From NCBI GenBank assembly GCA_027593035.1, contig JAQCJQ010000002.1:1-63110 (forward strand): a DNA stretch of 63,110 nt, read 5' to 3'. The position numbers and the translations under genes are program-made. Below are positions 1 to 63,110 of the stretch, in pieces. Within the stretch, counting starts at the first letter, position 1. The number at the start of each line of letters is the position of its first letter. The stretch comes from Bacteroidota bacterium. GTDB lineage: Bacteria > Bacteroidota > Bacteroidia > Flavobacteriales_D > Sanyastnellaceae. The notes beneath the pieces are model-generated. The model made no database searches, was not told the origin of the DNA, and saw only the letters and a list, made by a program, of their open reading frames with translations.

Positions 1-1670
1 TGGACGACATGGACATCGAGCGTGAACGGGGCATTACGATCAAGAGTCACGCCATCCAGATGCTGTATACGGGTGAAGATGGCGAGGAGTATGTTTTCAA
101 CCTCATCGACACACCGGGTCACGTCGACTTCAGTTACGAAGTCTCTCGTTCCATAGCGGCATGCGAAGGCGCCTTGTTGATCATTGACGCAACCCAAGGC
201 ATTGAGGCCCAGACCATTTCCAATTTGTATCTCGCACTCGAGCATGATTTGGAAATCATCCCGATCCTGAACAAAATGGACTTGGATTCTGCCGACCCCG
301 AAGTGGTGAGCGATCAAATCGTTGAGTTGATTGGCTGCTCGTTGGACGACATCATCCCGGCGAGTGGAAAAACCGGTATGGGCGTTGCTGAAATCCTTGA
401 GGCCGTCGTGAAGCGTGTTCCCGCTCCCAAAGGAGATCCCAACGCTCCGTTTCAAGCGATGATTTTCGATAGTGTTTACAATCCTTTCCGAGGCATCATC
501 GCCTATTTCAGGATTCTCAACGGCTCCATCAAAAAAGGCGATGTGGTGAAGTTTTTTGCCACAGATAACGAATACCAAGCCGATGAAATTGGCATCCTTG
601 GATTGGATTTGAAGCCGCGAAAAGAGCTCTCTGCTGGAAACGTTGGTTACATCATTTCCGGAATCAAAAATGCCAAAGAAGTTAAAGTTGGGGACACGCT
701 GACCAAAAAAGACAACCCTTGCTTGACCGCGGTGCAGGGCTTTGAGGACGTCAAACCCATGGTGTTTGCCGGCATCTACCCAGTAGACACCGAGGACTAT
801 GAAGAGCTGCGTGCTTCCATGGATAAGTTGCAATTGAACGACGCTTCGTTGGTCTATGAGCCCGAATCTTCTGCCGCTCTCGGTTTTGGATTCCGTTGTG
901 GATTCTTGGGCATGCTCCACATGGAGATCATCCAAGAGCGCCTCGAACGTGAATTTGACATGACCGTAATCACGACGGTGCCCAACGTGAGTTATCACGC
1001 CTACTTGAAGACCGGCGAAATGCTGATCGTCAACAACCCTGCGGATCTACCTGAGCCCAATTACTTGTCGCATGTCGAGGAGCCGTTCATCAAAGCACAG
1101 GTGATCACCAAGTCTGAATACATTGGACAAGTGATGAACCTCAGCATCGAGAAGCGTGGTGTTTTATCCAACCAGGTGTACCTCACTGCCGATCGCGTGG
1201 AGTTGTCTTTCAGCATGCCTTTGGGCGAAATTGTATTTGATTTTTACGACAAACTCAAATCCATTTCTCGCGGATACGCTTCCTTCGACTACTTCCCAGA
1301 CGAATACAAGGAATCCAACTTGGTCAAACTAGACATCATGCTCAACGGAGACCCGGTCGATGCTCTGAGTGCTTTGATTCACAAAGACAACGCCTACGAC
1401 TTGGGCAAAAGAATTTGCTTGAAGCTCAAGGAACTCATTCCTCGTCAGCAGTTTATGGTGGCGCTACAAGCGGGGATTGGCGCGAAAATCATCGCGCGTG
1501 AAACCATCAAGCCTGTCCGAAAAGACGTCACCGCCAAATGCTATGGTGGAGACATTTCAAGAAAGCGAAAGTTGTTGGAAAAGCAGAAAAAAGGCAAGAA
1601 GCGCATGCGCCAGATAGGCAACGTTGAGGTGCCACAATCCGCCTTTTTAGCCGTCCTAAAACTGGATTGA
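1..1670 (+). CDS. lepA: Elongation factor 4 (LepA), 5' end cut by window edge
   Basis: This is a ribosome-associated translational GTPase that back-translocates or remodels stalled ribosomes. The frame is open from base 3, so the P-loop region and true start lie outside the window. The visible part begins at switch I ([12 protein letters not shown]), then has the G3 motif DTPGHVDF and G4 motif NKMD, followed by domains II, III and V. The LepA-specific C-terminal domain ends in the family-typical [18 protein letters not shown]. The C-terminal domain distinguishes it from EF-G and TypA. The stop codon abuts the stop of rlmN on the other strand with no spacer, so the two transcription units converge. 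Confidence 0.97.
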
Positions 1671-2735
1671 TCAGCCGGCCTTGAGGGCGTTGGCTGGCGT
1701 GTTTTTGTTCGCCAATTGACCACAAGCGGCGTCGATGTCCTTTCCTCTTGAACGCCGAACGTTCACGATGATGTTGCAATCTTCAAGCAGCTTAACAAAG
1801 TCTTCCACCCGTTCATTGCTCGCCATTTGAAACTCCCCATCATCAATGGGGTTGTACTCGATGATGTTCACCTTGCAAGGAACGTGCTTGCAAAACTGTA
1901 CCAGCTCGCGGGCATCACTCAGTTGATCATTGAACCCGTCGAAAATGATGTATTCAAACGTCACTCGCGTCCCTGTTTTCTCATGAAAGTAGCGCAATGA
2001 GTCCGCTAGGGATTCCAAATTATTGGACTCGTTGATGGCCATGATGTGATTCCGCTTGGCGTCATTGGCTGCATGCAGAGACAGCGCCAAATTGAAGCGC
2101 ACCTCATCATCACCCAGGCGCTTGATTGCCTTGGCAATTCCAGCGGTGCTTATGGTGACTCGCTTTGGCGACATTCCCAAACCCGGGTCACCGCAAATGC
2201 GCTCAATGGACGTCAACACCGAACTGTAATTCAGAAGCGGTTCGCCCATGCCCATGTAGACAATGTTCGAGAGGGGTTTCTTGTAGTGCTCATCGGCTAA
2301 ATTTCGAATGACCTCTACTTGATCATAAATCTCTCCAGCTGTTAGGTTCTTCAGTAGTTTCAACTTGCCCGTGGCACAAAACTTACAGGCCAAACTGCAC
2401 CCTACCTGCGAGGAGATGCAAGCGGTCATCCGCTTCGTTGTGGGAATCAAAACACCTTCAACAACCTTGTTGACTCCAACATCAAATGCACACTTGATCG
2501 TTCCATCCCGACTGACCTGCTGCTCCGCCAAACGGATCCTTGACAGCTCAAATCGTTCTGACAACAGACCTCGAAAGGACTTGGACAAGTTGGTCATTTC
2601 ATCAAATGAACCCGCACCGTGCGTCCAAATCCAATCCTCAAGTTGTCGGGATCGAAAAGGCTTCTCTCCCAGTTCAGCTACCGCATTTGAGAGTTCTTCG
2701 GAACTCAACAACCGTATGTCCGTTCGATCTTGCAT
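1671..2735 (-). CDS. rlmN: Dual-specificity 23S rRNA/tRNA adenine-2 methyltransferase RlmN
   Basis: This radical SAM enzyme methylates C2 of A2503 in 23S rRNA and A37 of some tRNAs. The CxxxCxxC cluster motif (CSLACKFC) sits at residues 113-120 and is followed by ATGKL. GMGEPLLN and the C-terminal catalytic-Cys region (DIDAACGQLA) are present. The 354 aa length is normal. The frame can be extended to a TTG at 2744, but that TTG is part of a perfect promoter box (TATCTTTG, 2742-2749). The ATG at 2735 is therefore preferred and begins only seven bases after the box, implying a nearly leaderless mRNA. Confidence 0.96.
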   Translation of the reverse strand: MQDRTDIRLLSSEELSNAVAELGEKPFRSRQLEDWIWTHGAGSFDEMTNLSKSFRGLLSERFELSRIRLAEQQVSRDGTIKCAFDVGVNKVVEGVLIPTTKRMTACISSQVGCSLACKFCATGKLKLLKNLTAGEIYDQVEVIRNLADEHYKKPLSNIVYMGMGEPLLNYSSVLTSIERICGDPGLGMSPKRVTISTAGIAKAIKRLGDDEVRFNLALSLHAANDAKRNHIMAINESNNLESLADSLRYFHEKTGTRVTFEYIIFDGFNDQLSDARELVQFCKHVPCKVNIIEYNPIDDGEFQMASNERVEDFVKLLEDCNIIVNVRRSRGKDIDAACGQLANKNTPANALKAG

Positions 2736-2741
2736 GAACCG

Positions 2742-2749
2742 CAAAGATA
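2742..2749 (-). promoter_or_regulatory. Promoter -7 box for rlmN (TATCTTTG)
   Basis: The minus strand reads TATCTTTG, a perfect match to the Bacteroidota sigma-A -7 consensus TAnnTTTG. It is followed by CGGTTC and then the rlmN ATG. No convincing -33 TTG was found. Its overlap with the alternative TTG codon argues against the longer start. Confidence 0.6.
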
Positions 2750-2768
2750 CGGGGAGAACCGAGGGGAG

Positions 2769-3581
2769 TTATTGCGCCTTCAACAATTGCTGTTGTTCTT
2801 CTGCTGCAAGGGGCAATTCTGCTTCGTCTTGGGCTCCCGTCATGAGACCAACTAGGCGCTTGCGGACTTGCTCTTTTTTCCGTACCGCCATCGGGATTTC
2901 CTTGCCATTGGGCAGCAACAGCGTTCCATTCCGGTGACTGAACGACTGGACAGCGTCAAGGCGAACGAGGTATGAATTGTGGACGCGACAAAACAACGGA
3001 TCCTGAAGCATTTCTTCAATCCGCTTGAGGTTTTTCGATACGGTGATGCGCTTACCCGATGTGAGATACAACGTCGAATAACTTCCTGAAGCCTCCACAT
3101 AAACGATGTCTCCGTGCCTGACAAAATGCCGCTGGCCCGAGGTAATCAACTCCACACGACGTCCGCCAGGCGGCGTGATCGATTGGGGCGATTCCGGCTG
3201 AACGCGCAAGGCATAAGTGATGCGTTTCGCGCAAATCTTGAGGTCCATGGCGTCCACGGGCTTGAGTAAATAGTCAAAGGCTTTCTTTCTCAGCGCCTCA
3301 ACGGCATACTCATGGTAAGTCGTGCAAAAAACAACATGGAACGTGCGCTCTTCAAAACGGTCCAACAATTCTAGCCCTGTCTCATGCGGCATGCGCACAT
3401 CCAAGAAAACCACTTCGGGGGCCAGCTCTTTGATCAATTGGAATGCCTCAGCCGCAGAACTGGCTGTTTGCACGACATGAAAATGGGGGCAATGCCGTTC
3501 TATTTGGCGACAAAGAGCCTGACGAGCGGGCATTTCATCATCGACAACAAGACATCGTATGGGTTGATCGGGTGTGTTCAT
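2769..3581 (-). CDS. LytTR-family response regulator
   Basis: This is a two-component response regulator of 270 aa. The receiver domain (about residues 8-125) has acidic DDE near residue 15, the phospho-acceptor Asp61 in FLDVRMP, and the conserved Lys in LLKPVD. A linker leads to a C-terminal LytTR DNA-binding domain (about 155-250), with the typical IVYVEASGSYSTLYL and FCRVHNSYLVRLD motifs. The ATG at 3581 is preferred to a TTG at 3602. In this phylum, LytTR regulators usually pair with a LytS-type histidine kinase, but none is adjacent here. It lies 98 bases downstream of the serine hydrolase gene on the same strand. Its target is unknown. Confidence 0.9.
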   Translation of the reverse strand: MNTPDQPIRCLVVDDEMPARQALCRQIERHCPHFHVVQTASSAAEAFQLIKELAPEVVFLDVRMPHETGLELLDRFEERTFHVVFCTTYHEYAVEALRKKAFDYLLKPVDAMDLKICAKRITYALRVQPESPQSITPPGGRRVELITSGQRHFVRHGDIVYVEASGSYSTLYLTSGKRITVSKNLKRIEEMLQDPLFCRVHNSYLVRLDAVQSFSHRNGTLLLPNGKEIPMAVRKKEQVRKRLVGLMTGAQDEAELPLAAEEQQQLLKAQ

Positions 3582-3679
3582 TGAATTAACTGTTGTCGTC
3601 AAAACAAGGCGCCAAACAACCTGGGTGACTCCGTGATTTTGTAAACGACTCCAATGACTTCATGCTTGTCGTTTAGGCC

Positions 3680-4843
3680 TCAACCCTCCAGGCTCACATT
3701 GCGCAAGCCCATTTCCAATACCCGATAGATATCAGAGGGCAATTCTCCCTTTTTGACTTCTTCCTTGCTATAACCCATGCGGACCACGATCAGGTCCAGT
3801 TCGGGCACGGAGATGATCATTTGACCGCGCAAGCCTTCCATGCAGCTAAAAGCACGGCCAGATTCCGTCTCGCCCAGCCAGATTTGATAGCCGTAATGCT
3901 CCGCATCACACGCGTCCGTCAAGCCGGCAATCGGTGTCATCAAGGCCTTTGTATACTCCTCGCTCAGGAGTTGGCGATCACCCCATTTTCCGCCTTGATT
4001 CAATAGCTTTCCGAATCGAGCATAGTCCCGTGTTGTCGCATAGAATTGAGCAAAACACCGCTCAACACCGCCCTCGTCTTCCGGTGCATCCAATCCCCAA
4101 AACGCGTCATTTTCAGCACCCATCGGTTGCCAAAATCCCCTTTCAACCCAATCACTCAATGAACCTTTTCCGAGTGACGCTAGAATCTCTTCCAAGAGCA
4201 TGGTGTTGCCGCCCTCATACTTCCATCGGCTCCCCGGATCATCGGTCACGGTATACGGCGCTACCAATGAGCGGATATCTTCCCGATAGTAGGCCTTCGC
4301 CATGAACCCAAAAGGGCTGGAATAACTCTCCCCAAATGGGATGTGGGATCGCATTTGAAGCACTTCCTGAATGGTCAGGCCGCGTCCCGCATCACCTGCA
4401 AATCGCGGCAAGTATTGCGCTACAGAATCATGGACATCCAGAAGCCCCTGGTCAGCAGCCAAACCAATCGCAAGGGCAACAATGGATTTACACGCTGAGA
4501 AAGAATTCGTCACCGTACGCTCATCGTGGCCTTGCCAATATTGTTCAAATCGGATGGTGTCCCGATGAATGACCAAAAAGCTCGCTGTGAGGTAATCTTC
4601 ATTCCAAAGTTCATCTTCTGCGGTGAACGGATTGACCTCATTCAAGGCCATGGCCCATGGTTGAGTTGCGTCCGCTGCATCGAGCACACGCAAATCTCGG
4701 AACTCGATATCATCGATGTTGGAGTTTTTCCAACCCCGGAAATACGTCTCCTGAATGCCGCCCCAGATGTACCCGTGATTCGTGATGAACGAAAGGATGA
4801 CTACGCTCAGAACGATGGCAACAATGATCTTTAAACGGCGCAT
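3680..4843 (-). CDS. Membrane-anchored beta-lactamase-fold serine hydrolase
   Basis: This 387 aa protein has an N-terminal hydrophobic anchor (about residues 5-22), so the catalytic domain should be periplasmic. It shows the class C beta-lactamase/D-alanyl-D-alanine carboxypeptidase nucleophile motif SxxK as SACK (Ser116, Lys119) and a Tyr motif in WKYEGGNTM. The family includes esterases, peptidases and 6-aminohexanoate-dimer hydrolase-like enzymes, so the substrate cannot be assigned. The first possible codon is a TTG at 4870. The ATG at 4843 directly precedes the hydrophobic segment and is preferred. It follows lipB with a 39-base gap. Confidence 0.85.
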   Translation of the reverse strand: MRRLKIIVAIVLSVVILSFITNHGYIWGGIQETYFRGWKNSNIDDIEFRDLRVLDAADATQPWAMALNEVNPFTAEDELWNEDYLTASFLVIHRDTIRFEQYWQGHDERTVTNSFSACKSIVALAIGLAADQGLLDVHDSVAQYLPRFAGDAGRGLTIQEVLQMRSHIPFGESYSSPFGFMAKAYYREDIRSLVAPYTVTDDPGSRWKYEGGNTMLLEEILASLGKGSLSDWVERGFWQPMGAENDAFWGLDAPEDEGGVERCFAQFYATTRDYARFGKLLNQGGKWGDRQLLSEEYTKALMTPIAGLTDACDAEHYGYQIWLGETESGRAFSCMEGLRGQMIISVPELDLIVVRMGYSKEEVKKGELPSDIYRVLEMGLRNVSLEG

Positions 4844-4882
4844 GGTAGGTTTTTTTGCGAATTTCAACAAAAGGCGGTCAAT

Positions 4883-5620
4883 TCAAACTGCGTCGGATAA
4901 ATTCCATTGAAACAAATGACCCAAATGGTTCAAAACAACCTTCTTGACTTCATCAGTGTCAAGAGGCTCACCAATTTCTTTGGATAAAGATGTCACCCCG
5001 CGATCACCAATTCCACAAGGCACAATGAGGTCGAAAAACTGTAGATCGGTGTTGATGTTGAACGCAAAACCGTGCATGGTCACCCAGCGGGAACACTTCA
5101 CGCCCAGTGCCGCTATTTTTCGGGCAGCCAAACCCGCTTGGGGATTGACCCAAACACCGGTCAATCCATCGATTCGGCCAGTTTCCAAGCCGTAATCAGC
5201 GCATGTCCGAATGATGGCTTCTTCCAACATCCGCATGTACTTGCCGATATCCGTGTAGAACTGTTCCAAATCCAAAATGGGATAACCCACCAACTGACCG
5301 GGGCCGTGGTAGGTAATATCACCGCCTCTGTTGGTGGGGTAATACTCCACACCGAGTTCCTGGAGTCGCTCTTCAGAAGCAACCACGTGCCCCACATTCC
5401 CAGTCTTTCCCAAGGTCAAAACATGGTCGTGTTCAACAAAAATGAGGTGGTTTTCAGGAAGGTCCAGGGCCGGGTCTTCAGAACGGTCTTGGCCTTCCAA
5501 ACCGGCATCACGTCGCAATTTCTTCCGCTCAAGGGCCGCTTTCATCAGCCGCTCTTGCAGCGCCAAAGCGGGTGTGTACGCTGAGCGACCCAACGAATGA
5601 AAACGAACCTTGGGCGTCAT
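4883..5620 (-). CDS. lipB: Octanoyl-[acyl-carrier-protein] transferase LipB
   Basis: LipB moves the octanoyl group from acyl carrier protein to lipoyl domains, the first step of lipoate synthesis in the cytoplasm. The 245 aa sequence has the family motifs RGGDITYHGPGQLVGYPI, the lysine region ARKIAALGVKCSRW followed by TMHGFAFN, and the catalytic cysteine in PCGIGDRGVTSL. An acidic, charged insert lies around residues 30-55, before FVEHDHVLTLG. It starts with ATG, ten bases after the stop of the upstream sugar-phosphate isomerase gene, so both are probably co-transcribed. Confidence 0.96.
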   Translation of the reverse strand: MTPKVRFHSLGRSAYTPALALQERLMKAALERKKLRRDAGLEGQDRSEDPALDLPENHLIFVEHDHVLTLGKTGNVGHVVASEERLQELGVEYYPTNRGGDITYHGPGQLVGYPILDLEQFYTDIGKYMRMLEEAIIRTCADYGLETGRIDGLTGVWVNPQAGLAARKIAALGVKCSRWVTMHGFAFNINTDLQFFDLIVPCGIGDRGVTSLSKEIGEPLDTDEVKKVVLNHLGHLFQWNLSDAV

Positions 5621-5630
5621 GCGTTCACTA

Positions 5631-6629
5631 TCAGTAAGGGATTTTGGACAAGGCTTCTTTCAGTTGATCGATGTTGCGGATATCAACGGGGTCCACTCCC
5701 TCATTTTCGGCCAGCAACAAACTGGTCCAATCTCCCACATGAACGAGATCAAAAAATCGCAAAATCGCATTGTCTCCATCCCCCTCAATCACGACCACAT
5801 CCGCTCCCTGCTCTTGGAAGATCTCCATGCACACATCCATTCGAGCCCGTGTTCTTGGGTGGTCCTCAGGCGTTTGAAAAACCACCGCAAGGATCTGCTC
5901 GTCTCCGCTTTCCCAACCTACCAATTCGTTGTGATTCATCTCAGGGAAAACATGATGTGAGCACAACATCTTGCTGTTTTCATTCAATTGTTGTCTCCAT
6001 CGGATGATGAGTCCTTCTTGCGATGCATCGCTATAAAGCAGGACTTTGCGGCCATCCAACAATTCTGCCAAAGACTCGCCTCGACTGATAGCATTCTCTT
6101 GACCTGCAGCCAAGTGATCTCCGACGCGTCCAAAGGCGGCGCGCTGCTCGTCTGAAGCCAGGCCGGCAGCGTGCAGAACATGGAAGACGCTGGTAAACGC
6201 ATATCCAAATTGAGACCGAGGAGGCTGGCCGCCAGGGAAACGCACGGATGGCCAACCATGGGTGTCCGCCCAATCAGCCAATTGTCCCCCAGATGTGATC
6301 GCAACAATGCGAGCTCCGCGCTCTTGGGCTGACTTCAAGGCGATCAACGTCTCCTCGGTGTTGCCCGAACAGCTGCATGCTACCACCAATGTGTCGGGAC
6401 CTACCCAACCCGGAATCGAATAATCTGAATTGGACTGGATCGGAACAGGGCTGGTGGCCGCGAGCATGCGGGAGAGAATGACGCCGCTGATGCCGCTTCC
6501 TCCCATGCCCAAGATCAAGGCTCCACTCGGCGTGAAACCCGACAAGTCAATGGGTGTGTTTTCAACCAAACTCCAGGCATCCCGCATTTGATCGGGAAAT
6601 TCCGTGATCAACCTTCGCATCAATTCCAT
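5631..6629 (-). CDS. Bifunctional phosphoglucose/phosphomannose isomerase (SIS domain)
   Basis: This is a 332 aa SIS-fold isomerase of the PGI/PMI type, expected to interconvert glucose-6-P or mannose-6-P with fructose-6-P. The phosphate-binding loop is GMGGSGISGV near residue 45, with a second SIS motif CSCSGNTEETL. The conserved PEMNHNELVGW contains the catalytic Glu/His region. A TTG at 6659 would extend it into the TonB receptor gene. The ATG at 6629 leaves a 13-base spacer after the receptor stop and matches the usual family start. It appears to be the second gene of the receptor operon. Confidence 0.9.
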   Translation of the reverse strand: MELMRRLITEFPDQMRDAWSLVENTPIDLSGFTPSGALILGMGGSGISGVILSRMLAATSPVPIQSNSDYSIPGWVGPDTLVVACSCSGNTEETLIALKSAQERGARIVAITSGGQLADWADTHGWPSVRFPGGQPPRSQFGYAFTSVFHVLHAAGLASDEQRAAFGRVGDHLAAGQENAISRGESLAELLDGRKVLLYSDASQEGLIIRWRQQLNENSKMLCSHHVFPEMNHNELVGWESGDEQILAVVFQTPEDHPRTRARMDVCMEIFQEQGADVVVIEGDGDNAILRFFDLVHVGDWTSLLLAENEGVDPVDIRNIDQLKEALSKIPY

Positions 6630-6642
6630 GCCTCTTTTGCTT

Positions 6643-8682
6643 TTATGAATCCAAATCAAAAATAAGGCTGAATCGCACGTTTCTGCCCGGCTGCACCACT
6701 TGACCCACGTCCAAGTACTGCGCGTTCAAAACATTGTTCAACCGAATGGCCGTCTTGATTTGATTTTGCTGGCCCCATTCTCGTTGCAATGAGAAGCCCA
6801 GGAGATGAACCGGTTCACTTGCGGAAGGCTGGCTTCGTTCCTGCAGGCTATACCGGATCGCTCCCTCCACATCGGCGGGCAAGGCCCAGTCGGTAACCAC
6901 GTCGACCTTGGTTTTGAGATAGTCCAACACATAGATCGACGTGAATTCTTGTGGCTTCTGGTCCGCTTCGATCCAGGCATAGGCCAATCGCGCGCGACGC
7001 AAGATGGTACCCTCCCATTGGTACGTGCCGGCAATGTCCGCTCCCCAAAAGTCAATGGCGGATAAATTTGCCGCCTGGTAAACGTCCATTGCCGGAACTG
7101 CTTGGTCGTACTTGATCCAGTCGATCAGGTTTTTTCCTTTCCGAGTGAATCCGGAAGTCTCCAGCATGAATCGTCCTGATTGAGGTGCCCAACGGGCCCC
7201 GACCTCCGCTTGCTCTGCGAATTCCGGCAACAAATCTTCGCTGCCCTGAGCGCCTCCGACATTATAATACAAGTCTGTAAACGAGGGGTGACGAACAGAC
7301 CGGCCCGCAGAGGCAAAGAAGACATATTCTTCATCTGCACCCAAGCGGTATCGGATGTCTCCCGATGGGAGGAATTGCTGACCAAATCGGCTGTTGACGT
7401 TGGCCCCTGCCGTCAAAGAGGCCACCAATCTTCCGGATTCCGATCGCCCACTCCAGGAAACCAAGGCGTCCAGGTTGGTGCGCTGGTCACCTCGTGGATA
7501 CATCGCTGGAGCACCGTCTATTTCAGCGCCCAAGCGGTTGCTTTGAATCATTTCCTCGCGAACGTCCGCGGAAAAAGTCAGCACCGATTGGTCTCGATAC
7601 CATTGAAATTTTCCATTCAACGCTGCCGTCAACGACCGATGTTCATTGGCACCCGTATACCACGAAGCGCCCGGCGCGTATAAACCTGCCGTATCGGCAT
7701 CAGCCACGCCGTCCAATGGATTCCTAACAAAAAAGCCATCCTCTGTTTCTTGGTACCAACCCGATCCCTCTCGGTACAATTCAAACCGATCCCGATGGTA
7801 ACGGCCATGCGCTGCGGCTGAAGCACGCCAGTTGGTGCCCGTGCACTCCCAGTTCAATTGCGCAATCGCTGCCTGGGTCGTTTCAAACTGATCCGGGTAG
7901 GCGGATGTATAAAAGTTTTGCGCCCCGAAGGCCTTGTCTTCCAAGGCCACCATCATTTTCCATCGCTGTGACCCTTGGTCCCAATCGGATACCCACATGG
8001 CCCGCGTAATCTGTGCGTCCGCATTGTCCACATGGCCCTTGGTTTCCGCTCGAGACAGGCTAAATCGCTGCGTGGCATGCGTTCCTTTGATGTCTGCATG
8101 CAAGCGAAGGCGCTTCCATCCAAAGCTGCCCATTTCTATCGCTGCTGACCCGCCGTCGGTCACATCCCCTGTCGGCGTTTGCAAGTGCACCGAACCGGCA
8201 AAAGCGCCCGATCCCGCCATGGCCCCCGATCCGCTCCGCACGACTTCCACATGGCCCAAATCCTCCGGATCTATAGGAACATTCATCAAATGGTGCCCTG
8301 TATGGGGAGCGCTCCATCGCACACCATTGACAAGAAGTGCTGTTTGTTCAAAGGATCCCCCGCGAATGCTGATGTCACTTTGGATGCCCCAGGGTCCTCG
8401 GCTGCGAATGTCAACTCCTGGTACAAATTCCAACGCCTCCGTGAGCGATACCGCTGTCTCCAATTCACTCGCTGCCAACACCGTCGTAGCCTTAGGCGCC
8501 TCCAATTTCAACATGGATTGGAGTGCCGTTCCCACTGAAACGGGCGCTTCTGGCAATAGAACTAATGGAATCACTTGCCCTTCAACAGCCAACGAATCTT
8601 GACTGAACACTGTTAATTCGGCTAAGCCTGGTGCGCTGACCAACGCGAGACACACTAAAAATTGTAACCTGAAAATTCCCAT
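6643..8682 (-). CDS. TonB-dependent outer membrane receptor
   Basis: This 679 aa protein begins with a signal peptide (MGIFRLQFLVCLALVSAPG, Ala-type cleavage). It has a plug domain containing EALEFVPGVDIRSRG and the SIRGGSFEQTALLVNGVRW element, then a beta-barrel of alternating aromatic strands ending near the C-terminus with VRFSLIFDLDS. It resembles BtuB/FepA-type receptors, but the ligand cannot be read from sequence. The frame stays open 105 codons further upstream, into lysS on the opposite strand. That part is rejected because the signal peptide starts at 8682 and a good promoter lies at 8710-8736. There is no SusD partner nearby. Confidence 0.92.
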   Translation of the reverse strand: MGIFRLQFLVCLALVSAPGLAELTVFSQDSLAVEGQVIPLVLLPEAPVSVGTALQSMLKLEAPKATTVLAASELETAVSLTEALEFVPGVDIRSRGPWGIQSDISIRGGSFEQTALLVNGVRWSAPHTGHHLMNVPIDPEDLGHVEVVRSGSGAMAGSGAFAGSVHLQTPTGDVTDGGSAAIEMGSFGWKRLRLHADIKGTHATQRFSLSRAETKGHVDNADAQITRAMWVSDWDQGSQRWKMMVALEDKAFGAQNFYTSAYPDQFETTQAAIAQLNWECTGTNWRASAAAHGRYHRDRFELYREGSGWYQETEDGFFVRNPLDGVADADTAGLYAPGASWYTGANEHRSLTAALNGKFQWYRDQSVLTFSADVREEMIQSNRLGAEIDGAPAMYPRGDQRTNLDALVSWSGRSESGRLVASLTAGANVNSRFGQQFLPSGDIRYRLGADEEYVFFASAGRSVRHPSFTDLYYNVGGAQGSEDLLPEFAEQAEVGARWAPQSGRFMLETSGFTRKGKNLIDWIKYDQAVPAMDVYQAANLSAIDFWGADIAGTYQWEGTILRRARLAYAWIEADQKPQEFTSIYVLDYLKTKVDVVTDWALPADVEGAIRYSLQERSQPSASEPVHLLGFSLQREWGQQNQIKTAIRLNNVLNAQYLDVGQVVQPGRNVRFSLIFDLDS

Positions 8683-8709
8683 GGATTCTGGACGTTGTGA
8701 TTGCAAATG

Positions 8710-8736
8710 CAAACGTACAAAGGTCGACGAGACCAA
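8710..8736 (-). promoter_or_regulatory. Promoter of the TonB receptor operon
   Basis: On the minus strand TACGTTTG (8710-8717) matches TAnnTTTG exactly, and a TTG (8734-8736) lies 16 bases upstream as a -33 candidate. The predicted transcript starts near 8704, about 22 bases before the ATG. It sits back-to-back with the lysS promoter in a 91-base intergenic region. Confidence 0.6.
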
Positions 8737-8761
8737 CCACCACTCCGTGCGTCCGTCGATG

Positions 8762-8769
8762 TACCTTTG
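8762..8769 (+). promoter_or_regulatory. Promoter -7 box for lysS (TACCTTTG)
   Basis: TACCTTTG matches TAnnTTTG and is followed by CGGC and then the lysS ATG at 8774. The start codon is therefore expected at or next to the transcription start, giving a leaderless mRNA. No clear -33 TTG is visible at the usual distance. Confidence 0.55.
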
Positions 8770-8773
8770 CGGC

Positions 8774-10486
8774 ATGCAATTGTCGGAACAAGAACGCATT
8801 CGAAGGGATTCCCTGGTCGAATTGCGCAAACTCGGAATTGAACCGTATCCAGCGGCCGCATTTGATGCGACCCACCGATCCTCGTCCCTCGCGGCCAACT
8901 TTAGCGATGGCATGCAGGTCACCCTGGCCGGACGTTTGATGAGCCGAAGGATCATGGGGAAAGCCTCATTCGCTGAAATACAAGACAGCGAAGGCACGTT
9001 CCAGCTTTATCTCAACCGGGATGAACTGTGCCCTGGAGAGGATAAAACGACCTACAATGTCGTCTTCAAGAAACTCCTCGATCGTGGAGATTTCATCGGA
9101 GTCACTGGAGAAACGTTCACCACCCAAACCGGCGAACAAAGTCTCCAAGTCAAATCGCTCACGGTGCTCTCAAAATCTTTGAAGCCGCTCCCGGCCGTTA
9201 AGGTCGATGATGCGGGAATTGCGCACGATGCTTTCGCGGATCCTGAATTGCGTTACCGCATGCGTTATGTGGATTTGGTGGTCAATCCGCATGTTCGAGA
9301 AACATTTGAATCCCGGTCCCGCATCATCCGCACCATCCGGGAATCGTTCGACCAACAAGGTTGGTTGGAGGTAGACACGCCTGTTTTGCAGGCCATTCCT
9401 GGCGGTGCTGCAGCTCGGCCGTTTTCGACGCACCACAACGCGTTGGACATCCCGCTGTATTTGCGAATAGCCAACGAATTGTACCTGAAGCGACTCATTG
9501 TCGGCGGTTTTGAAGGCGTGTATGAATTCTCTCGAAATTTCCGAAATGAGGGCATGGACCGGACGCACAACCCGGAATTCACCGTATTGGAGTTGTACGT
9601 AGCGTACAAGGACTACCACTGGATGATGGAGACCATTGAGAACCTCATTGGGGATGTCTGCCAATCCGTGCACGGAAAAATGCAGGCCAACCTGGGCGGG
9701 CAAGAGATTGATTTCAAGCCGCCATACCAACGCGTCACGATGCGTGATTCCATCTTGGAACACACCGGAATTGATATCGACGGGAAGAATGAGGCTGAAC
9801 TCCGCAGCGCTTGCCAATCGGTGGGGGTCAATACGGATGAGAGCATGGGCAAAGGAAAATTGATTGACGAGTTGTTCGGTGAGAAATGCGAGCATCACTA
9901 TGTTCAGCCGACATTCATCATCGATTATCCCGTGGAAATGTCCCCTCTGACCAAAGTGCATCGCGACAAGCCGGACTATACGGAGCGGTTTGAATTGATG
10001 ATCAACGGAACCGAAGTGGCCAACGCCTACAGCGAGCTCAATGATCCCATTGATCAGCGGGAGCGATTTGAAGAGCAACTCAAGCTCGGCGCTCGCGGAG
10101 ACGATGAGGCCATGTTCATTGACCAGGATTTCTTGCGTGCACTGGAATACGGCATGCCGCCAACCAGTGGTGTTGGAATTGGGATTGACCGCTTGGTCAT
10201 GATGTTGACGAATCAAACGTCCATTCAAGAAGTGCTGTTGTTCCCTCAAATGCGCCCGGAGGTATTCAGCACTGGCCCGAATTTGAAGGCGCTCGAAGCG
10301 TTGGGAATTCCCCGCGAGTGGACCGAACATGTGGCCGCAGCCGGTTTTGATTCCGCCGCCGCTCTCGCCGAAACGTCCCCCGCAGGACTGCGCGAAAAAA
10401 TGAACGGCTACCGCAAAAAGAACAAATTGTCCCTCCCTGCACTTTCATTGGAAGATGTGGAGGCCTGGTTTTCCACCATTCATTAA
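8774..10486 (+). CDS. lysS: Lysyl-tRNA synthetase, class II
   Basis: This enzyme charges tRNA-Lys. An N-terminal OB-fold anticodon-binding domain (about residues 45-160) precedes the class II catalytic core. The core has motif 2 in FRNEGMDRTHNPEFTVLE and motif 3 near the end of the core as GVGIGIDRLVMML. At 570 aa it is longer than the E. coli enzyme because of a C-terminal extension of about 70 residues after the core (LKALEALGIPREWTEHV onward), a known feature of Bacteroidota LysRS. Upstream in-frame ATGs exist, but the promoter box at 8762 rules them out. It leads a lysS-DUF59-dxr operon. Confidence 0.97.
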   Translation: MQLSEQERIRRDSLVELRKLGIEPYPAAAFDATHRSSSLAANFSDGMQVTLAGRLMSRRIMGKASFAEIQDSEGTFQLYLNRDELCPGEDKTTYNVVFKKLLDRGDFIGVTGETFTTQTGEQSLQVKSLTVLSKSLKPLPAVKVDDAGIAHDAFADPELRYRMRYVDLVVNPHVRETFESRSRIIRTIRESFDQQGWLEVDTPVLQAIPGGAAARPFSTHHNALDIPLYLRIANELYLKRLIVGGFEGVYEFSRNFRNEGMDRTHNPEFTVLELYVAYKDYHWMMETIENLIGDVCQSVHGKMQANLGGQEIDFKPPYQRVTMRDSILEHTGIDIDGKNEAELRSACQSVGVNTDESMGKGKLIDELFGEKCEHHYVQPTFIIDYPVEMSPLTKVHRDKPDYTERFELMINGTEVANAYSELNDPIDQRERFEEQLKLGARGDDEAMFIDQDFLRALEYGMPPTSGVGIGIDRLVMMLTNQTSIQEVLLFPQMRPEVFSTGPNLKALEALGIPREWTEHVAAAGFDSAAALAETSPAGLREKMNGYRKKNKLSLPALSLEDVEAWFSTIH

Positions 10487-10499
10487 GCTCACTTTTTCG

Positions 10500-10811
10500 A
10501 TGCCCGCACCATTCAAGCAATCCACTGTTATTGCCGTTTTGAAAACCATTCATGACCCGGAAATTCCCGTGGACATTTATGAGTTGGGATTGATCTATGA
10601 GGTGAAAATCACCGGTGATGGATTCGTTCACATCGAGATGACGCTCACCTCGCCCAATTGCCCTGTCGCCGAAAGTCTTCCCGCAGAAGTGGAAGAAAAA
10701 GTCTCGGGCATTGAAGGGGCAACAGGAGCTAAAGTCAACATCGTTTTTGATCCTCCTTGGACGCAGGATCTCATGAGTGAAGAGGCCAAACTAGAACTCG
10801 GATTCCTTTGA
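10500..10811 (+). CDS. MIP18/DUF59-family Fe-S cluster assembly protein (SufT-like)
   Basis: This 103 aa single-domain protein of the MIP18/PaaD/SufT family is implicated in maturation of Fe-S proteins. Family hallmarks are IHDPEIPVDIYELGLIY near the start, the conserved cysteine in TSPNCPVAESLP, and VFDPPWTQDLMSEEAK near the end. The start at 10500 is chosen because the family begins just before the alpha-helix leading into DPEIPV; the longer frame overlaps lysS. It overlaps the TTG start of dxr by four bases, which suggests translational coupling. Dxr is not itself an Fe-S enzyme, but the later pathway enzymes IspG and IspH are. Confidence 0.92.
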   Translation: MPAPFKQSTVIAVLKTIHDPEIPVDIYELGLIYEVKITGDGFVHIEMTLTSPNCPVAESLPAEVEEKVSGIEGATGAKVNIVFDPPWTQDLMSEEAKLELGFL

Positions 10812-11989
10812 GTCAAGAGCAACCTACCACCCGCGGTATTGCCATTCTCGGAAGTACCGGATCCATCGGCACGCAAGCGTTGGAGGTCATCCAGCAACAG
10901 CCCGATCGGCTTCACGTCGAAGTGCTCAGCGCTTACCGAAACGCTGATTTGTTGATTCAACAGGCCTTGGCCTTCAAACCGAATACGGTTGTGATCGGAG
11001 ATCTGGCATTGCTCGAAAAGGTGAAAGACGCCCTATTCGATGAGGGGATCAAGGTCTATGCCGGAGCCGATGCCTTGGAGCAAGTGGTTGAGATGGAGGG
11101 GATCGATATGGTGCTCACGGCTTTGGTTGGAGCCGCTGGCTTGCGTCCCACCTTGAAGGCCATCCGAGCCGGGAAAGACATCGCGCTCGCCAACAAGGAA
11201 ACACTGGTCGTGGCAGGCGAATTGGTCATGGCCGAAGCCCGTGCCGCCGGTGTGAACATCCATCCCGTGGATTCCGAGCACAGCGCGATATATCAGTGCC
11301 TCGCTGGAGAAGTGCTCAACCCCATTGAGAAGATCATTCTAACGGCCTCAGGAGGCCCTTTTCGCGGCCGCACACGGGCAGAACTTGAAGGCGTCACCAA
11401 AGCACAAGCATTGAAGCATCCCAATTGGAGCATGGGAGCCAAAATCACCATCGATAGCGCATCGATGATGAACAAGGGGTTGGAGGTGATTGAGGCGAAG
11501 TGGTTGTTCGACCTCACGATGGATCAAGTGGACGTCGTCATCCATCCGCAGAGCATTGTCCATAGCTGTGTTCAATTTGAAGACGGGTCCATCAAAGCGC
11601 AAATGGGACTTCCGGACATGAAGCTTCCGATTCAATATGCATTGGGCTATCCCAGACGTCTGACCAATAATTTTGAGCGGTTCAATTTTCTGAATTATCC
11701 GCAGCTTACATTCGAAAAGCCCAATCTCGAGGCCTTCCGGAATCTCGCGTTGGCCTTTGAAGTGGGCAACAAGGGAGGCAACGCCCCGTGCATTTTGAAT
11801 GCGGCCAATGAAGTCGCTGTTGAGCGTTTTCTAGCCGATAAAATTTCCTTTTTGGAATTGACGTCTGTCGTGGAGCATGCGCTCAATCACGTCGGCTGGC
11901 AAGATCGTCCTGGTCTTGAAGCGCTTCTAGCAAGCGACGCGGAAGCGCGTAAAAAGGCCGGAGAATACAAATCGCAGATGGTGCGTTAA
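10808..11989 (+). CDS. dxr: 1-deoxy-D-xylulose 5-phosphate reductoisomerase
   Basis: Dxr catalyses the NADPH-dependent conversion of DXP to MEP, the committed step of the non-mevalonate isoprenoid pathway. The NADPH-binding motif ILGSTGSIGTQALEV sits at the N-terminus. The metal/substrate motifs NKETLVVAGE, PVDSEHSAIYQ and ITIDSASMMNKGLE are all present. Length is 393 aa. The start is a TTG at 10808 inside the stop region of the preceding gene. No ATG lies between it and the cofactor motif, so the rare start appears real. The gene is convergent with frr, 18 bases apart. Confidence 0.96.
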   Translation: MSQEQPTTRGIAILGSTGSIGTQALEVIQQQPDRLHVEVLSAYRNADLLIQQALAFKPNTVVIGDLALLEKVKDALFDEGIKVYAGADALEQVVEMEGIDMVLTALVGAAGLRPTLKAIRAGKDIALANKETLVVAGELVMAEARAAGVNIHPVDSEHSAIYQCLAGEVLNPIEKIILTASGGPFRGRTRAELEGVTKAQALKHPNWSMGAKITIDSASMMNKGLEVIEAKWLFDLTMDQVDVVIHPQSIVHSCVQFEDGSIKAQMGLPDMKLPIQYALGYPRRLTNNFERFNFLNYPQLTFEKPNLEAFRNLALAFEVGNKGGNAPCILNAANEVAVERFLADKISFLELTSVVEHALNHVGWQDRPGLEALLASDAEARKKAGEYKSQMVR

Positions 11990-12007
11990 CGCGCACGATT
12001 CGTAGTT

Positions 12008-12571
12008 TTAAACGGTCATGATGTCCGCTTCCTTCGCGGCCAAAATCTCATCGATTTTCTTGATGTACTGATCCGTCAAGGTTTGAACCTCGCTCTCCCC
12101 GTCTTTCGCTAAATCCTCACTGAGACCATCGTTCTTGGCGGCCTTGATGAAATCATTCGCTTCCTTTCTCGCATTGCGAATCCCGACCCGGGCTCCCTCG
12201 CCTTCACCACGCGCACGTTTCGTTAAATCGCGGCGACGATCTTCGGTAAGCGCAGGAATGTTGATCAAAATCGATTCACCATTGTTCATGGGATTCAGTC
12301 CCAAGTTGGCGTTGATGATGGCCGTGGCAATGACATCCAGCATGGATTTTTCCCAAGCCTGAACAGTCAGGGTGCGGGCATCTGTTGAGTTCACATTGGC
12401 CACTTGGCTCAGCGGGGTCATCGAGCCATAGTAGTCCACTTTGACACTGTCCAACATGGCGGGATGCGCCTTTCCAGCGCGCACTTTGGTCAATTCCGAC
12501 TCCATGTGCTTGATCGCCTTATCCATGGCCTCACGAGCCACATCCAATGCCATTTCAATTTCCTCACTCAT
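12008..12571 (-). CDS. frr: Ribosome recycling factor
   Basis: RRF splits post-termination ribosomes together with EF-G. The 187 aa sequence shows the standard two-domain pattern: helix I with MDKAIKHMESELTKVRAGKAHP, then the beta-domain (VDYYGSMTPLSQVANVNS, LTVQAWEKSMLDVIATAI), then long helices with LTEDRRRDLTKRARGEGEGARVGIRN in its conserved position. It starts with ATG twelve bases after the pyrH stop, the common pyrH-frr arrangement, so the two form an operon. Confidence 0.97.
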   Translation of the reverse strand: MSEEIEMALDVAREAMDKAIKHMESELTKVRAGKAHPAMLDSVKVDYYGSMTPLSQVANVNSTDARTLTVQAWEKSMLDVIATAIINANLGLNPMNNGESILINIPALTEDRRRDLTKRARGEGEGARVGIRNARKEANDFIKAAKNDGLSEDLAKDGESEVQTLTDQYIKKIDEILAAKEADIMTV

Positions 12572-12583
12572 CGATTTCGTGAT

Positions 12584-13321
<738 letters not shown>

Positions 13322-13329
13322 TCATTTCG

Positions 13330-13371
13330 CATTTGAAAACAACAAGGGCCACCTAAAACAGGCAGCCCTTG
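13330..13371 (-). terminator. Rho-independent terminator after tsf
   Basis: The minus strand carries a stem of CAAGGGC/GCCCTTG (13343-13371), extended inside by GCCT/AGGT around a short GTTT loop, and then TTGTTGTTTT. This is a good intrinsic terminator for the rplM-rpsI-rpsB-tsf unit, separating it from pyrH-frr. Confidence 0.7.
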
Positions 13372-13397
13372 CAACAAAACATCTAAATGGGTTGGAA

Positions 13398-14225
13398 TCA
13401 ATCCAATGCTTCGCGGCAAAAACCAGTCAAAACAGCATCGCTGTTGGCTGACTTCACGTAGTCAGCAACGCTGACCTTGTTGTCCTTGATGAACATTTGG
13501 TTGACCAAAGTGGCCTCTTTGAACCACTTCTTCAAGCGGCCTTCAGCAATCTTGGTCGCCATCTCTTCGGGCTTGCCCTCTTGAATGGCCAACTCCTTAC
13601 CAATTCCACGCTCCTTTTCAATCAATTCCGCTGGAATGGATGCTTCATCCAATGCAACTGGAGCCATTGCCGCAGCTTGCATCGCCACATCACGACCTAC
13701 TTCACCGTCAACGGACGCTGAAAAGCCAACGAGCGTAGCCAAGCGATTGCCTGGGTGGATGTATGCCACCACCTGCGCAGCGCTCATTGTGTGGTAAACC
13801 GCCACCTCAATTTTTTCTCCTATTTTTCCGATTTGCTCGGTAATCTTCTCCGCTACAGTAATGCCCGATCCTGGGAATTCCTGCTCCATCAAGGCCTCCT
13901 TTGATTGCAATCCCTGGCTCAAAGCGAGGTCAACCAACGATTGAGCGACACCAATGAATTCATCGTTCTTAGCCACGAAATCGGTTTCGCAGTTGAGCGA
14001 CAAAAGGATGCCAAAATCTCCTGCACCATTGACTGATGAAAGAATTACGCCTTCTCCTGTTTCTCGATCTCCACGCTTAGCCGCTACTTTTTGTCCCTTG
14101 AGACGCAAAATTTCAATGGCCCTTTCAAAATCGCCTTCGGCTTCTTGGAGTGCTTTTTTGCAATCCATCATACCCGCTCCGGTTTGTTTGCGGAGATTGT
14201 TCACTTCAGCAGCTGTGATGCTCAT
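13398..14225 (-). CDS. tsf: Elongation factor Ts
   Basis: EF-Ts is the nucleotide exchange factor for EF-Tu. The N-terminal module has VNNLRKQTGAGMMDCKKALQ and GDFERAIEILRLKG. The core domain begins at VNGAGDFGILLSLNCETDFVA, including the TDFVA element that contacts EF-Tu. The 275 aa length is typical of the phylum. It follows rpsB after 67 bases containing only a small GC-rich hairpin without a U-tract, so read-through from rpsB is expected. Confidence 0.97.
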   Translation of the reverse strand: MSITAAEVNNLRKQTGAGMMDCKKALQEAEGDFERAIEILRLKGQKVAAKRGDRETGEGVILSSVNGAGDFGILLSLNCETDFVAKNDEFIGVAQSLVDLALSQGLQSKEALMEQEFPGSGITVAEKITEQIGKIGEKIEVAVYHTMSAAQVVAYIHPGNRLATLVGFSASVDGEVGRDVAMQAAAMAPVALDEASIPAELIEKERGIGKELAIQEGKPEEMATKIAEGRLKKWFKEATLVNQMFIKDNKVSVADYVKSANSDAVLTGFCREALD

Positions 14226-14292
14226 GATTTTGTTGTTTTGAGGGGCGGGGGGTCAACCCGCCGCACGTTCAATGCCTAAATAAATTAAGGAA

Positions 14293-15144
14293 TCAGTCTT
14301 CCTTCTTTTCCTCTGACGGTGCTTCTTCAGCGACAGGCGCTTCAGTTGCAGGTGCTTCAGTTGCAGGTGCTTCAGCAGTAGGTTCCGGTGCAGCTTCAGC
14401 CGCTTCCTTCTTCGCTTTCGCTTTCAATGCAGCCGCGTCAACCGCGTCCTTATCGGATTTGCGCTCCTGGAGACCTTCTGCGACCGCTTGACACAAAGCG
14501 TCCAATACCAAAGCAATGGATCGACTCGCGTCATCATTGGAAGGGATTGGGAAGTCCACTGGACGTGGGTCCGAGTTGGTGTCCACCATCGCGAATACAG
14601 GGATGCCCAACTTCTTAGATTCAGCAAGCGCAATGTGCTCCTTGCTCACGTCAACAATGAAAATCGCTGCTGGGATCCGGGTCAAATCTGTAATTGAACC
14701 CAAATTCTTCTCCAACTTGGCGCGTTGACGACTCACCTGCAAACGCTCACGCTTGGACATCGTCTTCAACGTTCCGTCCTCACCCATCTTATCAATCTGA
14801 GACATCTTTCGAACCCCCTTTCGGATGGTAGCGAAATTCGTCAACATACCTCCTGACCAACGCTCAGTAACGTAAGGCATACCGATGGCCTTCACGCGTT
14901 CTGAAACAACGTCCTTGGCTTGTTTTTTGGTCGCGACAAACAAAATCTTTTTACCGCTCTTAGCGATCTGCTTCATTGCAGCAGCGGCTTCGTCCAGCTT
15001 GACGCCCGTCTTGTGCAGGTCAATGATGTGGATTCCTTTCTTCTCCGTGAAGATGTAAGGAGCCATGTGCGGGTTCCACTTGCGCTTGAGGTGGCCGAAG
15101 TGAACTCCGGCTTGGAGCATTTGCTCGAATGATGTTCTTTCCAT
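14293..15144 (-). CDS. rpsB: 30S ribosomal protein S2
   Basis: S2 is a structural protein of the small ribosomal subunit. The 283 aa protein contains MLQAGVHFGHLKRKWNPHM, the coiled-coil region with RLQVSRQRAKLEKNLGSI, and FVVDVSKEHIALAESKKL-like and DTNSDPRPVDFPIP motifs. The C-terminal 45 or so residues form an Ala/Pro/Glu-rich, probably disordered tail (APATEAP repeats). The ATG at 15144 is preferred because the family starts just before FEQMLQAGVHFGH. The frame extends to 15189, but that extension runs through the structured leader at 15166-15213. Confidence 0.97.
   Translation of the reverse strand: MERTSFEQMLQAGVHFGHLKRKWNPHMAPYIFTEKKGIHIIDLHKTGVKLDEAAAAMKQIAKSGKKILFVATKKQAKDVVSERVKAIGMPYVTERWSGGMLTNFATIRKGVRKMSQIDKMGEDGTLKTMSKRERLQVSRQRAKLEKNLGSITDLTRIPAAIFIVDVSKEHIALAESKKLGIPVFAMVDTNSDPRPVDFPIPSNDDASRSIALVLDALCQAVAEGLQERKSDKDAVDAAALKAKAKKEAAEAAPEPTAEAPATEAPATEAPVAEEAPSEEKKED
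14339..14368 (+). repeat. 15-bp tandem duplication within the rpsB tail
   Basis: The unit GCTTCAGTTGCAGGT occurs twice back to back (14339-14353 and 14354-14368), with a partial third copy following. It encodes the APATE repeat of the S2 tail. It is probably replication slippage in a disordered coding region. Confidence 0.75.
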
Positions 15145-15165
15145 GTTTACGTTCCTGGATTGTTC

Positions 15166-15213
15166 AACTTCTGGGTAGCCATCGGGCACTTTGCCTGATG
15201 AGTCTGAGAAGTT
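15166..15213 (-). promoter_or_regulatory. Structured mRNA leader just upstream of rpsB
   Basis: In the rpsI-rpsB spacer the RNA can form an outer 7-bp stem (AACTTCT with AGAAGTT, arms 15207-15213 and 15166-15172). Inside it is a stem-loop built on ATCAGGCA and TGCCCGAT (one A-C mismatch, AAG loop). It ends 21 bases before the rpsB start codon, a position suited to translational autoregulation by S2. Covariation support is not available here. Confidence 0.4.
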
Positions 15214-15290
15214 TGGATGCTAAACAGCTATTTTATTAAGTAAATTCAAAAAGGAGTTGAAGGCGAGTTCCCGTCCTGTCCCAAAAGCGA

Positions 15291-15677
15291 TTAACGCTTC
15301 GAGAACTGAGACTTCTTACGCGCTTTCTTCTGACCAAATTTCTTGCGCTCCACCATACGGGGATCACGAGTGGTCAAACCATGTTGCTTCAAGATCGGCT
15401 TCCATTCAGGATTGATTTCAATCAATGCCTTGGAAATGGCCAAACGGACTGCTTCTGCCTGGCCCGTGATGCCCCCACCGTCGACGTTCACATTCATGTC
15501 ATATTGACCTGCGGTCTCCGTCAACATGAACGGCTGGTTGATTTTATATTGAAGAACGGCCGTGGTGAAATACGTATTGACGTCCAACTTGTTCACGGTC
15601 AAAGCTCCCTTCCCTGGCTTCAGGTAAAGACGAGCGACTGCTGTTTTTCGGCGGCCAGATGTGTTGATGACTTCCAT
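15291..15677 (-). CDS. rpsI: 30S ribosomal protein S9
   Basis: S9 is a small-subunit protein whose C-terminal tail reaches the P-site tRNA. The 128 aa sequence has GRRKTAVARLYLKPGKG at the N-terminus, NVNVDGGGITGQAEAVRLA in the middle, and a basic tail with DPRMVERKKFGQKKARKKSQFSKR in its usual place. It begins with ATG 23 bases after the rplM stop, the standard rplM-rpsI pairing. Confidence 0.98.
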   Translation of the reverse strand: MEVINTSGRRKTAVARLYLKPGKGALTVNKLDVNTYFTTAVLQYKINQPFMLTETAGQYDMNVNVDGGGITGQAEAVRLAISKALIEINPEWKPILKQHGLTTRDPRMVERKKFGQKKARKKSQFSKR

Positions 15678-15700
15678 GCGGATGATTGATCAGGCTAAGG

Positions 15701-16150
15701 TCAGGCGTTGAGAGTGAAAAGCTCAGGTTGCTGAGCTTCGTGCTTGTGGTCGGGACCGACAACAACGTGGAGGTTGCGGAACAAGGCGCGTCCCAAAGTG
15801 TTCTTTGGCAACATGCCACGAATGGCATCTTCTACCATAGCAAAAGGCTTTCGCGCCATCTGCTCACGAGCAGTTCGTTTTCGCTGGCCTCCAGGATAAC
15901 CCGTGTAACGGATGTATTCCTTTTGGTCCCACTTGTTTCCAGTCAAAACAACTTTCTCCGCATTGATTACGATGACGTAATCCCCGCAATCAGCGTGAGG
16001 CGTGAAATTGGTCTTGTGCTTGCCACGAAGGCGTTTGGCAACTTCTGAAGCCAATCGGCCCAAAGTCTGGCCTTCAGCATCAACAAGCAACCACTTTTTG
16101 TCAGCATTCTCCTTGTTAGCGGAGAGCGTCTTGTAGCTCAAAGTATCCAC
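15701..16150 (-). CDS. rplM: 50S ribosomal protein L13
   Basis: L13 is an early-assembly protein of the large subunit. The protein shows DTLSYKTLSANKENADKKW, then LVDAEGQTLGRLASEVAKRL, CGDYVIVINAEKV and GMLPKNTLGRALFRNLHVV. The GTG at 16150 (149 aa) aligns with the usual family start, where DTLSYKT directly follows the initiator. A GTG at 16177 would add nine atypical residues and lies in the leader hairpin. It is the first gene of rplM-rpsI-rpsB-tsf. Confidence 0.95.
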   Translation of the reverse strand: MDTLSYKTLSANKENADKKWLLVDAEGQTLGRLASEVAKRLRGKHKTNFTPHADCGDYVIVINAEKVVLTGNKWDQKEYIRYTGYPGGQRKRTAREQMARKPFAMVEDAIRGMLPKNTLGRALFRNLHVVVGPDHKHEAQQPELFTLNA

Positions 16151-16176
16151 GGTGAGTGTTTTGAATGTACGGTTCA

Positions 16177-16190
16177 CCCCAAAATTGGGG
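16177..16190 (-). promoter_or_regulatory. Hairpin at the 5' end of the rplM operon mRNA
   Basis: CCCCAA and TTGGGG arms flank two bases (14 bp in all). If transcription starts about 16188, as the promoter at 16194-16224 predicts, this hairpin forms the very 5' end of the leader, 26 bases before the GTG. It may be a ribosomal-protein autoregulatory site or an mRNA-stabilising cap. The function is inference. Confidence 0.35.
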
Positions 16191-16193
16191 CTG

Positions 16194-16224
16194 CGAAGAT
16201 AGCAAACGGATGTTTACAACCCAA
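16194..16224 (-). promoter_or_regulatory. Promoter of rplM-rpsI-rpsB-tsf
   Basis: The minus strand has TATCTTCG (16194-16201), one mismatch from TAnnTTTG, with TTG (16222-16224) 20 bases upstream. This is the expected -33/-7 geometry for the phylum. The predicted leader is about 38 bases. Confidence 0.5.
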
Positions 16225-16309
16225 GCTCAGGTGTGGACAAAAATCACATCGCGCGAAATTCCTTGGACACTCCGTCATTTTCAAGGCCGCTCGATGGTGT
16301 GCTTTTGCC

Positions 16310-17395
16310 TCATAAACCAATGGATTGGGCCGCCTCACTCCGTTGTGGAAGGACCTCAATTTGCTGCATTTGACCATTGGGATGGACCCAAAATATCCAC
16401 TCACCGTCCGCTGAAATCCCAAAATCAAACGCGCCTTGGCCTTTTTCATAGCCCATCCACCTGGCTTGTGGAGGCAGCACAATCGCTCCGAATTCCATTC
16501 CGGATTTCGCTAACGAATCCGTCAGGCGCCAACCCTTTAGGGTACACCAGTCGTCACTTCGGTTGGTGATCACAACCCAATCCGCCGGCTCTCCCATTGG
16601 GTGCACTTCTGAAACATGGACGGCTTCTGATGTGCAAACTGGTATCGCAACGGGCGCCACGGTGTTGACTGGAGTCGCCATGATCACCCGCGCCATAGGA
16701 ATCTTGGCTTTTGGTTTCTTGCGCTTCTTCGGACGATCCAACGTCCAACTCAGGTTGGCTTTGACAATGTGCTGCGTTTGTGGGTCCATCGCATTCCATT
16801 CCTGCGACCAGATGTACCCCATGCACGCGGACAAGGATTCGTTGATCTCGCGGGTGATGAGCCAACGGAACCGCGTCTTCTGTTCTGGGAATTGCTTCAA
16901 ATCTGGGAATAGTTCGAGGTCGGTTTTCCAACGCCAAGGGCCCCTGCGCTCGTGCTGGTAACCCCATCGAAGTCTCCAAGATTGGCCCTCCTCAAGCCAG
17001 GGCATATCCGTTGATAGGGATTTTGTCCCGACCCCCTGAGCAGCCATAAGGCGAGCGTTCCATTCTCCCTTTCCCATATCCCCTTCGCTGCTCAAACGCA
17101 CCGCCAAGCGCTGCTGAGGGGTGTAGCCACCCATCCCGTTGCGCTCTTCGGAATAGCGGTATTGAAGGTTCACCTTGACCGCAGCGAAAAGATTGTTCTC
17201 AATGGAGGCGTCCAAAATGCCCCGCTGATGTCGCGTCATGTCCGCGTCCCAACGATTTTCATATTGCACCGACCACGCCCAATCATTGCGCAACGATTGA
17301 TTCACCTCCAAGCCGAGCCAACCGCCTGATTCAGACCATTGGCCCCAAGAGGATTGAGCGAGCAAACCAAATGCAAGCAGCAAGACGATGCGCAT
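16310..17395 (-). CDS. DUF2490-like outer membrane protein with C-terminal lamin-tail-like domain
   Basis: This 361 aa protein starts with a signal peptide (MRIVLLLAFGLLAQSSWGQ). Residues about 20-210 look like the DUF2490 beta-barrel family, with alternating-aromatic strands (WSVQYENRW, NLQYRYSEER, FRWLITREIN). A basic, proline-rich linker (RPKKRKKPKAKIP) joins a C-terminal domain. That domain (SEAVHVSEVHPMGEPADWV to LKGWRLTDS) resembles a lamin-tail fold, though two key strands are short. No function can be assigned. It is one base from the preceding lipoprotein stop, so the two are probably translated together. Confidence 0.65.
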   Translation of the reverse strand: MRIVLLLAFGLLAQSSWGQWSESGGWLGLEVNQSLRNDWAWSVQYENRWDADMTRHQRGILDASIENNLFAAVKVNLQYRYSEERNGMGGYTPQQRLAVRLSSEGDMGKGEWNARLMAAQGVGTKSLSTDMPWLEEGQSWRLRWGYQHERRGPWRWKTDLELFPDLKQFPEQKTRFRWLITREINESLSACMGYIWSQEWNAMDPQTQHIVKANLSWTLDRPKKRKKPKAKIPMARVIMATPVNTVAPVAIPVCTSEAVHVSEVHPMGEPADWVVITNRSDDWCTLKGWRLTDSLAKSGMEFGAIVLPPQARWMGYEKGQGAFDFGISADGEWIFWVHPNGQMQQIEVLPQRSEAAQSIGL

Positions 17396-17396
17396 A

Positions 17397-17834
17397 TCAG
17401 ATGTCTTCGAAAATGCGCAGAGTCCCTAGATCATGTTCTTCGTCTCGAGACGTGATCGTGAGCTCGCGAATGATGGCCACTTTGGGTGCATTGTTGAACG
17501 CAGGCAACGTGTCTTCACTAAAAACATAAATCGTGTAATCTCCCGTTCGCAGACCATAAAAGACAAATTCTCCGTCAAAATTGGTCTGCACACGATCATC
17601 GGGTCCGACGCGATCGCCATAAATGATGAACACATCCTCATCTGCCGCGGGCGATCGCGCCGCGCCATTTGGATTGGTGATGACCGGTCGTTGTTCCACT
17701 TCAATTTTCCCTTGAATCACCGCGTGTCCACCTTCACCAGCTGTTCGCGTGCAGCCTAGAGCTAAAATTGTCCAAGCAAGGGTAGCGGTCCAAAAGAAAT
17801 TTGGGCGGCTTTTAAAAATTTGATTCCTTTTCAT
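17397..17834 (-). CDS. Small lipoprotein with Cna-B/transthyretin-like region, unknown function
   Basis: This 145 aa protein begins MKRNQIFKSRP and has a hydrophobic segment ending in the lipobox ILALGC, so it is a probable lipoprotein. The mature part carries a beta-sandwich-like stretch (VQTNFDGEFVFYGLRTGDYTIYVFSED) typical of carboxypeptidase-regulatory or Cna-B-like domains, which are usually structural. The ATG at 17834 is chosen over a TTG at 17852 because it places the signal sequence correctly. It is coupled to the downstream DUF2490-like gene. I do not recognise a specific family. Confidence 0.7.
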   Translation of the reverse strand: MKRNQIFKSRPNFFWTATLAWTILALGCTRTAGEGGHAVIQGKIEVEQRPVITNPNGAARSPAADEDVFIIYGDRVGPDDRVQTNFDGEFVFYGLRTGDYTIYVFSEDTLPAFNNAPKVAIIRELTITSRDEEHDLGTLRIFEDI

Positions 17835-17877
17835 GAGAGTGCAAAGTAGCAACTGAAGTAATTTCGAACACTACATC

Positions 17878-18510
17878 ATGGTACCACACGACGAACATTC
17901 TCCACTTCAGCATACCGGAATCGGTGAAGGACGCCTTGAAATTGTCTGCGGCCCCATGTTTTCTGGGAAAACGGAAGAGCTCTTGCGTCGAGTTCGACGC
18001 GCGCAAATTGCTCGCCAGCCCACGCTCATTTTCAAGCCTGAAACGGATACGCGCTATGACAAAGACACGGTCACTTCGCACGATTCCAATGCCTTGCCTT
18101 CCATCACCGTCAAGGACAGTGCGGCGCTTCTAGCGCATTTGCAAGCCTTGAGTAGGCCCGTTTTAGTCGTCGCCATTGATGAAGTTCAATTCTTCGATGA
18201 GGCCTTACCACGGTTGTGCACGTATTTGGCCAACCAGGGCATTCGGGTGATTGCAGCCGGTTTGGATTTGGACTTTACAGGTGAACCCTTTGGATGCATG
18301 CCGGAGTTGCTCGCACGCGCCGAAGAGGTGACCAAGTTGCATGCCGTTTGCATGGAAACCGGACGGCCGGCGCATTTCTCTCATCGCATTGCAGGGGGTG
18401 ACAGCACCGTTGAAATTGGAGAGAAGGACTTGTACATTCCCTTAACTAGACAAGCCTTTGTGGAGGCTCGAAAGCAAAGTAATTCAGATTCTGAAGAGGC
18501 CCGGTCATGA
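17878..18510 (+). CDS. tdk: Thymidine kinase (type II)
   Basis: Tdk salvages thymidine to dTMP. The 210 aa sequence has the P-loop CGPMFSGKTEELLRR, the DEVQFFDE motif, and the lasso region. Of the four zinc-binding cysteines usual in type II enzymes only the first of the CxxC pair is kept (AVCMETG), and the C-terminal CxxC is absent. Loss of this site seems common in the Bacteroidota branch (recollection, not verified here). The ATG at 17878 gives a roughly 19-residue N-terminal extension. It overlaps murF-alr by four bases (ATGA), indicating translational coupling with cell-wall synthesis. Confidence 0.93.
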   Translation: MVPHDEHSPLQHTGIGEGRLEIVCGPMFSGKTEELLRRVRRAQIARQPTLIFKPETDTRYDKDTVTSHDSNALPSITVKDSAALLAHLQALSRPVLVVAIDEVQFFDEALPRLCTYLANQGIRVIAAGLDLDFTGEPFGCMPELLARAEEVTKLHAVCMETGRPAHFSHRIAGGDSTVEIGEKDLYIPLTRQAFVEARKQSNSDSEEARS

Positions 18511-20996
18511 AGGTTGAAGCATGGCGTCAGTGGATGCGTGGCAAAACGGTGCTTTCCAGCGATGCGGAGGCCCAATTGAATGATGCCCTGCTGGTGGCCT
18601 TCGATAGTCGCTTATTGACCCCTCCGCTCGCAGCATCGACGCTATTCATTGCCATCCAAGGCGCATGGCACGACGGTCACAACTTCCTGGAAGAAGCCCA
18701 CCGCCAAGGCGTGCGGTTTTTTTTGGTCGCCGAAGGCGCTAAGCTGCCAGCGCTGCCTGATTCCGACGTGGTCGCTGTGCCCGATGTCATACTTGCATGG
18801 CAGTCTCTCGCAACGGACTGGCGCCTTTCTTGGGGGAAAACAGTCATCGCGATTACAGGGAGCAACGGGAAAACAACCGTCAAAGAATGGTTGACTTCCT
18901 TGCTTGCCCCCGCTGTGCATGTTCACAGCAGTCCAAGGAGTTACAACAGCCAGATCGGGGTTCCCTTGTCCTTGTGGGATTTGCATGATGATCATGAGGT
19001 CGCGCTCATTGAGGCCGGTATATCCCAGCCGCACGAAATGGAACGGCATGCCCGCACCATTCAGCCAGAATTTGGTGTCCTCACCCACCTCGGATCCTCG
19101 CATTTGGATGCCTTTGAACATGAGGAGCAGCTCTTGGATGAAAAACTCAAACTATTCGGAACATGTGATTGGGTCGCCATGCCCGGCTCCTTGGTTGGAG
19201 CACAACAAAAGCTCGAAGCGCAGGGCTGTAAAGTAATTACCTGGGGCGAGGGAGAGGGCCATGAATTGATCGTTCGAAGCCAAGCGACCTCATCCGGTCG
19301 GGTCATTCAGGCCACGTGGGAGGGAACCAACTACAATTGGACATTGCCCTTTTCGAGTGAAATCGGGTTTCGCAACGCCATGACCGCCGCTTTGGTGGCG
19401 CTTCAATGGGGGGTCAACGGCCACCAAGTGAGGCCTGTTTTGAGGCGCCTAAAAGACCTCGATATGCGCATGCAGCGCCTGCGGTCACGCAGCGGTGCCT
19501 GGGTGCTTTCAGACGCTTATACCAATGATTGGGATGCCTTGACTTTGGCCTTGACGGACCTCGATCAACTGGCCGGTTCATTCCCAAAGGCCGCTATTAT
19601 TGGCCCCATCCCAGCGCTGGAGCGATCGGATTCGTCGCGGCTCATCCAGCTCCTCGAAAGCACCTCGATTCAACACGTCTGGCTCATCGGCCCCACTTGG
19701 ACTTCGCTGTTGAGGGATGTGTTTCCTCCGGAAATGCTCGTGGAAAATTTCGAGACCACAGAGCTCGCACTGGCTCACCTGCAAAAACATCCCAACGCCT
19801 TTTCGGGACAACATGTCCTCATCAAAGGTCCGCGGGTGGAGCAATTTGAACGGTTTCATCCGCTGCTGTTACAACGGGGGCACATGACACAGCTCAATTT
19901 AGATTTGGACGCCGTGGAGCACAATCTGCGGACATTCAGGGCACACGTTCGACAACATTCAGGAACGAACACGAACATCTTGGCCGTCATTAAAGCTTCG
20001 GCATATGGTGCCAATGGACCTGCTTTGGCACGGCTACTCCAATTCCATGGAGTCGACCTCATGGCGGTGGCTTGCACGGAGGAAGGTGTCGAACTTCGAA
20101 AAAACGGATTGTCCATGCGTGTGCTGGTGCTCAACCCAGAGCCCGATACCTTCAGCACGTTACTCCAGTACCGGCTTGAGCCCACCTTGCACAATTTCGA
20201 ACAATTGGAGTTGTTTTTACAGGCCGTTGAGACCTCCGCTCAAACAGCTCCTTGGCCCGTCCACATCAAGGTGGATACCGGAATGCATCGGCTAGGATTT
20301 AGCAGCGAGACATGGCCTCAATTGCACACGACGTTGCAGGAGGTCAAACAATTGGATGTGAAGTCAGTTTTCAGTCACTTGGCAAGTGCCGATGACGTTT
20401 CTCAAGACCAACGCACTCAAAAACAATTTCAGTCTTTTCATCGGGCTTTGGAGGTTCTTGGGCACTCGAATAGCGCATTCAAAACACACATTTTGAATAC
20501 GGCTGGGTTCATCCGGTTTCCTGAACAAGCGGGCGATTATGTGCGCATAGGCATTGGGCTTTTTGGTGTGCGCGTAGCCGAATTCCCCTCAGACTTGGAG
20601 CTGCAACCCGCCGTCCAATTCACCACCGTAATTTCAGCTATACACACCATCGCGCCTGGGGACGGCATTGGCTACGGGCTGACTGACTCATCCGATGCGA
20701 CCCGACAAGTTGCTACCCTACCGGTTGGTTATGCAGACGGATTTCCACGGCACCTCAGCCATGGAAAAGGACACGTTGCCATCCATGGAAAGCTCGCTCC
20801 TGTGGTAGGAAAGGTGTGCATGGACATGGTCATGGTGGACGTCAGCGACATTCCACTCGCGCAACCCGGCGATGCCGTCGAGCTGTTCGGAAGTACAGTG
20901 ACCATTGAGTCCTTTGCAGAAGCTGCAGGCACCATTCCTTACGAAATTTTGACCCGAATTCCCGCGCGCGTGCACCGCACACAACGGGGGAAATAA
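18507..20996 (+). CDS. Fused MurF ligase and alanine racemase
   Basis: This 829 aa bifunctional protein couples D-Ala supply to D-Ala-D-Ala addition on the peptidoglycan precursor. The MurF part (about 1-455) has the Mur ligase P-loop TGSNGKTT at 117-124, SPRSYNSQIGVP and the ENAMTA-like RNAMTAALVAL. The alanine racemase part starts near Met460 (MTQLNLDLDAVEHN). Its PLP lysine is Lys496 in AVIKASAYG, and the other motifs are HIKVDTGMHRLGF and VCMDMVMVDVSD. The fusion is known from Bacteroidota. The MurF half has weak conservation in the D-Ala-D-Ala binding C-terminal domain, but nothing obvious is missing. Confidence 0.95.
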   Translation: MKVEAWRQWMRGKTVLSSDAEAQLNDALLVAFDSRLLTPPLAASTLFIAIQGAWHDGHNFLEEAHRQGVRFFLVAEGAKLPALPDSDVVAVPDVILAWQSLATDWRLSWGKTVIAITGSNGKTTVKEWLTSLLAPAVHVHSSPRSYNSQIGVPLSLWDLHDDHEVALIEAGISQPHEMERHARTIQPEFGVLTHLGSSHLDAFEHEEQLLDEKLKLFGTCDWVAMPGSLVGAQQKLEAQGCKVITWGEGEGHELIVRSQATSSGRVIQATWEGTNYNWTLPFSSEIGFRNAMTAALVALQWGVNGHQVRPVLRRLKDLDMRMQRLRSRSGAWVLSDAYTNDWDALTLALTDLDQLAGSFPKAAIIGPIPALERSDSSRLIQLLESTSIQHVWLIGPTWTSLLRDVFPPEMLVENFETTELALAHLQKHPNAFSGQHVLIKGPRVEQFERFHPLLLQRGHMTQLNLDLDAVEHNLRTFRAHVRQHSGTNTNILAVIKASAYGANGPALARLLQFHGVDLMAVACTEEGVELRKNGLSMRVLVLNPEPDTFSTLLQYRLEPTLHNFEQLELFLQAVETSAQTAPWPVHIKVDTGMHRLGFSSETWPQLHTTLQEVKQLDVKSVFSHLASADDVSQDQRTQKQFQSFHRALEVLGHSNSAFKTHILNTAGFIRFPEQAGDYVRIGIGLFGVRVAEFPSDLELQPAVQFTTVISAIHTIAPGDGIGYGLTDSSDATRQVATLPVGYADGFPRHLSHGKGHVAIHGKLAPVVGKVCMDMVMVDVSDIPLAQPGDAVELFGSTVTIESFAEAAGTIPYEILTRIPARVHRTQRGK

Positions 20997-21000
20997 AGGT

Positions 21001-24000
21001 TTATACCGCTTCCCTCTTGCCGTATTTATAGATCATGCGATTGATCCACCAGTACATGACAGGAACAATGATCAGCGTCAAGAACGTCGCAAATGTGAGG
21101 CCGTAGATGATGGCCCAACTCATTGGTTTCCAGAAGACATTGTTGTCTCCCCCAATGTAAATTCTCGGATCGTATTCCGTAATCAATGTGACAAAGTCGA
21201 TGTTCAACCCAATGGCCAAAGGCAACAACCCCAAGATGGTGGTAATCGCAGTGAGCAACACAGGCCGCAGCCTTGTTCGACCACCTGTAACAATGGATTC
21301 CACCACTTCACTGAATGGCAAGAACTCATTCACACCCAATTCACTGCGTTTTCGTTCCCGCAGCAAATCGGTGTAATCGATCAGAACAATCGCATTGTTG
21401 ACCACCACTCCAGCGAGGGATATGATGCCAATCATGGTCATGATGATGACAAAGTCCATTTGGAAAATTACCAACCCGAGCAGCACCCCAATCAAACTGA
21501 AGAACACGCTGAATCCAATGATAAAGGGTGTGGTGATGGAGTTGAACTGGGCTACGATGATCAGGATGATCAAGAAAAGCGCCAGCAACAAGGCGCGAGA
21601 TAAGAAGGCCATTTCCTTGGCTTGTTCTTCCTGCTGCCCTGTGAATGCCCATTGAACGCCCTCAGGGGTGTCAAACCCGGCCAATTCAGCCTTCATTCCC
21701 TCCACAATTTCATTGGCATTAGCTCCTTCCAATACGTTGGAGCTCAGCGTGATGATCCGATCCATGTCCTTTCGCTTCACGCTGCTAAACGTGGTGCTCC
21801 GCCTGGCTGTGGCCACCGCACTGATCGGAACTTCTTTGATCTGTCCGTCCGACGCGCTTCGGAAAATCACCTTCTGATTCATCAAAGCGTCCACGTTGTT
21901 GCGGGCAGATTCTTCAAAGCGCACGTTGATCGGATAATCGTCCTCACCGTCTTTGTAGGTGCTAACCTCCCGACCAAACAGCGCCGTTCGAATGGTCATG
22001 CCAATGTTCTGCGTAGACAATCCATAGTTCCGCGCCTTGGTCCGGTCAATGGAAATGGGCAATTCCGGCTTGCGTTTGTCCACATCGATCTTCAGCTCTT
22101 CCACACCATCATATTCCATGCCCCTCAAAAATTGGCGCATCCCCGTCGCCGTCGCTAAGACCTCATCGTAGTCCTCTCCTCGAATTTCGATGTTGATGGG
22201 CGGGCCTTGCGGCGGGCCATCGGAATTCTTGGTGACGATCACTTCCGCGTCGGGATAGCCCCTCAATTTATCGCGGACAGCCGACAACATGTCCCGTGTA
22301 GACTGCTCTTTGCGGTCTTGGAACTTCACGAAATTCACTACGATTCGGGCTTTGTGCGGCGTGTTGCCCAAAGATGGCCCTTCTTGCGGGTCGCTGGTTC
22401 CGTTCCCCACTTGGCCAATGACCGAATTGGCCATGTAGGCTTTGAGCTCTCCTGTCTCCGGATCAATCTGCTTGAAACGGTCCTCGGAGAGCACGTCCAT
22501 TACAAGGTTTTCAATTTCCATGGTCACCCGATTCGTTTCCTCGATATCAGTCCCAATGGGTTTTGTGATGAAGATGTTGAGGTATTGCGGCTCGTTGGAA
22601 GGGAAAAATTCCACTTTAGGCGGGAAGGTGCCAAGCAAGGCGAATGCCAGTACCATCAAACTCGCTGTTCCAAAGAAGAACACCCATGGCTTCTTACCGG
22701 CCAATGCGTAGCGCAAAAAGGCCTCATAGGCCCTTTCCAAACGGGGTAAAAAGCGGTTCTGGAACAGCTTGGTCGCAGGGAATAGCACATAAGCATTGAG
22801 AATGGTCATCAAGCCGGCAATGATCAAAATGTTGCCGAAAGCCGTAGCGCCCAGCAATAAGAACACAGCGCCGAATGTCACCAGTGATACCGTCAACCAG
22901 TGCACGCGCTTCTTGTTGATTTCCTGATCTCCCACGCGCATCAGTACCGCCGTCAAGACGGGATTGATGACCAAGGCCACAAAGAGGGAAGAGCTCAACA
23001 CAATCATCAACGTGATCGGGAGGTACTTCATGAATTGCCCAATCAAACCCGGCCAGATGGCCAACGGTAAAAACGCAGCCAACGTCGTCGCGGTCGAAGC
23101 AATGATCGGCCAAGCCACCTCACCTACCCCAAACTTTGCGGCACGCAACGGGCTCTCGCCTTCTTCCATCAGTCGGTAGATGTTTTCCACGACCACAATG
23201 CCATTGTCCACCAGCATGCCCAACGCCAAAACCAATGAGAACAACACCATGACATTGAACGTAATGCCCAACGCGCTGAGGATCATGAACGACATGAACA
23301 TGGACAAGGGGATGGCCCCGCCCACAAACATGGCGTTGCGCAGCCCCAAGAAAAACAGCAGCACCCCGACCACCAACAACACGCCAAAAATGATGGAGTT
23401 CTGCAGCTCCTCCACCTGCGTTCGGGTCTGGTCTGATTGGTCATTGGTAATGGAGACACTCAAGTCCGCCGGCAGGTAGTCCTCCTTCGCTTGGTCAATG
23501 ATTCCGTTGATTCCGTTGGACGCAGCGATGAGGTTTTCCCCCGCTCGTTTGATGATGTCAAGGGAGACTACGGGCTTGCCATATTCCCGAGCATAGCTCG
23601 TTTTTTCCTGCTCTACAAAGCGTACCGAAGCCACATCCCGGAGGTAAACTGGCGCATCATTTTCACTCTTGACAATGACATTTTCTATGTCAGCCAAGGA
23701 GTGAAAATCGCCTTCCACTTGCACGGTTCTCCTGAAATGGTCTACCAATAAATCACCCCCAGAAATGGTCACGTTTTCCTGCGCAATCGCTCCGGAAATA
23801 TCATTGAAACTCACCTTCATGGCCTCTGCCCTCAGGTGATCCACGACCACTTCGACCTCCTTGTCCATCACACCGCGGATGTCCACTTTGCTGATTTCTG
23901 GCAATTCCTCAATGGCCTCTTCCAACGCTTCCGCGTATCGCTTCAATTCATCCAGTGAATAGTTGCCTGATAAATTCACATTCATCACTGGCAACAACTC

Positions 24001-24453
24001 GGAAAAGTTCAGCTCAAAGACATTGGGGTCTGCCGGTAAATCATCAGGGAAATTGGGGTCTGCCTTCGCCTTATCGACCGCGTCCTTGACTTTTCTCAGG
24101 GCTTCATCCGGCGTCACATCAAAGTCAAATTTGATGTCAATCGCGCTATAGCCTTGAATCGACGAGGAAGAAATTTCATCCACACCGGTGATGGCGTTGA
24201 TTTCCTTCTCGAGTGGTCGCGTAATGAGTTTCTCGATGTTGACCGGGCTGTTGCCCGGGTAGGGCGTTCCGATGAAGACCTCCGGAATGACCACTTCTGG
24301 AAAGCTCTCCTTGGGCACCGTGATGTAGCTGTAAATCCCGCTAATCGTGATGATGGCCATCAAGACGAATACCGTCGTTCTGTTGGAAACGCTCCAACTG
24401 CTGAGGGCAAATTCCCTTTGGTTGGGGTTGGGGTTGGGGGTCAAGTTTTCCAT
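21001..24453 (-). CDS. RND efflux pump inner membrane permease (HAE1/AcrB type)
   Basis: This proton-driven inner membrane pump of 1150 aa is somewhat longer than the 1030-1050 aa norm. It begins with the typical first membrane helix (NRTTVFVLMAIITISGIYSY) and the YPGNSPVNIEKLIT porter signature. It contains FGVLLVVGVLLFFLGLRNA, the TM4 motif with LGMLVDNGIVVVENIYR bearing proton-relay acidics, and the second repeat GVVVNNAIVLIDYTD. The extra length lies mainly in hydrophobic sequence around residues 515-575. It is the last gene of a TetR-TolC-adaptor-permease operon, five bases after the adaptor stop. The substrate is unknown. Confidence 0.95.
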   Translation of the reverse strand: MENLTPNPNPNQREFALSSWSVSNRTTVFVLMAIITISGIYSYITVPKESFPEVVIPEVFIGTPYPGNSPVNIEKLITRPLEKEINAITGVDEISSSSIQGYSAIDIKFDFDVTPDEALRKVKDAVDKAKADPNFPDDLPADPNVFELNFSELLPVMNVNLSGNYSLDELKRYAEALEEAIEELPEISKVDIRGVMDKEVEVVVDHLRAEAMKVSFNDISGAIAQENVTISGGDLLVDHFRRTVQVEGDFHSLADIENVIVKSENDAPVYLRDVASVRFVEQEKTSYAREYGKPVVSLDIIKRAGENLIAASNGINGIIDQAKEDYLPADLSVSITNDQSDQTRTQVEELQNSIIFGVLLVVGVLLFFLGLRNAMFVGGAIPLSMFMSFMILSALGITFNVMVLFSLVLALGMLVDNGIVVVENIYRLMEEGESPLRAAKFGVGEVAWPIIASTATTLAAFLPLAIWPGLIGQFMKYLPITLMIVLSSSLFVALVINPVLTAVLMRVGDQEINKKRVHWLTVSLVTFGAVFLLLGATAFGNILIIAGLMTILNAYVLFPATKLFQNRFLPRLERAYEAFLRYALAGKKPWVFFFGTASLMVLAFALLGTFPPKVEFFPSNEPQYLNIFITKPIGTDIEETNRVTMEIENLVMDVLSEDRFKQIDPETGELKAYMANSVIGQVGNGTSDPQEGPSLGNTPHKARIVVNFVKFQDRKEQSTRDMLSAVRDKLRGYPDAEVIVTKNSDGPPQGPPINIEIRGEDYDEVLATATGMRQFLRGMEYDGVEELKIDVDKRKPELPISIDRTKARNYGLSTQNIGMTIRTALFGREVSTYKDGEDDYPINVRFEESARNNVDALMNQKVIFRSASDGQIKEVPISAVATARRSTTFSSVKRKDMDRIITLSSNVLEGANANEIVEGMKAELAGFDTPEGVQWAFTGQQEEQAKEMAFLSRALLLALFLIILIIVAQFNSITTPFIIGFSVFFSLIGVLLGLVIFQMDFVIIMTMIGIISLAGVVVNNAIVLIDYTDLLRERKRSELGVNEFLPFSEVVESIVTGGRTRLRPVLLTAITTILGLLPLAIGLNIDFVTLITEYDPRIYIGGDNNVFWKPMSWAIIYGLTFATFLTLIIVPVMYWWINRMIYKYGKREAV

Positions 24454-24458
24454 GCTCC

Positions 24459-25568
24459 TTATTCTTCCCCGATAATGCGAATATCCTGTCCACTTACAAT
24501 CCGAGTTGCTCCCTTAGAAACCACCCGATCCCCAAAAGCCAATCCACCTTGGATGAGCATGCGATCCCCAGATCCCATGCCCACTTCCAGGCTGCGCTTC
24601 TCAGCCACGACCGATCCGTCTTGTTGGGCAACCGCTACAAACACATAGTCCTGGCCCTCGATGTCTTGTTGAATCAGTGCGCTCGGTAAAACAACAGCGC
24701 TGTCCAACGCCACGTCCTGCAACCAAACGCTTGCATACATATTGGGTAAAAGCGCCGAACCACTTGGGAGCGGTAAGGTCAGTTCCAACGTTCGGTTGGC
24801 TGGGTTGATGAATTGGCCGACACGACCGATTTTCGTCATCAAGGTGTCCACACCGCTCACAATCACTTCGGCAGGCATTCCTTTGGAAACCCTTCCCGCG
24901 TAATGATCGCTGACGCTCGCTCGGACATACATGTTGCGCAAATCAATCACCCGCGCTAAAGGCGATCCGGGCAACGCCATCTCTCCGGTTTTGGCGAGAC
25001 AACGGTCCAAAATCCCATCGAATGGAGCGCGAATCATCGCCATGTCCATCTGTTCGAGCAAGGTCTCCATGCTATTCTCCAGCGCCGCTTTTTGATTCTG
25101 TGCTTGCATGAAATCCAATTCCGACCCAATGCTCTGTTTCCACAAACGGTCTTGTCGATTGAAGAGGTCCGTGGCCAGGTCCAGTTGCGTTTGCAATTCA
25201 GCCATCGAACGATTCAGGACATCCGTGTTGATCCGGATCAACGCATCGCCTTCACGCACTGGCGCTCCCTCTGAAACCATAACTTCTTCAATGATGCCAG
25301 CGAATTCAGCCGTTAGGATGGAATTCATGTCCGTTTCCACATTCCCTTGAATGCTGAAGCGGTGGGAAAATGTTTCTGGCTCAACCTCGAGTACCGCGAC
25401 GGCCATGCCTGAGGGTCTCGTGGCGGGCAATGACTCATCAACTGCAGGATCTGCGGTTTCAGAAGAGCCACAACTCATGAATACAGCACTGCTCAAGACC
25501 AGTATATATCCGGTCAATCGGAAGGGGAAAAGTGAAGGCATCGAAAAGGTGTTGCGAGATGTGTTCAT
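24459..25568 (-). CDS. RND efflux periplasmic adaptor lipoprotein (MFP family)
   Basis: This membrane fusion protein of 369 aa links the RND pump to TolC. A signal sequence ends in a lipobox (LSSAVFMSC), so it is anchored as a lipoprotein. The barrel-sandwich hybrid halves (SILTAEFAGIIEEVMVSEGAPV and MIRAPFDGILD) flank an alpha-hairpin (about 110-165). A beta-barrel and membrane-proximal domain follow (RVGQFINPANRTLELTLPLP). The ATG at 25568 is preferred over the TTG at 25580, which would overlap the tolC-like stop. Confidence 0.93.
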   Translation of the reverse strand: MNTSRNTFSMPSLFPFRLTGYILVLSSAVFMSCGSSETADPAVDESLPATRPSGMAVAVLEVEPETFSHRFSIQGNVETDMNSILTAEFAGIIEEVMVSEGAPVREGDALIRINTDVLNRSMAELQTQLDLATDLFNRQDRLWKQSIGSELDFMQAQNQKAALENSMETLLEQMDMAMIRAPFDGILDRCLAKTGEMALPGSPLARVIDLRNMYVRASVSDHYAGRVSKGMPAEVIVSGVDTLMTKIGRVGQFINPANRTLELTLPLPSGSALLPNMYASVWLQDVALDSAVVLPSALIQQDIEGQDYVFVAVAQQDGSVVAEKRSLEVGMGSGDRMLIQGGLAFGDRVVSKGATRIVSGQDIRIIGEE

Positions 25569-25572
25569 GGGA

Positions 25573-26991
25573 TCATTCAAATTCTGAAAGCGCGCGTTTC
25601 AGTTCCGTTTGGGCATTGAGCCAGTCCAAAACAGCCGAGAGGCTATTGCCTTGAGCTTCAAGCAATTGATTTCGAGCTTGGGTCCATTCAAATGAAGAGA
25701 CCAAGCCTTCTTGATAGGCTGCATACGTCTGGTCAAAAATCCGCTGTGCAATGGTTTCCGCCCGGGTCCGGTTTTGGTAGGCTGCCATCGTCAACTCCAA
25801 CGTCAAACGGGCCTTATCAAATTCCATTTGTGCGGACTGGCGCATTCGCTCCAAGCCGATGATGGCGCGATCTTCTTGGATGCGCTTCTTCTCCACCTGC
25901 TGCTTCCCGCCAAAACTCGTCCACAAGGGCATGCTAAAATTCACCCCCCACAGCTGCACAGGATACCAGTTTCCGTCCGCGTCGAAGAAGTTGAAGGCGT
26001 CCCGCTGAGCATTGCCTTGATTGGTGTAAAAAGCAGCAATCTGAGGAAGGCCTTTGGCTTGTTGGTTGCGCACATCCAGTCCCGCCAACTCCACATAAGA
26101 CTCTTGCAATTGAATTCCGGGCAACGCATGAGCATTGAACGGTTGAGACAACAGCGCGAGGCCATTTTCTTGACTCAAGAGATCTTCCAAAGAGTCCTTC
26201 AATGTCAACTCCGTATTGGGATCCACTCCCATCTGAAAACGCAAAATCGCCTGTGTTAAAGGCACTTGAAGTTTGGCGGAAGACCATTCCAGTTCCAATT
26301 CCTGCACGGCGAGTTCCAATTGATCGACAGCTATTTGGTTCACAAACCCTTCCGCATGCAACTGCTGCGTCTCTTGTAAACTGGTTTTTACCAGCTGAAG
26401 TGCTTGTTCTAAAATCATGACTCCTTGAGCCGCGCCGAGGACCACGTGGTATGCTTGCGCCACCTGCTGTCTGACCTCATCCGCTGTTCTTTGAATCGAT
26501 TGCTCTTTGGATTCAGCATACAATTGAGCTGCACGCAGGCCCACAAAATAGGAGCCGCTAAAGAGCAGTTGGGTCGCCTGGACGCCAACGTTGGCTGTGT
26601 GATTCTGTCCAAATTGCAATTCAGAAAGCGCATTCGGATCGGATGGAGGTGCGTTCAACGCCACGCCTGTTTCCTCTGCCACACCCGATAAAAATTCATT
26701 GAAGTACGAGGGCAATCCAAATGCATCCGCTGGAACGACCTGCGTAGGGATGTCAATGTACTGGCTGTAATCTGCTACCAAGTTGATTTGCGGAAGACCC
26801 GAAGCCAGCAATTCTTTCACGTCCCGTTCCGCTTGGGCTTTGTCTAGCCGAGCGTACTGCATTGAGAATGCCTGCTTCAGCGCTATTTCTTGGGCTTCCA
26901 CCAAAGTCACTTCAAGGGACTGAGGGGCTTGGGCTGACGCCGGGTCAAGGCCGATTCCTAGGAGCAGGGCAAAAAGGATGGGGTATCTCAT
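25573..26991 (-). CDS. TolC-family outer membrane efflux protein
   Basis: This is the outer membrane channel of the tripartite pump (472 aa). A signal peptide (MRYPILFALLLGIGLDPASAQ) precedes two tandem outer-membrane-efflux repeats of long helices and short beta-strands. Helix motifs include LDKAQAERDVKELLASGLPQINL and the second-repeat AARLD-like DKARLTLELTMAAYQNR. Its ATG overlaps the TetR-gene stop as ATGA, and its own stop is four bases before the adaptor start, so the four genes form one operon. Confidence 0.93.
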   Translation of the reverse strand: MRYPILFALLLGIGLDPASAQAPQSLEVTLVEAQEIALKQAFSMQYARLDKAQAERDVKELLASGLPQINLVADYSQYIDIPTQVVPADAFGLPSYFNEFLSGVAEETGVALNAPPSDPNALSELQFGQNHTANVGVQATQLLFSGSYFVGLRAAQLYAESKEQSIQRTADEVRQQVAQAYHVVLGAAQGVMILEQALQLVKTSLQETQQLHAEGFVNQIAVDQLELAVQELELEWSSAKLQVPLTQAILRFQMGVDPNTELTLKDSLEDLLSQENGLALLSQPFNAHALPGIQLQESYVELAGLDVRNQQAKGLPQIAAFYTNQGNAQRDAFNFFDADGNWYPVQLWGVNFSMPLWTSFGGKQQVEKKRIQEDRAIIGLERMRQSAQMEFDKARLTLELTMAAYQNRTRAETIAQRIFDQTYAAYQEGLVSSFEWTQARNQLLEAQGNSLSAVLDWLNAQTELKRALSEFE

Positions 26992-27638
26992 GGTATGGGT
27001 TGAAGATCAGCTGCCAACTTCTTTTGCAAGTAGTCTAAACCCTCGGGGCTTGAAATGGCATGGATGTGGTACAAAGCCGATTGCCAATACAATTGTGCAA
27101 GAGGTTGAATGTTCGAATGGTCTTGTGCCATTTCCCGAACGGTGGTGCTAATGGAAACGAGGAATCGCGCAGCCGAAACAGGATCAACCTCCTGACGGTA
27201 TACGCCCTCGTTTTGGCCTCTTTGAATGTTGTTCTCGACAGCCCCAAGGAGAATCTCATCCCTGGTTTTCACCAAGTTTGAAAACGCTATGGGGTGGTAC
27301 TTCTGAAGATCATACAGGATGCTAGGGTGCATCTGTGAAACCACCTCGTGCACGTGTTTCATGATGCGCAATTCACTGTCAATGGCGTTTCCCTCGGCAC
27401 TCGACGCTTCCAAAATGATGGCTTCCAATTCCAAGCAATGATGCTCCATGCCCAGCTGGATCAACTCATTTTTGTCCTGAAAGTGCTTGTAAAGGGTTTT
27501 CTTGGATACCCCCAGTTCCTTGGCCAAATCCTCCATGTTCACGGATTTGATCCCGAAACGCAAGAAGACCGCCATGGCTTGCTTCACCAAGTCTTTTGCA
27601 GCTTCTTGCAGCAGGTAGAATGTGGGACACTGGGTCAT
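26988..27638 (-). CDS. TetR-family transcriptional regulator of the efflux operon
   Basis: This is a probable local repressor of 216 aa. The N-terminal helix-turn-helix lies at about residues 15-60 (FLRFGIKSVNMEDLAKELGVSKKTLYKHFQDKNELI). The C-terminal ligand-binding, all-helical domain is divergent, as is usual. The ATG at 27638 is chosen because it lies eight bases after a perfect -7 box. A longer frame reaches 27671 through that box. As the first gene of the efflux operon it should autoregulate it, and the palindrome at 27673-27701 is the operator candidate. Confidence 0.92.
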   Translation of the reverse strand: MTQCPTFYLLQEAAKDLVKQAMAVFLRFGIKSVNMEDLAKELGVSKKTLYKHFQDKNELIQLGMEHHCLELEAIILEASSAEGNAIDSELRIMKHVHEVVSQMHPSILYDLQKYHPIAFSNLVKTRDEILLGAVENNIQRGQNEGVYRQEVDPVSAARFLVSISTTVREMAQDHSNIQPLAQLYWQSALYHIHAISSPEGLDYLQKKLAADLQPIP

Positions 27639-27646
27639 TGAGGCGG

Positions 27647-27654
27647 CAAAAGTA
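27647..27654 (-). promoter_or_regulatory. Promoter -7 box of the efflux operon (TACTTTTG)
   Basis: TACTTTTG on the minus strand is a perfect TAnnTTTG match, eight bases before the TetR ATG. A TTG 14 bases upstream is a possible but short-spaced -33 element. Confidence 0.55.
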
Positions 27655-27672
27655 CTGCCTCGAATCCACAAT

Positions 27673-27701
27673 GGAAACGAAAATTGTGTTAAAACGTTTC
27701 C
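27673..27701 (-). promoter_or_regulatory. Candidate TetR operator palindrome
   Basis: Perfect 7-bp arms GGAAACG and CGTTTCC are separated by 15 AT-rich bases and centred about 33 bases upstream of the -7 box. That places it over the -33 region, where a repressor would block RNA polymerase. It is not followed by a T-run on either strand, so it is unlikely to be the hutU terminator. The regulator link is inference from position. Confidence 0.45.
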
Positions 27702-27720
27702 GCTGTGTCAATCAAATGTA

Positions 27721-29921
<2,201 letters not shown>

Positions 29922-29927
29922 CCATCT

Positions 29928-30908
29928 ATGAAGTCGACTGACATCCTCCCATGGCCCAACCCGATCACAGAGCGTGTCAAGTGGTCTGTTTCCGAGCAGG
30001 CCGGAGTCGAATTGTGGGTCCGCCGATTGGACGCCATTCCGGGACCTTCTCCGGGAAACAAAGCCTACAAACTGCACTGGCATCTCGAAAAAGCCGCACG
30101 AACCGTCTCCCAAGCACTGCTCACTTTTGGCGGTCCTTGGTCCAACCACCTCCACGCAGTCGCTGCCGCAGGACATGCGCGCGGTCTACGAACCATCGGG
30201 GTCGTACGGGGGGAGCGTCCGAAAAACGACGCGGATCTCACGGAAACATTGCGGGATTGTGAAGCTTGGGGCATGACCTTGGTGTTTGTGAGCCGCGCGG
30301 AGTACGACGAAAAAAACACCGATTTCTTCAAGGCTTGGCTTCGTGATCAATATGGAAACCCCTGGATTGTCCCTGAGGGCGGAGCGGACGCTTTGGGGGT
30401 GATGGGATGCCAAAAAATCGTGGAGCCCCTAGACATCCAAACTCCATGGGACGCTGTACTGGTATCTGCTGGAACGGGCGCGACCGCCGCTGGGATGGCT
30501 CTAGCGTTGAAGGGGGTTTCGCCGTTGATTGTCTGCAGCGCGCTGAAGGGTTGGAAGCCCTTGGAGGCCATGGAAACCTTGATCCAATCCACTGTGAATG
30601 ATCCCGGTTGGGCACATGAACTGATGGAGCACATCCATTCTTGGGAAGACGCCCATGAAGGAGGTTTTGCCAAACGCAGCCCTGAATTGATGGCTTCTTT
30701 GGAGTCCTGGGAAGAAGAAACCGGGATCCCGCTCGATGCGCTTTACACCGCTAAATTGGTGTTGGCATTGCGGAGGAGACTGGAAGGTGCTGGGGGGAAT
30801 CGCCCCGCATTTCTATCCGCCGGATCACGCATTTTGTTGGTGCACACGGGGGGATTGCAAGGAAATCGATCGTGGCGTACTAAATACAAGCGTAAAAGCG
30901 CGCCGTGA
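29928..30908 (+). CDS. PLP-dependent deaminase, ACC deaminase/D-cysteine desulfhydrase family
   Basis: This 326 aa fold-type II PLP enzyme has the PLP lysine in PGNKAYKLHWHL, the substrate carboxylate loop TFGGPWSNHLHAVAAAG, and a PLP phosphate loop VSAGTGATAAGMAL. Members deaminate 1-aminocyclopropane-1-carboxylate or desulfhydrate D-cysteine. The exact substrate cannot be decided because the discriminating residues are not visible by eye. The ATG at 29928 is preferred because the open frame further upstream runs antisense through the DUF5522 gene. It is divergent from DUF5522-hutU. Confidence 0.85.
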   Translation: MKSTDILPWPNPITERVKWSVSEQAGVELWVRRLDAIPGPSPGNKAYKLHWHLEKAARTVSQALLTFGGPWSNHLHAVAAAGHARGLRTIGVVRGERPKNDADLTETLRDCEAWGMTLVFVSRAEYDEKNTDFFKAWLRDQYGNPWIVPEGGADALGVMGCQKIVEPLDIQTPWDAVLVSAGTGATAAGMALALKGVSPLIVCSALKGWKPLEAMETLIQSTVNDPGWAHELMEHIHSWEDAHEGGFAKRSPELMASLESWEEETGIPLDALYTAKLVLALRRRLEGAGGNRPAFLSAGSRILLVHTGGLQGNRSWRTKYKRKSAP

Positions 30909-30920
30909 AGTTCCGCGCCC

Positions 30921-30928
30921 TAAATTTG
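30921..30928 (+). promoter_or_regulatory. Promoter -7 box for purF-like gene (TAAATTTG)
   Basis: This is a perfect TAnnTTTG match 37 bases upstream of the ATG at 30966. No -33 TTG lies at standard spacing, so confidence is moderate. Confidence 0.4.
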
Positions 30929-30965
30929 ACGTTCAACAACCAACCTGACCTCTTTTTCGCATTCC

Positions 30966-32861
30966 ATGAGTGATTTCCTTCAGCACGAATGTGGCATCGC
31001 TATGATGCGGCTTAAGAAGCCATTGCAGCATTACATTGACAAGTACGGCACGGCATTTTATGGCCTCAATAAGATGTACTTGCTCATGGAGAAGCAGCAC
31101 AACCGTGGTCAGGATGGTGCCGGTTTAGCCAACATCAAGTTGGATGTGCCGGCGGGGAGTCGCTACATTTCCCGCGTTCGGTCGGTCGATCCTCGGCCCA
31201 TTCACGACGTGTTCTCCCGCATCATGCCCCGATTCGAAGGGCTCAGCCCGGCACAGCTCATGGATGCTGAATTCTTGCAACGCGAGTTCGCTTTTACCGG
31301 TGAATTGTTTCTAGCCCACCTCCGTTATGGGACGTATGGGAAAAACCAAGTTGAGAACTGCCATCCTTTTCTCCGACAGAATAACTGGAGAACGCGGAAT
31401 TTGGTCGTCGCGGGCAACTTCAACATGACCAATACCGACGAACTTTTCCAAAAACTCGTAGCGTTGGGACAACACCCCAAAGAAGAGGCTGATACCGTTA
31501 CCATATTGGAACGAATCGGTCACTTCCTCGATGAAGAAAACCAACGCCTTTTTGACGAATTGAAGCAAACAGGGTTGGATGACCACCGTGAAATTAGCGT
31601 GCGCATTGGCGAATCGCTGGATGTTCAGAAAATCCTAAAGCAGGCCGCCAATTCCTTGGATGGAGGCTACGTGATGTGTGGGTTGATCGGTCATGGTGAT
31701 GCTTTTGTGATGCGCGACCCCAATGGAATTCGTCCCGCCTTCTGGTTTGAGGATGATGAAATTGTTGTGGTTGCAAGCGAGCGACCCGTCATCCAAACGG
31801 CGTTCAATTTGTCCGCTGATCAAGTCCAAGAAGTGGCTCCAGGACACGCTTTGATTATCAAGCGAGATGGCTCGGTGGAAATGCCCCTAGTCAAACAGCC
31901 TGGAGAGCGTCGATCGTGCAGTTTTGAGCGGATTTACTTCAGTCGAGGCAACGACGCATCCATATACAACGAGCGCAAAGCGCTGGGGAAGTATTTGGTG
32001 CCCAAAATTCTTGAGGCCGTAGAGCACGACTTGGAACACACGGTCACCAGTTTCATTCCCAACACCGCGGAAGTTTCATTCTACGGATTGATCAAGGGCA
32101 TGGAGGATTACCTCAACCAGGCTAAGATTGCGCGGATCATTGGTTTGGGATCCAATCCGAATCCCGGGGAAATTGAAGAGATCCTCAGTGAACGCATGCG
32201 CATCGAAAAGGTCGCCATCAAGGATGCTAAATTGCGAACGTTCATCACGGAGGAAGCCAACCGCGATGACCTGGTCGCTCACGTTTATGACATCGCTTAC
32301 GGCACCGTTGAGGCCGGCGTTGACAACCTCGTCGTGATCGATGATAGCATCGTTCGGGGCACGACCTTGAAAAAGTCCATCCTGCGCATATTGGATCGAT
32401 TGGGGCCAAAACGCATCGTCGTGGCTTCCAGCGCACCACAAATTCGCTACCCTGATTGTTATGGCATTGACATGGCGCGAATGGGTGACTTCATTGCCTT
32501 TCAGGCTGCTGTGAGCCTCATTAAAAAGAGGGGCTTGGAGCACATTCTGGACGAAACCTATGCCGCGTGCAAAGCCCAAATTGAGTTGCCTAAGGAGGAA
32601 AACAGCAACCAGGTCAAGGCGGTGTATGAACCCTTCACAGCGGAAGAAATCAGCGCTGAAATTTCATTGTTGCTGACACCTGCGGGCATGAACGCTGAAG
32701 TCAAAATTGTTTATCAGAGCATTGAGGGGCTGCACGCCTCCTGCCCTGATCATACCGGAGACTGGTATTTCACGGGGGATTATCCAACACCGGGTGGGCA
32801 CAAAGTAGTGAACCGCTCTTTCGTTTACTACATGGAGGGACGCACAGACCGCGCGTACTAA
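30966..32861 (+). CDS. purF: Amidophosphoribosyltransferase (Bacteroidota long form)
   Basis: This enzyme catalyses the first step of de novo purine synthesis, making phosphoribosylamine from PRPP and glutamine. The class II glutamine amidotransferase domain starts at Cys9 (HECGIAMM) and includes QHNRGQDGAGLA and LFLAHLRYGTYGKNQ. The PRTase domain carries the PRPP loop NLVVIDDSIVRGTTLKKS. At 631 aa it is about 125 residues longer than E. coli PurF, with extra sequence after the N-terminal domain and at the C-terminus, consistent with the Bacteroidota variant. Residues before Cys9 suggest a short propeptide. Confidence 0.93.
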   Translation: MSDFLQHECGIAMMRLKKPLQHYIDKYGTAFYGLNKMYLLMEKQHNRGQDGAGLANIKLDVPAGSRYISRVRSVDPRPIHDVFSRIMPRFEGLSPAQLMDAEFLQREFAFTGELFLAHLRYGTYGKNQVENCHPFLRQNNWRTRNLVVAGNFNMTNTDELFQKLVALGQHPKEEADTVTILERIGHFLDEENQRLFDELKQTGLDDHREISVRIGESLDVQKILKQAANSLDGGYVMCGLIGHGDAFVMRDPNGIRPAFWFEDDEIVVVASERPVIQTAFNLSADQVQEVAPGHALIIKRDGSVEMPLVKQPGERRSCSFERIYFSRGNDASIYNERKALGKYLVPKILEAVEHDLEHTVTSFIPNTAEVSFYGLIKGMEDYLNQAKIARIIGLGSNPNPGEIEEILSERMRIEKVAIKDAKLRTFITEEANRDDLVAHVYDIAYGTVEAGVDNLVVIDDSIVRGTTLKKSILRILDRLGPKRIVVASSAPQIRYPDCYGIDMARMGDFIAFQAAVSLIKKRGLEHILDETYAACKAQIELPKEENSNQVKAVYEPFTAEEISAEISLLLTPAGMNAEVKIVYQSIEGLHASCPDHTGDWYFTGDYPTPGGHKVVNRSFVYYMEGRTDRAY

Positions 32862-32862
32862 A

Positions 32863-33849
32863 TCAATGCGTGATCACGAGGCGCTGTGCTTCTTTCGATT
32901 CGCTTGAACGCACGAGATAAACGCCTTCCGCAAGTCCGCTGACATCCACATTCAAGGATGGTTGGCCCAAAGTGAATTGGCTTTGCATCACGACCGTACC
33001 GTCCATCGACACCACTTCAATAGTTTCTGAAGACATTATAGTGCTTCGAAAAAAGGTAACGGCGTCCGAAGCGGGGTTGGGCATCATCCCCCACGTAGAT
33101 AATGAGGTGACATCTTCGATACCTACCACATAACTGTCAATCCACACGGTGTAATCATACGAATTCGAAACAGGGGTACCACCAACCGGTTCATCGTAGG
33201 TTGAGACTTGCACTGCACCCAAGAGTCCAAGGGCGTAATCGCTCGATAATAAAACGTCTGCCTCGATGGTGAATTCCAACGTTCCCGCGAAAGTCGAGTC
33301 CAAAAGCACTTCCGTTGCATGAATGTGGTACACGTCTTCATACACTTGTCCGTCTGGCAATGTCAATGTCCCTGATGACAAGCATTCACTCGCAATTGAT
33401 CCTGTTCGATAGATCGTAATGCCTGCCGCACCGAATTCTGCCGCGTAGGTGTCTTGCCATATTTCACCTATCGAAAAAGGATACGGGAAAGAAACAGCGG
33501 GGTCGGAATAGATGACAACCAACGCACCATCGGTACCTCCATGATATGCCGCATCTTCATCAAAAGAATAGTATGCCTGCTCATCTCCGACGTCAAATAC
33601 AATTGTGGCGTTGGGAAAAGACTTGCCCAATGAAGAACTCGGTGCATCGCCAATGCTATATGAAAGCGACTGCTGCGACACCAGCGCACTGAAATCCCAA
33701 TTCTGATTGGAGGTTCCTGTATCCTCTATCAACGCAAAAGCGCCAAACTGCTGAATCAATGATTCCCCCGCTTCAATTGGCGGCGACATCAATTGAGCAC
33801 TCAAGGCCACTGGAAGGAATATAAGAATGGTGGCTGTGAAACGAAACAT
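32863..33849 (-). CDS. Secreted protein with type A T9SS sorting domain
   Basis: This 328 aa protein has a signal peptide (MFRFTATILIFLPVALSAQ) and a central beta-rich region of unknown function (about 20-240). The C-terminal domain fits the type A T9SS sorting signal: MMPNPASDAVTFF, IEVVSMDGTVVMQSQF, and VSGLAEGVYLVRSSE with a KEAQRLVITH end. It should be exported across the outer membrane and possibly attached to A-LPS. I do not recognise the N-terminal domain. A perfect promoter box lies at 33875-33882. The gene is convergent with purF (one base apart). Confidence 0.9.
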   Translation of the reverse strand: MFRFTATILIFLPVALSAQLMSPPIEAGESLIQQFGAFALIEDTGTSNQNWDFSALVSQQSLSYSIGDAPSSSLGKSFPNATIVFDVGDEQAYYSFDEDAAYHGGTDGALVVIYSDPAVSFPYPFSIGEIWQDTYAAEFGAAGITIYRTGSIASECLSSGTLTLPDGQVYEDVYHIHATEVLLDSTFAGTLEFTIEADVLLSSDYALGLLGAVQVSTYDEPVGGTPVSNSYDYTVWIDSYVVGIEDVTSLSTWGMMPNPASDAVTFFRSTIMSSETIEVVSMDGTVVMQSQFTLGQPSLNVDVSGLAEGVYLVRSSESKEAQRLVITH

Positions 33850-33874
33850 GGCTTGAACTTGAAAGGGTTGGTCC

Positions 33875-33882
33875 CAAATATA
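33875..33882 (-). promoter_or_regulatory. Promoter -7 box for the T9SS protein (TATATTTG)
   Basis: This is a perfect TAnnTTTG match on the minus strand, 25 bases before the ATG at 33849. No TTG is found at the -33 position. Confidence 0.5.
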
Positions 33883-33935
33883 CCGACATGAACCCCAGAA
33901 TTTATTGATTCACAGACCAAAAAGCCCTTCAAAAG

Positions 33936-33968
33936 AAAAACGCCTCCACAAGGGAGGCGTTTCTTTTT
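33936..33968 (-). terminator. Rho-independent terminator after tRNA-Leu
   Basis: A 7-bp stem (CGCCTCC, 33941-33947, with GGAGGCG, 33953-33959) has a 5-base loop. It is extended by A-T pairs and flanked by T-rich tracts on both strands. It lies just 3' of tRNA-Leu in its direction and could act bidirectionally. Confidence 0.8.
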
Positions 33969-33973
33969 ATCTG

Positions 33974-34055
33974 TACCCGGAGTGGGAATCGAACCCACAC
34001 TCCTTTCGGAACACGAGTTTGAGTCGTGCGCGTCTACCAGTTCCGCCATCCGGGC
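33974..34055 (-). tRNA. tRNA-Leu (CAA)
   Basis: The minus strand folds as a class II tRNA of 82 nt including the discriminator A. The acceptor stem is GCCCGGA/TCCGGGT (first pair G-U). The D arm has GGCGGAACTGGTAGACGC, and the anticodon stem CACGA/TCGTG carries loop CTCAAAC (anticodon CAA, codon UUG). A long variable arm and GGTTCGATTCC T arm follow. CCA is not encoded. It has its own promoter and terminator, so it is a single-gene unit. Confidence 0.93.
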
Positions 34056-34064
34056 AAGGGTCGA

Positions 34065-34098
34065 CAAAAATAGTAAAGGTTTCGTAGCAATCCGCAAA
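34065..34098 (-). promoter_or_regulatory. Promoter of tRNA-Leu
   Basis: The minus strand has TATTTTTG (34065-34072) as a perfect -7 box and TTTG (34095-34098) 22 bases upstream as -33. The predicted start is about four bases before the mature 5' end. This is the best-formed promoter of the window. Confidence 0.65.
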
Positions 34099-34148
34099 TA
34101 TCTTCACGTTCTTCGCGCGGCCAAAAGCAACACCTTGATAAAAAGCAC

Positions 34149-35912
34149 ATGAGCGGCATTCGAAACATCGCGATCATCGCACACGTCGACCACGGAAAGA
34201 CGACATTGGTAGATAAAATCATCCACCAATGCCATGTCTTAGATGACCGCAAAGAGACCGGTGACCTCATTCTAGACAACAATGATTTGGAGCGAGAGCG
34301 CGGAATCACCATTCTCGCTAAAAACGTGTCTGCTGTTTGGAAGGATGTGAAGATCAACATTCTCGACACGCCAGGTCACGCTGATTTTGGTGGAGAAGTC
34401 GAGCGTGTTTTGAAAATGGCCGATGCCGTTTTGTTAGTCGTGGATGCTTTTGAAGGACCGATGCCCCAGACCCGATTTGTATTGAGCAAAGCATTGGAAT
34501 TGGGGTTGAAGCCGATTGTGGTGGTCAACAAGGTGGATAAATTGAACTGCACCCCCGACATCGCCCAAGAAAAGGTGTTCGATTTGATGTTCACACTCGA
34601 CGCCACAGAAGATCAGTTGGATTTCCCAACAGTCTTTGGGTCAGCGAAAATGGGTTGGATGGGTCCTGATTGGGAAAACCCAACCACGGACATCACTCAC
34701 TTGTTGGATGTGATATTGGAGCACGTTCCTGAAGCGCCGTATCGCGAAGGAACCGCCCAACTGCAGATCACTTCACTCGACTATTCCAAGTACACCGGTC
34801 GAATTGCCATTGGCCGCCTGTTCCGAGGAGACTTGTATGCGAACCAAGACTACGCGTTGTGCACTGCTGATGGAAATCGCAAGGTGCGGGCGAAGGAGCT
34901 GTTTGTGTTCAAAGGCCTCGGTAAGGAGAAGGTGGAGCATGTGCGCAGTGGCGACCTCTGTGCCATTACTGGCATGGAAGGGTTTGAGATCGGCGATACC
35001 ATTGCTGATTTGGAAAACCCTGAAGTCATGGAGCGCATTGAAGTCGATGAGCCTACGATGAGCCTGTTGTTCACCATCAACACCTCACCATTTCTAGGCA
35101 AAGACGGTGAGTACTTGACCAGCCGACACATCCGCGAGCGTCTGGAAGCCGAACTGCAGAAAAACTTGGCGCTCCGTGTTGAAGCCACGGACAGTGAAGA
35201 CAAGTGGAATGTATACGGTCGTGGCATTTTGCATTTGTCTGTCTTGATTGAAACCATGCGTCGAGAGGGCTACGAAATGCAGATTGGAAAGCCTCAAGTC
35301 CTCTTCAAAGAGGTCGATGGTGCAACCCATGAGCCGTTTGAGCACTTGGTGATTGATGTCCCTCAATCCACAGCGGGTAAAGCCACCGAGTTGGTGATGA
35401 TGCGCAAGGGCATGCTCCAGGTGATGGAAGCTAAGGGCGATCTCCAGCACCTCGAGTTCCGCATTCCTTCCCGTGGATTGATCGGATTGCGAAACCAAAT
35501 TCTCACGGCCACAGCCGGAGAAGCGGTGATGACGCATCGTCTAGATGGATACGAGCCGTTTGCGGGCGAGTTGACCACGCGCTCTTCGGGTTCCTTGGTC
35601 TGCATGGAGGCCGGTCAAGCACGGGCCTTCGAAATTGACCGCTTGCAAGACCGTGGGATCTTCTTCATCAATCCCGGTGAAGACATCTACAAGGGCCAGG
35701 TCATTGGAGAGTGCTCGCGTGAAAACGACATGGGGTTGAACCTCGTACGAGGTAAGAAATTAACCAACATGCGGGCTTCCGGATCGGACAAAGGACTTCG
35801 TATTTCGCCGGCCAAAAAGATGTCACTCGAAGAATTGATGGAATTCATCAATGATGATGAGTACCTTGAGGTCACTCCAAAGAACCTCCGCATGCGGAAG
35901 GTGCCGGGGTGA
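34149..35912 (+). CDS. typA: Ribosome-associated GTPase TypA/BipA
   Basis: This is a translational GTPase acting in ribosome assembly and stress or cold adaptation. The 587 aa sequence carries G1 AHVDHGKTTLVDKI, switch I RERGITILAKN, G3 DTPGHADFGGEVERV and G4 NKVDKL. Domains II, III and V follow, along with the BipA-specific C-terminal region (GLIGLRNQILTATAGEAVM, GKKLTNMRASGSDK). Length is close to the usual ~600. It starts with ATG at 34149. The glycosyltransferase gene follows after 13 bases on the same strand. Confidence 0.97.
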   Translation: MSGIRNIAIIAHVDHGKTTLVDKIIHQCHVLDDRKETGDLILDNNDLERERGITILAKNVSAVWKDVKINILDTPGHADFGGEVERVLKMADAVLLVVDAFEGPMPQTRFVLSKALELGLKPIVVVNKVDKLNCTPDIAQEKVFDLMFTLDATEDQLDFPTVFGSAKMGWMGPDWENPTTDITHLLDVILEHVPEAPYREGTAQLQITSLDYSKYTGRIAIGRLFRGDLYANQDYALCTADGNRKVRAKELFVFKGLGKEKVEHVRSGDLCAITGMEGFEIGDTIADLENPEVMERIEVDEPTMSLLFTINTSPFLGKDGEYLTSRHIRERLEAELQKNLALRVEATDSEDKWNVYGRGILHLSVLIETMRREGYEMQIGKPQVLFKEVDGATHEPFEHLVIDVPQSTAGKATELVMMRKGMLQVMEAKGDLQHLEFRIPSRGLIGLRNQILTATAGEAVMTHRLDGYEPFAGELTTRSSGSLVCMEAGQARAFEIDRLQDRGIFFINPGEDIYKGQVIGECSRENDMGLNLVRGKKLTNMRASGSDKGLRISPAKKMSLEELMEFINDDEYLEVTPKNLRMRKVPG

Positions 35913-35925
35913 TCTTATTCATATC

Positions 35926-36705
35926 ATGAGTCGCGAAGTTTCTTTTGGTTACGTTATAGCAACTGTTGAAGCACAACTGCTCAAAAATGTGCGGCTGAAG
36001 GCGCAACTGTTGGAAATCAGCGATCCCGTCGTCATTGTCAACCAATACCAAGAGAGGCCGATCGATCCTGCTGAATTCGGGCAAAATGTGCTCATACTGA
36101 ATTCTAAAACCCAAGGGTTGTCCAGGAGCCGAAATCTGGCTCTTCAAAACATCGATGTTGATTTCGTGATGATCTGTGATGATGACATCATCTTGGTTCC
36201 GGAAAACATCGCGGCAACTCGGGTTTTGATTGGTCAAGACGCAGGGGCCGCCCAATATTTCACACAACTCGAAAAGACGACAGGTGAGCCTTGGCGGATG
36301 AATTATGAGAAGGAGGCCTTCGCGATTAAGTCGTTGAACTTTAACGCAAAGCGGAGAATTCAACGAATTAACAGCATGGAGCAGATTTATAATCTCCGTT
36401 TTCTTCAGGCCAAAAACCTGTCGTTCAACCAAGACTTTGGCGTTGGTTCAAATGGCCATCAATTTGGAGAGGAAACCCTCATGTCTTGGTCGATTCTTAA
36501 GGCCGGAGGTCAGTTGAGGTACATTCCCTTGGTAACCCGTATTCACCCGCCATTTAGCTCTGGAACGAAGTACTCTTCACGGCAGATGCACACTGTATTC
36601 GCTGTCTACCGAAAGGTTTTTGGTTTTTTCGGAATCTTTGTCTTCATGGCCTTTGCGATCAAAGTGATGGCCCGCGTCGTCCAGCGACGAATCGGTTCCG
36701 TCTGA
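35926..36705 (+). CDS. GT-A fold glycosyltransferase (family 2-like)
   Basis: This 259 aa putative glycosyltransferase has SFGYVIATVEAQ at the start, a GLSRSRNLALQN nucleotide-sugar segment and the metal-binding acidic cluster MICDDDIIL (DxD-like). A C-terminal hydrophobic helix (FGFFGIFVFMAFAIKVMARV) suggests membrane attachment. Acceptor and donor are unknown. The ATG at 35926 follows typA by 13 bases; the longer frame runs into typA. Being next to two LicD-like genes on the other strand suggests a role in surface glycan synthesis, but the orientation is convergent. Confidence 0.75.
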   Translation: MSREVSFGYVIATVEAQLLKNVRLKAQLLEISDPVVIVNQYQERPIDPAEFGQNVLILNSKTQGLSRSRNLALQNIDVDFVMICDDDIILVPENIAATRVLIGQDAGAAQYFTQLEKTTGEPWRMNYEKEAFAIKSLNFNAKRRIQRINSMEQIYNLRFLQAKNLSFNQDFGVGSNGHQFGEETLMSWSILKAGGQLRYIPLVTRIHPPFSSGTKYSSRQMHTVFAVYRKVFGFFGIFVFMAFAIKVMARVVQRRIGSV

Positions 36706-36713
36706 GGCCTCGG

Positions 36714-37346
36714 TTAATTCCGCTCAGCTCGCTTAGCCACGACCCGAATTACGATTGGGTCGTCATCTCCATGTGGAGCCAACCCTTTCGATTCTAATTT
36801 GTAAAGAATCGAAAAGCCCGCTTCCTCGATTCGAGAAACAAAACTATTCAAGGCAACAAATCTTCGATAGTGGGAAGTGACAAACTCATTTTTTCCAACT
36901 TTTTCTCCCTGACCATATAGCTCATCGAGAATGCTTCTTATCTCAATGAAGACCAGTCCGTTTTCATTGAGGGCATCAAATGACCACCGAAGTGTATCGA
37001 TCTCTTTGTCCTCTGTTACCGAGTGTAGCGTAAATCTTGAATAAATAAAATCCACCCTTGATTTCGGCCCAAGATTGGTGAAGTCCCCTGCTTCAAAATG
37101 AACGTTTGAAAGCGAGTTCTGGGCCGTGAGGTAGGCCAGCTCTTCCTCACATTGATCAAACGCATGAACACGGACCCCTTTTTTACCAAAGAAGACGCTG
37201 TCTCTACCGTTACCGCATCCCAGTTCGTATAAACTATCCCCCTCATTTAAAAATCCTGAAACAAATCGCGCAAAGGGCGATTCGCCTGACGGGTTTGGGT
37301 TTTGGCGATAGTAACTCTCCCAATATTCTTTAGAATTGCTCGTCAT
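36714..37346 (-). CDS. Class I SAM-dependent methyltransferase
   Basis: This 210 aa Rossmann-type methyltransferase has SAM motif I as LYELGCGNGRDSVFFGKKG, an acidic motif II (VHAFDQCEEE) and post-II FEAGDFTNLGPKSRVDFIYSRFTLH. It resembles TehB- and UbiE-like small-molecule methyltransferases, but no substrate is evident. It is the last gene of the minus-strand chain. Its ATG overlaps the LicD-like stop (ATGA), and it is convergent with the glycosyltransferase eight bases away. Base composition looks lower in GC than the flanking housekeeping genes. Confidence 0.85.
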   Translation of the reverse strand: MTSNSKEYWESYYRQNPNPSGESPFARFVSGFLNEGDSLYELGCGNGRDSVFFGKKGVRVHAFDQCEEELAYLTAQNSLSNVHFEAGDFTNLGPKSRVDFIYSRFTLHSVTEDKEIDTLRWSFDALNENGLVFIEIRSILDELYGQGEKVGKNEFVTSHYRRFVALNSFVSRIEEAGFSILYKLESKGLAPHGDDDPIVIRVVAKRAERN

Positions 37347-38017
37347 GTTATTTCGACATATAATTTATTGATTAACTCCGAATTCAGCGCCTGATTTGGT
37401 GTATTCCAATCCTTACGTTTGATGTGGAAATCACCATAAGTATCCGTTAATCTCTGTGCTGAATCAGCAGGTATGTTCACGTTCAACGATTGCCATTCCA
37501 TGGTTTTGAACGTATTCACAGAAGTGAATAGTTCCCGTACGAGGCGTTTGTTCTTGCCTGCAGAAGGGAACAGGTGACAATACATCCCTGAATTCGTTTT
37601 TGTAAAATAAAACAAGTCAACTTTCACGCCATTTAGCTCATAGCTCTCTTCGAGGCCATATTTTCCGGCTTCAATTTCAATCCGATGGACCAACCGAAAC
37701 CCCGCCTTGACAAAAGCGGAGCGTATTTCGTCAGAATAATCATTCAAAAATACTCCAAAGTCAATATCCGTATCATGCGAGATGAGCCTTCCATCTCGAA
37801 TAACCCCTAGCAATGTGCCAAACTCAAGCCAATGAAAGACCTGAATGCTGTTGAGAACCTTTGACGCCGCATGCAAAACCGTATCGCCTTCTTTGAGAAA
37901 GTTTTTATTCTCCGTTCGGTACTTCATTCGATTCACAAATGGCATATAAAGCGGCCGGATTTTTTCTTTCACCCACCAGCCTTCCGTCTTGGATTCAAGT
38001 AATTTCATTAAGCGCAT
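37343..38017 (-). CDS. LicD/fukutin-like phosphotransferase-fold protein (first of pair)
   Basis: This 224 aa protein shows the nucleotidyltransferase-like LicD core: WLEFGTLLGVIRDGRLIS followed by the metal-binding DTDIDFGVF, then a histidine-containing stretch (RLVHRIEIEAGKYG) and VKVDLFYFTK. Family members move phosphocholine, ribitol phosphate or mannosyl phosphate onto glycans; the substrate here is unknown. The ATG at 38017 is preferred (TTG at 38047 is the alternative), two bases after the upstream LicD-like stop. Composition is AT-richer than the flanking core genes, so horizontal origin is possible. Confidence 0.75.
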   Translation of the reverse strand: MRLMKLLESKTEGWWVKEKIRPLYMPFVNRMKYRTENKNFLKEGDTVLHAASKVLNSIQVFHWLEFGTLLGVIRDGRLISHDTDIDFGVFLNDYSDEIRSAFVKAGFRLVHRIEIEAGKYGLEESYELNGVKVDLFYFTKTNSGMYCHLFPSAGKNKRLVRELFTSVNTFKTMEWQSLNVNIPADSAQRLTDTYGDFHIKRKDWNTPNQALNSELINKLYVEIT

Positions 38018-38019
38018 CG

Positions 38020-38760
38020 TCAAAGATAATTTCGAAGATTGACGCAATTCTCACCATAAGGCCTAATCTTTATTTGCGAATAATCCATGTGTGAGGATGT
38101 CCTGTCCTGCTCTTCTGGAAGCTGCGTATAGTCGCCATACAAATCCGATAGAATTTTAGAGAATTGATTCGGTATGGAAAATTGTTGTGACTCAAAATCC
38201 ATTGGTATCGCTGGGTAAAATGCGGCATTTTGGTATTCAAGTCTTCGCAAGGTGTGGACATTAAAAAAGGACAGGGAGCCTCTGCGCCCATCTCGCAGAA
38301 TGAAGATGTCAACCGCAATTCCTCGCTTTCCATCTCTACTAATTATTGAGCTTGTGTCCATTAGTTTAAAAAAACCAAGCCCCATTGGAACTAAGGCCAG
38401 TTCTTTGGGCAGGTGATTGGAGTTCTGCACCAATACATTGAATTCCGACTGGGTCATGAAAACATCGATGTCATCATCCCACGGAATAAATCCTTTGTGC
38501 CGAACTGCGCCAAGAAGCGTTCCGTATGCTAGGAAAACATCGATTCCTTGGTCCTTGGTCATTTCCCGCAGTAATAGTAAAATCCGGAACGCTATGCGAG
38601 CCACTGACTCCTGATTGGTTGAAGCGAGATGGCGATTGTCTGGTATTTTTTCATTCCAGGTCGTTCCGTCGCCCTTGCGTCGTCTTATTCTATTGATTTT
38701 ACGCTTAAAATAAATCCGGTGAATTGGCCTTAAAAACCAGCGGAGCCACTTCTCTATCAT
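38020..38760 (-). CDS. LicD-family protein (second of pair)
   Basis: This 246 aa LicD-type protein has a very clear core, FLAYGTLLGAVRHKGFIPWD directly followed by DDIDVFM. The Asp residues bind the metal and the GTLLGAVR loop the nucleotide or phosphate. A basic N-terminus (RIYFKRKINRIRRRKG) fits peripheral membrane association. The C-terminal half (IRPYGENCVNLRNYL end) is unassigned. Its start overlaps the histidine kinase stop (ATGA). Two divergent LicD-like genes side by side could act on different acceptor sugars. Confidence 0.85.
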   Translation of the reverse strand: MIEKWLRWFLRPIHRIYFKRKINRIRRRKGDGTTWNEKIPDNRHLASTNQESVARIAFRILLLLREMTKDQGIDVFLAYGTLLGAVRHKGFIPWDDDIDVFMTQSEFNVLVQNSNHLPKELALVPMGLGFFKLMDTSSIISRDGKRGIAVDIFILRDGRRGSLSFFNVHTLRRLEYQNAAFYPAIPMDFESQQFSIPNQFSKILSDLYGDYTQLPEEQDRTSSHMDYSQIKIRPYGENCVNLRNYL

Positions 38761-40241
38761 GCGAGTCCTGTTAAACCAATCTTGAATTCGGTCCCAACCT
38801 CTCCGTCACCAACGACTATCCAGCCTCCGTGGTATTCCTCGATGATGCGTTTACAAAGAGAAAGACCCAGGCCCCAACCGCGTGCTTTCGTGGTGTAGCC
38901 TGGTTGGAAAATCACCTTCCGTTTTGATTTGGGGATTCCAGAACCCGTGTCTGCAACCGTGACCAGGACACCGCCATTTCCTTGGAGCTCCAAGCCTAAA
39001 CGGATCGTTCCGTCCCCGTCCATGGCGTCCACTGCATTGCGAATTAAATTCTCCAAGACCCAGCTGAATAAAGGCGGACTCAGGTGGGCCCGGGCATCTC
39101 TGTGGTCGGTGTCAAACGTTAATTCTACTTTTTTGGAAACCCGCGGCATCATGTATTCTACCGTGGATTCAATGACGTCGACAACGCGTTGTTCTTTTAA
39201 AATTGGCTTCGACCCAATTTTACTGAACCGGTCAACGACGGTGTTGAGTCGCAAAATGTCCCGGTTCATTTCTGTGAGATAGTCCGATCGCACTCCTTGA
39301 TTTTCCAATAACCCTACCCAAGCCATCAGCGCGCTCAAAGGAGTTCCCAGTTGATGCGCTGTTTCTTTGGCCATACCCACCCAAACCTGGTCTTGTTCGG
39401 CACGCCGAAAACTACTGAATATCATGTACGCGACCAGTATGAGCACTGCAATCAGCAACAATTGGGCCAACGGGTAATAACGCAATTGAGTTAGAACCAC
39501 CGAGTCCGCATAGTAAATGAAATGCCTCCCCTCACCTGGTAAGTCGACTTCAATGGGGTCATTGGAAGAGGCCATGTCATTCAGCAGTAGTTGAAGCTTA
39601 ATCGGGTCTTCAATTGCCGTGGAATCCACTCGCTGGTAACGCAAAACTGCCGTTCGTGTGCTGTCCATCATCACGACAGGTACAGAGGCGCTGTTGATTA
39701 CAGTTTCCGAAATGAACGAGTTGATGAGGTCCTGCATGACCTCTTTGAGCTCGCTAAAACGAACACTTTCATTCCAATACACCGTGTGCCCCACGCCTTC
39801 AAAGAGAATCGGGTCATTTTGAGCAAGCATGGCCTGCTTCAGGGAGTCTCGGCTCTGTGATTTCGGCACGTTCAAATCATACAGAAGCCGGTCGTTCTCG
39901 TCGTAGATCAAAACCGGAATGGTGCGGTTGGACCAGAGGTAGTCGGTTATGAACGTCAAGTCCATGCCGTTGGGCGGGTCGTTGATCAAGCGATAGGCGT
40001 CCGCTAGGCGGTCCGCTTTTTGCCGCTCTTCCCCACTCAATTCCTCAAACAACTGTTGGGTATACCGAACCAATTCAGCTCGCTTCACGATGGCTTCAGA
40101 CCAGACACGGACCTTGTTTTGTTCCTCCTCACGGATGCGGCGCGCCATGTCATTGGAGTACCACAACGTGGCGACCACAATCACCGAAGCCACGGCCAAT
40201 AAAAGCCGATTGTTTTTTTGCTTATTGGAATAAACGTTCAT
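38757..40241 (-). CDS. Orphan membrane sensor histidine kinase
   Basis: This 494 aa kinase has an N-terminal membrane helix (LLLAVASVIVVATLWY). A periplasmic sensing region of about 230 residues follows, with LIYDENDRLLYDLNVPK resembling a Cache/PAS fold. The second membrane helix is LLLIAVLILVAYMIFSS. The H-box His lies in AKETAHQLGTPLSALMAW (about residue 300). The ATPase domain has N-box ENLIRNAVDAMDGDG and G boxes DTGSGIPKSKR and GWGLGLSLCKRI. The ATG at 40241 shares one base with the PorP stop (TGATG). No response regulator lies nearby. Confidence 0.93.
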   Translation of the reverse strand: MNVYSNKQKNNRLLLAVASVIVVATLWYSNDMARRIREEEQNKVRVWSEAIVKRAELVRYTQQLFEELSGEERQKADRLADAYRLINDPPNGMDLTFITDYLWSNRTIPVLIYDENDRLLYDLNVPKSQSRDSLKQAMLAQNDPILFEGVGHTVYWNESVRFSELKEVMQDLINSFISETVINSASVPVVMMDSTRTAVLRYQRVDSTAIEDPIKLQLLLNDMASSNDPIEVDLPGEGRHFIYYADSVVLTQLRYYPLAQLLLIAVLILVAYMIFSSFRRAEQDQVWVGMAKETAHQLGTPLSALMAWVGLLENQGVRSDYLTEMNRDILRLNTVVDRFSKIGSKPILKEQRVVDVIESTVEYMMPRVSKKVELTFDTDHRDARAHLSPPLFSWVLENLIRNAVDAMDGDGTIRLGLELQGNGGVLVTVADTGSGIPKSKRKVIFQPGYTTKARGWGLGLSLCKRIIEEYHGGWIVVGDGEVGTEFKIGLTGLA

Positions 40242-41188
40242 CAATTGTAAGCCGGGCAGGGAATGGTTCTTCCGCTGGGCTTGCCCGAACAGCCGTTGAT
40301 ACCAATGACTATTTCATGCGTGCGAGGGGCCGCTCCGCTCAATGGCGAAACGTTCATCTCATAGGCATATCCAATCGATAGGTATTCCAATACTTTGATC
40401 TGAGCGGCCACGATAAATGCACTTTGGGTGCGGTATCCAATTCCCACTCCTACGAGATCATTGTATCGTGCCATCGCCATCAACTCGGCGGAAACCGGAA
40501 CGCCCTTGGCCATGCGTACTTGTCCAGAAGGAAGGAACATCCATTGGCCGTCGAGCTCCACCTCTGACCCGGCCATCATCACCACGTGTCGCCGCAATTT
40601 TCCGTATTGACTGATCTTCTCCATGGACGGCTGGGTCACATTTTGGATGGTCAACCCGGCATACTTCGTGCGGTCATAAAACCAAACACCGGCATCCAGC
40701 AGCGGCGCGATGAATTGACTCGATCCGATGATCGCTGGATCGTTGGTTCCCTGAACTTCAGGCATATCGAGCAAGCTCAAATCGAGTCGATGCTGGAAAA
40801 AGCCCGCGCTAAAACCCATGGCCAAACGAGCACCCGTGGAAAGCCTCAGGTTATAGGCATATGCGAAGTTGATGGAGGTGTAGCCCCAAGCACCCGCTTC
40901 GTCCGATTCAACCCGTCCGCCAAAGCCATGGAAATCCTGCCCCTGCGCGGCCATTTGTCCGTGTAAATTGGCAAACGAGGTCTGGGGAGCGCCTTCAATT
41001 CCGGACCACTGGTTGCGATAACCCATGTGCAAATCCATGCAGCCCAAGACGCCCGCCATCGCCGGATGGTCTTGGAACGGGTTCATCATGGCCGTTGTTC
41101 GAATCGGAAATTGTTGGGCTTGGCTTGAGGCGGCAAAGAATGAAAGCACCAGCAAACCCACTATACAAGGTGTGTGAAGTCGTTTCAT
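40241..41188 (-). CDS. PorP/SprF-family T9SS outer membrane protein
   Basis: This 315 aa protein begins with a signal peptide (CIVGLLVLSFFAASSQAQ) and carries the PorP/SprF signature around NPFQDHPAMAGVLGCMDL and GYRNQWSGIEGAPQTSFANLHG. The rest is a predicted outer membrane barrel that starts with GGRVESDEAGAWG. SprF-like proteins are needed for secretion or anchoring of type B cargo (SprB in Flavobacterium). The immediately upstream gene encodes such a cargo and overlaps by four bases (ATGA), so they look like a cognate pair. Confidence 0.9.
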   Translation of the reverse strand: MKRLHTPCIVGLLVLSFFAASSQAQQFPIRTTAMMNPFQDHPAMAGVLGCMDLHMGYRNQWSGIEGAPQTSFANLHGQMAAQGQDFHGFGGRVESDEAGAWGYTSINFAYAYNLRLSTGARLAMGFSAGFFQHRLDLSLLDMPEVQGTNDPAIIGSSQFIAPLLDAGVWFYDRTKYAGLTIQNVTQPSMEKISQYGKLRRHVVMMAGSEVELDGQWMFLPSGQVRMAKGVPVSAELMAMARYNDLVGVGIGYRTQSAFIVAAQIKVLEYLSIGYAYEMNVSPLSGAAPRTHEIVIGINGCSGKPSGRTIPCPAYN

Positions 41189-42180
41189 CGGATAATGCTA
41201 ATAAAGCCCGTGATGGTTTGAAAATCAACAAGCTGTGGATCGTTCAAATCAATCGCATAGTAATAGGTTCCTTCAGGAACATCCGTCCCTCCTCGCCTAC
41301 CGTCCCAAGATTGAGAATAACCGATGCTTCGATGCACCAACTGACCCCACCGGTCAAAGATCCGCACATCCGCTAGGTCATACGAAAGCAAACCCTCAAT
41401 GGACCAGAGGTCGTTGATGTAATCTCCGTTCGGCGTAAAGCTCGTGGGGATGCCCAGTGGGTTGCCCACCGCAATGGTGACTGCGTCTGTGTATTGACAA
41501 CCTCCGAAAAAACCCGAAACTGAGTACGTTGTTGTAACGCTAGGTGAAGCAATGACCTCATCACCAGTAACCGCTGAAATCCCATACGCAGGGAACCAGG
41601 TGTATCCCAGGTCTTCGTTGCCGCCCACAACGGTCAAGGTTACCGATTGTCCCGGAGCAATGTTGGAGGTGCAGCATGCATTGATTGAAACGGCTTGGCC
41701 CGATAAAATCAAGGAGGCGTTGCACGGTGTAGTCGACGGGTCGTGCGTTGTCCCAATCAGAATCAAGTACGTCGAGTTGGGGAGTAAACCATTCGTTTGG
41801 AGGGAGAAATTGCCCGCCATTTCCATGCAAGGAGAGACCATTTCATAGGCACTCACATCGCACAACGCTTGTGGGTTGGGCTTGACAACCACACACTCAA
41901 TGACGTCGTCAATTCCATCCGTTTGACAAGCGACGCCTGTAATGTCCAAGGTCGCAGAACCGGTGTTGATGTAGTCACCATTCGACATGAACTCCAGCAC
42001 GGTGACATACGGTGAATTCAGGCAATCCATTTCCAGGTTTTGCAGAAAATTCAACGTCACGGGCTCAGGGATTTCTCCGCAGATTGGAACCGGGTTGCTG
42101 CAGTCTTGCGCCTGCAAGGCTCCCGTCAAAGCAAGCAGAATCAAACCGAAATATCTCTTCATTGCATTTAAACGCTTCAT
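41185..42180 (-). CDS. Type B T9SS cargo with gliding-motility C-terminal domain (CHU_C)
   Basis: This small secreted protein (331 aa) has a signal peptide (YFGLILLALTGALQAQ). The N-terminal region is cysteine-rich (CSNPVPICGE, MVSPCMEMAGNF, VSINACCTSN) and of unknown role. An Ig-like domain follows (YSVSGFFGGCQYTDAVTIAV). The C-terminal CHU_C/TIGR04131 domain has IPTSFTPNGDYINDLWSIEG, VRIFDRWGQLVHRS and VPEGTYYYAIDL. Type B cargos depend on SprF-like partners, and one is the very next gene. It could be an adhesin or gliding accessory protein. The start overlaps the biotin carrier stop (ATGA). Confidence 0.9.
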   Translation of the reverse strand: MKRLNAMKRYFGLILLALTGALQAQDCSNPVPICGEIPEPVTLNFLQNLEMDCLNSPYVTVLEFMSNGDYINTGSATLDITGVACQTDGIDDVIECVVVKPNPQALCDVSAYEMVSPCMEMAGNFSLQTNGLLPNSTYLILIGTTHDPSTTPCNASLILSGQAVSINACCTSNIAPGQSVTLTVVGGNEDLGYTWFPAYGISAVTGDEVIASPSVTTTYSVSGFFGGCQYTDAVTIAVGNPLGIPTSFTPNGDYINDLWSIEGLLSYDLADVRIFDRWGQLVHRSIGYSQSWDGRRGGTDVPEGTYYYAIDLNDPQLVDFQTITGFISIIR

Positions 42181-42665
42181 GGTTCCATTTCATACGTGAC
42201 CAACGCCATTCCTTTCTCAACCGCAACTCCGGCATCCACTGCGATGCTTGCAATCGTACCCGCCCGTGGGGCCCGGATGACATTCTCCATTTTCATGGCT
42301 TCCAATACCAACAGCGCCTGGCCTTCCTCTACCGTCTCGTTTTCAGAAACCTCCACAGAAAGCACCTTGCCTGGCATGGGGGCCAGCACCTCCATTTCCA
42401 ATCCCACCTCTGCGTTGCTCATTCCCATGGATTCCAAGAGCAGCATCTGCCGATCGAGCACATGCAACTGGCGTTCGACGCCATTGACCCGGACCAAAAC
42501 ATGGCCTTGGGTGTCCGGTCCGTCGACCAATTCAACACGGAGATTTCGAAGGCCCATGCGGACATCAAACACCCCGTCTCCTATGGGTTTCCAATCCCAT
42601 GAAGACGACTCATCTCCTTGAACCTGTTTTATTTGGCCATCCGGCCAGCGCACTTCCCATTCCAT
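42177..42665 (-). CDS. Biotin carboxyl carrier-type protein
   Basis: This 162 aa biotin/lipoyl-attachment protein carries the biotinylation motif EAMKM with Lys125 as the attachment site, preceded by the hydrophobic hammerhead (MEVLAPMPGKVLSVEV) and followed by VIRAPRAGTIASI. The N-terminal part (about 1-85) is not a classical BCCP region. It resembles carrier subunits of propionyl- or methylcrotonyl-CoA carboxylases, but no carboxylase subunit is in the window. It is the first gene of a seven-gene chain of surface genes, an unexpected setting. Confidence 0.9.
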   Translation of the reverse strand: MEWEVRWPDGQIKQVQGDESSSWDWKPIGDGVFDVRMGLRNLRVELVDGPDTQGHVLVRVNGVERQLHVLDRQMLLLESMGMSNAEVGLEMEVLAPMPGKVLSVEVSENETVEEGQALLVLEAMKMENVIRAPRAGTIASIAVDAGVAVEKGMALVTYEMEP

Positions 42666-42704
42666 GAAGGCAAGTTAGGAGGATTTTGGAGCGAACTTGG
42701 GGGC

Positions 42705-43844
42705 GTGTTCGGGATTTACATTCACATTCCATTCTGTAGAACTGCGTGTCATTATTGTGACTTTCATTTTTCTACCCAACTCGACCAGTTGGCTGAAATG
42801 GAAAGCGCTTTGATGCAGGAATTGCGGTGGCGTAGTCAGGGGGTTGCAGAAGCTATTGGAACGGTCTACTTCGGTGGCGGAACCCCTTCACTCTTTCCTG
42901 TTGCGGGATTGAAACGCATGATGGACTCCATTCATGCCCTGTCCGACACCATCGAAGAAGTCACGCTCGAAGCCAATCCGGAGGACATCACTCCCGAGCG
43001 ACTTGAAGCTTGGTTGGAAATGGGCATCAGTCGGCTTTCGATTGGTGTGCAATCGTTTGACGACAACATTCTGAAATGGATGAATCGCGCCCACACGGGG
43101 GCGGAGGCGGAGAAGGCCATTCGCATGGCATCGAATGCTGGATTTGAGCACATTACGGGCGATTTGATTTATGGATTGCCTGACCGTTCCGCCCAGGAGT
43201 GGGGGGCCGATCTGGACCGCATGCTCACCCTTCCCATCGATCATTTGTCCGCCTACATTCTCACCATTGAACCGAAGACGGCCTTGGGTCATCGGGTGAA
43301 GCAAGGAAAGCAAAACATTGCAGAGGATGAGGCCATCGCCACTGCTTATCACACGCTTTGCGCTCGCACCCAACAAGCCGGATTCGAGCATTACGAGGTC
43401 TCTAATTTTGCGCGTTCTGGTGGACATGCCTTGCACAATCGGAACTACTGGAAAGGCATCCCGTTTTGGGGGGTTGGACCCGGGGCGCATGGTTTTGATG
43501 GGGTCAATCGCTACGCCCATGTCTCCAACAACAGGCGGTATGTGAAGTCCATGCAACAAGCTCAATCCATGCTCGATGTTCCTGTGGAGGTGGATGCGCT
43601 CAAGACCGCTGACCGATTCAATGAGCGCATCATGACCGGATTGCGCACGATGGAAGGCATTCACCCGGATCAATTGCAACTGGAGTTTGGACGTGATCCT
43701 CGAATTGAGGACAGGGAAGCTTGGCAGCGGTCGTTGCAGCAAAACGATCTCATGCCCCTGCCCAACGGGCAATTTCGCATTCCAGAGGATCGATGGTTGT
43801 TCGCCGATGCGATCGCCTCCGAATTCTTCTGGGTCGACGATTGA
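42705..43844 (+). CDS. hemW: HemW-like radical SAM protein
   Basis: This protein belongs to the coproporphyrinogen III oxidase-like radical SAM family (HemW), thought to act in heme trafficking or insertion rather than as the oxidase. The cluster motif is CRTACHYCDFHFS, preceded by GIYIHIPF. SAM-domain motifs YFGGGTPSLF and EANPEDITPERLE follow, then ISRLSIGVQSFDD and the GDLIYGLPDRS and EHYEVSNFAR segments. The GTG at 42705 (379 aa) aligns with the family start. The ATG at 42618 would overlap the biotin carrier gene antisense. Confidence 0.92.
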   Translation: MFGIYIHIPFCRTACHYCDFHFSTQLDQLAEMESALMQELRWRSQGVAEAIGTVYFGGGTPSLFPVAGLKRMMDSIHALSDTIEEVTLEANPEDITPERLEAWLEMGISRLSIGVQSFDDNILKWMNRAHTGAEAEKAIRMASNAGFEHITGDLIYGLPDRSAQEWGADLDRMLTLPIDHLSAYILTIEPKTALGHRVKQGKQNIAEDEAIATAYHTLCARTQQAGFEHYEVSNFARSGGHALHNRNYWKGIPFWGVGPGAHGFDGVNRYAHVSNNRRYVKSMQQAQSMLDVPVEVDALKTADRFNERIMTGLRTMEGIHPDQLQLEFGRDPRIEDREAWQRSLQQNDLMPLPNGQFRIPEDRWLFADAIASEFFWVDD

Positions 43845-44777
43845 TCAATCCGTTTCCCGAAGATTCGCCGCTCGCAGGGCCCGGCGCTTGATGCCTGTAT
43901 CCACGAAAACAGCTCCTACGATGATCACAGCTCCCGCGTAGAACCAAGGTCCCATTTGTTCCTCGGCTCCGAAAATCCAAGAAGCAAAAACAATGGCGTA
44001 AACCGGTTCCATGTTGATGGCCACGGCCGTGGTGAAGGGGGTGAGTTTTCGCATGACCTCGATGCTCATGAGGAAAGCAAAAGCCGTCGCTAAGCTTGCC
44101 AACAAGCCCAACCAAAGCCAATCCGCCGTGGGGACCATCCAAAAATCCAGCGTGCGCCCCTCAGGCCGCAGAAGAAAAATAACGGCCAGCACGGCAGCAG
44201 CGCTCAACAACTCCAATCGCGTCAAATTCGCGGCATCGTATTGCCTGACCAGTACCGAATTCAAGGTGCTAAAAACCGCCGCCAAGAACGCGGAAGCCAA
44301 TGCCAAACCAATCCCCGCGTAGTAAGCCTTGGCCTCCAAAACAAACTCACCGCTGACCGTTTGTGGTCCCATGAGCAGTACCAGCAATCCAATCAGAATG
44401 GCCAAACCGAGGAGCATCTCGCGCCAATCCAATTTTCTGCGGTGAACGAGGGGCTCAATCAAACTGACAAACAATGGTGTGGTCGCAAGCGTGGCCAAAG
44501 CGATGGACACGTTGCTCACTTTGATGGCGGCAAAAAAAGCAATCCAATGGGCCGCCGCGACACACCCCACAAAAGCCACCTTCGCCGCGGTTTTTGGTTG
44601 GAATCGAACCGTTTTATTGCGCAGAATCAACCACAACATCACCAAACCTCCTCCGATGAAAACGCGCCAAAAAACGAGCCGTTCGGCCTCCAGAGAAATC
44701 AGTTTCCCTAGGATTCCTGTGAATCCGAAAATAAGCACGATGAAGTGCAACATCCATGAACTCTGCCTGCGATTCAT
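43845..44777 (-). CDS. EamA/DMT-superfamily transporter
   Basis: This 310 aa, roughly ten-helix membrane protein consists of two EamA repeats (about 8-140 and 155-295). Typical features are FIVLIFGFTGILGKLISLEAERLVFWRV at the start, SIALATLATTPLFVSLIEPL in repeat 1 and TAVAINMEPVYAIVFASWIF at the end of repeat 2. Members export amino acids, nucleotides or metabolites, and the substrate cannot be inferred. The ATG at 44777 is preferred over a GTG at 44807. It is divergent from the secreted nuclease-like gene. Confidence 0.9.
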   Translation of the reverse strand: MNRRQSSWMLHFIVLIFGFTGILGKLISLEAERLVFWRVFIGGGLVMLWLILRNKTVRFQPKTAAKVAFVGCVAAAHWIAFFAAIKVSNVSIALATLATTPLFVSLIEPLVHRRKLDWREMLLGLAILIGLLVLLMGPQTVSGEFVLEAKAYYAGIGLALASAFLAAVFSTLNSVLVRQYDAANLTRLELLSAAAVLAVIFLLRPEGRTLDFWMVPTADWLWLGLLASLATAFAFLMSIEVMRKLTPFTTAVAINMEPVYAIVFASWIFGAEEQMGPWFYAGAVIIVGAVFVDTGIKRRALRAANLRETD

Positions 44778-44831
44778 TCCGGTAAATCTACCCGTAACTT
44801 GGTCCACATGATTCCATTCTCACCCCTTCAA

Positions 44832-46595
44832 ATGCGTAAAAACTTACTGACCGCATGCGGTATCGTTTTGGCGGCATGCACAACCGCTCAAATTCAGTTG
44901 GATAACCAATTCAATGACTGGAGCAATGTGCCACATTTTGAAGCCGGCGATGGGGTTGGGTCTTTTGTTTCTGTGGGCATTACCAGCAACGATGCGTGGT
45001 TGTTTGTCCACGTCATTTTAGCGGATGAGGTCGGGCTCGATGAGGAGGTGTTGCCCAACGAACTCAAGATCTTATTGGATTTGGATGACGATCTTGAAAC
45101 AGGCGTCAACTATGCCGACATGGGATTGGGTGTGGACTTGCTCGTGGATTTACCCAATCGGCAGGCCATCCGGTATTCTGGAGGAACGGGTTCGGAATCG
45201 CTCAATGACATCGGGCTGCACGTCTCTCCAACCTATAGCTCGAATGAATTCGAGTTGGCTTTCCATCGTGAATCCACTGATGTTGTCGAATCCGAGATTC
45301 GGTTGATGTGGTACAATGGTGATACCGGAGAAGGTTTTCCTGTCGGGGGAGCGCATCATGCAATCAACGAGGCGTTGAGCCCATGGCAACCTCAGAGCTT
45401 GGACCGGGCGGATGGCGCCCTCAACCGGGTCGCTTTCTGGAACATGAACAACCGCATGGATCAAAGCGGAGCGCAAGCATCCATGGAACGCATCTTGCAA
45501 GCGATCAACCCGGACATCATTGGTTTTTCTGAGGTCAGTGACGAGTCTCCTAGTTTTGTTCAAGGGCTCTTGGATCAATGGCTGCCACTCGAAGATGGCG
45601 CCAACTGGAACGTAGTCAAAGACGATTACGACTTGATGGTCGCGTCCAAAGGGTCCATCATTGAAGGATTCGATGAAGTGTATCGGCAGTTTCCAGTCCT
45701 CGTTGAGGGCCATCCTGGTTGGGGTGTTCCATTGCTGGTTACCAGCAGCCACCTCAAGTGTTGTGGAGGCAATTCCAATGAAGCGCAACGTCAATCCGAA
45801 GCGGATGAGTACATGGCTTTTCTGCGCGATGCCATCAACGGAGAAGGCAATGGTCCTGCGCTTCCTGCCAATACACCGTTGATCTATGGCGGTGACTTGA
45901 ACATGGTCGGGCTGGCTGGGCCCATTTACACGCTCAAAACTGGCGACATCAGCGATGAAGTTTCCAATGGCGAGGATTTCAATCCAGATTGGGACGGCAC
46001 TGCGCTGACAGAGTGGCCCTTGTTGCAATCGGATTCACCGATGGATTACACCTGGACCAACACCTCCGGAGAATGGATGCCTGGGAAGCTTGATTACCTC
46101 ATCACTTCCGATGCTTCGGCGACCGTATTGCATGGTTTCACCTTGCGCACAGACAACATGAGTTCCGAGCGATTGACCCAATATGGCCTTCAATCTGGAG
46201 ATGCGCTCGCAGCGTCTGACCATTATATCGTAGTGGCAGATCTCGGATTGGGTTCGCTTGTTGGGACGCTGCCCGATTCAGACAACGATGGCACCACGGA
46301 CAACTTGGACAATTGCATCAGCATTGCCAATGTCAACCAGGACGACTTCAACAACGATGGTGTTGGCGATGCTTGCAGCGATTCCGATGGCGATGGAATC
46401 AGCGATGCCCTTGAAATCAACCTGTACAACACCGATCCTTTGAGCGTCGATTCAGACGGCGATGGCGTCGCCGATGGTTTGGAGTTGTGCGTTTGTAGCT
46501 CGGCCAACCTTTGCCCGGGAGACCTCACCAACGACTTGGTCGTGAGCATTGGAGATCTGCTCCTTTTGCTCGGGTTGTTCGGTTCAGCCTGCTGA
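44832..46595 (+). CDS. Secreted endonuclease/exonuclease/phosphatase-fold protein with thrombospondin type 3 repeats
   Basis: This 587 aa extracellular protein has a signal peptide (LLTACGIVLAACTTAQIQ). Residues about 25-190 look like a carbohydrate-binding beta-sandwich (DNQFNDWSNVPHFE). The EEP catalytic domain (about 200-470) keeps the expected residues: FWNMNN, GFSEVS, SSHLKCC, YGGDLNMVG and AASDHYIVVA. Calcium-binding TSP3-type Asp repeats follow (DNDGTTDNLDNC, DSDGDGIS). It ends with a dockerin-like half-motif (CPGDLTNDLVVSIGDLLLLL) and no type A sorting domain. Substrate is likely DNA or a phosphoester, by inference. Confidence 0.85.
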   Translation: MRKNLLTACGIVLAACTTAQIQLDNQFNDWSNVPHFEAGDGVGSFVSVGITSNDAWLFVHVILADEVGLDEEVLPNELKILLDLDDDLETGVNYADMGLGVDLLVDLPNRQAIRYSGGTGSESLNDIGLHVSPTYSSNEFELAFHRESTDVVESEIRLMWYNGDTGEGFPVGGAHHAINEALSPWQPQSLDRADGALNRVAFWNMNNRMDQSGAQASMERILQAINPDIIGFSEVSDESPSFVQGLLDQWLPLEDGANWNVVKDDYDLMVASKGSIIEGFDEVYRQFPVLVEGHPGWGVPLLVTSSHLKCCGGNSNEAQRQSEADEYMAFLRDAINGEGNGPALPANTPLIYGGDLNMVGLAGPIYTLKTGDISDEVSNGEDFNPDWDGTALTEWPLLQSDSPMDYTWTNTSGEWMPGKLDYLITSDASATVLHGFTLRTDNMSSERLTQYGLQSGDALAASDHYIVVADLGLGSLVGTLPDSDNDGTTDNLDNCISIANVNQDDFNNDGVGDACSDSDGDGISDALEINLYNTDPLSVDSDGDGVADGLELCVCSSANLCPGDLTNDLVVSIGDLLLLLGLFGSAC

Positions 46596-46615
46596 AACCA
46601 TCCCCCAGACCGTGT

Positions 46616-49600
46616 CTATGACTTGACCAATTTGCATTGCGTCCAGCCGGTTTTTGTCCCGACGGAAACCACATACAAACCGGCCGGCCATCCTTTTGTA
46701 GAGAACGAAGTCATGCGACCGTTGATGGTTTCATGATGCACCCGCTGGCCTTGCAATGTGTACACTTGAATCGATTGGACATCAACGGATGACTCCATGA
46801 ACAACACGTCTTGCGTTGGGTTGGGCCAGAAGCGTGTATTGGCTGTCATTTCGTCCAATCCGACCACGATGATCTCGACCGTTGCGGTCATTTCGTCCAA
46901 ACAATTGCCATCGGTTCCAAACGCCACCAGGGTCACTTCAAAGGTGCCGTCCTCTGTGTAACTGAATTCTGGTTCGAACGCATCACTGGTTTCGTCGTTA
47001 CCAAAGTCCCAGTAGTAGCTACTCGCTCCTTCACTGTTGTTGGTGATTTGCAGCGGTCCGTCGTTTGGATTCCAGGGAGATACGATGTCAAAGTCCGCGT
47101 AAACCGGTTCTGTGATGTCCGATTGGTAACGCGGTGAGATGCGATATCCTTCGAAATGTGGCGTCTCAAAATCACGTTGATCGGCGATGCCCGAAACCAA
47201 AAACGTTCCCATCGGAGCTTCCGTCAAAAACAAGTCGGTGTTGGCATCAATGCGCATGGTATAAACCGTATTGCCCGTCGTGATGTCCACCTCAAAACTT
47301 GGGGCGCTGTTGGTCCATTGCATTGGATCAACCAACTCCACACACTTCAATGTCACAACATGCGACTCCGTGCTTTCATCCAGCGTTTGGATCAAGGCCG
47401 GTTCTTCCGTCAAGAATCCAGAACCTTCATAAATTACTGTATCCGCAACGATTTGTGTGAGGCCCGCGAATTGCTGTATGGTTCCTCGAATGCGCAGGCT
47501 ATCTCCAGCGACCACTTGCTCATATCCAAAATCAGAGAGTGGGCTGAATACGTTGATTCCGTGTGTCGGATCGATCAAAGTGAACTGCAGTCCCGTAGGA
47601 TAGTCATTCCAACCATGGACAATGCCTCGCAATTCACAGGAAACACCTATGGAATCGGCAATTCCGAGAACGCCATCTACAGTGCGGACATCTGCGATGT
47701 TGTAGACGGGATAAGTCAAGTCGGAGGGCTGGATGTGGATCGTGACGGTGTCGATGAGCAATGTGGCTTCTCCGCTGGTGATCGTGATGGACAATTCAAC
47801 CGTCTCCTCGCCTTCTGGATCTTCATCATTGATCGCGGCAAAGGTGAACGACTGGTCGTTCAGTGATCCAATGGGGAAAGTGTAGGTAGGAAGTGGGAAA
47901 ACGGAAGGGAAATCTGAACCCGCCTCCGCTGAACCGCCCACAACATCAACCACCACGTTGACATCTTGTAGCGGGTAGGCCACCTGTATGACCACCTCAG
48001 CGCCTCCACCTTCAAAGACATACAAATCTGTGGCGGCGAATCCAATCTCCATTTCTGGCGCTCCCGTGCAGGTGGCGTTATGAAAACCAATGAATTCAAA
48101 CGTGTCCGAAGGATAGACATCCCACTGGAACTGCCCCAATTCCCAATCTGTCGTGCCTTGGGATACATTCGCTTTTCTCACCAACGTGTATTCGGCCATT
48201 TCGCCGTTTCCACCATCCACTTCAAACGCCGTTCCTGGATCCACCCCGAACGCGCCCATCTGGTCAATGATCTCCCCGTTGTGATACAGCAGGATGACGT
48301 CATTTCCATTGAACCAAGTCACTTGGCTCACGATGTCGCCTGCGCCAAAGAGTTCCGGTGCCGCCAAAGCATTGACAATTACAAAAACGCCATTGGGCTC
48401 AATCATTCCCTCCAACACCTGGGTATTCGTTGCTGCACTCGCTCCATTGTTCCAAGTTTCCATGCTGTATTCAGACAAATCAATGGCTACCGGAGACGGG
48501 TTATATAGCTCGAACGCTTTGTTGTTGCTGTTGCCCTCAACGTATTCCGAAATGAAGATTTCTTCGCAAAAACTCGCACTTTCACAATCCAATATCTGCA
48601 CATCCAAGTAGGACAAGCTCAAGCTATCACACTCCATGCCCGAAACACCGGCTAAAGGCTGACCCGCCTGTAGCGTTGCTGAATCAAATCCGCCCAACGC
48701 GCTCGACCCCCAAACTTGGTAGTTTCCCACGCCCAGCGTGCTGAAGTCATATTGCGGGAAGGCAATGGTGTCTAAGATGGTCTGGGAATCATCCGTGATA
48801 ACAAAAATGTATTCGGCCTCCACCGCTTCAGAAGTGTAACCAAAGGTGATCAAGGCGTTTTCCAACCCGTCACAACCGAGGGCTGAGGGGGTGCCTCCTG
48901 CATCCGTTACAACTCCGCCATCGCATGCGGGAGGGCTGCAGGTTACGCCTTGGATGGAGATCGCATTGATGCTCAACGATGCGCAGCCCGTCCCTGAAAC
49001 CAACGCGGCCGGTTGACCCGGTTGGAGGGTGGGGTCGGATAAAGGAGCGTCATGGGAAACACCCCAAATTTCTAAATCCTGGTCCCCAAGGCCCGATAAG
49101 TTGGCTGCTGACCCCGCAAAAACAGCGAGAATGGTTTCATCCAGGGCATCCACCACCAGAAGTGTGAGATCGGCATCCGGCACATCCGTCGTATGATTGA
49201 ATTGGACCAAAACCAGTTCGTTGTCCGTGCATACGGATGCGTCTGACGCATTCAACAAGGCCAATTGACCTCCATCACATTGCAAAATATTGGAAAAGCC
49301 CGGCGTGGTAGATTGCAGTTCAAACGCTGCGGGGTCTTGAGCAGTGCCGCCATCAGGAAGCCTCGAAAAACTCTGAGAATACGGTAAGCCTTCTGCGCTT
49401 TCATTGAGTTGAAATCCTCCCGGTGTCAATACATCCAAGAGCGAGAGCAAGGGGGGCTGGTTGTTGCCATAGACGACCGCGTCCATTAAATCGGTGTTCG
49501 TCACCGGTGTTCCGTCCGGAAACAACGCCGCATCCGCATCAAAAATAGCGACCGCCTCCTGTCCCACTTGGAGCCAGTTGGTTTCGTTGATGACCAAGCC

Positions 49601-49882
49601 CGCATCCGTCATCGCAGGTCCGCCGATTAAGAAAAAACCAGCATCATCCAAAGCATAACCATTCAAATCAATCGTCAGGTTCGATTGACCATTCGATCCA
49701 TTGAACACCACCACAATGAAACCGCTCAAATCCTCATTCGGATTGCCGATCAACTCCACAAATTCTCGATCATCCACCCCTTGCATGGAGGGGTCCAACT
49801 CATTGATCAGGACCTGCGCATTGGCCCCCGTTATCATAAAAAAGGTGACCAGAGTTAACCCAAAATACGGTGTCAACTTCAT
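46616..49882 (-). CDS. Very large T9SS type A protein with lamin-tail, Calx-beta, OB-like and PKD domains
   Basis: This 1088 aa secreted protein has a signal peptide (MKLTPYFGLTLVTFFMITGANA). Domains in order are: lamin tail (about 22-190), two tandem Cys-flanked repeats of about 110 residues (LQPGQPAALVSGTGCASLS and LQAGQPLAGVSGMECDSLS), a second lamin tail (about 435-600), Calx-beta (about 620-730), an OB-like DUF5689-type domain (SIGVSCELRGIVHG), PKD (ASSYYWDFGNDE) and a type A sorting domain (FWPNPTQDVLFMES). The lamin-tail plus OB make-up resembles the non-catalytic half of ExeM-type extracellular nucleases. The neighbouring convergent gene supplies the matching EEP domain. Confidence 0.85.
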   Translation of the reverse strand: MKLTPYFGLTLVTFFMITGANAQVLINELDPSMQGVDDREFVELIGNPNEDLSGFIVVVFNGSNGQSNLTIDLNGYALDDAGFFLIGGPAMTDAGLVINETNWLQVGQEAVAIFDADAALFPDGTPVTNTDLMDAVVYGNNQPPLLSLLDVLTPGGFQLNESAEGLPYSQSFSRLPDGGTAQDPAAFELQSTTPGFSNILQCDGGQLALLNASDASVCTDNELVLVQFNHTTDVPDADLTLLVVDALDETILAVFAGSAANLSGLGDQDLEIWGVSHDAPLSDPTLQPGQPAALVSGTGCASLSINAISIQGVTCSPPACDGGVVTDAGGTPSALGCDGLENALITFGYTSEAVEAEYIFVITDDSQTILDTIAFPQYDFSTLGVGNYQVWGSSALGGFDSATLQAGQPLAGVSGMECDSLSLSYLDVQILDCESASFCEEIFISEYVEGNSNNKAFELYNPSPVAIDLSEYSMETWNNGASAATNTQVLEGMIEPNGVFVIVNALAAPELFGAGDIVSQVTWFNGNDVILLYHNGEIIDQMGAFGVDPGTAFEVDGGNGEMAEYTLVRKANVSQGTTDWELGQFQWDVYPSDTFEFIGFHNATCTGAPEMEIGFAATDLYVFEGGGAEVVIQVAYPLQDVNVVVDVVGGSAEAGSDFPSVFPLPTYTFPIGSLNDQSFTFAAINDEDPEGEETVELSITITSGEATLLIDTVTIHIQPSDLTYPVYNIADVRTVDGVLGIADSIGVSCELRGIVHGWNDYPTGLQFTLIDPTHGINVFSPLSDFGYEQVVAGDSLRIRGTIQQFAGLTQIVADTVIYEGSGFLTEEPALIQTLDESTESHVVTLKCVELVDPMQWTNSAPSFEVDITTGNTVYTMRIDANTDLFLTEAPMGTFLVSGIADQRDFETPHFEGYRISPRYQSDITEPVYADFDIVSPWNPNDGPLQITNNSEGASSYYWDFGNDETSDAFEPEFSYTEDGTFEVTLVAFGTDGNCLDEMTATVEIIVVGLDEMTANTRFWPNPTQDVLFMESSVDVQSIQVYTLQGQRVHHETINGRMTSFSTKGWPAGLYVVSVGTKTGWTQCKLVKS

Positions 49883-49941
49883 GATGAAATTGTGGAATAA
49901 TTGACCTTGCATTGCGTTCGTGGTTTCATTGGTGGCGCCAA

Positions 49942-49949
49942 CAAAAGTA
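49942..49949 (-). promoter_or_regulatory. Promoter -7 box for the large T9SS protein (TACTTTTG)
   Basis: This is a perfect TAnnTTTG match on the minus strand, 59 bases before the ATG at 49882. The leader would be about 54 bases. Confidence 0.4.
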
Positions 49950-50014
49950 AGTGCATATCGTCTGTTGTTGAAACCCCTGAATTAAGCTGTCTGCGTGACG
50001 TAACTTTAACCTTC

Positions 50015-53000
50015 ATGAGAAGCTCGTCTCTGTTGATCCAAAAGCTGGATGTTTTCATCCGAAAATATTACCTCAATCGCTTGATGCGCGGGGTGCTTTT
50101 TGGTGGTGGGGTCATCCTCGCAAGCGGGCTGTTCTTGTTCTTATTGGAGTACTTCGGGAACTTCGGAATTGCCGGAAGAACCCTCTTCTTTTGGGCCTTG
50201 GTGTTGGGAATCGGGTTTGTGGTTGCGCGCTTCATGGTTTGGCCGTTGCTTCAATGGGCTCGGATTAGCAAAGGGCTGACCTACGAGCAGGCCAGCGCTT
50301 TGGTGGGAGAGCATTTTCCTGAAATCAGTGATCGCCTGCTCAACACTCTTCAGCTGCAGCAACAATTGCAAGGGGTGGATGCTCAAAACTCTGACCTTTC
50401 CTTGCTTCAGGCTTCCATTGAAGAACGCACGGAAGCGCTACAGCCGTTTTCGTTTCAGCATGCCGTTCACTTGCGCGACAGTTTGCCGCATGTCTGGTAT
50501 GCCTTGCCACCTGTTTTGGTCATCGCGTTGATCTGGTCCTTTCGTCCAGAAATGGTTCAAGAGCCCGCGCAACGCATCTTAGCCTACCGTCAAGATTTTG
50601 TGCCCGCACCTCCCTTTGCGTTCCAGCTCATCACAGACCCCCTTGAAGTTCCCGCCGCACAATCCTTTAACGTCGTGTTCGAGGTGATTGGATCCACCGT
50701 TCCGGGCGTTGTGTTTTTAGAAAGCAATGGCAACCGGTTTCGGATGGAGCGAACGGATGAACGACAGTTTACCCACACCTTCCCGGTGGTGCGGACCTCG
50801 GTTGATTTCCGTTGTTCGGCTGCTGGCGTGCAATCCGACTTGTATACGCTGGAAGCCCTTCCTGTTCCGACTCTTTTGAGTTTGGAAATCACAACCACCG
50901 CTCCCAACTACACGGGGCGTGGAACCGAAAGTTGGAGCGACATGGGCAATCTCCGGGTTCCTGAAGGAACTCTGGTTGAGTGGCAGGTTCGCTGCAAAGA
51001 CACCCAATCCGTTCGTCTGCGCCTGGGAGACACCTCGATCGACATGGACCGGCAAGCGGCCTCCACTTTTGCCTTTCAAAAGCGGTTCAACGATTCTTCA
51101 CCGTATTGGTTGATTCCTTCCAATGAACAGGTGGGTTCTGCCGATTCCTTGCGCTACCTCGTCCAGGTCATTCCCGACTTGCATCCATCCATCCGGGTCA
51201 ATGAGTCCATGGACAGCCTTGCTCGTTCCGTTCGGCGTTTTTCTGGTGAACTCCGGGACGATTATGGATTCAGTCGTTTGCAGCTGGCCTATCGCTGGTC
51301 TACCATTTCCGAGCGGTTTGAAGACGAGTTGGCCAGCGCTCCCAACACCCTTAGCACTGAAGAAATCCGCTACATACCGCTCGATAAACCCTCCGGGACC
51401 ATGGATCGTTTTTTCTTCGAGTGGAACTTGTTGGATCTCGGGATTGTGGAGGGGGATGGCATCGAGTATTGGTTTGAAATTTGGGACAACGACGGGGTCA
51501 ATGGCGCTAAAATGGCTCGCTCTTCTACCATGACATTCCAACCTCCGTCACAAGAGGATTTGAGGGAAGAGCGGGATGCGGCCAGTGCGGACATCCAAAG
51601 CAAGATGGAGAGCGCTCGAGAAGAGGCCGTTTTATTGCGGGAAGAAATGGAGGCGTTGACTCGCCAACTTCGCGAGGATGATGAGCTGGATTGGAAGGAT
51701 GAGCGGGCCATCGAGGAATTTATGAAGCGCCAAGAGGCCCTGCAAAAACAGTTGGATGAGCTCGAACGAGCCAATGAGCAGAAGGACGATCGGGCCAATG
51801 AGTTTTCCCCTGAAGAAGAGCGAATGCTCGAAAAACAGGAGCAATTGCAAGAGCTCATGGAGCAGGTCATGAGTGATGAGCTCAAGCAACTGTATGAGGA
51901 CATGCGGCGGTTGATGGAGGAAATGGACCCCGATGTTTTAGAAGAAATTCAAGAACAATTGGAGTCCATGGAGGTGGATCAGGAGTCTTTGGAGAAGGAG
52001 TTGGATCGCGCACTTGAACAATTCAAGCAACTCGAATATGAGGTGAAGATGGATGAGGCTTTGGAGGAACTCAAGGAGCTCGCTGAAAAACAGGCTGAAC
52101 TCGCTGAAGAAACCCGCAAAGAATCGGCTCCCAATGACTCACTGAAGGCCCAGCAAGATTCCTTGAATCAAGCCTTCGAAGAATTGAAAAAAGAGTTGGA
52201 TGCGTTGGATAAATCCAATGAGGAGTTGGAGAATCCAAATCCCACAATGGACCGCCAAGAAGAAAATGAATCCATCCAAGAAAAGATGGAGGCCAGTTCT
52301 GATCAACTCGGGCAAGACAAAAACAAGAAGGCTGCTGAAAATCAGCAAGATGCCGCAGATGAGATGCAGCAAATGGCCGATCAAATGGAGGCCATGATGG
52401 AGCAGCAGCAGGAGGAAGCGCTGGAAGAAGACATGGACGCATTGCGCGCCCTGCTCGAAAACATCATTTCACTCTCGTTTGATGAGGAGGGTGTTATGGA
52501 GCTCGTTCGCCGAACCAATGCTGATGACCCGATGTACATCACTCACGGCCAGACGCAAAGAAGGTTGAAAGACGACGCCCGAATGGTGGAAGACTCGTTG
52601 TTTGCATTGAGCCTCCGCATCACCCAATTGGCGCCGTCCGTCAACCGAGAAATTGGATTGATCAACCACCACATGGATCAAGCGTTGGCTGTGTTTGGAG
52701 AGCGTAAAACCGACATCATCAACACGAACCAGCAGTACGTGATGACCAGCTTCAACAACCTCGCTCTGATGCTCGATGACGCCCTGCAACAAATGCAGCA
52801 GTCGATGTCCGAGTCAAAGCCGGGGAGTGGAAATTGTGAAAAGCCGGGGGGCAATGGGAAACCGAAACCCTCCCCGAGCGCGGGCGATATGAAGAAGATG
52901 CAAAAAGCATTGGGCGATAAGCTCGAAAAAATGAAGGAGTCCATGGGCAAGGGAGCCAAAGCGGGACAAAGCGGGAAAGAACAGCGAGAGATGAGTAAAC

Positions 53001-53440
53001 AGCTTGCCCAAATGGCTGCGCAACAAGCCGCTTTGCGTCAAATGGCTGAAAGGAAATCTCAAGAACTCAACGAAGATGGTTCTGGAGAAGGCCAACAATT
53101 GGGTGACATCGCGAAAGAAATGGAGGAGTTGGAACGTGATTTAATCAACCGGGATGTCACGCTGGAGACCCTTGCGCGACAGCAAGAATTGATGGTCCGT
53201 TTGTTGGAGGCGGAAAGTGCTGAGCGCATGCGGGGAGAAGATGACAAGCGAAAATCACGCACAGCCAATCAAAACTTGAGTGAAGAACCCTCACAACTAA
53301 TTGATTATCTGAATCTTAAAAACAACGAGCTTGAATTGTTACGAACAGTCCCCCTTGAATTGGATTCCTATTATCGTGACCGAGTCAACGAATATTTCAA
53401 TAATTTGGACGTCACCACCCCTGAATTGAATCCGCGGTAA
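50015..53440 (+). CDS. DUF4175-family membrane protein with long coiled coil
   Basis: This 1141 aa protein has three N-terminal membrane helices (GVLFGGGVILASGLFLFLLE, TLFFWALVLGIGFVVARFMV, YALPPVLVIALIWSF). A beta-rich region follows, then a very long Glu/Lys/Gln/Met-rich coiled coil (about 560-850, for example ELEEALEELKELAEKQAEL-like heptads), and further charged and low-complexity stretches to the C-terminus. DUF4175 proteins are known from many Bacteroidota, but no function is established to my knowledge. The ATG at 50015 directly precedes the membrane helices. It leads an operon with the RsbW-like ATPase, ybeY and mnmG, an association I believe is conserved in the phylum. Confidence 0.88.
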   Translation: MRSSSLLIQKLDVFIRKYYLNRLMRGVLFGGGVILASGLFLFLLEYFGNFGIAGRTLFFWALVLGIGFVVARFMVWPLLQWARISKGLTYEQASALVGEHFPEISDRLLNTLQLQQQLQGVDAQNSDLSLLQASIEERTEALQPFSFQHAVHLRDSLPHVWYALPPVLVIALIWSFRPEMVQEPAQRILAYRQDFVPAPPFAFQLITDPLEVPAAQSFNVVFEVIGSTVPGVVFLESNGNRFRMERTDERQFTHTFPVVRTSVDFRCSAAGVQSDLYTLEALPVPTLLSLEITTTAPNYTGRGTESWSDMGNLRVPEGTLVEWQVRCKDTQSVRLRLGDTSIDMDRQAASTFAFQKRFNDSSPYWLIPSNEQVGSADSLRYLVQVIPDLHPSIRVNESMDSLARSVRRFSGELRDDYGFSRLQLAYRWSTISERFEDELASAPNTLSTEEIRYIPLDKPSGTMDRFFFEWNLLDLGIVEGDGIEYWFEIWDNDGVNGAKMARSSTMTFQPPSQEDLREERDAASADIQSKMESAREEAVLLREEMEALTRQLREDDELDWKDERAIEEFMKRQEALQKQLDELERANEQKDDRANEFSPEEERMLEKQEQLQELMEQVMSDELKQLYEDMRRLMEEMDPDVLEEIQEQLESMEVDQESLEKELDRALEQFKQLEYEVKMDEALEELKELAEKQAELAEETRKESAPNDSLKAQQDSLNQAFEELKKELDALDKSNEELENPNPTMDRQEENESIQEKMEASSDQLGQDKNKKAAENQQDAADEMQQMADQMEAMMEQQQEEALEEDMDALRALLENIISLSFDEEGVMELVRRTNADDPMYITHGQTQRRLKDDARMVEDSLFALSLRITQLAPSVNREIGLINHHMDQALAVFGERKTDIINTNQQYVMTSFNNLALMLDDALQQMQQSMSESKPGSGNCEKPGGNGKPKPSPSAGDMKKMQKALGDKLEKMKESMGKGAKAGQSGKEQREMSKQLAQMAAQQAALRQMAERKSQELNEDGSGEGQQLGDIAKEMEELERDLINRDVTLETLARQQELMVRLLEAESAERMRGEDDKRKSRTANQNLSEEPSQLIDYLNLKNNELELLRTVPLELDSYYRDRVNEYFNNLDVTTPELNPR

Positions 53441-53454
53441 CAATCTTTGGAACC

Positions 53455-53874
53455 ATGACCGAAACCATGCAACAACTGCAATTCCACTCTCAGCCAGAAA
53501 ACATTGCTGTCATCGAGCGATTGATTGATGAAATTCGCGATGGGCAATCCTTTCAAGAGGAGTGTTATGGGGATGTCCTCATCGCTATGACGGAAGCTGT
53601 CAACAATGCCATCATTCACGGAAATCGACTTGATGAAAACAAGCTCGTTTTTGTGGAGTATGAATTGCGCGCTTCTGACCTCTACTTTAAAATTACAGAC
53701 CAAGGACCGGGGTTTGACTTCGAGCATGTGCCCGATCCCACAGCGCCTGAAAATTTGGAGAAGCCCAATGGTCGTGGTGTGTTTTTGATGCGTCAACTCT
53801 CCGACGAATGCACCTTTACGGATGAGGGGCGTGTGGTAGAGATGCTTTTTAGAGGCGTTTTCGCCAAGCCCTGA
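53455..53874 (+). CDS. RsbW/SpoIIAB-like ATP-binding protein
   Basis: This small GHKL ATPase (139 aa) has an N-box at MTEAVNNAIIHGN, a G1 box DQGPGFDFEHV and a G2 region NGRGVFLMRQLSD. It lacks an obvious sensor or histidine-phosphotransfer domain, so it belongs to the anti-sigma-factor/serine-kinase HATPase group. Partners such as anti-anti-sigma STAS proteins are not visible here. It is preceded by DUF4175 with a 14-base gap and followed by ybeY 14 bases later, consistent with one transcript. Confidence 0.85.
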   Translation: MTETMQQLQFHSQPENIAVIERLIDEIRDGQSFQEECYGDVLIAMTEAVNNAIIHGNRLDENKLVFVEYELRASDLYFKITDQGPGFDFEHVPDPTAPENLEKPNGRGVFLMRQLSDECTFTDEGRVVEMLFRGVFAKP

Positions 53875-53888
53875 ATTATCCCTTCCCA

Positions 53889-54317
53889 TTGCCTTTCTCA
53901 TTTCACAATGCGGACCACCCCTATCGTTGTCCGCAGCGACGCTTGATTAAAAGTTGGTTGATTGGTGTGGTGCACGACCATCAGAAAACGATTGGAGACG
54001 TCTCCATTGTCTTCTGCTCGGATTCCTACCTCTTGACCATCAACCAGGACCACCTGCAACACGACTATTACACCGACATCATCACGTTTGATTACTGTGA
54101 GGGTCCAATCGTCAACGGTGAGCTTTACATCTCGATCGATCGAGTCAAAGACAACGCCAAAACACACAAACAGCTGTTTTACAACGAATTACATCGCGTC
54201 ATCGTGCATGGTGTGTTGCATTTAGTGGGGCACAAAGACAAGACCCCGGCCGATCAGTCCACCATGCGTCAATTGGAAGACCGCTGGCTCGAATCGCTTA
54301 ATAACACTCCAGCTTAA
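53889..54317 (+). CDS. ybeY: Endoribonuclease YbeY
   Basis: YbeY is a zinc-dependent RNase acting in 16S rRNA maturation and ribosome quality control. The family motif HGVLHLVGHKD supplies the three metal-binding histidines (Hx3Hx5H), and VHDHQKTIGDVSIVFCSD and YYTDIITFDYCE are recognisable. The start is a TTG at 53889, with no in-frame ATG before the conserved region. The stop TAA shares a base with the mnmG start (TAATG), so translation is coupled. The length of 142 aa is typical. Confidence 0.92.
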   Translation: MPFSFHNADHPYRCPQRRLIKSWLIGVVHDHQKTIGDVSIVFCSDSYLLTINQDHLQHDYYTDIITFDYCEGPIVNGELYISIDRVKDNAKTHKQLFYNELHRVIVHGVLHLVGHKDKTPADQSTMRQLEDRWLESLNNTPA

Positions 54318-56185
54318 TGCACGCAACCTATGACGTCATTGTGGTGGGCGCCGGGCACGCCGGAAACGAAGCCGCTGCGGCCTCCGCCAATCTCGGTGCA
54401 CGCACCCTTTTGATCACCATGAACATGGGCGTCATTGGTCAGATGTCCTGCAATCCTGCCATGGGCGGAATCGCCAAGGGCCAGATTGTTCGAGAAATCG
54501 ACGCAATGGGCGGTTATTCAGGGATTGTCAGTGACCACAGCGCGATTCAATTCCGCATGCTCAACCGATCCAAGGGTCCAGCCATGTGGTCCCCAAGAAC
54601 ACAAAACGACCGCATGCGTTTCGCTGAAAAATGGCGATTGATGTTGGAGGGCACTCCCCTACTCGATTTCTGGCAAGATGCCGTTACGGGACTCGTGATT
54701 GAAAACGGTGTTTGCTGCGGTGTCCAAACACAACTCGGCTCCACCATCCGATCCAAGTCTGTCGTGGTCACCGCAGGAACCTTCCTCAACGGTTTGATGC
54801 ACATTGGTGAAAAGCAGTTCGGCGGTGGTCGCGCTGGCGAACGCTCAGCGTCCGGGATCACCGAGCAGCTCGTTGAGCACGGTTTTACCGCCGACCGCAT
54901 GAAAACTGGAACACCTCCGCGCGTTGATGGGCGAAGCATTGATTACAGCGTCCTTGAGGAACAACTTGGTGATCCCGATCCGAGGCGGTTCTCGTATACC
55001 GACACCCCGGTGTTGACGCAACAAATGAGCTGTCACATCGCCCACACAAACACCGATGTTCATGAGATCCTCAAAGAAGGGTTTGATCGATCCCCGATGT
55101 TCAATGGACGAATTCAAGGGTTGGGTCCTCGGTATTGCCCAAGCATCGAAGACAAGATTGAGCGGTTTCACACCAAAGACTCTCACCAGCTGTTTGTTGA
55201 GCCCGAGGGTTGGAAAACTGTCGAGGTTTATGTCAATGGATTCAGCACAAGCCTTCCTGAGGACATTCAAGTCAAGGCGCTGCGATCGGTTCCGGGGTTT
55301 GGAGGTGTGAAGTTCTTCCGACCTGGATATGCTGTGGAATATGACTTCTTCCATCCCACACAACTTCATCATAGTCTGGAAACCAAAAACCTCAAAAACC
55401 TGTTTTTCGCAGGGCAAATCAACGGAACAACAGGTTATGAAGAAGCCGCTGCGCAAGGGTTGATGGCTGGAATCAATGCCGCACGTTCCACGTGGAACAA
55501 ATCACCTGTTGTCTTAAAACGCAACGAGGCGTACATCGGAGTCCTCATCGATGACTTGGTCACAAAAGGGACCAAGGAGCCCTACCGCATGTTCACCTCC
55601 CGTGCAGAGTACCGCATTCTTTTGCGGCAAGACAACGCCGACCAACGACTCACGCCGCTCTCACATGATATTGGTTTGGCTCATGAGGATCGGTTGCGCA
55701 CTTTGGAGGCCAAACAAAACACCATGCGCACGTTCAAGACCCGTTTGGAAAAAACGAGTGTGAGCCCAGAGCAAGCCGCGGACTTATTGAAGACCATTGA
55801 CAGCGCTCCATTGCAACAAAAGCAAAAAGCCATTTCCATTTTGAATCGACCTGGCGTCAGCATCCAGCTTCTCATTGATTCCCTCGAGGACATCGCATCC
55901 GTACAAGAGGAGCTTCAGGTGGACGTAGAAACGCTTGAGGCCATCGAGGTACAAATTAAGTACTCCGGATACATTGAGAAGGAGCAGGCCATTGCCGATA
56001 AGTTGCAGCGACTCGACCATGTGCAAATCCCCGCAGACTTCAATTACCATGCGTTGGAATCGTTGAGCAGTGAGGCCCGGGAAAAACTTTCCGAATCCAA
56101 ACCGAACAATCTCGCAGGCGCATCGCGCATCTCTGGGGTCAGCGCATCCGATTTGGCCGTCTTGCTCGTTCACCTCGGGCGTTGA
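54317..56185 (+). CDS. mnmG: tRNA uridine-5-carboxymethylaminomethyl modification enzyme MnmG
   Basis: MnmG is an FAD-dependent enzyme that, together with MnmE, modifies U34 of several tRNAs. The FAD motif VGAGHAGNEAAAASANLGA sits at the N-terminus. The family segments GQMSCNPAMGGIAKGQIVRE, AGTFLNGLMHIG, LFFAGQINGTTGYEEAAAQG and YRMFTSRAEYRILLRQDNAD are intact. Length is 622 aa. A parS-like palindrome (55484-55499) is embedded in the codons for ARSTWN, and a perfect parS follows the stop. In many bacteria mnmG lies near oriC, but ParA and ParB are not in the window. Confidence 0.97.
   Translation: MHATYDVIVVGAGHAGNEAAAASANLGARTLLITMNMGVIGQMSCNPAMGGIAKGQIVREIDAMGGYSGIVSDHSAIQFRMLNRSKGPAMWSPRTQNDRMRFAEKWRLMLEGTPLLDFWQDAVTGLVIENGVCCGVQTQLGSTIRSKSVVVTAGTFLNGLMHIGEKQFGGGRAGERSASGITEQLVEHGFTADRMKTGTPPRVDGRSIDYSVLEEQLGDPDPRRFSYTDTPVLTQQMSCHIAHTNTDVHEILKEGFDRSPMFNGRIQGLGPRYCPSIEDKIERFHTKDSHQLFVEPEGWKTVEVYVNGFSTSLPEDIQVKALRSVPGFGGVKFFRPGYAVEYDFFHPTQLHHSLETKNLKNLFFAGQINGTTGYEEAAAQGLMAGINAARSTWNKSPVVLKRNEAYIGVLIDDLVTKGTKEPYRMFTSRAEYRILLRQDNADQRLTPLSHDIGLAHEDRLRTLEAKQNTMRTFKTRLEKTSVSPEQAADLLKTIDSAPLQQKQKAISILNRPGVSIQLLIDSLEDIASVQEELQVDVETLEAIEVQIKYSGYIEKEQAIADKLQRLDHVQIPADFNYHALESLSSEAREKLSESKPNNLAGASRISGVSASDLAVLLVHLGR
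55484..55499. other. parS-like ParB-binding palindrome inside mnmG
   Basis: CGTTCCACGTGGAACA contains the perfect 14-bp palindrome GTTCCACGTGGAAC, a known ParB site variant (as in Pseudomonas). It lies in coding sequence, so codon choice appears to accommodate it. It is 705 bases from the second site. Confidence 0.6.
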
Positions 56186-56189
56186 TTGA

Positions 56190-56205
56190 TGTTTCACGTG
56201 AAACA
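56190..56205. other. parS: Perfect parS site (ParB binding)
   Basis: TGTTTCACGTGAAACA matches the canonical 16-bp Bacillus-type parS consensus at all positions and is fully palindromic. It lies four bases after the mnmG stop. ParB/Spo0J would nucleate here to load SMC and guide chromosome segregation. It implies this locus lies within the origin-proximal domain, by analogy with other phyla. Confidence 0.8.
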
Positions 56206-56371
56206 TGACCCAACTACCCATTTAAAGCGCAACCACAGCGACTTGCCCCGACTTTGATACTACACATCAAACCTGCGTGATTCCACTTTTTACATAAGTT
56301 GTTGTTTATCAGTACTTAACGCGCGACACAGCTCCTTGAGTGGACCAGGCGACCCTTGCCGGCAACCGAAC

Positions 56372-56379
56372 TACCTTTG
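56372..56379 (+). promoter_or_regulatory. Promoter -7 box for the ALDH7 gene (TACCTTTG)
   Basis: This is a perfect TAnnTTTG match 22 bases before the ATG at 56402. A TTG 13 bases upstream is short-spaced for a -33 element. Confidence 0.5.
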
Positions 56380-56401
56380 CACCTCCAATAAGAACAGATT
56401 C

Positions 56402-57934
56402 ATGGACATTCAAAACATTCTCTCCACTCTCGGTATTCAAGATCACAATCACGGTGTGATGATCGGTACGCGCGCTTTTGGTGGTGGTGCCACCATTGAT
56501 TCGATTTCACCCGTTGATGGTAAGCGGATTGCCTCCGTTTCTAGCGCAACGGCAGAAGATTATGCCGAGGTGATGCTACATGCCCATGCCGCTTATTTGA
56601 CTTGGAAACAGGTCCCGGCACCAAAACGAGGAGAGGTGGTCCGACAATTCGGAGATGCCTTACGTGTTAAAAAAGACGCTTTGGGTGCGTTGGTCAGTTA
56701 TGAAATGGGGAAATCCCTTCAGGAGGGTTTGGGTGAGGTGCAGGAGATGATTGACATCTGTGATTTTGCTGTCGGTCAAAGCCGTCAACTTTATGGAATG
56801 ACAACCCACTCTGAGCGGCCGCTGCACAGGATGTACGAGCAATACCACCCCATTGGTGTGGTTGGAATCATTTCCGCGTTCAATTTTCCTGTCGCTGTTT
56901 GGGCCTGGAACACTGCGCTTGCTTGGGTTTGTGGTGATTCTTGTGTGTGGAAGCCTTCTGAAAAAAGTGCCCTTTGCTCCATCGCTTGTCAAAACATTTG
57001 GAATGAGGTGGCCGCGGTGAATGATGTTCCTGCAGAGCTATCCTGTGTCGTCAATGGGTTGGCCGACATCGGAGAGATGATGAGCAACGATCCGATGGTT
57101 CCTTTGGTGAGCGCTACTGGCAGCACACGCATGGGTAAGGCGGTTTCGAAAGCCGTCGCTGGGCGATTGGGACGGTCATTGCTCGAGCTCGGTGGAAACA
57201 ACGCCATCATCATTGCTCCGGATGCAGACCTCAAAATGGTCGTGCCCGCTGCGGTCTTTGGCGCCGTTGGAACCTGTGGCCAGCGCTGCACGTCGACACG
57301 TCGTATGATCATTCACCACTCCATTTATGATCAAGTCAAAACCGTTCTTAAAAACGCTTATGGTCAATTGAAGATTGGCAATCCATTGGATGAATCCAAT
57401 CACGTCGGTCCGTTGACAGATCGCGGAGCGGTTCAAATGTACTTGGACGCTCTTCAGGCTGTTAAAGACCAGGGAGGAACCTTTGTGGTTGAGGGTGGTT
57501 TGTTGGAGGGTGCGGGATACGAGAGCGGTTGTTATGTCAGCCCAAGCATTGCAGAAGCGTCCAACGACTTGGCGATTGTGCAGCACGAGACGTTCGCGCC
57601 ATTGGTTTATTTGATGAAGTATGACACGCTTGATGAAGCCATCGCTTTGCAAAACGGTGTGGCTCAGGGATTGTCTTCTGCGATCATGACCAACAGCGTG
57701 CAAGAAGCCGAGTGGTTCCTTTCTGTCAACGGATCTGACTGTGGCATCGCCAACGTCAACATCGGTACCTCTGGTGCTGAAATCGGCGGGGCGTTTGGTG
57801 GAGAAAAAGAAACGGGCGGAGGCCGGGAGTCGGGTTCTGATGCTTGGAAGGCGTACATGCGTCGTCAAACCAACACCATCAACTACGGCACGACCTTGCC
57901 ATTAGCGCAAGGCATTACATTCGACTTGGGTTGA
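56402..57934 (+). CDS. ALDH7-type aldehyde dehydrogenase
   Basis: This 510 aa NAD(P)+-dependent aldehyde dehydrogenase resembles the antiquitin/ALDH7 branch (alpha-aminoadipic semialdehyde or piperideine-6-carboxylate oxidation in lysine catabolism). Diagnostic segments are ISAFNFPVAVWAWNTALAWV, the catalytic Glu loop LLELGGNNAIIIAPD, the catalytic Cys in TCGQRCTSTRRMIIH, and FGGEKETGGGRESGSDAWKA. The ATG at 56402 is selected because the family N-terminus begins there and a promoter box lies upstream; a longer frame exists to 56336. The stop is one base from the TlpA-like start. Substrate is inferred from family only. Confidence 0.9.
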   Translation: MDIQNILSTLGIQDHNHGVMIGTRAFGGGATIDSISPVDGKRIASVSSATAEDYAEVMLHAHAAYLTWKQVPAPKRGEVVRQFGDALRVKKDALGALVSYEMGKSLQEGLGEVQEMIDICDFAVGQSRQLYGMTTHSERPLHRMYEQYHPIGVVGIISAFNFPVAVWAWNTALAWVCGDSCVWKPSEKSALCSIACQNIWNEVAAVNDVPAELSCVVNGLADIGEMMSNDPMVPLVSATGSTRMGKAVSKAVAGRLGRSLLELGGNNAIIIAPDADLKMVVPAAVFGAVGTCGQRCTSTRRMIIHHSIYDQVKTVLKNAYGQLKIGNPLDESNHVGPLTDRGAVQMYLDALQAVKDQGGTFVVEGGLLEGAGYESGCYVSPSIAEASNDLAIVQHETFAPLVYLMKYDTLDEAIALQNGVAQGLSSAIMTNSVQEAEWFLSVNGSDCGIANVNIGTSGAEIGGAFGGEKETGGGRESGSDAWKAYMRRQTNTINYGTTLPLAQGITFDLG

Positions 57935-57935
57935 T

Positions 57936-59093
57936 ATGAGATTCCGTGCGTTGGGCGTTTTTGGATTGGTGCTATTTGCTGCTTGTGCAGAACAAGCGGC
58001 CCCACCCATCGATCAGGAGATTGTCTTCATACTCAATGATAGCACCCAAGCTAATTTTTCTATTTCGCAGCAAAACACCGGTTTTGTATTGCAAAATGGG
58101 GGAGAGGCCATGCGTTTGGAGTCGGTCAATGACTCCACATACGTAGTTCCTGTCTTTGGCGGGTCGTGGGTTCTGGACACGGGTGGTTCAACCGGTGTGT
58201 GGACCGACTCCTTGCGATCCTCGGACTACCATGTCGATTTTCAAATCCAACCCCAAGCGACCCGCTCCAATCGTGGGGAAGTGCCGCAGGGAACTTGGGA
58301 TGTGTGGTTCGGTGACACGGACACTCTACAACCCGCGGAAGCCCAACTTGACCTCACACTGAAGGATGGTCTGCTCGTTGGAACGATTCGCACACCTACA
58401 GGAGATTACCGGTTTTTCTCCGGCACCTGTGAGGAAGGGGTTCTCCACATGCAAACCTATGATGGGGCCCACCTCTATTGCGTTGAGGCGCAATTAATGA
58501 ACAACCGGTGGGTTCATGGTCAATTCTATAGCGGCAACCACTACCACACGAACTGGAGCGCAACTCCCGGAGAAGTGTGGGTTACGGACGGGGTCGTTGA
58601 GCTCGTTCAAGCCTCAGAAACGGATTTATTGATCAATAGTTTCAACGCCCAAGGCGATCCGATTCAAGTGTCTTTGGTCCCTCTTGAAAACGAAGTGGTG
58701 GTGGTCGATATTCTCGGAACCTGGTGCCCCAACTGCATGGATGAAGTCCGTTTGCTTCGAGAACTCCGTGACAACCATCCCCACATTCGAGTGGTTTCTG
58801 TGGCCTATGAGCGAGATACCCTTCCCAACGACGTGTTCCGACGATTGGCGTTTTACGAAACGCAATTGGACATCGATTGGGAGGTGTATTGGGGAGGTCG
58901 AGCGAGCAAATCAGTCGCGGCTTCCACTTTTCCTTTCCTTCATGAAGTCATCAGTTTTCCGACCACTTTGTTCATTCACCCGAACGGCACTGTGGCCATC
59001 CACTCCGGGTTCAACGGACCTGCAACAGGAGCTGCTTACGAACAAGAAAAGCTGCGTTTCAATCGATTGGTTGCTACTGATCTATCGCTTTAA
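57936..59093 (+). CDS. TlpA/ResA-like thiol-disulfide lipoprotein
   Basis: This 385 aa probable lipoprotein has the lipobox LVLFAAC at residues 12-18. Residues about 20-230 form a beta-rich N-terminal region similar in layout to DUF4369-type domains common in Bacteroidota TlpA proteins. The C-terminal thioredoxin domain carries the active-site motif GTWCPNCMDE (CxxC) and the cis-Pro region FPTTLFIHPNG. It probably reduces disulfides or assists cytochrome maturation in the periplasm. It is almost contiguous with the ALDH gene, so co-transcription is likely, though the functional link is not obvious. Confidence 0.88.
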   Translation: MRFRALGVFGLVLFAACAEQAAPPIDQEIVFILNDSTQANFSISQQNTGFVLQNGGEAMRLESVNDSTYVVPVFGGSWVLDTGGSTGVWTDSLRSSDYHVDFQIQPQATRSNRGEVPQGTWDVWFGDTDTLQPAEAQLDLTLKDGLLVGTIRTPTGDYRFFSGTCEEGVLHMQTYDGAHLYCVEAQLMNNRWVHGQFYSGNHYHTNWSATPGEVWVTDGVVELVQASETDLLINSFNAQGDPIQVSLVPLENEVVVVDILGTWCPNCMDEVRLLRELRDNHPHIRVVSVAYERDTLPNDVFRRLAFYETQLDIDWEVYWGGRASKSVAASTFPFLHEVISFPTTLFIHPNGTVAIHSGFNGPATGAAYEQEKLRFNRLVATDLSL

Positions 59094-59105
59094 AACGAGA
59101 CCCAA

Positions 59106-61055
59106 TCAGCGTTCTGGGAAATCATTCTCCACGTTGACCTCAATCCGCTTGTCTTGATTGGCCAATTGCCACGCCGTGTGAAACACGAGCCTGCCAATTT
59201 CAGCCGTCTTATCGTAGTGGATTTTTTCTGGGTCATCTCCTGGTTTGTGGTAATCCTCATGCACTCCACTGAAGTAAAAAATCACCGGGATGTTGTGCTT
59301 TGCGAAATTGTAATGATCTGATCGGTAGTAAAACCGATTTGGGTCATCCGGTGCGTTGAAGGTGTAATCCAACGCGAGTTGTGTGAACTCCGTGTTCGCG
59401 TTCTCGCTGATTTCGTGCAATTCCGTGGATAGCTTATCGGACCCAATCAAGTAGACGTATCGGTCATCATCCGGATGCGCTTCGTCCGTTCGACCAATCA
59501 TGTCGATGTTGAGGTTCGCAACCGTGTTCTCCAAAGGCCACACCGGGTGATCTGAGTACCATTCGCTGCCCAACAACCCTTTCTCTTCTCCAACTACCGT
59601 CATAAGCAAAACACTGCGTCTTGGGCCTTCTCCGGCGTCTACAGCGGCCATGAACGCTTGGGCCAATTCCAATACAGTTACCGTCCCTGATCCATCATCA
59701 TCCGCTCCGTTGTGAATTTCACCATCTATGATGCCCACGTGATCGTAATGAGCGGTGATCACCACCACCTCGTCCCGCAATAAAGAGTCGCGACCCGGGA
59801 TATAACCCAAGACATTTTGGGTGTTGAATTTTCCCGAACGATCATCCAAATTGAAGGACCAATTTGCTGCCGGCATCACCTCTGCCATCAAGGCATCGCT
59901 TTTTGTTTTTTTCTTCTGAATTTTTTTCCAACTCTTCAGTGAGGTCTGCTTCCACCAGTCTGCTGTTGAGCCGCCTTCCATGAAAAATGTAGGCAAGCGT
60001 GTTCCTTCTGTTACTTTCGGATCAGGTTGATCCAAACGCATCGACTTCCGCATCAACCAAGGCTTCAAGCGTCCTTTGTAAGCGCTCAATCCTTCACCCA
60101 ACACCACCAACGCTCGGGCACCACTGGCCTCTGCATTCAGTCGCTTTTTTTCCAATCCATCGCGCCAGTTTTCTTCAACGGAATCTTTCGTTCCCGCAAA
60201 AACAACGGCGACAGCTCCATTGAAATCCATGCCTTCGAAATCTCCTACATCCCCCCAAGAAGCAAACACCATGGGCAGGTTCACCATGGATTTATCGCGC
60301 ATTCCAGGATAAAACACGTAATCTTCTAAAAATTCAAAAGAATCTCCCGAAACACTCAAATCCCCTCCAAGGATCTGGGTGCGCACCATAGGCACTTCTT
60401 GGAAATATCCCGCCTCGTGGTATGGTGCAATTCCAATGGATTCAAAATAACTCGCGATGTATGCCGCGGCCTTCTCAGCGCCGGGCTCACCTGTTTCCCT
60501 TCCTTCAAACGCATCACTCGCCAAAACCATGAGGTGGTTTTCTAGATCACTCGGTTCAATGGTAGCCGCCCACTTCGTGGATTGAGCTGACAATGAGGAG
60601 GACACGGCTAACAATAAAGCCAGTCCTGCGCAAGCAATTTTCCCCACCCGTTGGTGATGTCGGCCTCCCTCAAATTCCTCCGATAAAAAAACCCGCACAA
60701 CCTCCAATGCTTCTGCCTCATCAATGAAACGCGCGGGAATGCAAATGACATTGGCATCATTGTGTTGCCGCGTCAGTAAAGCGATCTCGCGCTTCAAAGC
60801 AATGCCTGCGCGGACGGACTGGTGTTTGTTCGCTGTCATGGCCACGCCATTAGCAGACCCACAAATTAAAATTCCGCGATCCGCTGAGCCATTCTGAACA
60901 TCCATAGCCACCTGGTGAGCATGATCAGGATAATCTACACGATCTTCTGTATCGGTACCCCGATTGATAACGTCGTGGCCTTTGGATATTAACTCTTCGG
61001 TGATTACCTTCTTCAGTGCTGGTCCGGCGTGATCGCCTCCAATCGAAATGCGCAT
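59106..61055 (-). CDS. In-frame fusion of ribose-5-phosphate isomerase B and M28 metallopeptidase
   Basis: This 649 aa frame begins as RpiB: GGDHAGPALKKVI, DYPDHAHQVA, the catalytic cysteine at residue 65 in ICGSANGVAMTANKH, and the family C-terminus EEFEGGRHHQRV. It continues directly, without a stop, into KIACAGLALLLAVSSSLSAQ, a textbook signal peptide, and an M28 peptidase. All metal ligands of the peptidase are visible: ITAHYDHVG, GADDDGSGTV, GEEKGLLGS, NIDMIGR and the late His in HEDYHKPGD. A GTG codon at 60645-60647 (residue 137, RV) could start a separate exported peptidase. The ATG at 61055 is the RpiB start (TTG at 61070 is longer). Confidence 0.85.
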   Translation of the reverse strand: MRISIGGDHAGPALKKVITEELISKGHDVINRGTDTEDRVDYPDHAHQVAMDVQNGSADRGILICGSANGVAMTANKHQSVRAGIALKREIALLTRQHNDANVICIPARFIDEAEALEVVRVFLSEEFEGGRHHQRVGKIACAGLALLLAVSSSLSAQSTKWAATIEPSDLENHLMVLASDAFEGRETGEPGAEKAAAYIASYFESIGIAPYHEAGYFQEVPMVRTQILGGDLSVSGDSFEFLEDYVFYPGMRDKSMVNLPMVFASWGDVGDFEGMDFNGAVAVVFAGTKDSVEENWRDGLEKKRLNAEASGARALVVLGEGLSAYKGRLKPWLMRKSMRLDQPDPKVTEGTRLPTFFMEGGSTADWWKQTSLKSWKKIQKKKTKSDALMAEVMPAANWSFNLDDRSGKFNTQNVLGYIPGRDSLLRDEVVVITAHYDHVGIIDGEIHNGADDDGSGTVTVLELAQAFMAAVDAGEGPRRSVLLMTVVGEEKGLLGSEWYSDHPVWPLENTVANLNIDMIGRTDEAHPDDDRYVYLIGSDKLSTELHEISENANTEFTQLALDYTFNAPDDPNRFYYRSDHYNFAKHNIPVIFYFSGVHEDYHKPGDDPEKIHYDKTAEIGRLVFHTAWQLANQDKRIEVNVENDFPER

Positions 61056-61437
61056 GGATTCAAATTTCAAGCAAGGTAATTCACAACCGAACCGTTGATA
61101 GCGATATTATTCGGTTTACAACTCCTAACAACTCCAACTTGCTATTCTCATCCACTACACCTAAGCCGCACAACCCGCTATTTTTCCAAATTATTTCGTT
61201 GGAAGTTTTCGTTTCATTTATCCTCCAACTTCAGCCTTTTACAGACAACTTGCATCCGTGAAAAATATACACAATCAGCAACTACCCCGGTTTGTTAATC
61301 AAACAATTAAAAAGCTGATTTTCAGTTGTATTTTTTCAACTTCCCTGTTTGAAACCATGCTTTAAATTGTTCGGAATTCAAAAACTACTGCTACTTTGAA
61401 ATTGATTACTAACCGTTTCAACAAGCCTATTGTTACT
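61056..61437 (+). promoter_or_regulatory. AT-rich intergenic region with candidate promoter for the MORN gene
   Basis: This 382-base gap, the longest in the window, is clearly AT-richer than its surroundings. I find no convincing ORF. Near its right end a TTG (61367-61369) is 22 bases from TACTTTG (61392-61398), a one-base-shorter version of TAnnTTTG, placing a start about 35 bases before the ATG at 61438. The leftmost part should carry the promoter for the rpiB-peptidase gene on the minus strand, but none is clear. Confidence 0.4.
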
Positions 61438-62997
61438 ATGACTTATTCTTTAAGAGAATACTTATATATACTATGTTGTTCACTGGTAATCTCCGCTTCA
61501 GCTCAGCCACAAATTGAAAATTGTGTCTGGACAACATTTACCTTTGAGCATGGAGAAAAAGCAAGTGAAGGATGCCTGGTCGATGGAAAACCTGAAGGCG
61601 AATGGAAGACATTTTATGAAAACGGAATTTTAAAAAGCAAGGGTTCAAGGAAAGTATTTGAATTGGATGGATTGTGGGAGTTTTACTACGAAAATGGAAC
61701 GATCCAGAGACGTGTAGAATTTGAGAAGGGACAACAAAATGGGAAAAAATGGAGCTATGATGAAAACGGAACTTTACTGACAGAAAGCGCATTCAACAAC
61801 AACATCCAGGTAGAAAATCAACGGGTTTATGACCCAGCGGGATGGTTGAAAAAACGGATTCCTTTTGCTGCTGGAAAACCCCATGGTTGGGGAAGAGAAT
61901 GGGCGTCAGATGGAAGGGTGATTGCACTCTTCGAATATGATCAAGGACGACTGAGATCCACGCAACGCATCAACGCGTTGGATGATCAAAATAGAAAGAC
62001 AGGGTTGTGGATGGTATGGAATTCCATGGAGCGCAAAACAGAAGAAGGACCATGGCGTGCTGGTAAACGACACGGAGTTTTTAAGTTTTATGATGGTTTT
62101 GGTCAACTGGATTATTTAGAAAAATATGAATTTGGAGAGGTGGTGCAGGACATAAAAGCTACCACACCAGTGGATGTGCGGACCACAGTTCATCCGAACG
62201 GAGTGATCGCCACACGAGCAACTTATTCCGAAGGAGAGTTGGTGGGAGTTTGGAGAGAGTACGACGACCAAGGAACCCTGGAATCAGGGGCTTTGTATGA
62301 GAGAAATAAAAAAGTAGCCGACGGAATCACCGATGAGCAAGGCCGGCGGATGGGTGCATGGGTGTGGTACGATGAGATGGGTCAGAAAAAATCAGCCGGA
62401 AATTATCTTTTAGGAAAGGAAGAGGGATTGTGGGAGTACTTCAGCAACATCGGTCAAATCATTCAAGAGGGATCTTTTAAAAACGGACGCTATCACGGAG
62501 GCTGGACGTGGTATTATCCCGATGGTTCTATGCATCGGAAGGAGTGGTATCGAAACGGCCAAGAAAATGGTGATTTCACAGAGTGGAGTCAAACCCAATC
62601 TTTACTGAATAAGGGTGTTTATGAAAATGGATTGAAGCAAGGAATGTGGATTGAAGATGTCAATGATCACCGAGAAGAGGGAAATTATTTGGACGGATTG
62701 AAAAACGACGAATGGACGCATTATGATGCGGATGGAGCTGTTCGATTTGAAGGAAATTATAGTTTTGGTCTACCGGATGGAAAACATGTTTTTTATCGTG
62801 CCAACGGAAGTGTTTGGCGAATTGAACGGTATGAAGGTGGAGCGAAGGAAGGGAAATGGAAGGTGTACAACGCGGAAAATCTCATTGAACAAATCATTGA
62901 ATACCGACAAGGGGAGATGATTAAAGTGGATGGCCAAAACATTCAAACCAGAAGGGAACGACGTGTCACAGGCGAACTGAAGACAGAAGCACCATGA
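61438..62997 (+). CDS. Secreted MORN-variant repeat protein (YwqK-like)
   Basis: This 519 aa protein begins with a signal peptide (YLYILCCSLVISASAQ). From about residue 35 to the end it is built of roughly 16 MORN_2-type repeats of 22-23 residues. Each is of the form GxWxxYxxNGxxxxxGxYxxG, for example GLWEYFSNIGQIIQEGSF and GGWTWYYPDGSMHRKEWY. Such repeats occur in YwqK-like antitoxins and in many Bacteroidota surface proteins, where they probably mediate protein binding. The ATG at 61438 is chosen to fit the signal peptide (TTG at 61396 is longer). The C-terminus has no T9SS domain. It overlaps the next ORF by four bases. Confidence 0.85.
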   Translation: MTYSLREYLYILCCSLVISASAQPQIENCVWTTFTFEHGEKASEGCLVDGKPEGEWKTFYENGILKSKGSRKVFELDGLWEFYYENGTIQRRVEFEKGQQNGKKWSYDENGTLLTESAFNNNIQVENQRVYDPAGWLKKRIPFAAGKPHGWGREWASDGRVIALFEYDQGRLRSTQRINALDDQNRKTGLWMVWNSMERKTEEGPWRAGKRHGVFKFYDGFGQLDYLEKYEFGEVVQDIKATTPVDVRTTVHPNGVIATRATYSEGELVGVWREYDDQGTLESGALYERNKKVADGITDEQGRRMGAWVWYDEMGQKKSAGNYLLGKEEGLWEYFSNIGQIIQEGSFKNGRYHGGWTWYYPDGSMHRKEWYRNGQENGDFTEWSQTQSLLNKGVYENGLKQGMWIEDVNDHREEGNYLDGLKNDEWTHYDADGAVRFEGNYSFGLPDGKHVFYRANGSVWRIERYEGGAKEGKWKVYNAENLIEQIIEYRQGEMIKVDGQNIQTRRERRVTGELKTEAP

Positions 62998-63107
62998 AAA
63001 AAAAGCTCACGTTGTACTCTTGGTTGCTTGCTTTGAAGGATGCCGCGGCGGTATTTCAACAAGGCTCTCTTTTGGAGTCGAACGTTTTGTTTGATCGAAC
63101 TATGTAA
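62994..63107 (+). CDS. Short ORF of unknown function overlapping the MORN gene
   Basis: A 37-residue ORF starts at an ATG overlapping the MORN stop (ATGA). It encodes MKKKLTLYSWLLALKDAAAV and then NVLFDRTM before a TAA. The basic start and following hydrophobic residues are weakly signal-peptide-like, but the stop comes soon after. It may be a real mini-protein or the 5' end of a gene broken by a frameshift. The window ends three bases later, so it cannot be resolved here. Confidence 0.3.
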   Translation: MKKKLTLYSWLLALKDAAAVFQQGSLLESNVLFDRTM

Positions 63108-63110
63108 TCC

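Follow-up and report, generated by a model that had tools for sequence, protein, structure and literature searches.

A gene for a ribose-5-phosphate isomerase of the RpiB type and a gene for an M28 peptidase are joined in one open reading frame in the window (the whole stretch of 63,110 nucleotides that was analyzed), and a segment resembling a signal peptide lies buried at the junction. The fusion is conserved in related genomes, and the fused loci have lost the charged n-region of the peptidase's own signal and have retained its hydrophobic region and c-region. From these features we infer the targeting, topology and cleavage of the fused protein. The best reading, and one that we consider moderately probable, is a polyprotein in which an internal signal would leave RpiB in the cytosol and send the M28 part to the periplasm, with a cut between A157 and Q158.

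Inspection of the minus strand revealed a single open frame of 649 amino acids, from an ATG at 61055 to a stop at 59106-59108. Profile searches placed PF02502 (E 5.5e-49) and PF04389 (E 1.4e-38) in this frame, with no intervening stop. An earlier sequence-only reading of this DNA had described an in-frame RpiB-M28 fusion with a signal-like segment, and this description is borne out by the two profile matches and by a frame that is open in 44 loci. The features are as follows.

59106..61055, minus strand: rpiB-M28 fusion gene of 649 codons and a stop, with the frame open in 44 loci.
60636..61049, minus strand: RpiB (LacAB_rpiB) domain, profile positions 1-138 of 138, E 3.1e-50; match to the PDB RpiB structure 3he8, E 3.6e-34.
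60639..60665, minus strand: RpiB C-terminal tail GRHHQRVGK (residues 131-139); net charge mean +3.45 and minimum +2 over 9 aligned residues in 44 loci.
60645..60647, minus strand: GTG (V137), the internal start proposed earlier; a GTG in 19/44 fused loci, not conserved.
60603..60638, minus strand: hydrophobic core IACAGLALLLAV (residues 140-151), mean Kyte-Doolittle hydropathy 2.77; the sole block that strong in the fused frame.
60582..60602, minus strand: c-region SSSLSA plus Q158, predicted signal peptidase I cut A157/Q158; profile score 11.8.
59109..60584, minus strand: residues 158-649, the part predicted to be exported; within it the M28 domain matches PF04389 (profile positions 1-191 of 193) at 59178-59816.

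The RpiB part passed the cut-off of NF004051 (157.7 bits; cut-off, 135) and fell slightly below that of TIGR01120 (137.7; cut-off, 138.65). Its residues D8, H9, C65, G66, H98, R132, H133, and R136 are invariant in 16/16 aligned fused proteins, and we take the invariant Cys, His and tail Arg/His to be active-site residues. The M28 part scored 133 bits against PF04389 (cut-off, 21.3). Its motifs HYDH, NGADDDGSG, GEEKGLLGS, NxDMxGR, and HEDYH, presumably those that carry the ligands of the two zinc ions, are likewise invariant in 16/16 aligned fused proteins. Both flanking genes lie on the plus strand; one of them had no Pfam match at 0.001. The gene at 61396-62997 (plus strand), next to the fused gene, encodes a MORN_2-repeat protein with a signal-like N terminus. 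A scan of the window frames of at least 200 residues found several further frames with a hydrophobic block distant from the start. The frame at 6643-9006 was rejected as another buried signal because it just extends upstream of a normal start.

The signal-like segment comprises residues 137-157, VGKIACAGLALLLAVSSSLSA, followed by Q158. The internal signal as a whole is not N-terminal, beginning at about residue 131 of 649. The features of a Sec-type signal are present, namely, a positive n-region, a hydrophobic core and a small residue at -1, and a Tat signal was rejected by eye because the window gene has no RRxFLK-type motif. A 12-residue core with a mean Kyte-Doolittle hydropathy of 2.18-3.25 (the Ile of the preceding KI counted) stands at the junction in 44/44 fused loci. 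With that Ile left out, the fused cores ranged from 1.82 to 3.0 (mean, 2.40), compared with a mean of 0.81 and a 95% point of 1.94 for shuffled sequences. On this common measure, 2.5% of 8,800 shuffles and 2 of the 26,665 windows taken elsewhere in the fused proteins attained 2.18, and fused and unfused loci are about equal (2.40 versus 2.48). An [AGSTC]Q site was found in 44/44 fused and 33/33 unfused loci, compared to 10% of shuffles. Leu stands at -3 of the predicted cut in 15/44 fused loci. A profile trained solely on the signal segments of 33 unfused relatives scored 41/44 fused loci above 99% of shuffles, with three below, and only 23/44 outscored the best other window of their own proteins.

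The mean charge in the 44 fused loci is +3.45 before the core, on the RpiB side, and -1.6 after it, on the M28 side. Between KI and the cut site, K and R are absent in 43/44 fused loci, the exception (L016) having one behind the core. This K/R-free stretch means that the charged n-region of the peptidase itself is gone, so that the RpiB tail is the only n-region. The tail GRHHQRVGK is therefore read as a putative double-purpose element that both ends RpiB and provides the internal signal with its positive n-region.

To define the distribution of the fusion, 114 genomes of the family were searched, and the length of the open frame around each RpiB match was taken. RpiB was matched in 102 genomes, 43 of which have it fused. 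In genera g1, g3, g9, g13, and g14, every genome with RpiB is fused (41/41), and genus g10 contributes 2 of its 16 RpiB-bearing genomes; nine more genomes of the former five genera, 63-92% complete, gave no RpiB match. Junctions were read in 44 fused loci (43 genomes) and in 33 unfused loci, which were a selection from the search lists. Rows dropped were L025 (the same place as L063) and L031 and L032 (another M28 copy with no RpiB motif). The 80 named loci listed comprised 4 fused and 30 unfused loci and 46 without an RpiB motif match; four of those 46 have an RpiB with a variant tail, each ending in a stop. The four fused named loci (L081-L084), which are the same places as L004, L017, L049, and L007, are all metagenome assemblies, which would fit an artifact of sequencing or assembly, or the loss of a stop in a single strain. 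Such an origin is contradicted by conservation, as 43 separate assemblies from six genera show the same open junction with differing codons, and its probability is negligible. A recent loss of the stop, also raised by the sequence-only reading, is at odds with a fusion shared by every RpiB-bearing genome (41/41) in five genera and with a tree that needs at least two changes.

Wider searches recovered the fusion only within the family, at cut-offs that may overlook distant fusions: 4/395 genomes of the phylum matched at E <= 1e-130 and 97/399 of the order at E <= 1e-135, and the only ones outside the family (G400 and G759, and G150 and G193, respectively) all had internal stops. RpiB is single copy in nearly all family genomes, with second matches in G128 and G136. 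In G136 there are two fused loci, one of which nests within g1 in the tree and looks like contamination. The second RpiB-like match of G128 (G128:C39:5743-6156), a fused genome with 6% contamination, lies in a frame of 387 residues and might be another RpiB fusion. In G030 the RpiB match is split over two contigs.

Comparison of the three segments revealed median pairwise identities of 0.66 for RpiB, 0.75 for the M28 catalytic part and 0.23 for the signal segment. The corresponding median dN/dS values were 0.10, 0.07, and 0.67, from 89 to 441 pairs per segment, many of them saturated at synonymous sites. As judged from their sequences, both RpiB and M28 are under purifying selection, and the intervening segment appears to be preserved as a signal rather than as a sequence. 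This bears on the idea of a cytosolic bifunctional enzyme whose hydrophobic segment is a mere linker. The open frame by itself would allow such an enzyme, but the core and c-region have been retained despite sequence drift, and the unfused M28 relatives carry signal-like N termini in 33/33 loci. We therefore consider a cytosolic enzyme very improbable. The same 33 N termini agree with the earlier view that this M28 peptidase is of an exported kind.

Analysis of the unfused relatives revealed how the junction may have arisen. In all 33 unfused family loci read, rpiB and M28 are adjacent separate genes. The unfused rpiB typically ends in ..RVxKIACS*, and in 20/33 loci M28 starts at an ATGA overlap in a different frame. 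The sequence-only reading had suggested comparing relatives at the junction; clearly separate genes do exist among them, but only outside the fused groups. In L024, L054, and L055, rpiB and M28 stand in one frame with a stop in between. Like the collinear genes of G150 and G193, these arrangements, with one or two in-frame stops, are possible intermediates toward fusion. In the fused loci the stop is lost and the core follows KI directly. In 16/44 fused loci, the window gene not being among them, one of the first six residues past KI is a Met, which may be the old M28 start surviving in some of them. A Bacteroidota-type promoter match (at most one mismatch to the consensus, with no shuffle control) was observed within 150 nt upstream of rpiB in 7/32 unfused and 0/44 fused loci.

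Two trees were calculated, a quick one with 76 of the 77 rows and a careful one with 48 hand-picked rows. L051, cut by a contig end, was excluded from both trees and from dN/dS, and L049, which contains N, was excluded from the careful tree and dN/dS. The careful tree requires at least two changes between the fused and unfused states, and constraining the fused rows to one group was rejected (AU p 1.3e-7, 48-row tree). This count fits either two fusions or a single fusion with a reversal. We favor two fusions, because the unfused g10 loci and more distant relatives would seem to share the KIACS-TGA/ATG type of junction. On a branch of their own, L052 and L053 of g10 have a fusion of this kind, the other 12 g10 loci read being unfused; their fusion is either of independent origin or a remnant of an older one.

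An internal start would supply the peptidase in a different manner: besides making the fusion, ribosomes would begin near the junction, at the GTG of V137 or at another codon, and an ordinary secreted M28 precursor would result. The GTG that the sequence-only reading had put forward at 60645-60647 is indeed present in the window gene, as the codon of V137, and in 18 other fused loci. As a mechanism it is not supported, since 19/44 agrees with the frequency expected from Val codon usage (0.41; binomial p 0.76). In the unfused loci, where the real start is close by, GTG is below usage (3/33 versus 0.37; p 4.5e-4); it looks as if GTG is avoided in the unfused RpiB tail near the real M28 start, and the fused loci show no such deficit. 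Other candidate starts are an ATG four codons before FEGGRH in 13/44 fused loci and the Met within six residues past KI, which includes 9/10 g3 loci. A promoter-like match in the last 200 nt of rpiB, scored with at most one mismatch and no shuffle control against what we take to be the Bacteroidota consensus, was found in 5/44 fused and 0/33 unfused loci. On the basis of the FEGGRH ATG and the post-KI Met, an extra internal start is possible in some lineages. Against a wider role, no start position is common to all fused loci, starts past KI would leave no K or R before the core, and the window gene has only its GTG, with neither a promoter-like match nor the FEGGRH ATG nor a post-KI Met. In five g14 loci, the stretch that begins 40 codons before FEGGRH and runs to the core is free of ATG, GTG, and TTG; in L022, L036, and L038 of g14, this start-free stretch extends to the cut site, so that their signal cannot be attributed to internal initiation at a usual codon. 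The fused chain would persist in any case, as no stop is present. An internal GTG start was rejected as a general mechanism, because GTG is not conserved and start-free loci exist, and internal initiation near the junction as a whole is quite unlikely.

The absence of a stop codon also means that every full RpiB is born joined to the signal and M28, and the product is almost certainly made as one chain. Programmed frameshifting to free RpiB was rejected: there is no conserved slippery heptamer, and the 13/44 loci that have one have it at five different positions. A selected RNA structure at the junction was also rejected. In a raw comparison the junction appeared more structured in fused loci, but against a synonymous-codon null the mean z was -0.09 in fused and 0.09 in unfused loci, and with values so near zero, no inference on junction RNA structure was drawn. 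RpiA was found in 0/114 family genomes, compared to 8/14 control genomes with matches. Since RpiA was not found, RpiB is nearly always single and the stop is absent, the fused RpiB probably must work.

In the polyprotein reading, RpiB would be translated first and remain cytosolic, and its basic C-terminal tail would act as the n-region of the internal signal sequence. Once out of the ribosome, the hydrophobic core would engage SecYEG and insert in the N-in/C-out orientation, the M28 part would be threaded to the periplasm, and a cut by signal peptidase I at A157/Q158 would release the mature peptidase. A folded RpiB immediately preceding the core might impede the insertion. A signal peptidase match (PF10502) is present in the genome. 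According to two reports, positive charge before a hydrophobic core directs N-in/C-out insertion by the positive-inside rule (PMC9360617, PMC7396858). With this orientation RpiB would remain inside and M28 would be exported, an arrangement that we regard as likely. The earlier claim that a fusion puts the isomerase outside the cell or the peptidase inside it is thus not forced, as the charge pattern around the core leads one to expect N-in/C-out.

Whether the signal would be removed is a separate matter. After a cut, about 18 hydrophobic residues would stay on RpiB as a tail at the inner membrane; with no cut, the fused protein would be a bitopic membrane enzyme. The latter, in which the segment would be a type II signal anchor that is never removed, RpiB lying on the cytosolic and M28 on the periplasmic face of the inner membrane, is the strongest rival, and the topology argument for it is identical. 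Fused loci have a longer uncharged run than unfused ones (median, 17 versus 14; p 9e-6), one RpiB Ile being counted in for the fused loci. A transmembrane-like 19-residue hydropathy is attained by 29/44 fused and 15/33 unfused loci, with no significant difference between the means (p 0.15). In yeast, according to one report, long N-terminal extensions reduce signal peptidase cleavage of otherwise cleavable signals (PMC8277137), and by this effect the signal of the fused protein may persist as an anchor. On the other side stands the small residue-Q site, present in every fused locus compared to a tenth of shuffles and identical in form to the one that ends the N-terminal signal peptide in 33/33 unfused loci. 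We consider a permanent anchor unlikely and cleavage of the chain somewhat more probable than not. Extending the polyprotein reading, there is about an even chance that what is apparently the sole ribose-5-phosphate isomerase of these bacteria forms the cytosolic end of a secretory precursor and is thereby anchored at the inner membrane, transiently or permanently, in a strict 1:1 ratio with a periplasmic peptidase, and that this arrangement arose twice (or once with a reversal) through use of the conserved RpiB tail as an n-region.

Where rpiB and M28 are neighboring genes in other Bacteroidota, they resemble the fusion in their proteins, their order and the signal-like N terminus of M28, and they differ in having a separate start for each protein and a stop at the end of rpiB. 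The natural series from ATGA overlap through collinear genes with an in-frame stop to fusion on two branches suggests that a signal can become buried through loss of a stop and of a charged n-region. Methods that look for signal peptides only at the N terminus would call the fused M28 peptidase cytosolic. The fused gene also makes it testable how large a folded cytosolic domain is tolerated before a working signal in bacteria. A literature search that covered few subscription journals found no published description of an RpiB-M28 fusion, and to our knowledge, bacterial polyproteins that combine a soluble metabolic enzyme with an exported enzyme have hardly been described. In the cytochrome b/c1 polyprotein FbcH of Bradyrhizobium, two proteins arise by cleavage at an internal signal that precedes the exported C-terminal domain. 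Like rpiB-M28, FbcH is a bacterial polyprotein with an internal signal ahead of an exported C-terminal domain. The two are not homologous, cleavage of the rpiB-M28 product is only predicted, and both products of FbcH are subunits of one membrane complex, whereas rpiB-M28 joins a soluble metabolic enzyme to an unrelated peptidase. Type II (N-in) anchors and internal signals offer a further parallel: according to two reports, internal signal sequences can be cleaved in yeast, and positive charge followed by a core sets the N-in/C-out orientation (PMC7396858, PMC8277137), as would be the case in rpiB-M28. Unlike in such anchors, the charged side in rpiB-M28 is formed by the C terminus of an entire cytosolic enzyme, and the unfused relatives carry an ordinary N-terminal signal peptide.
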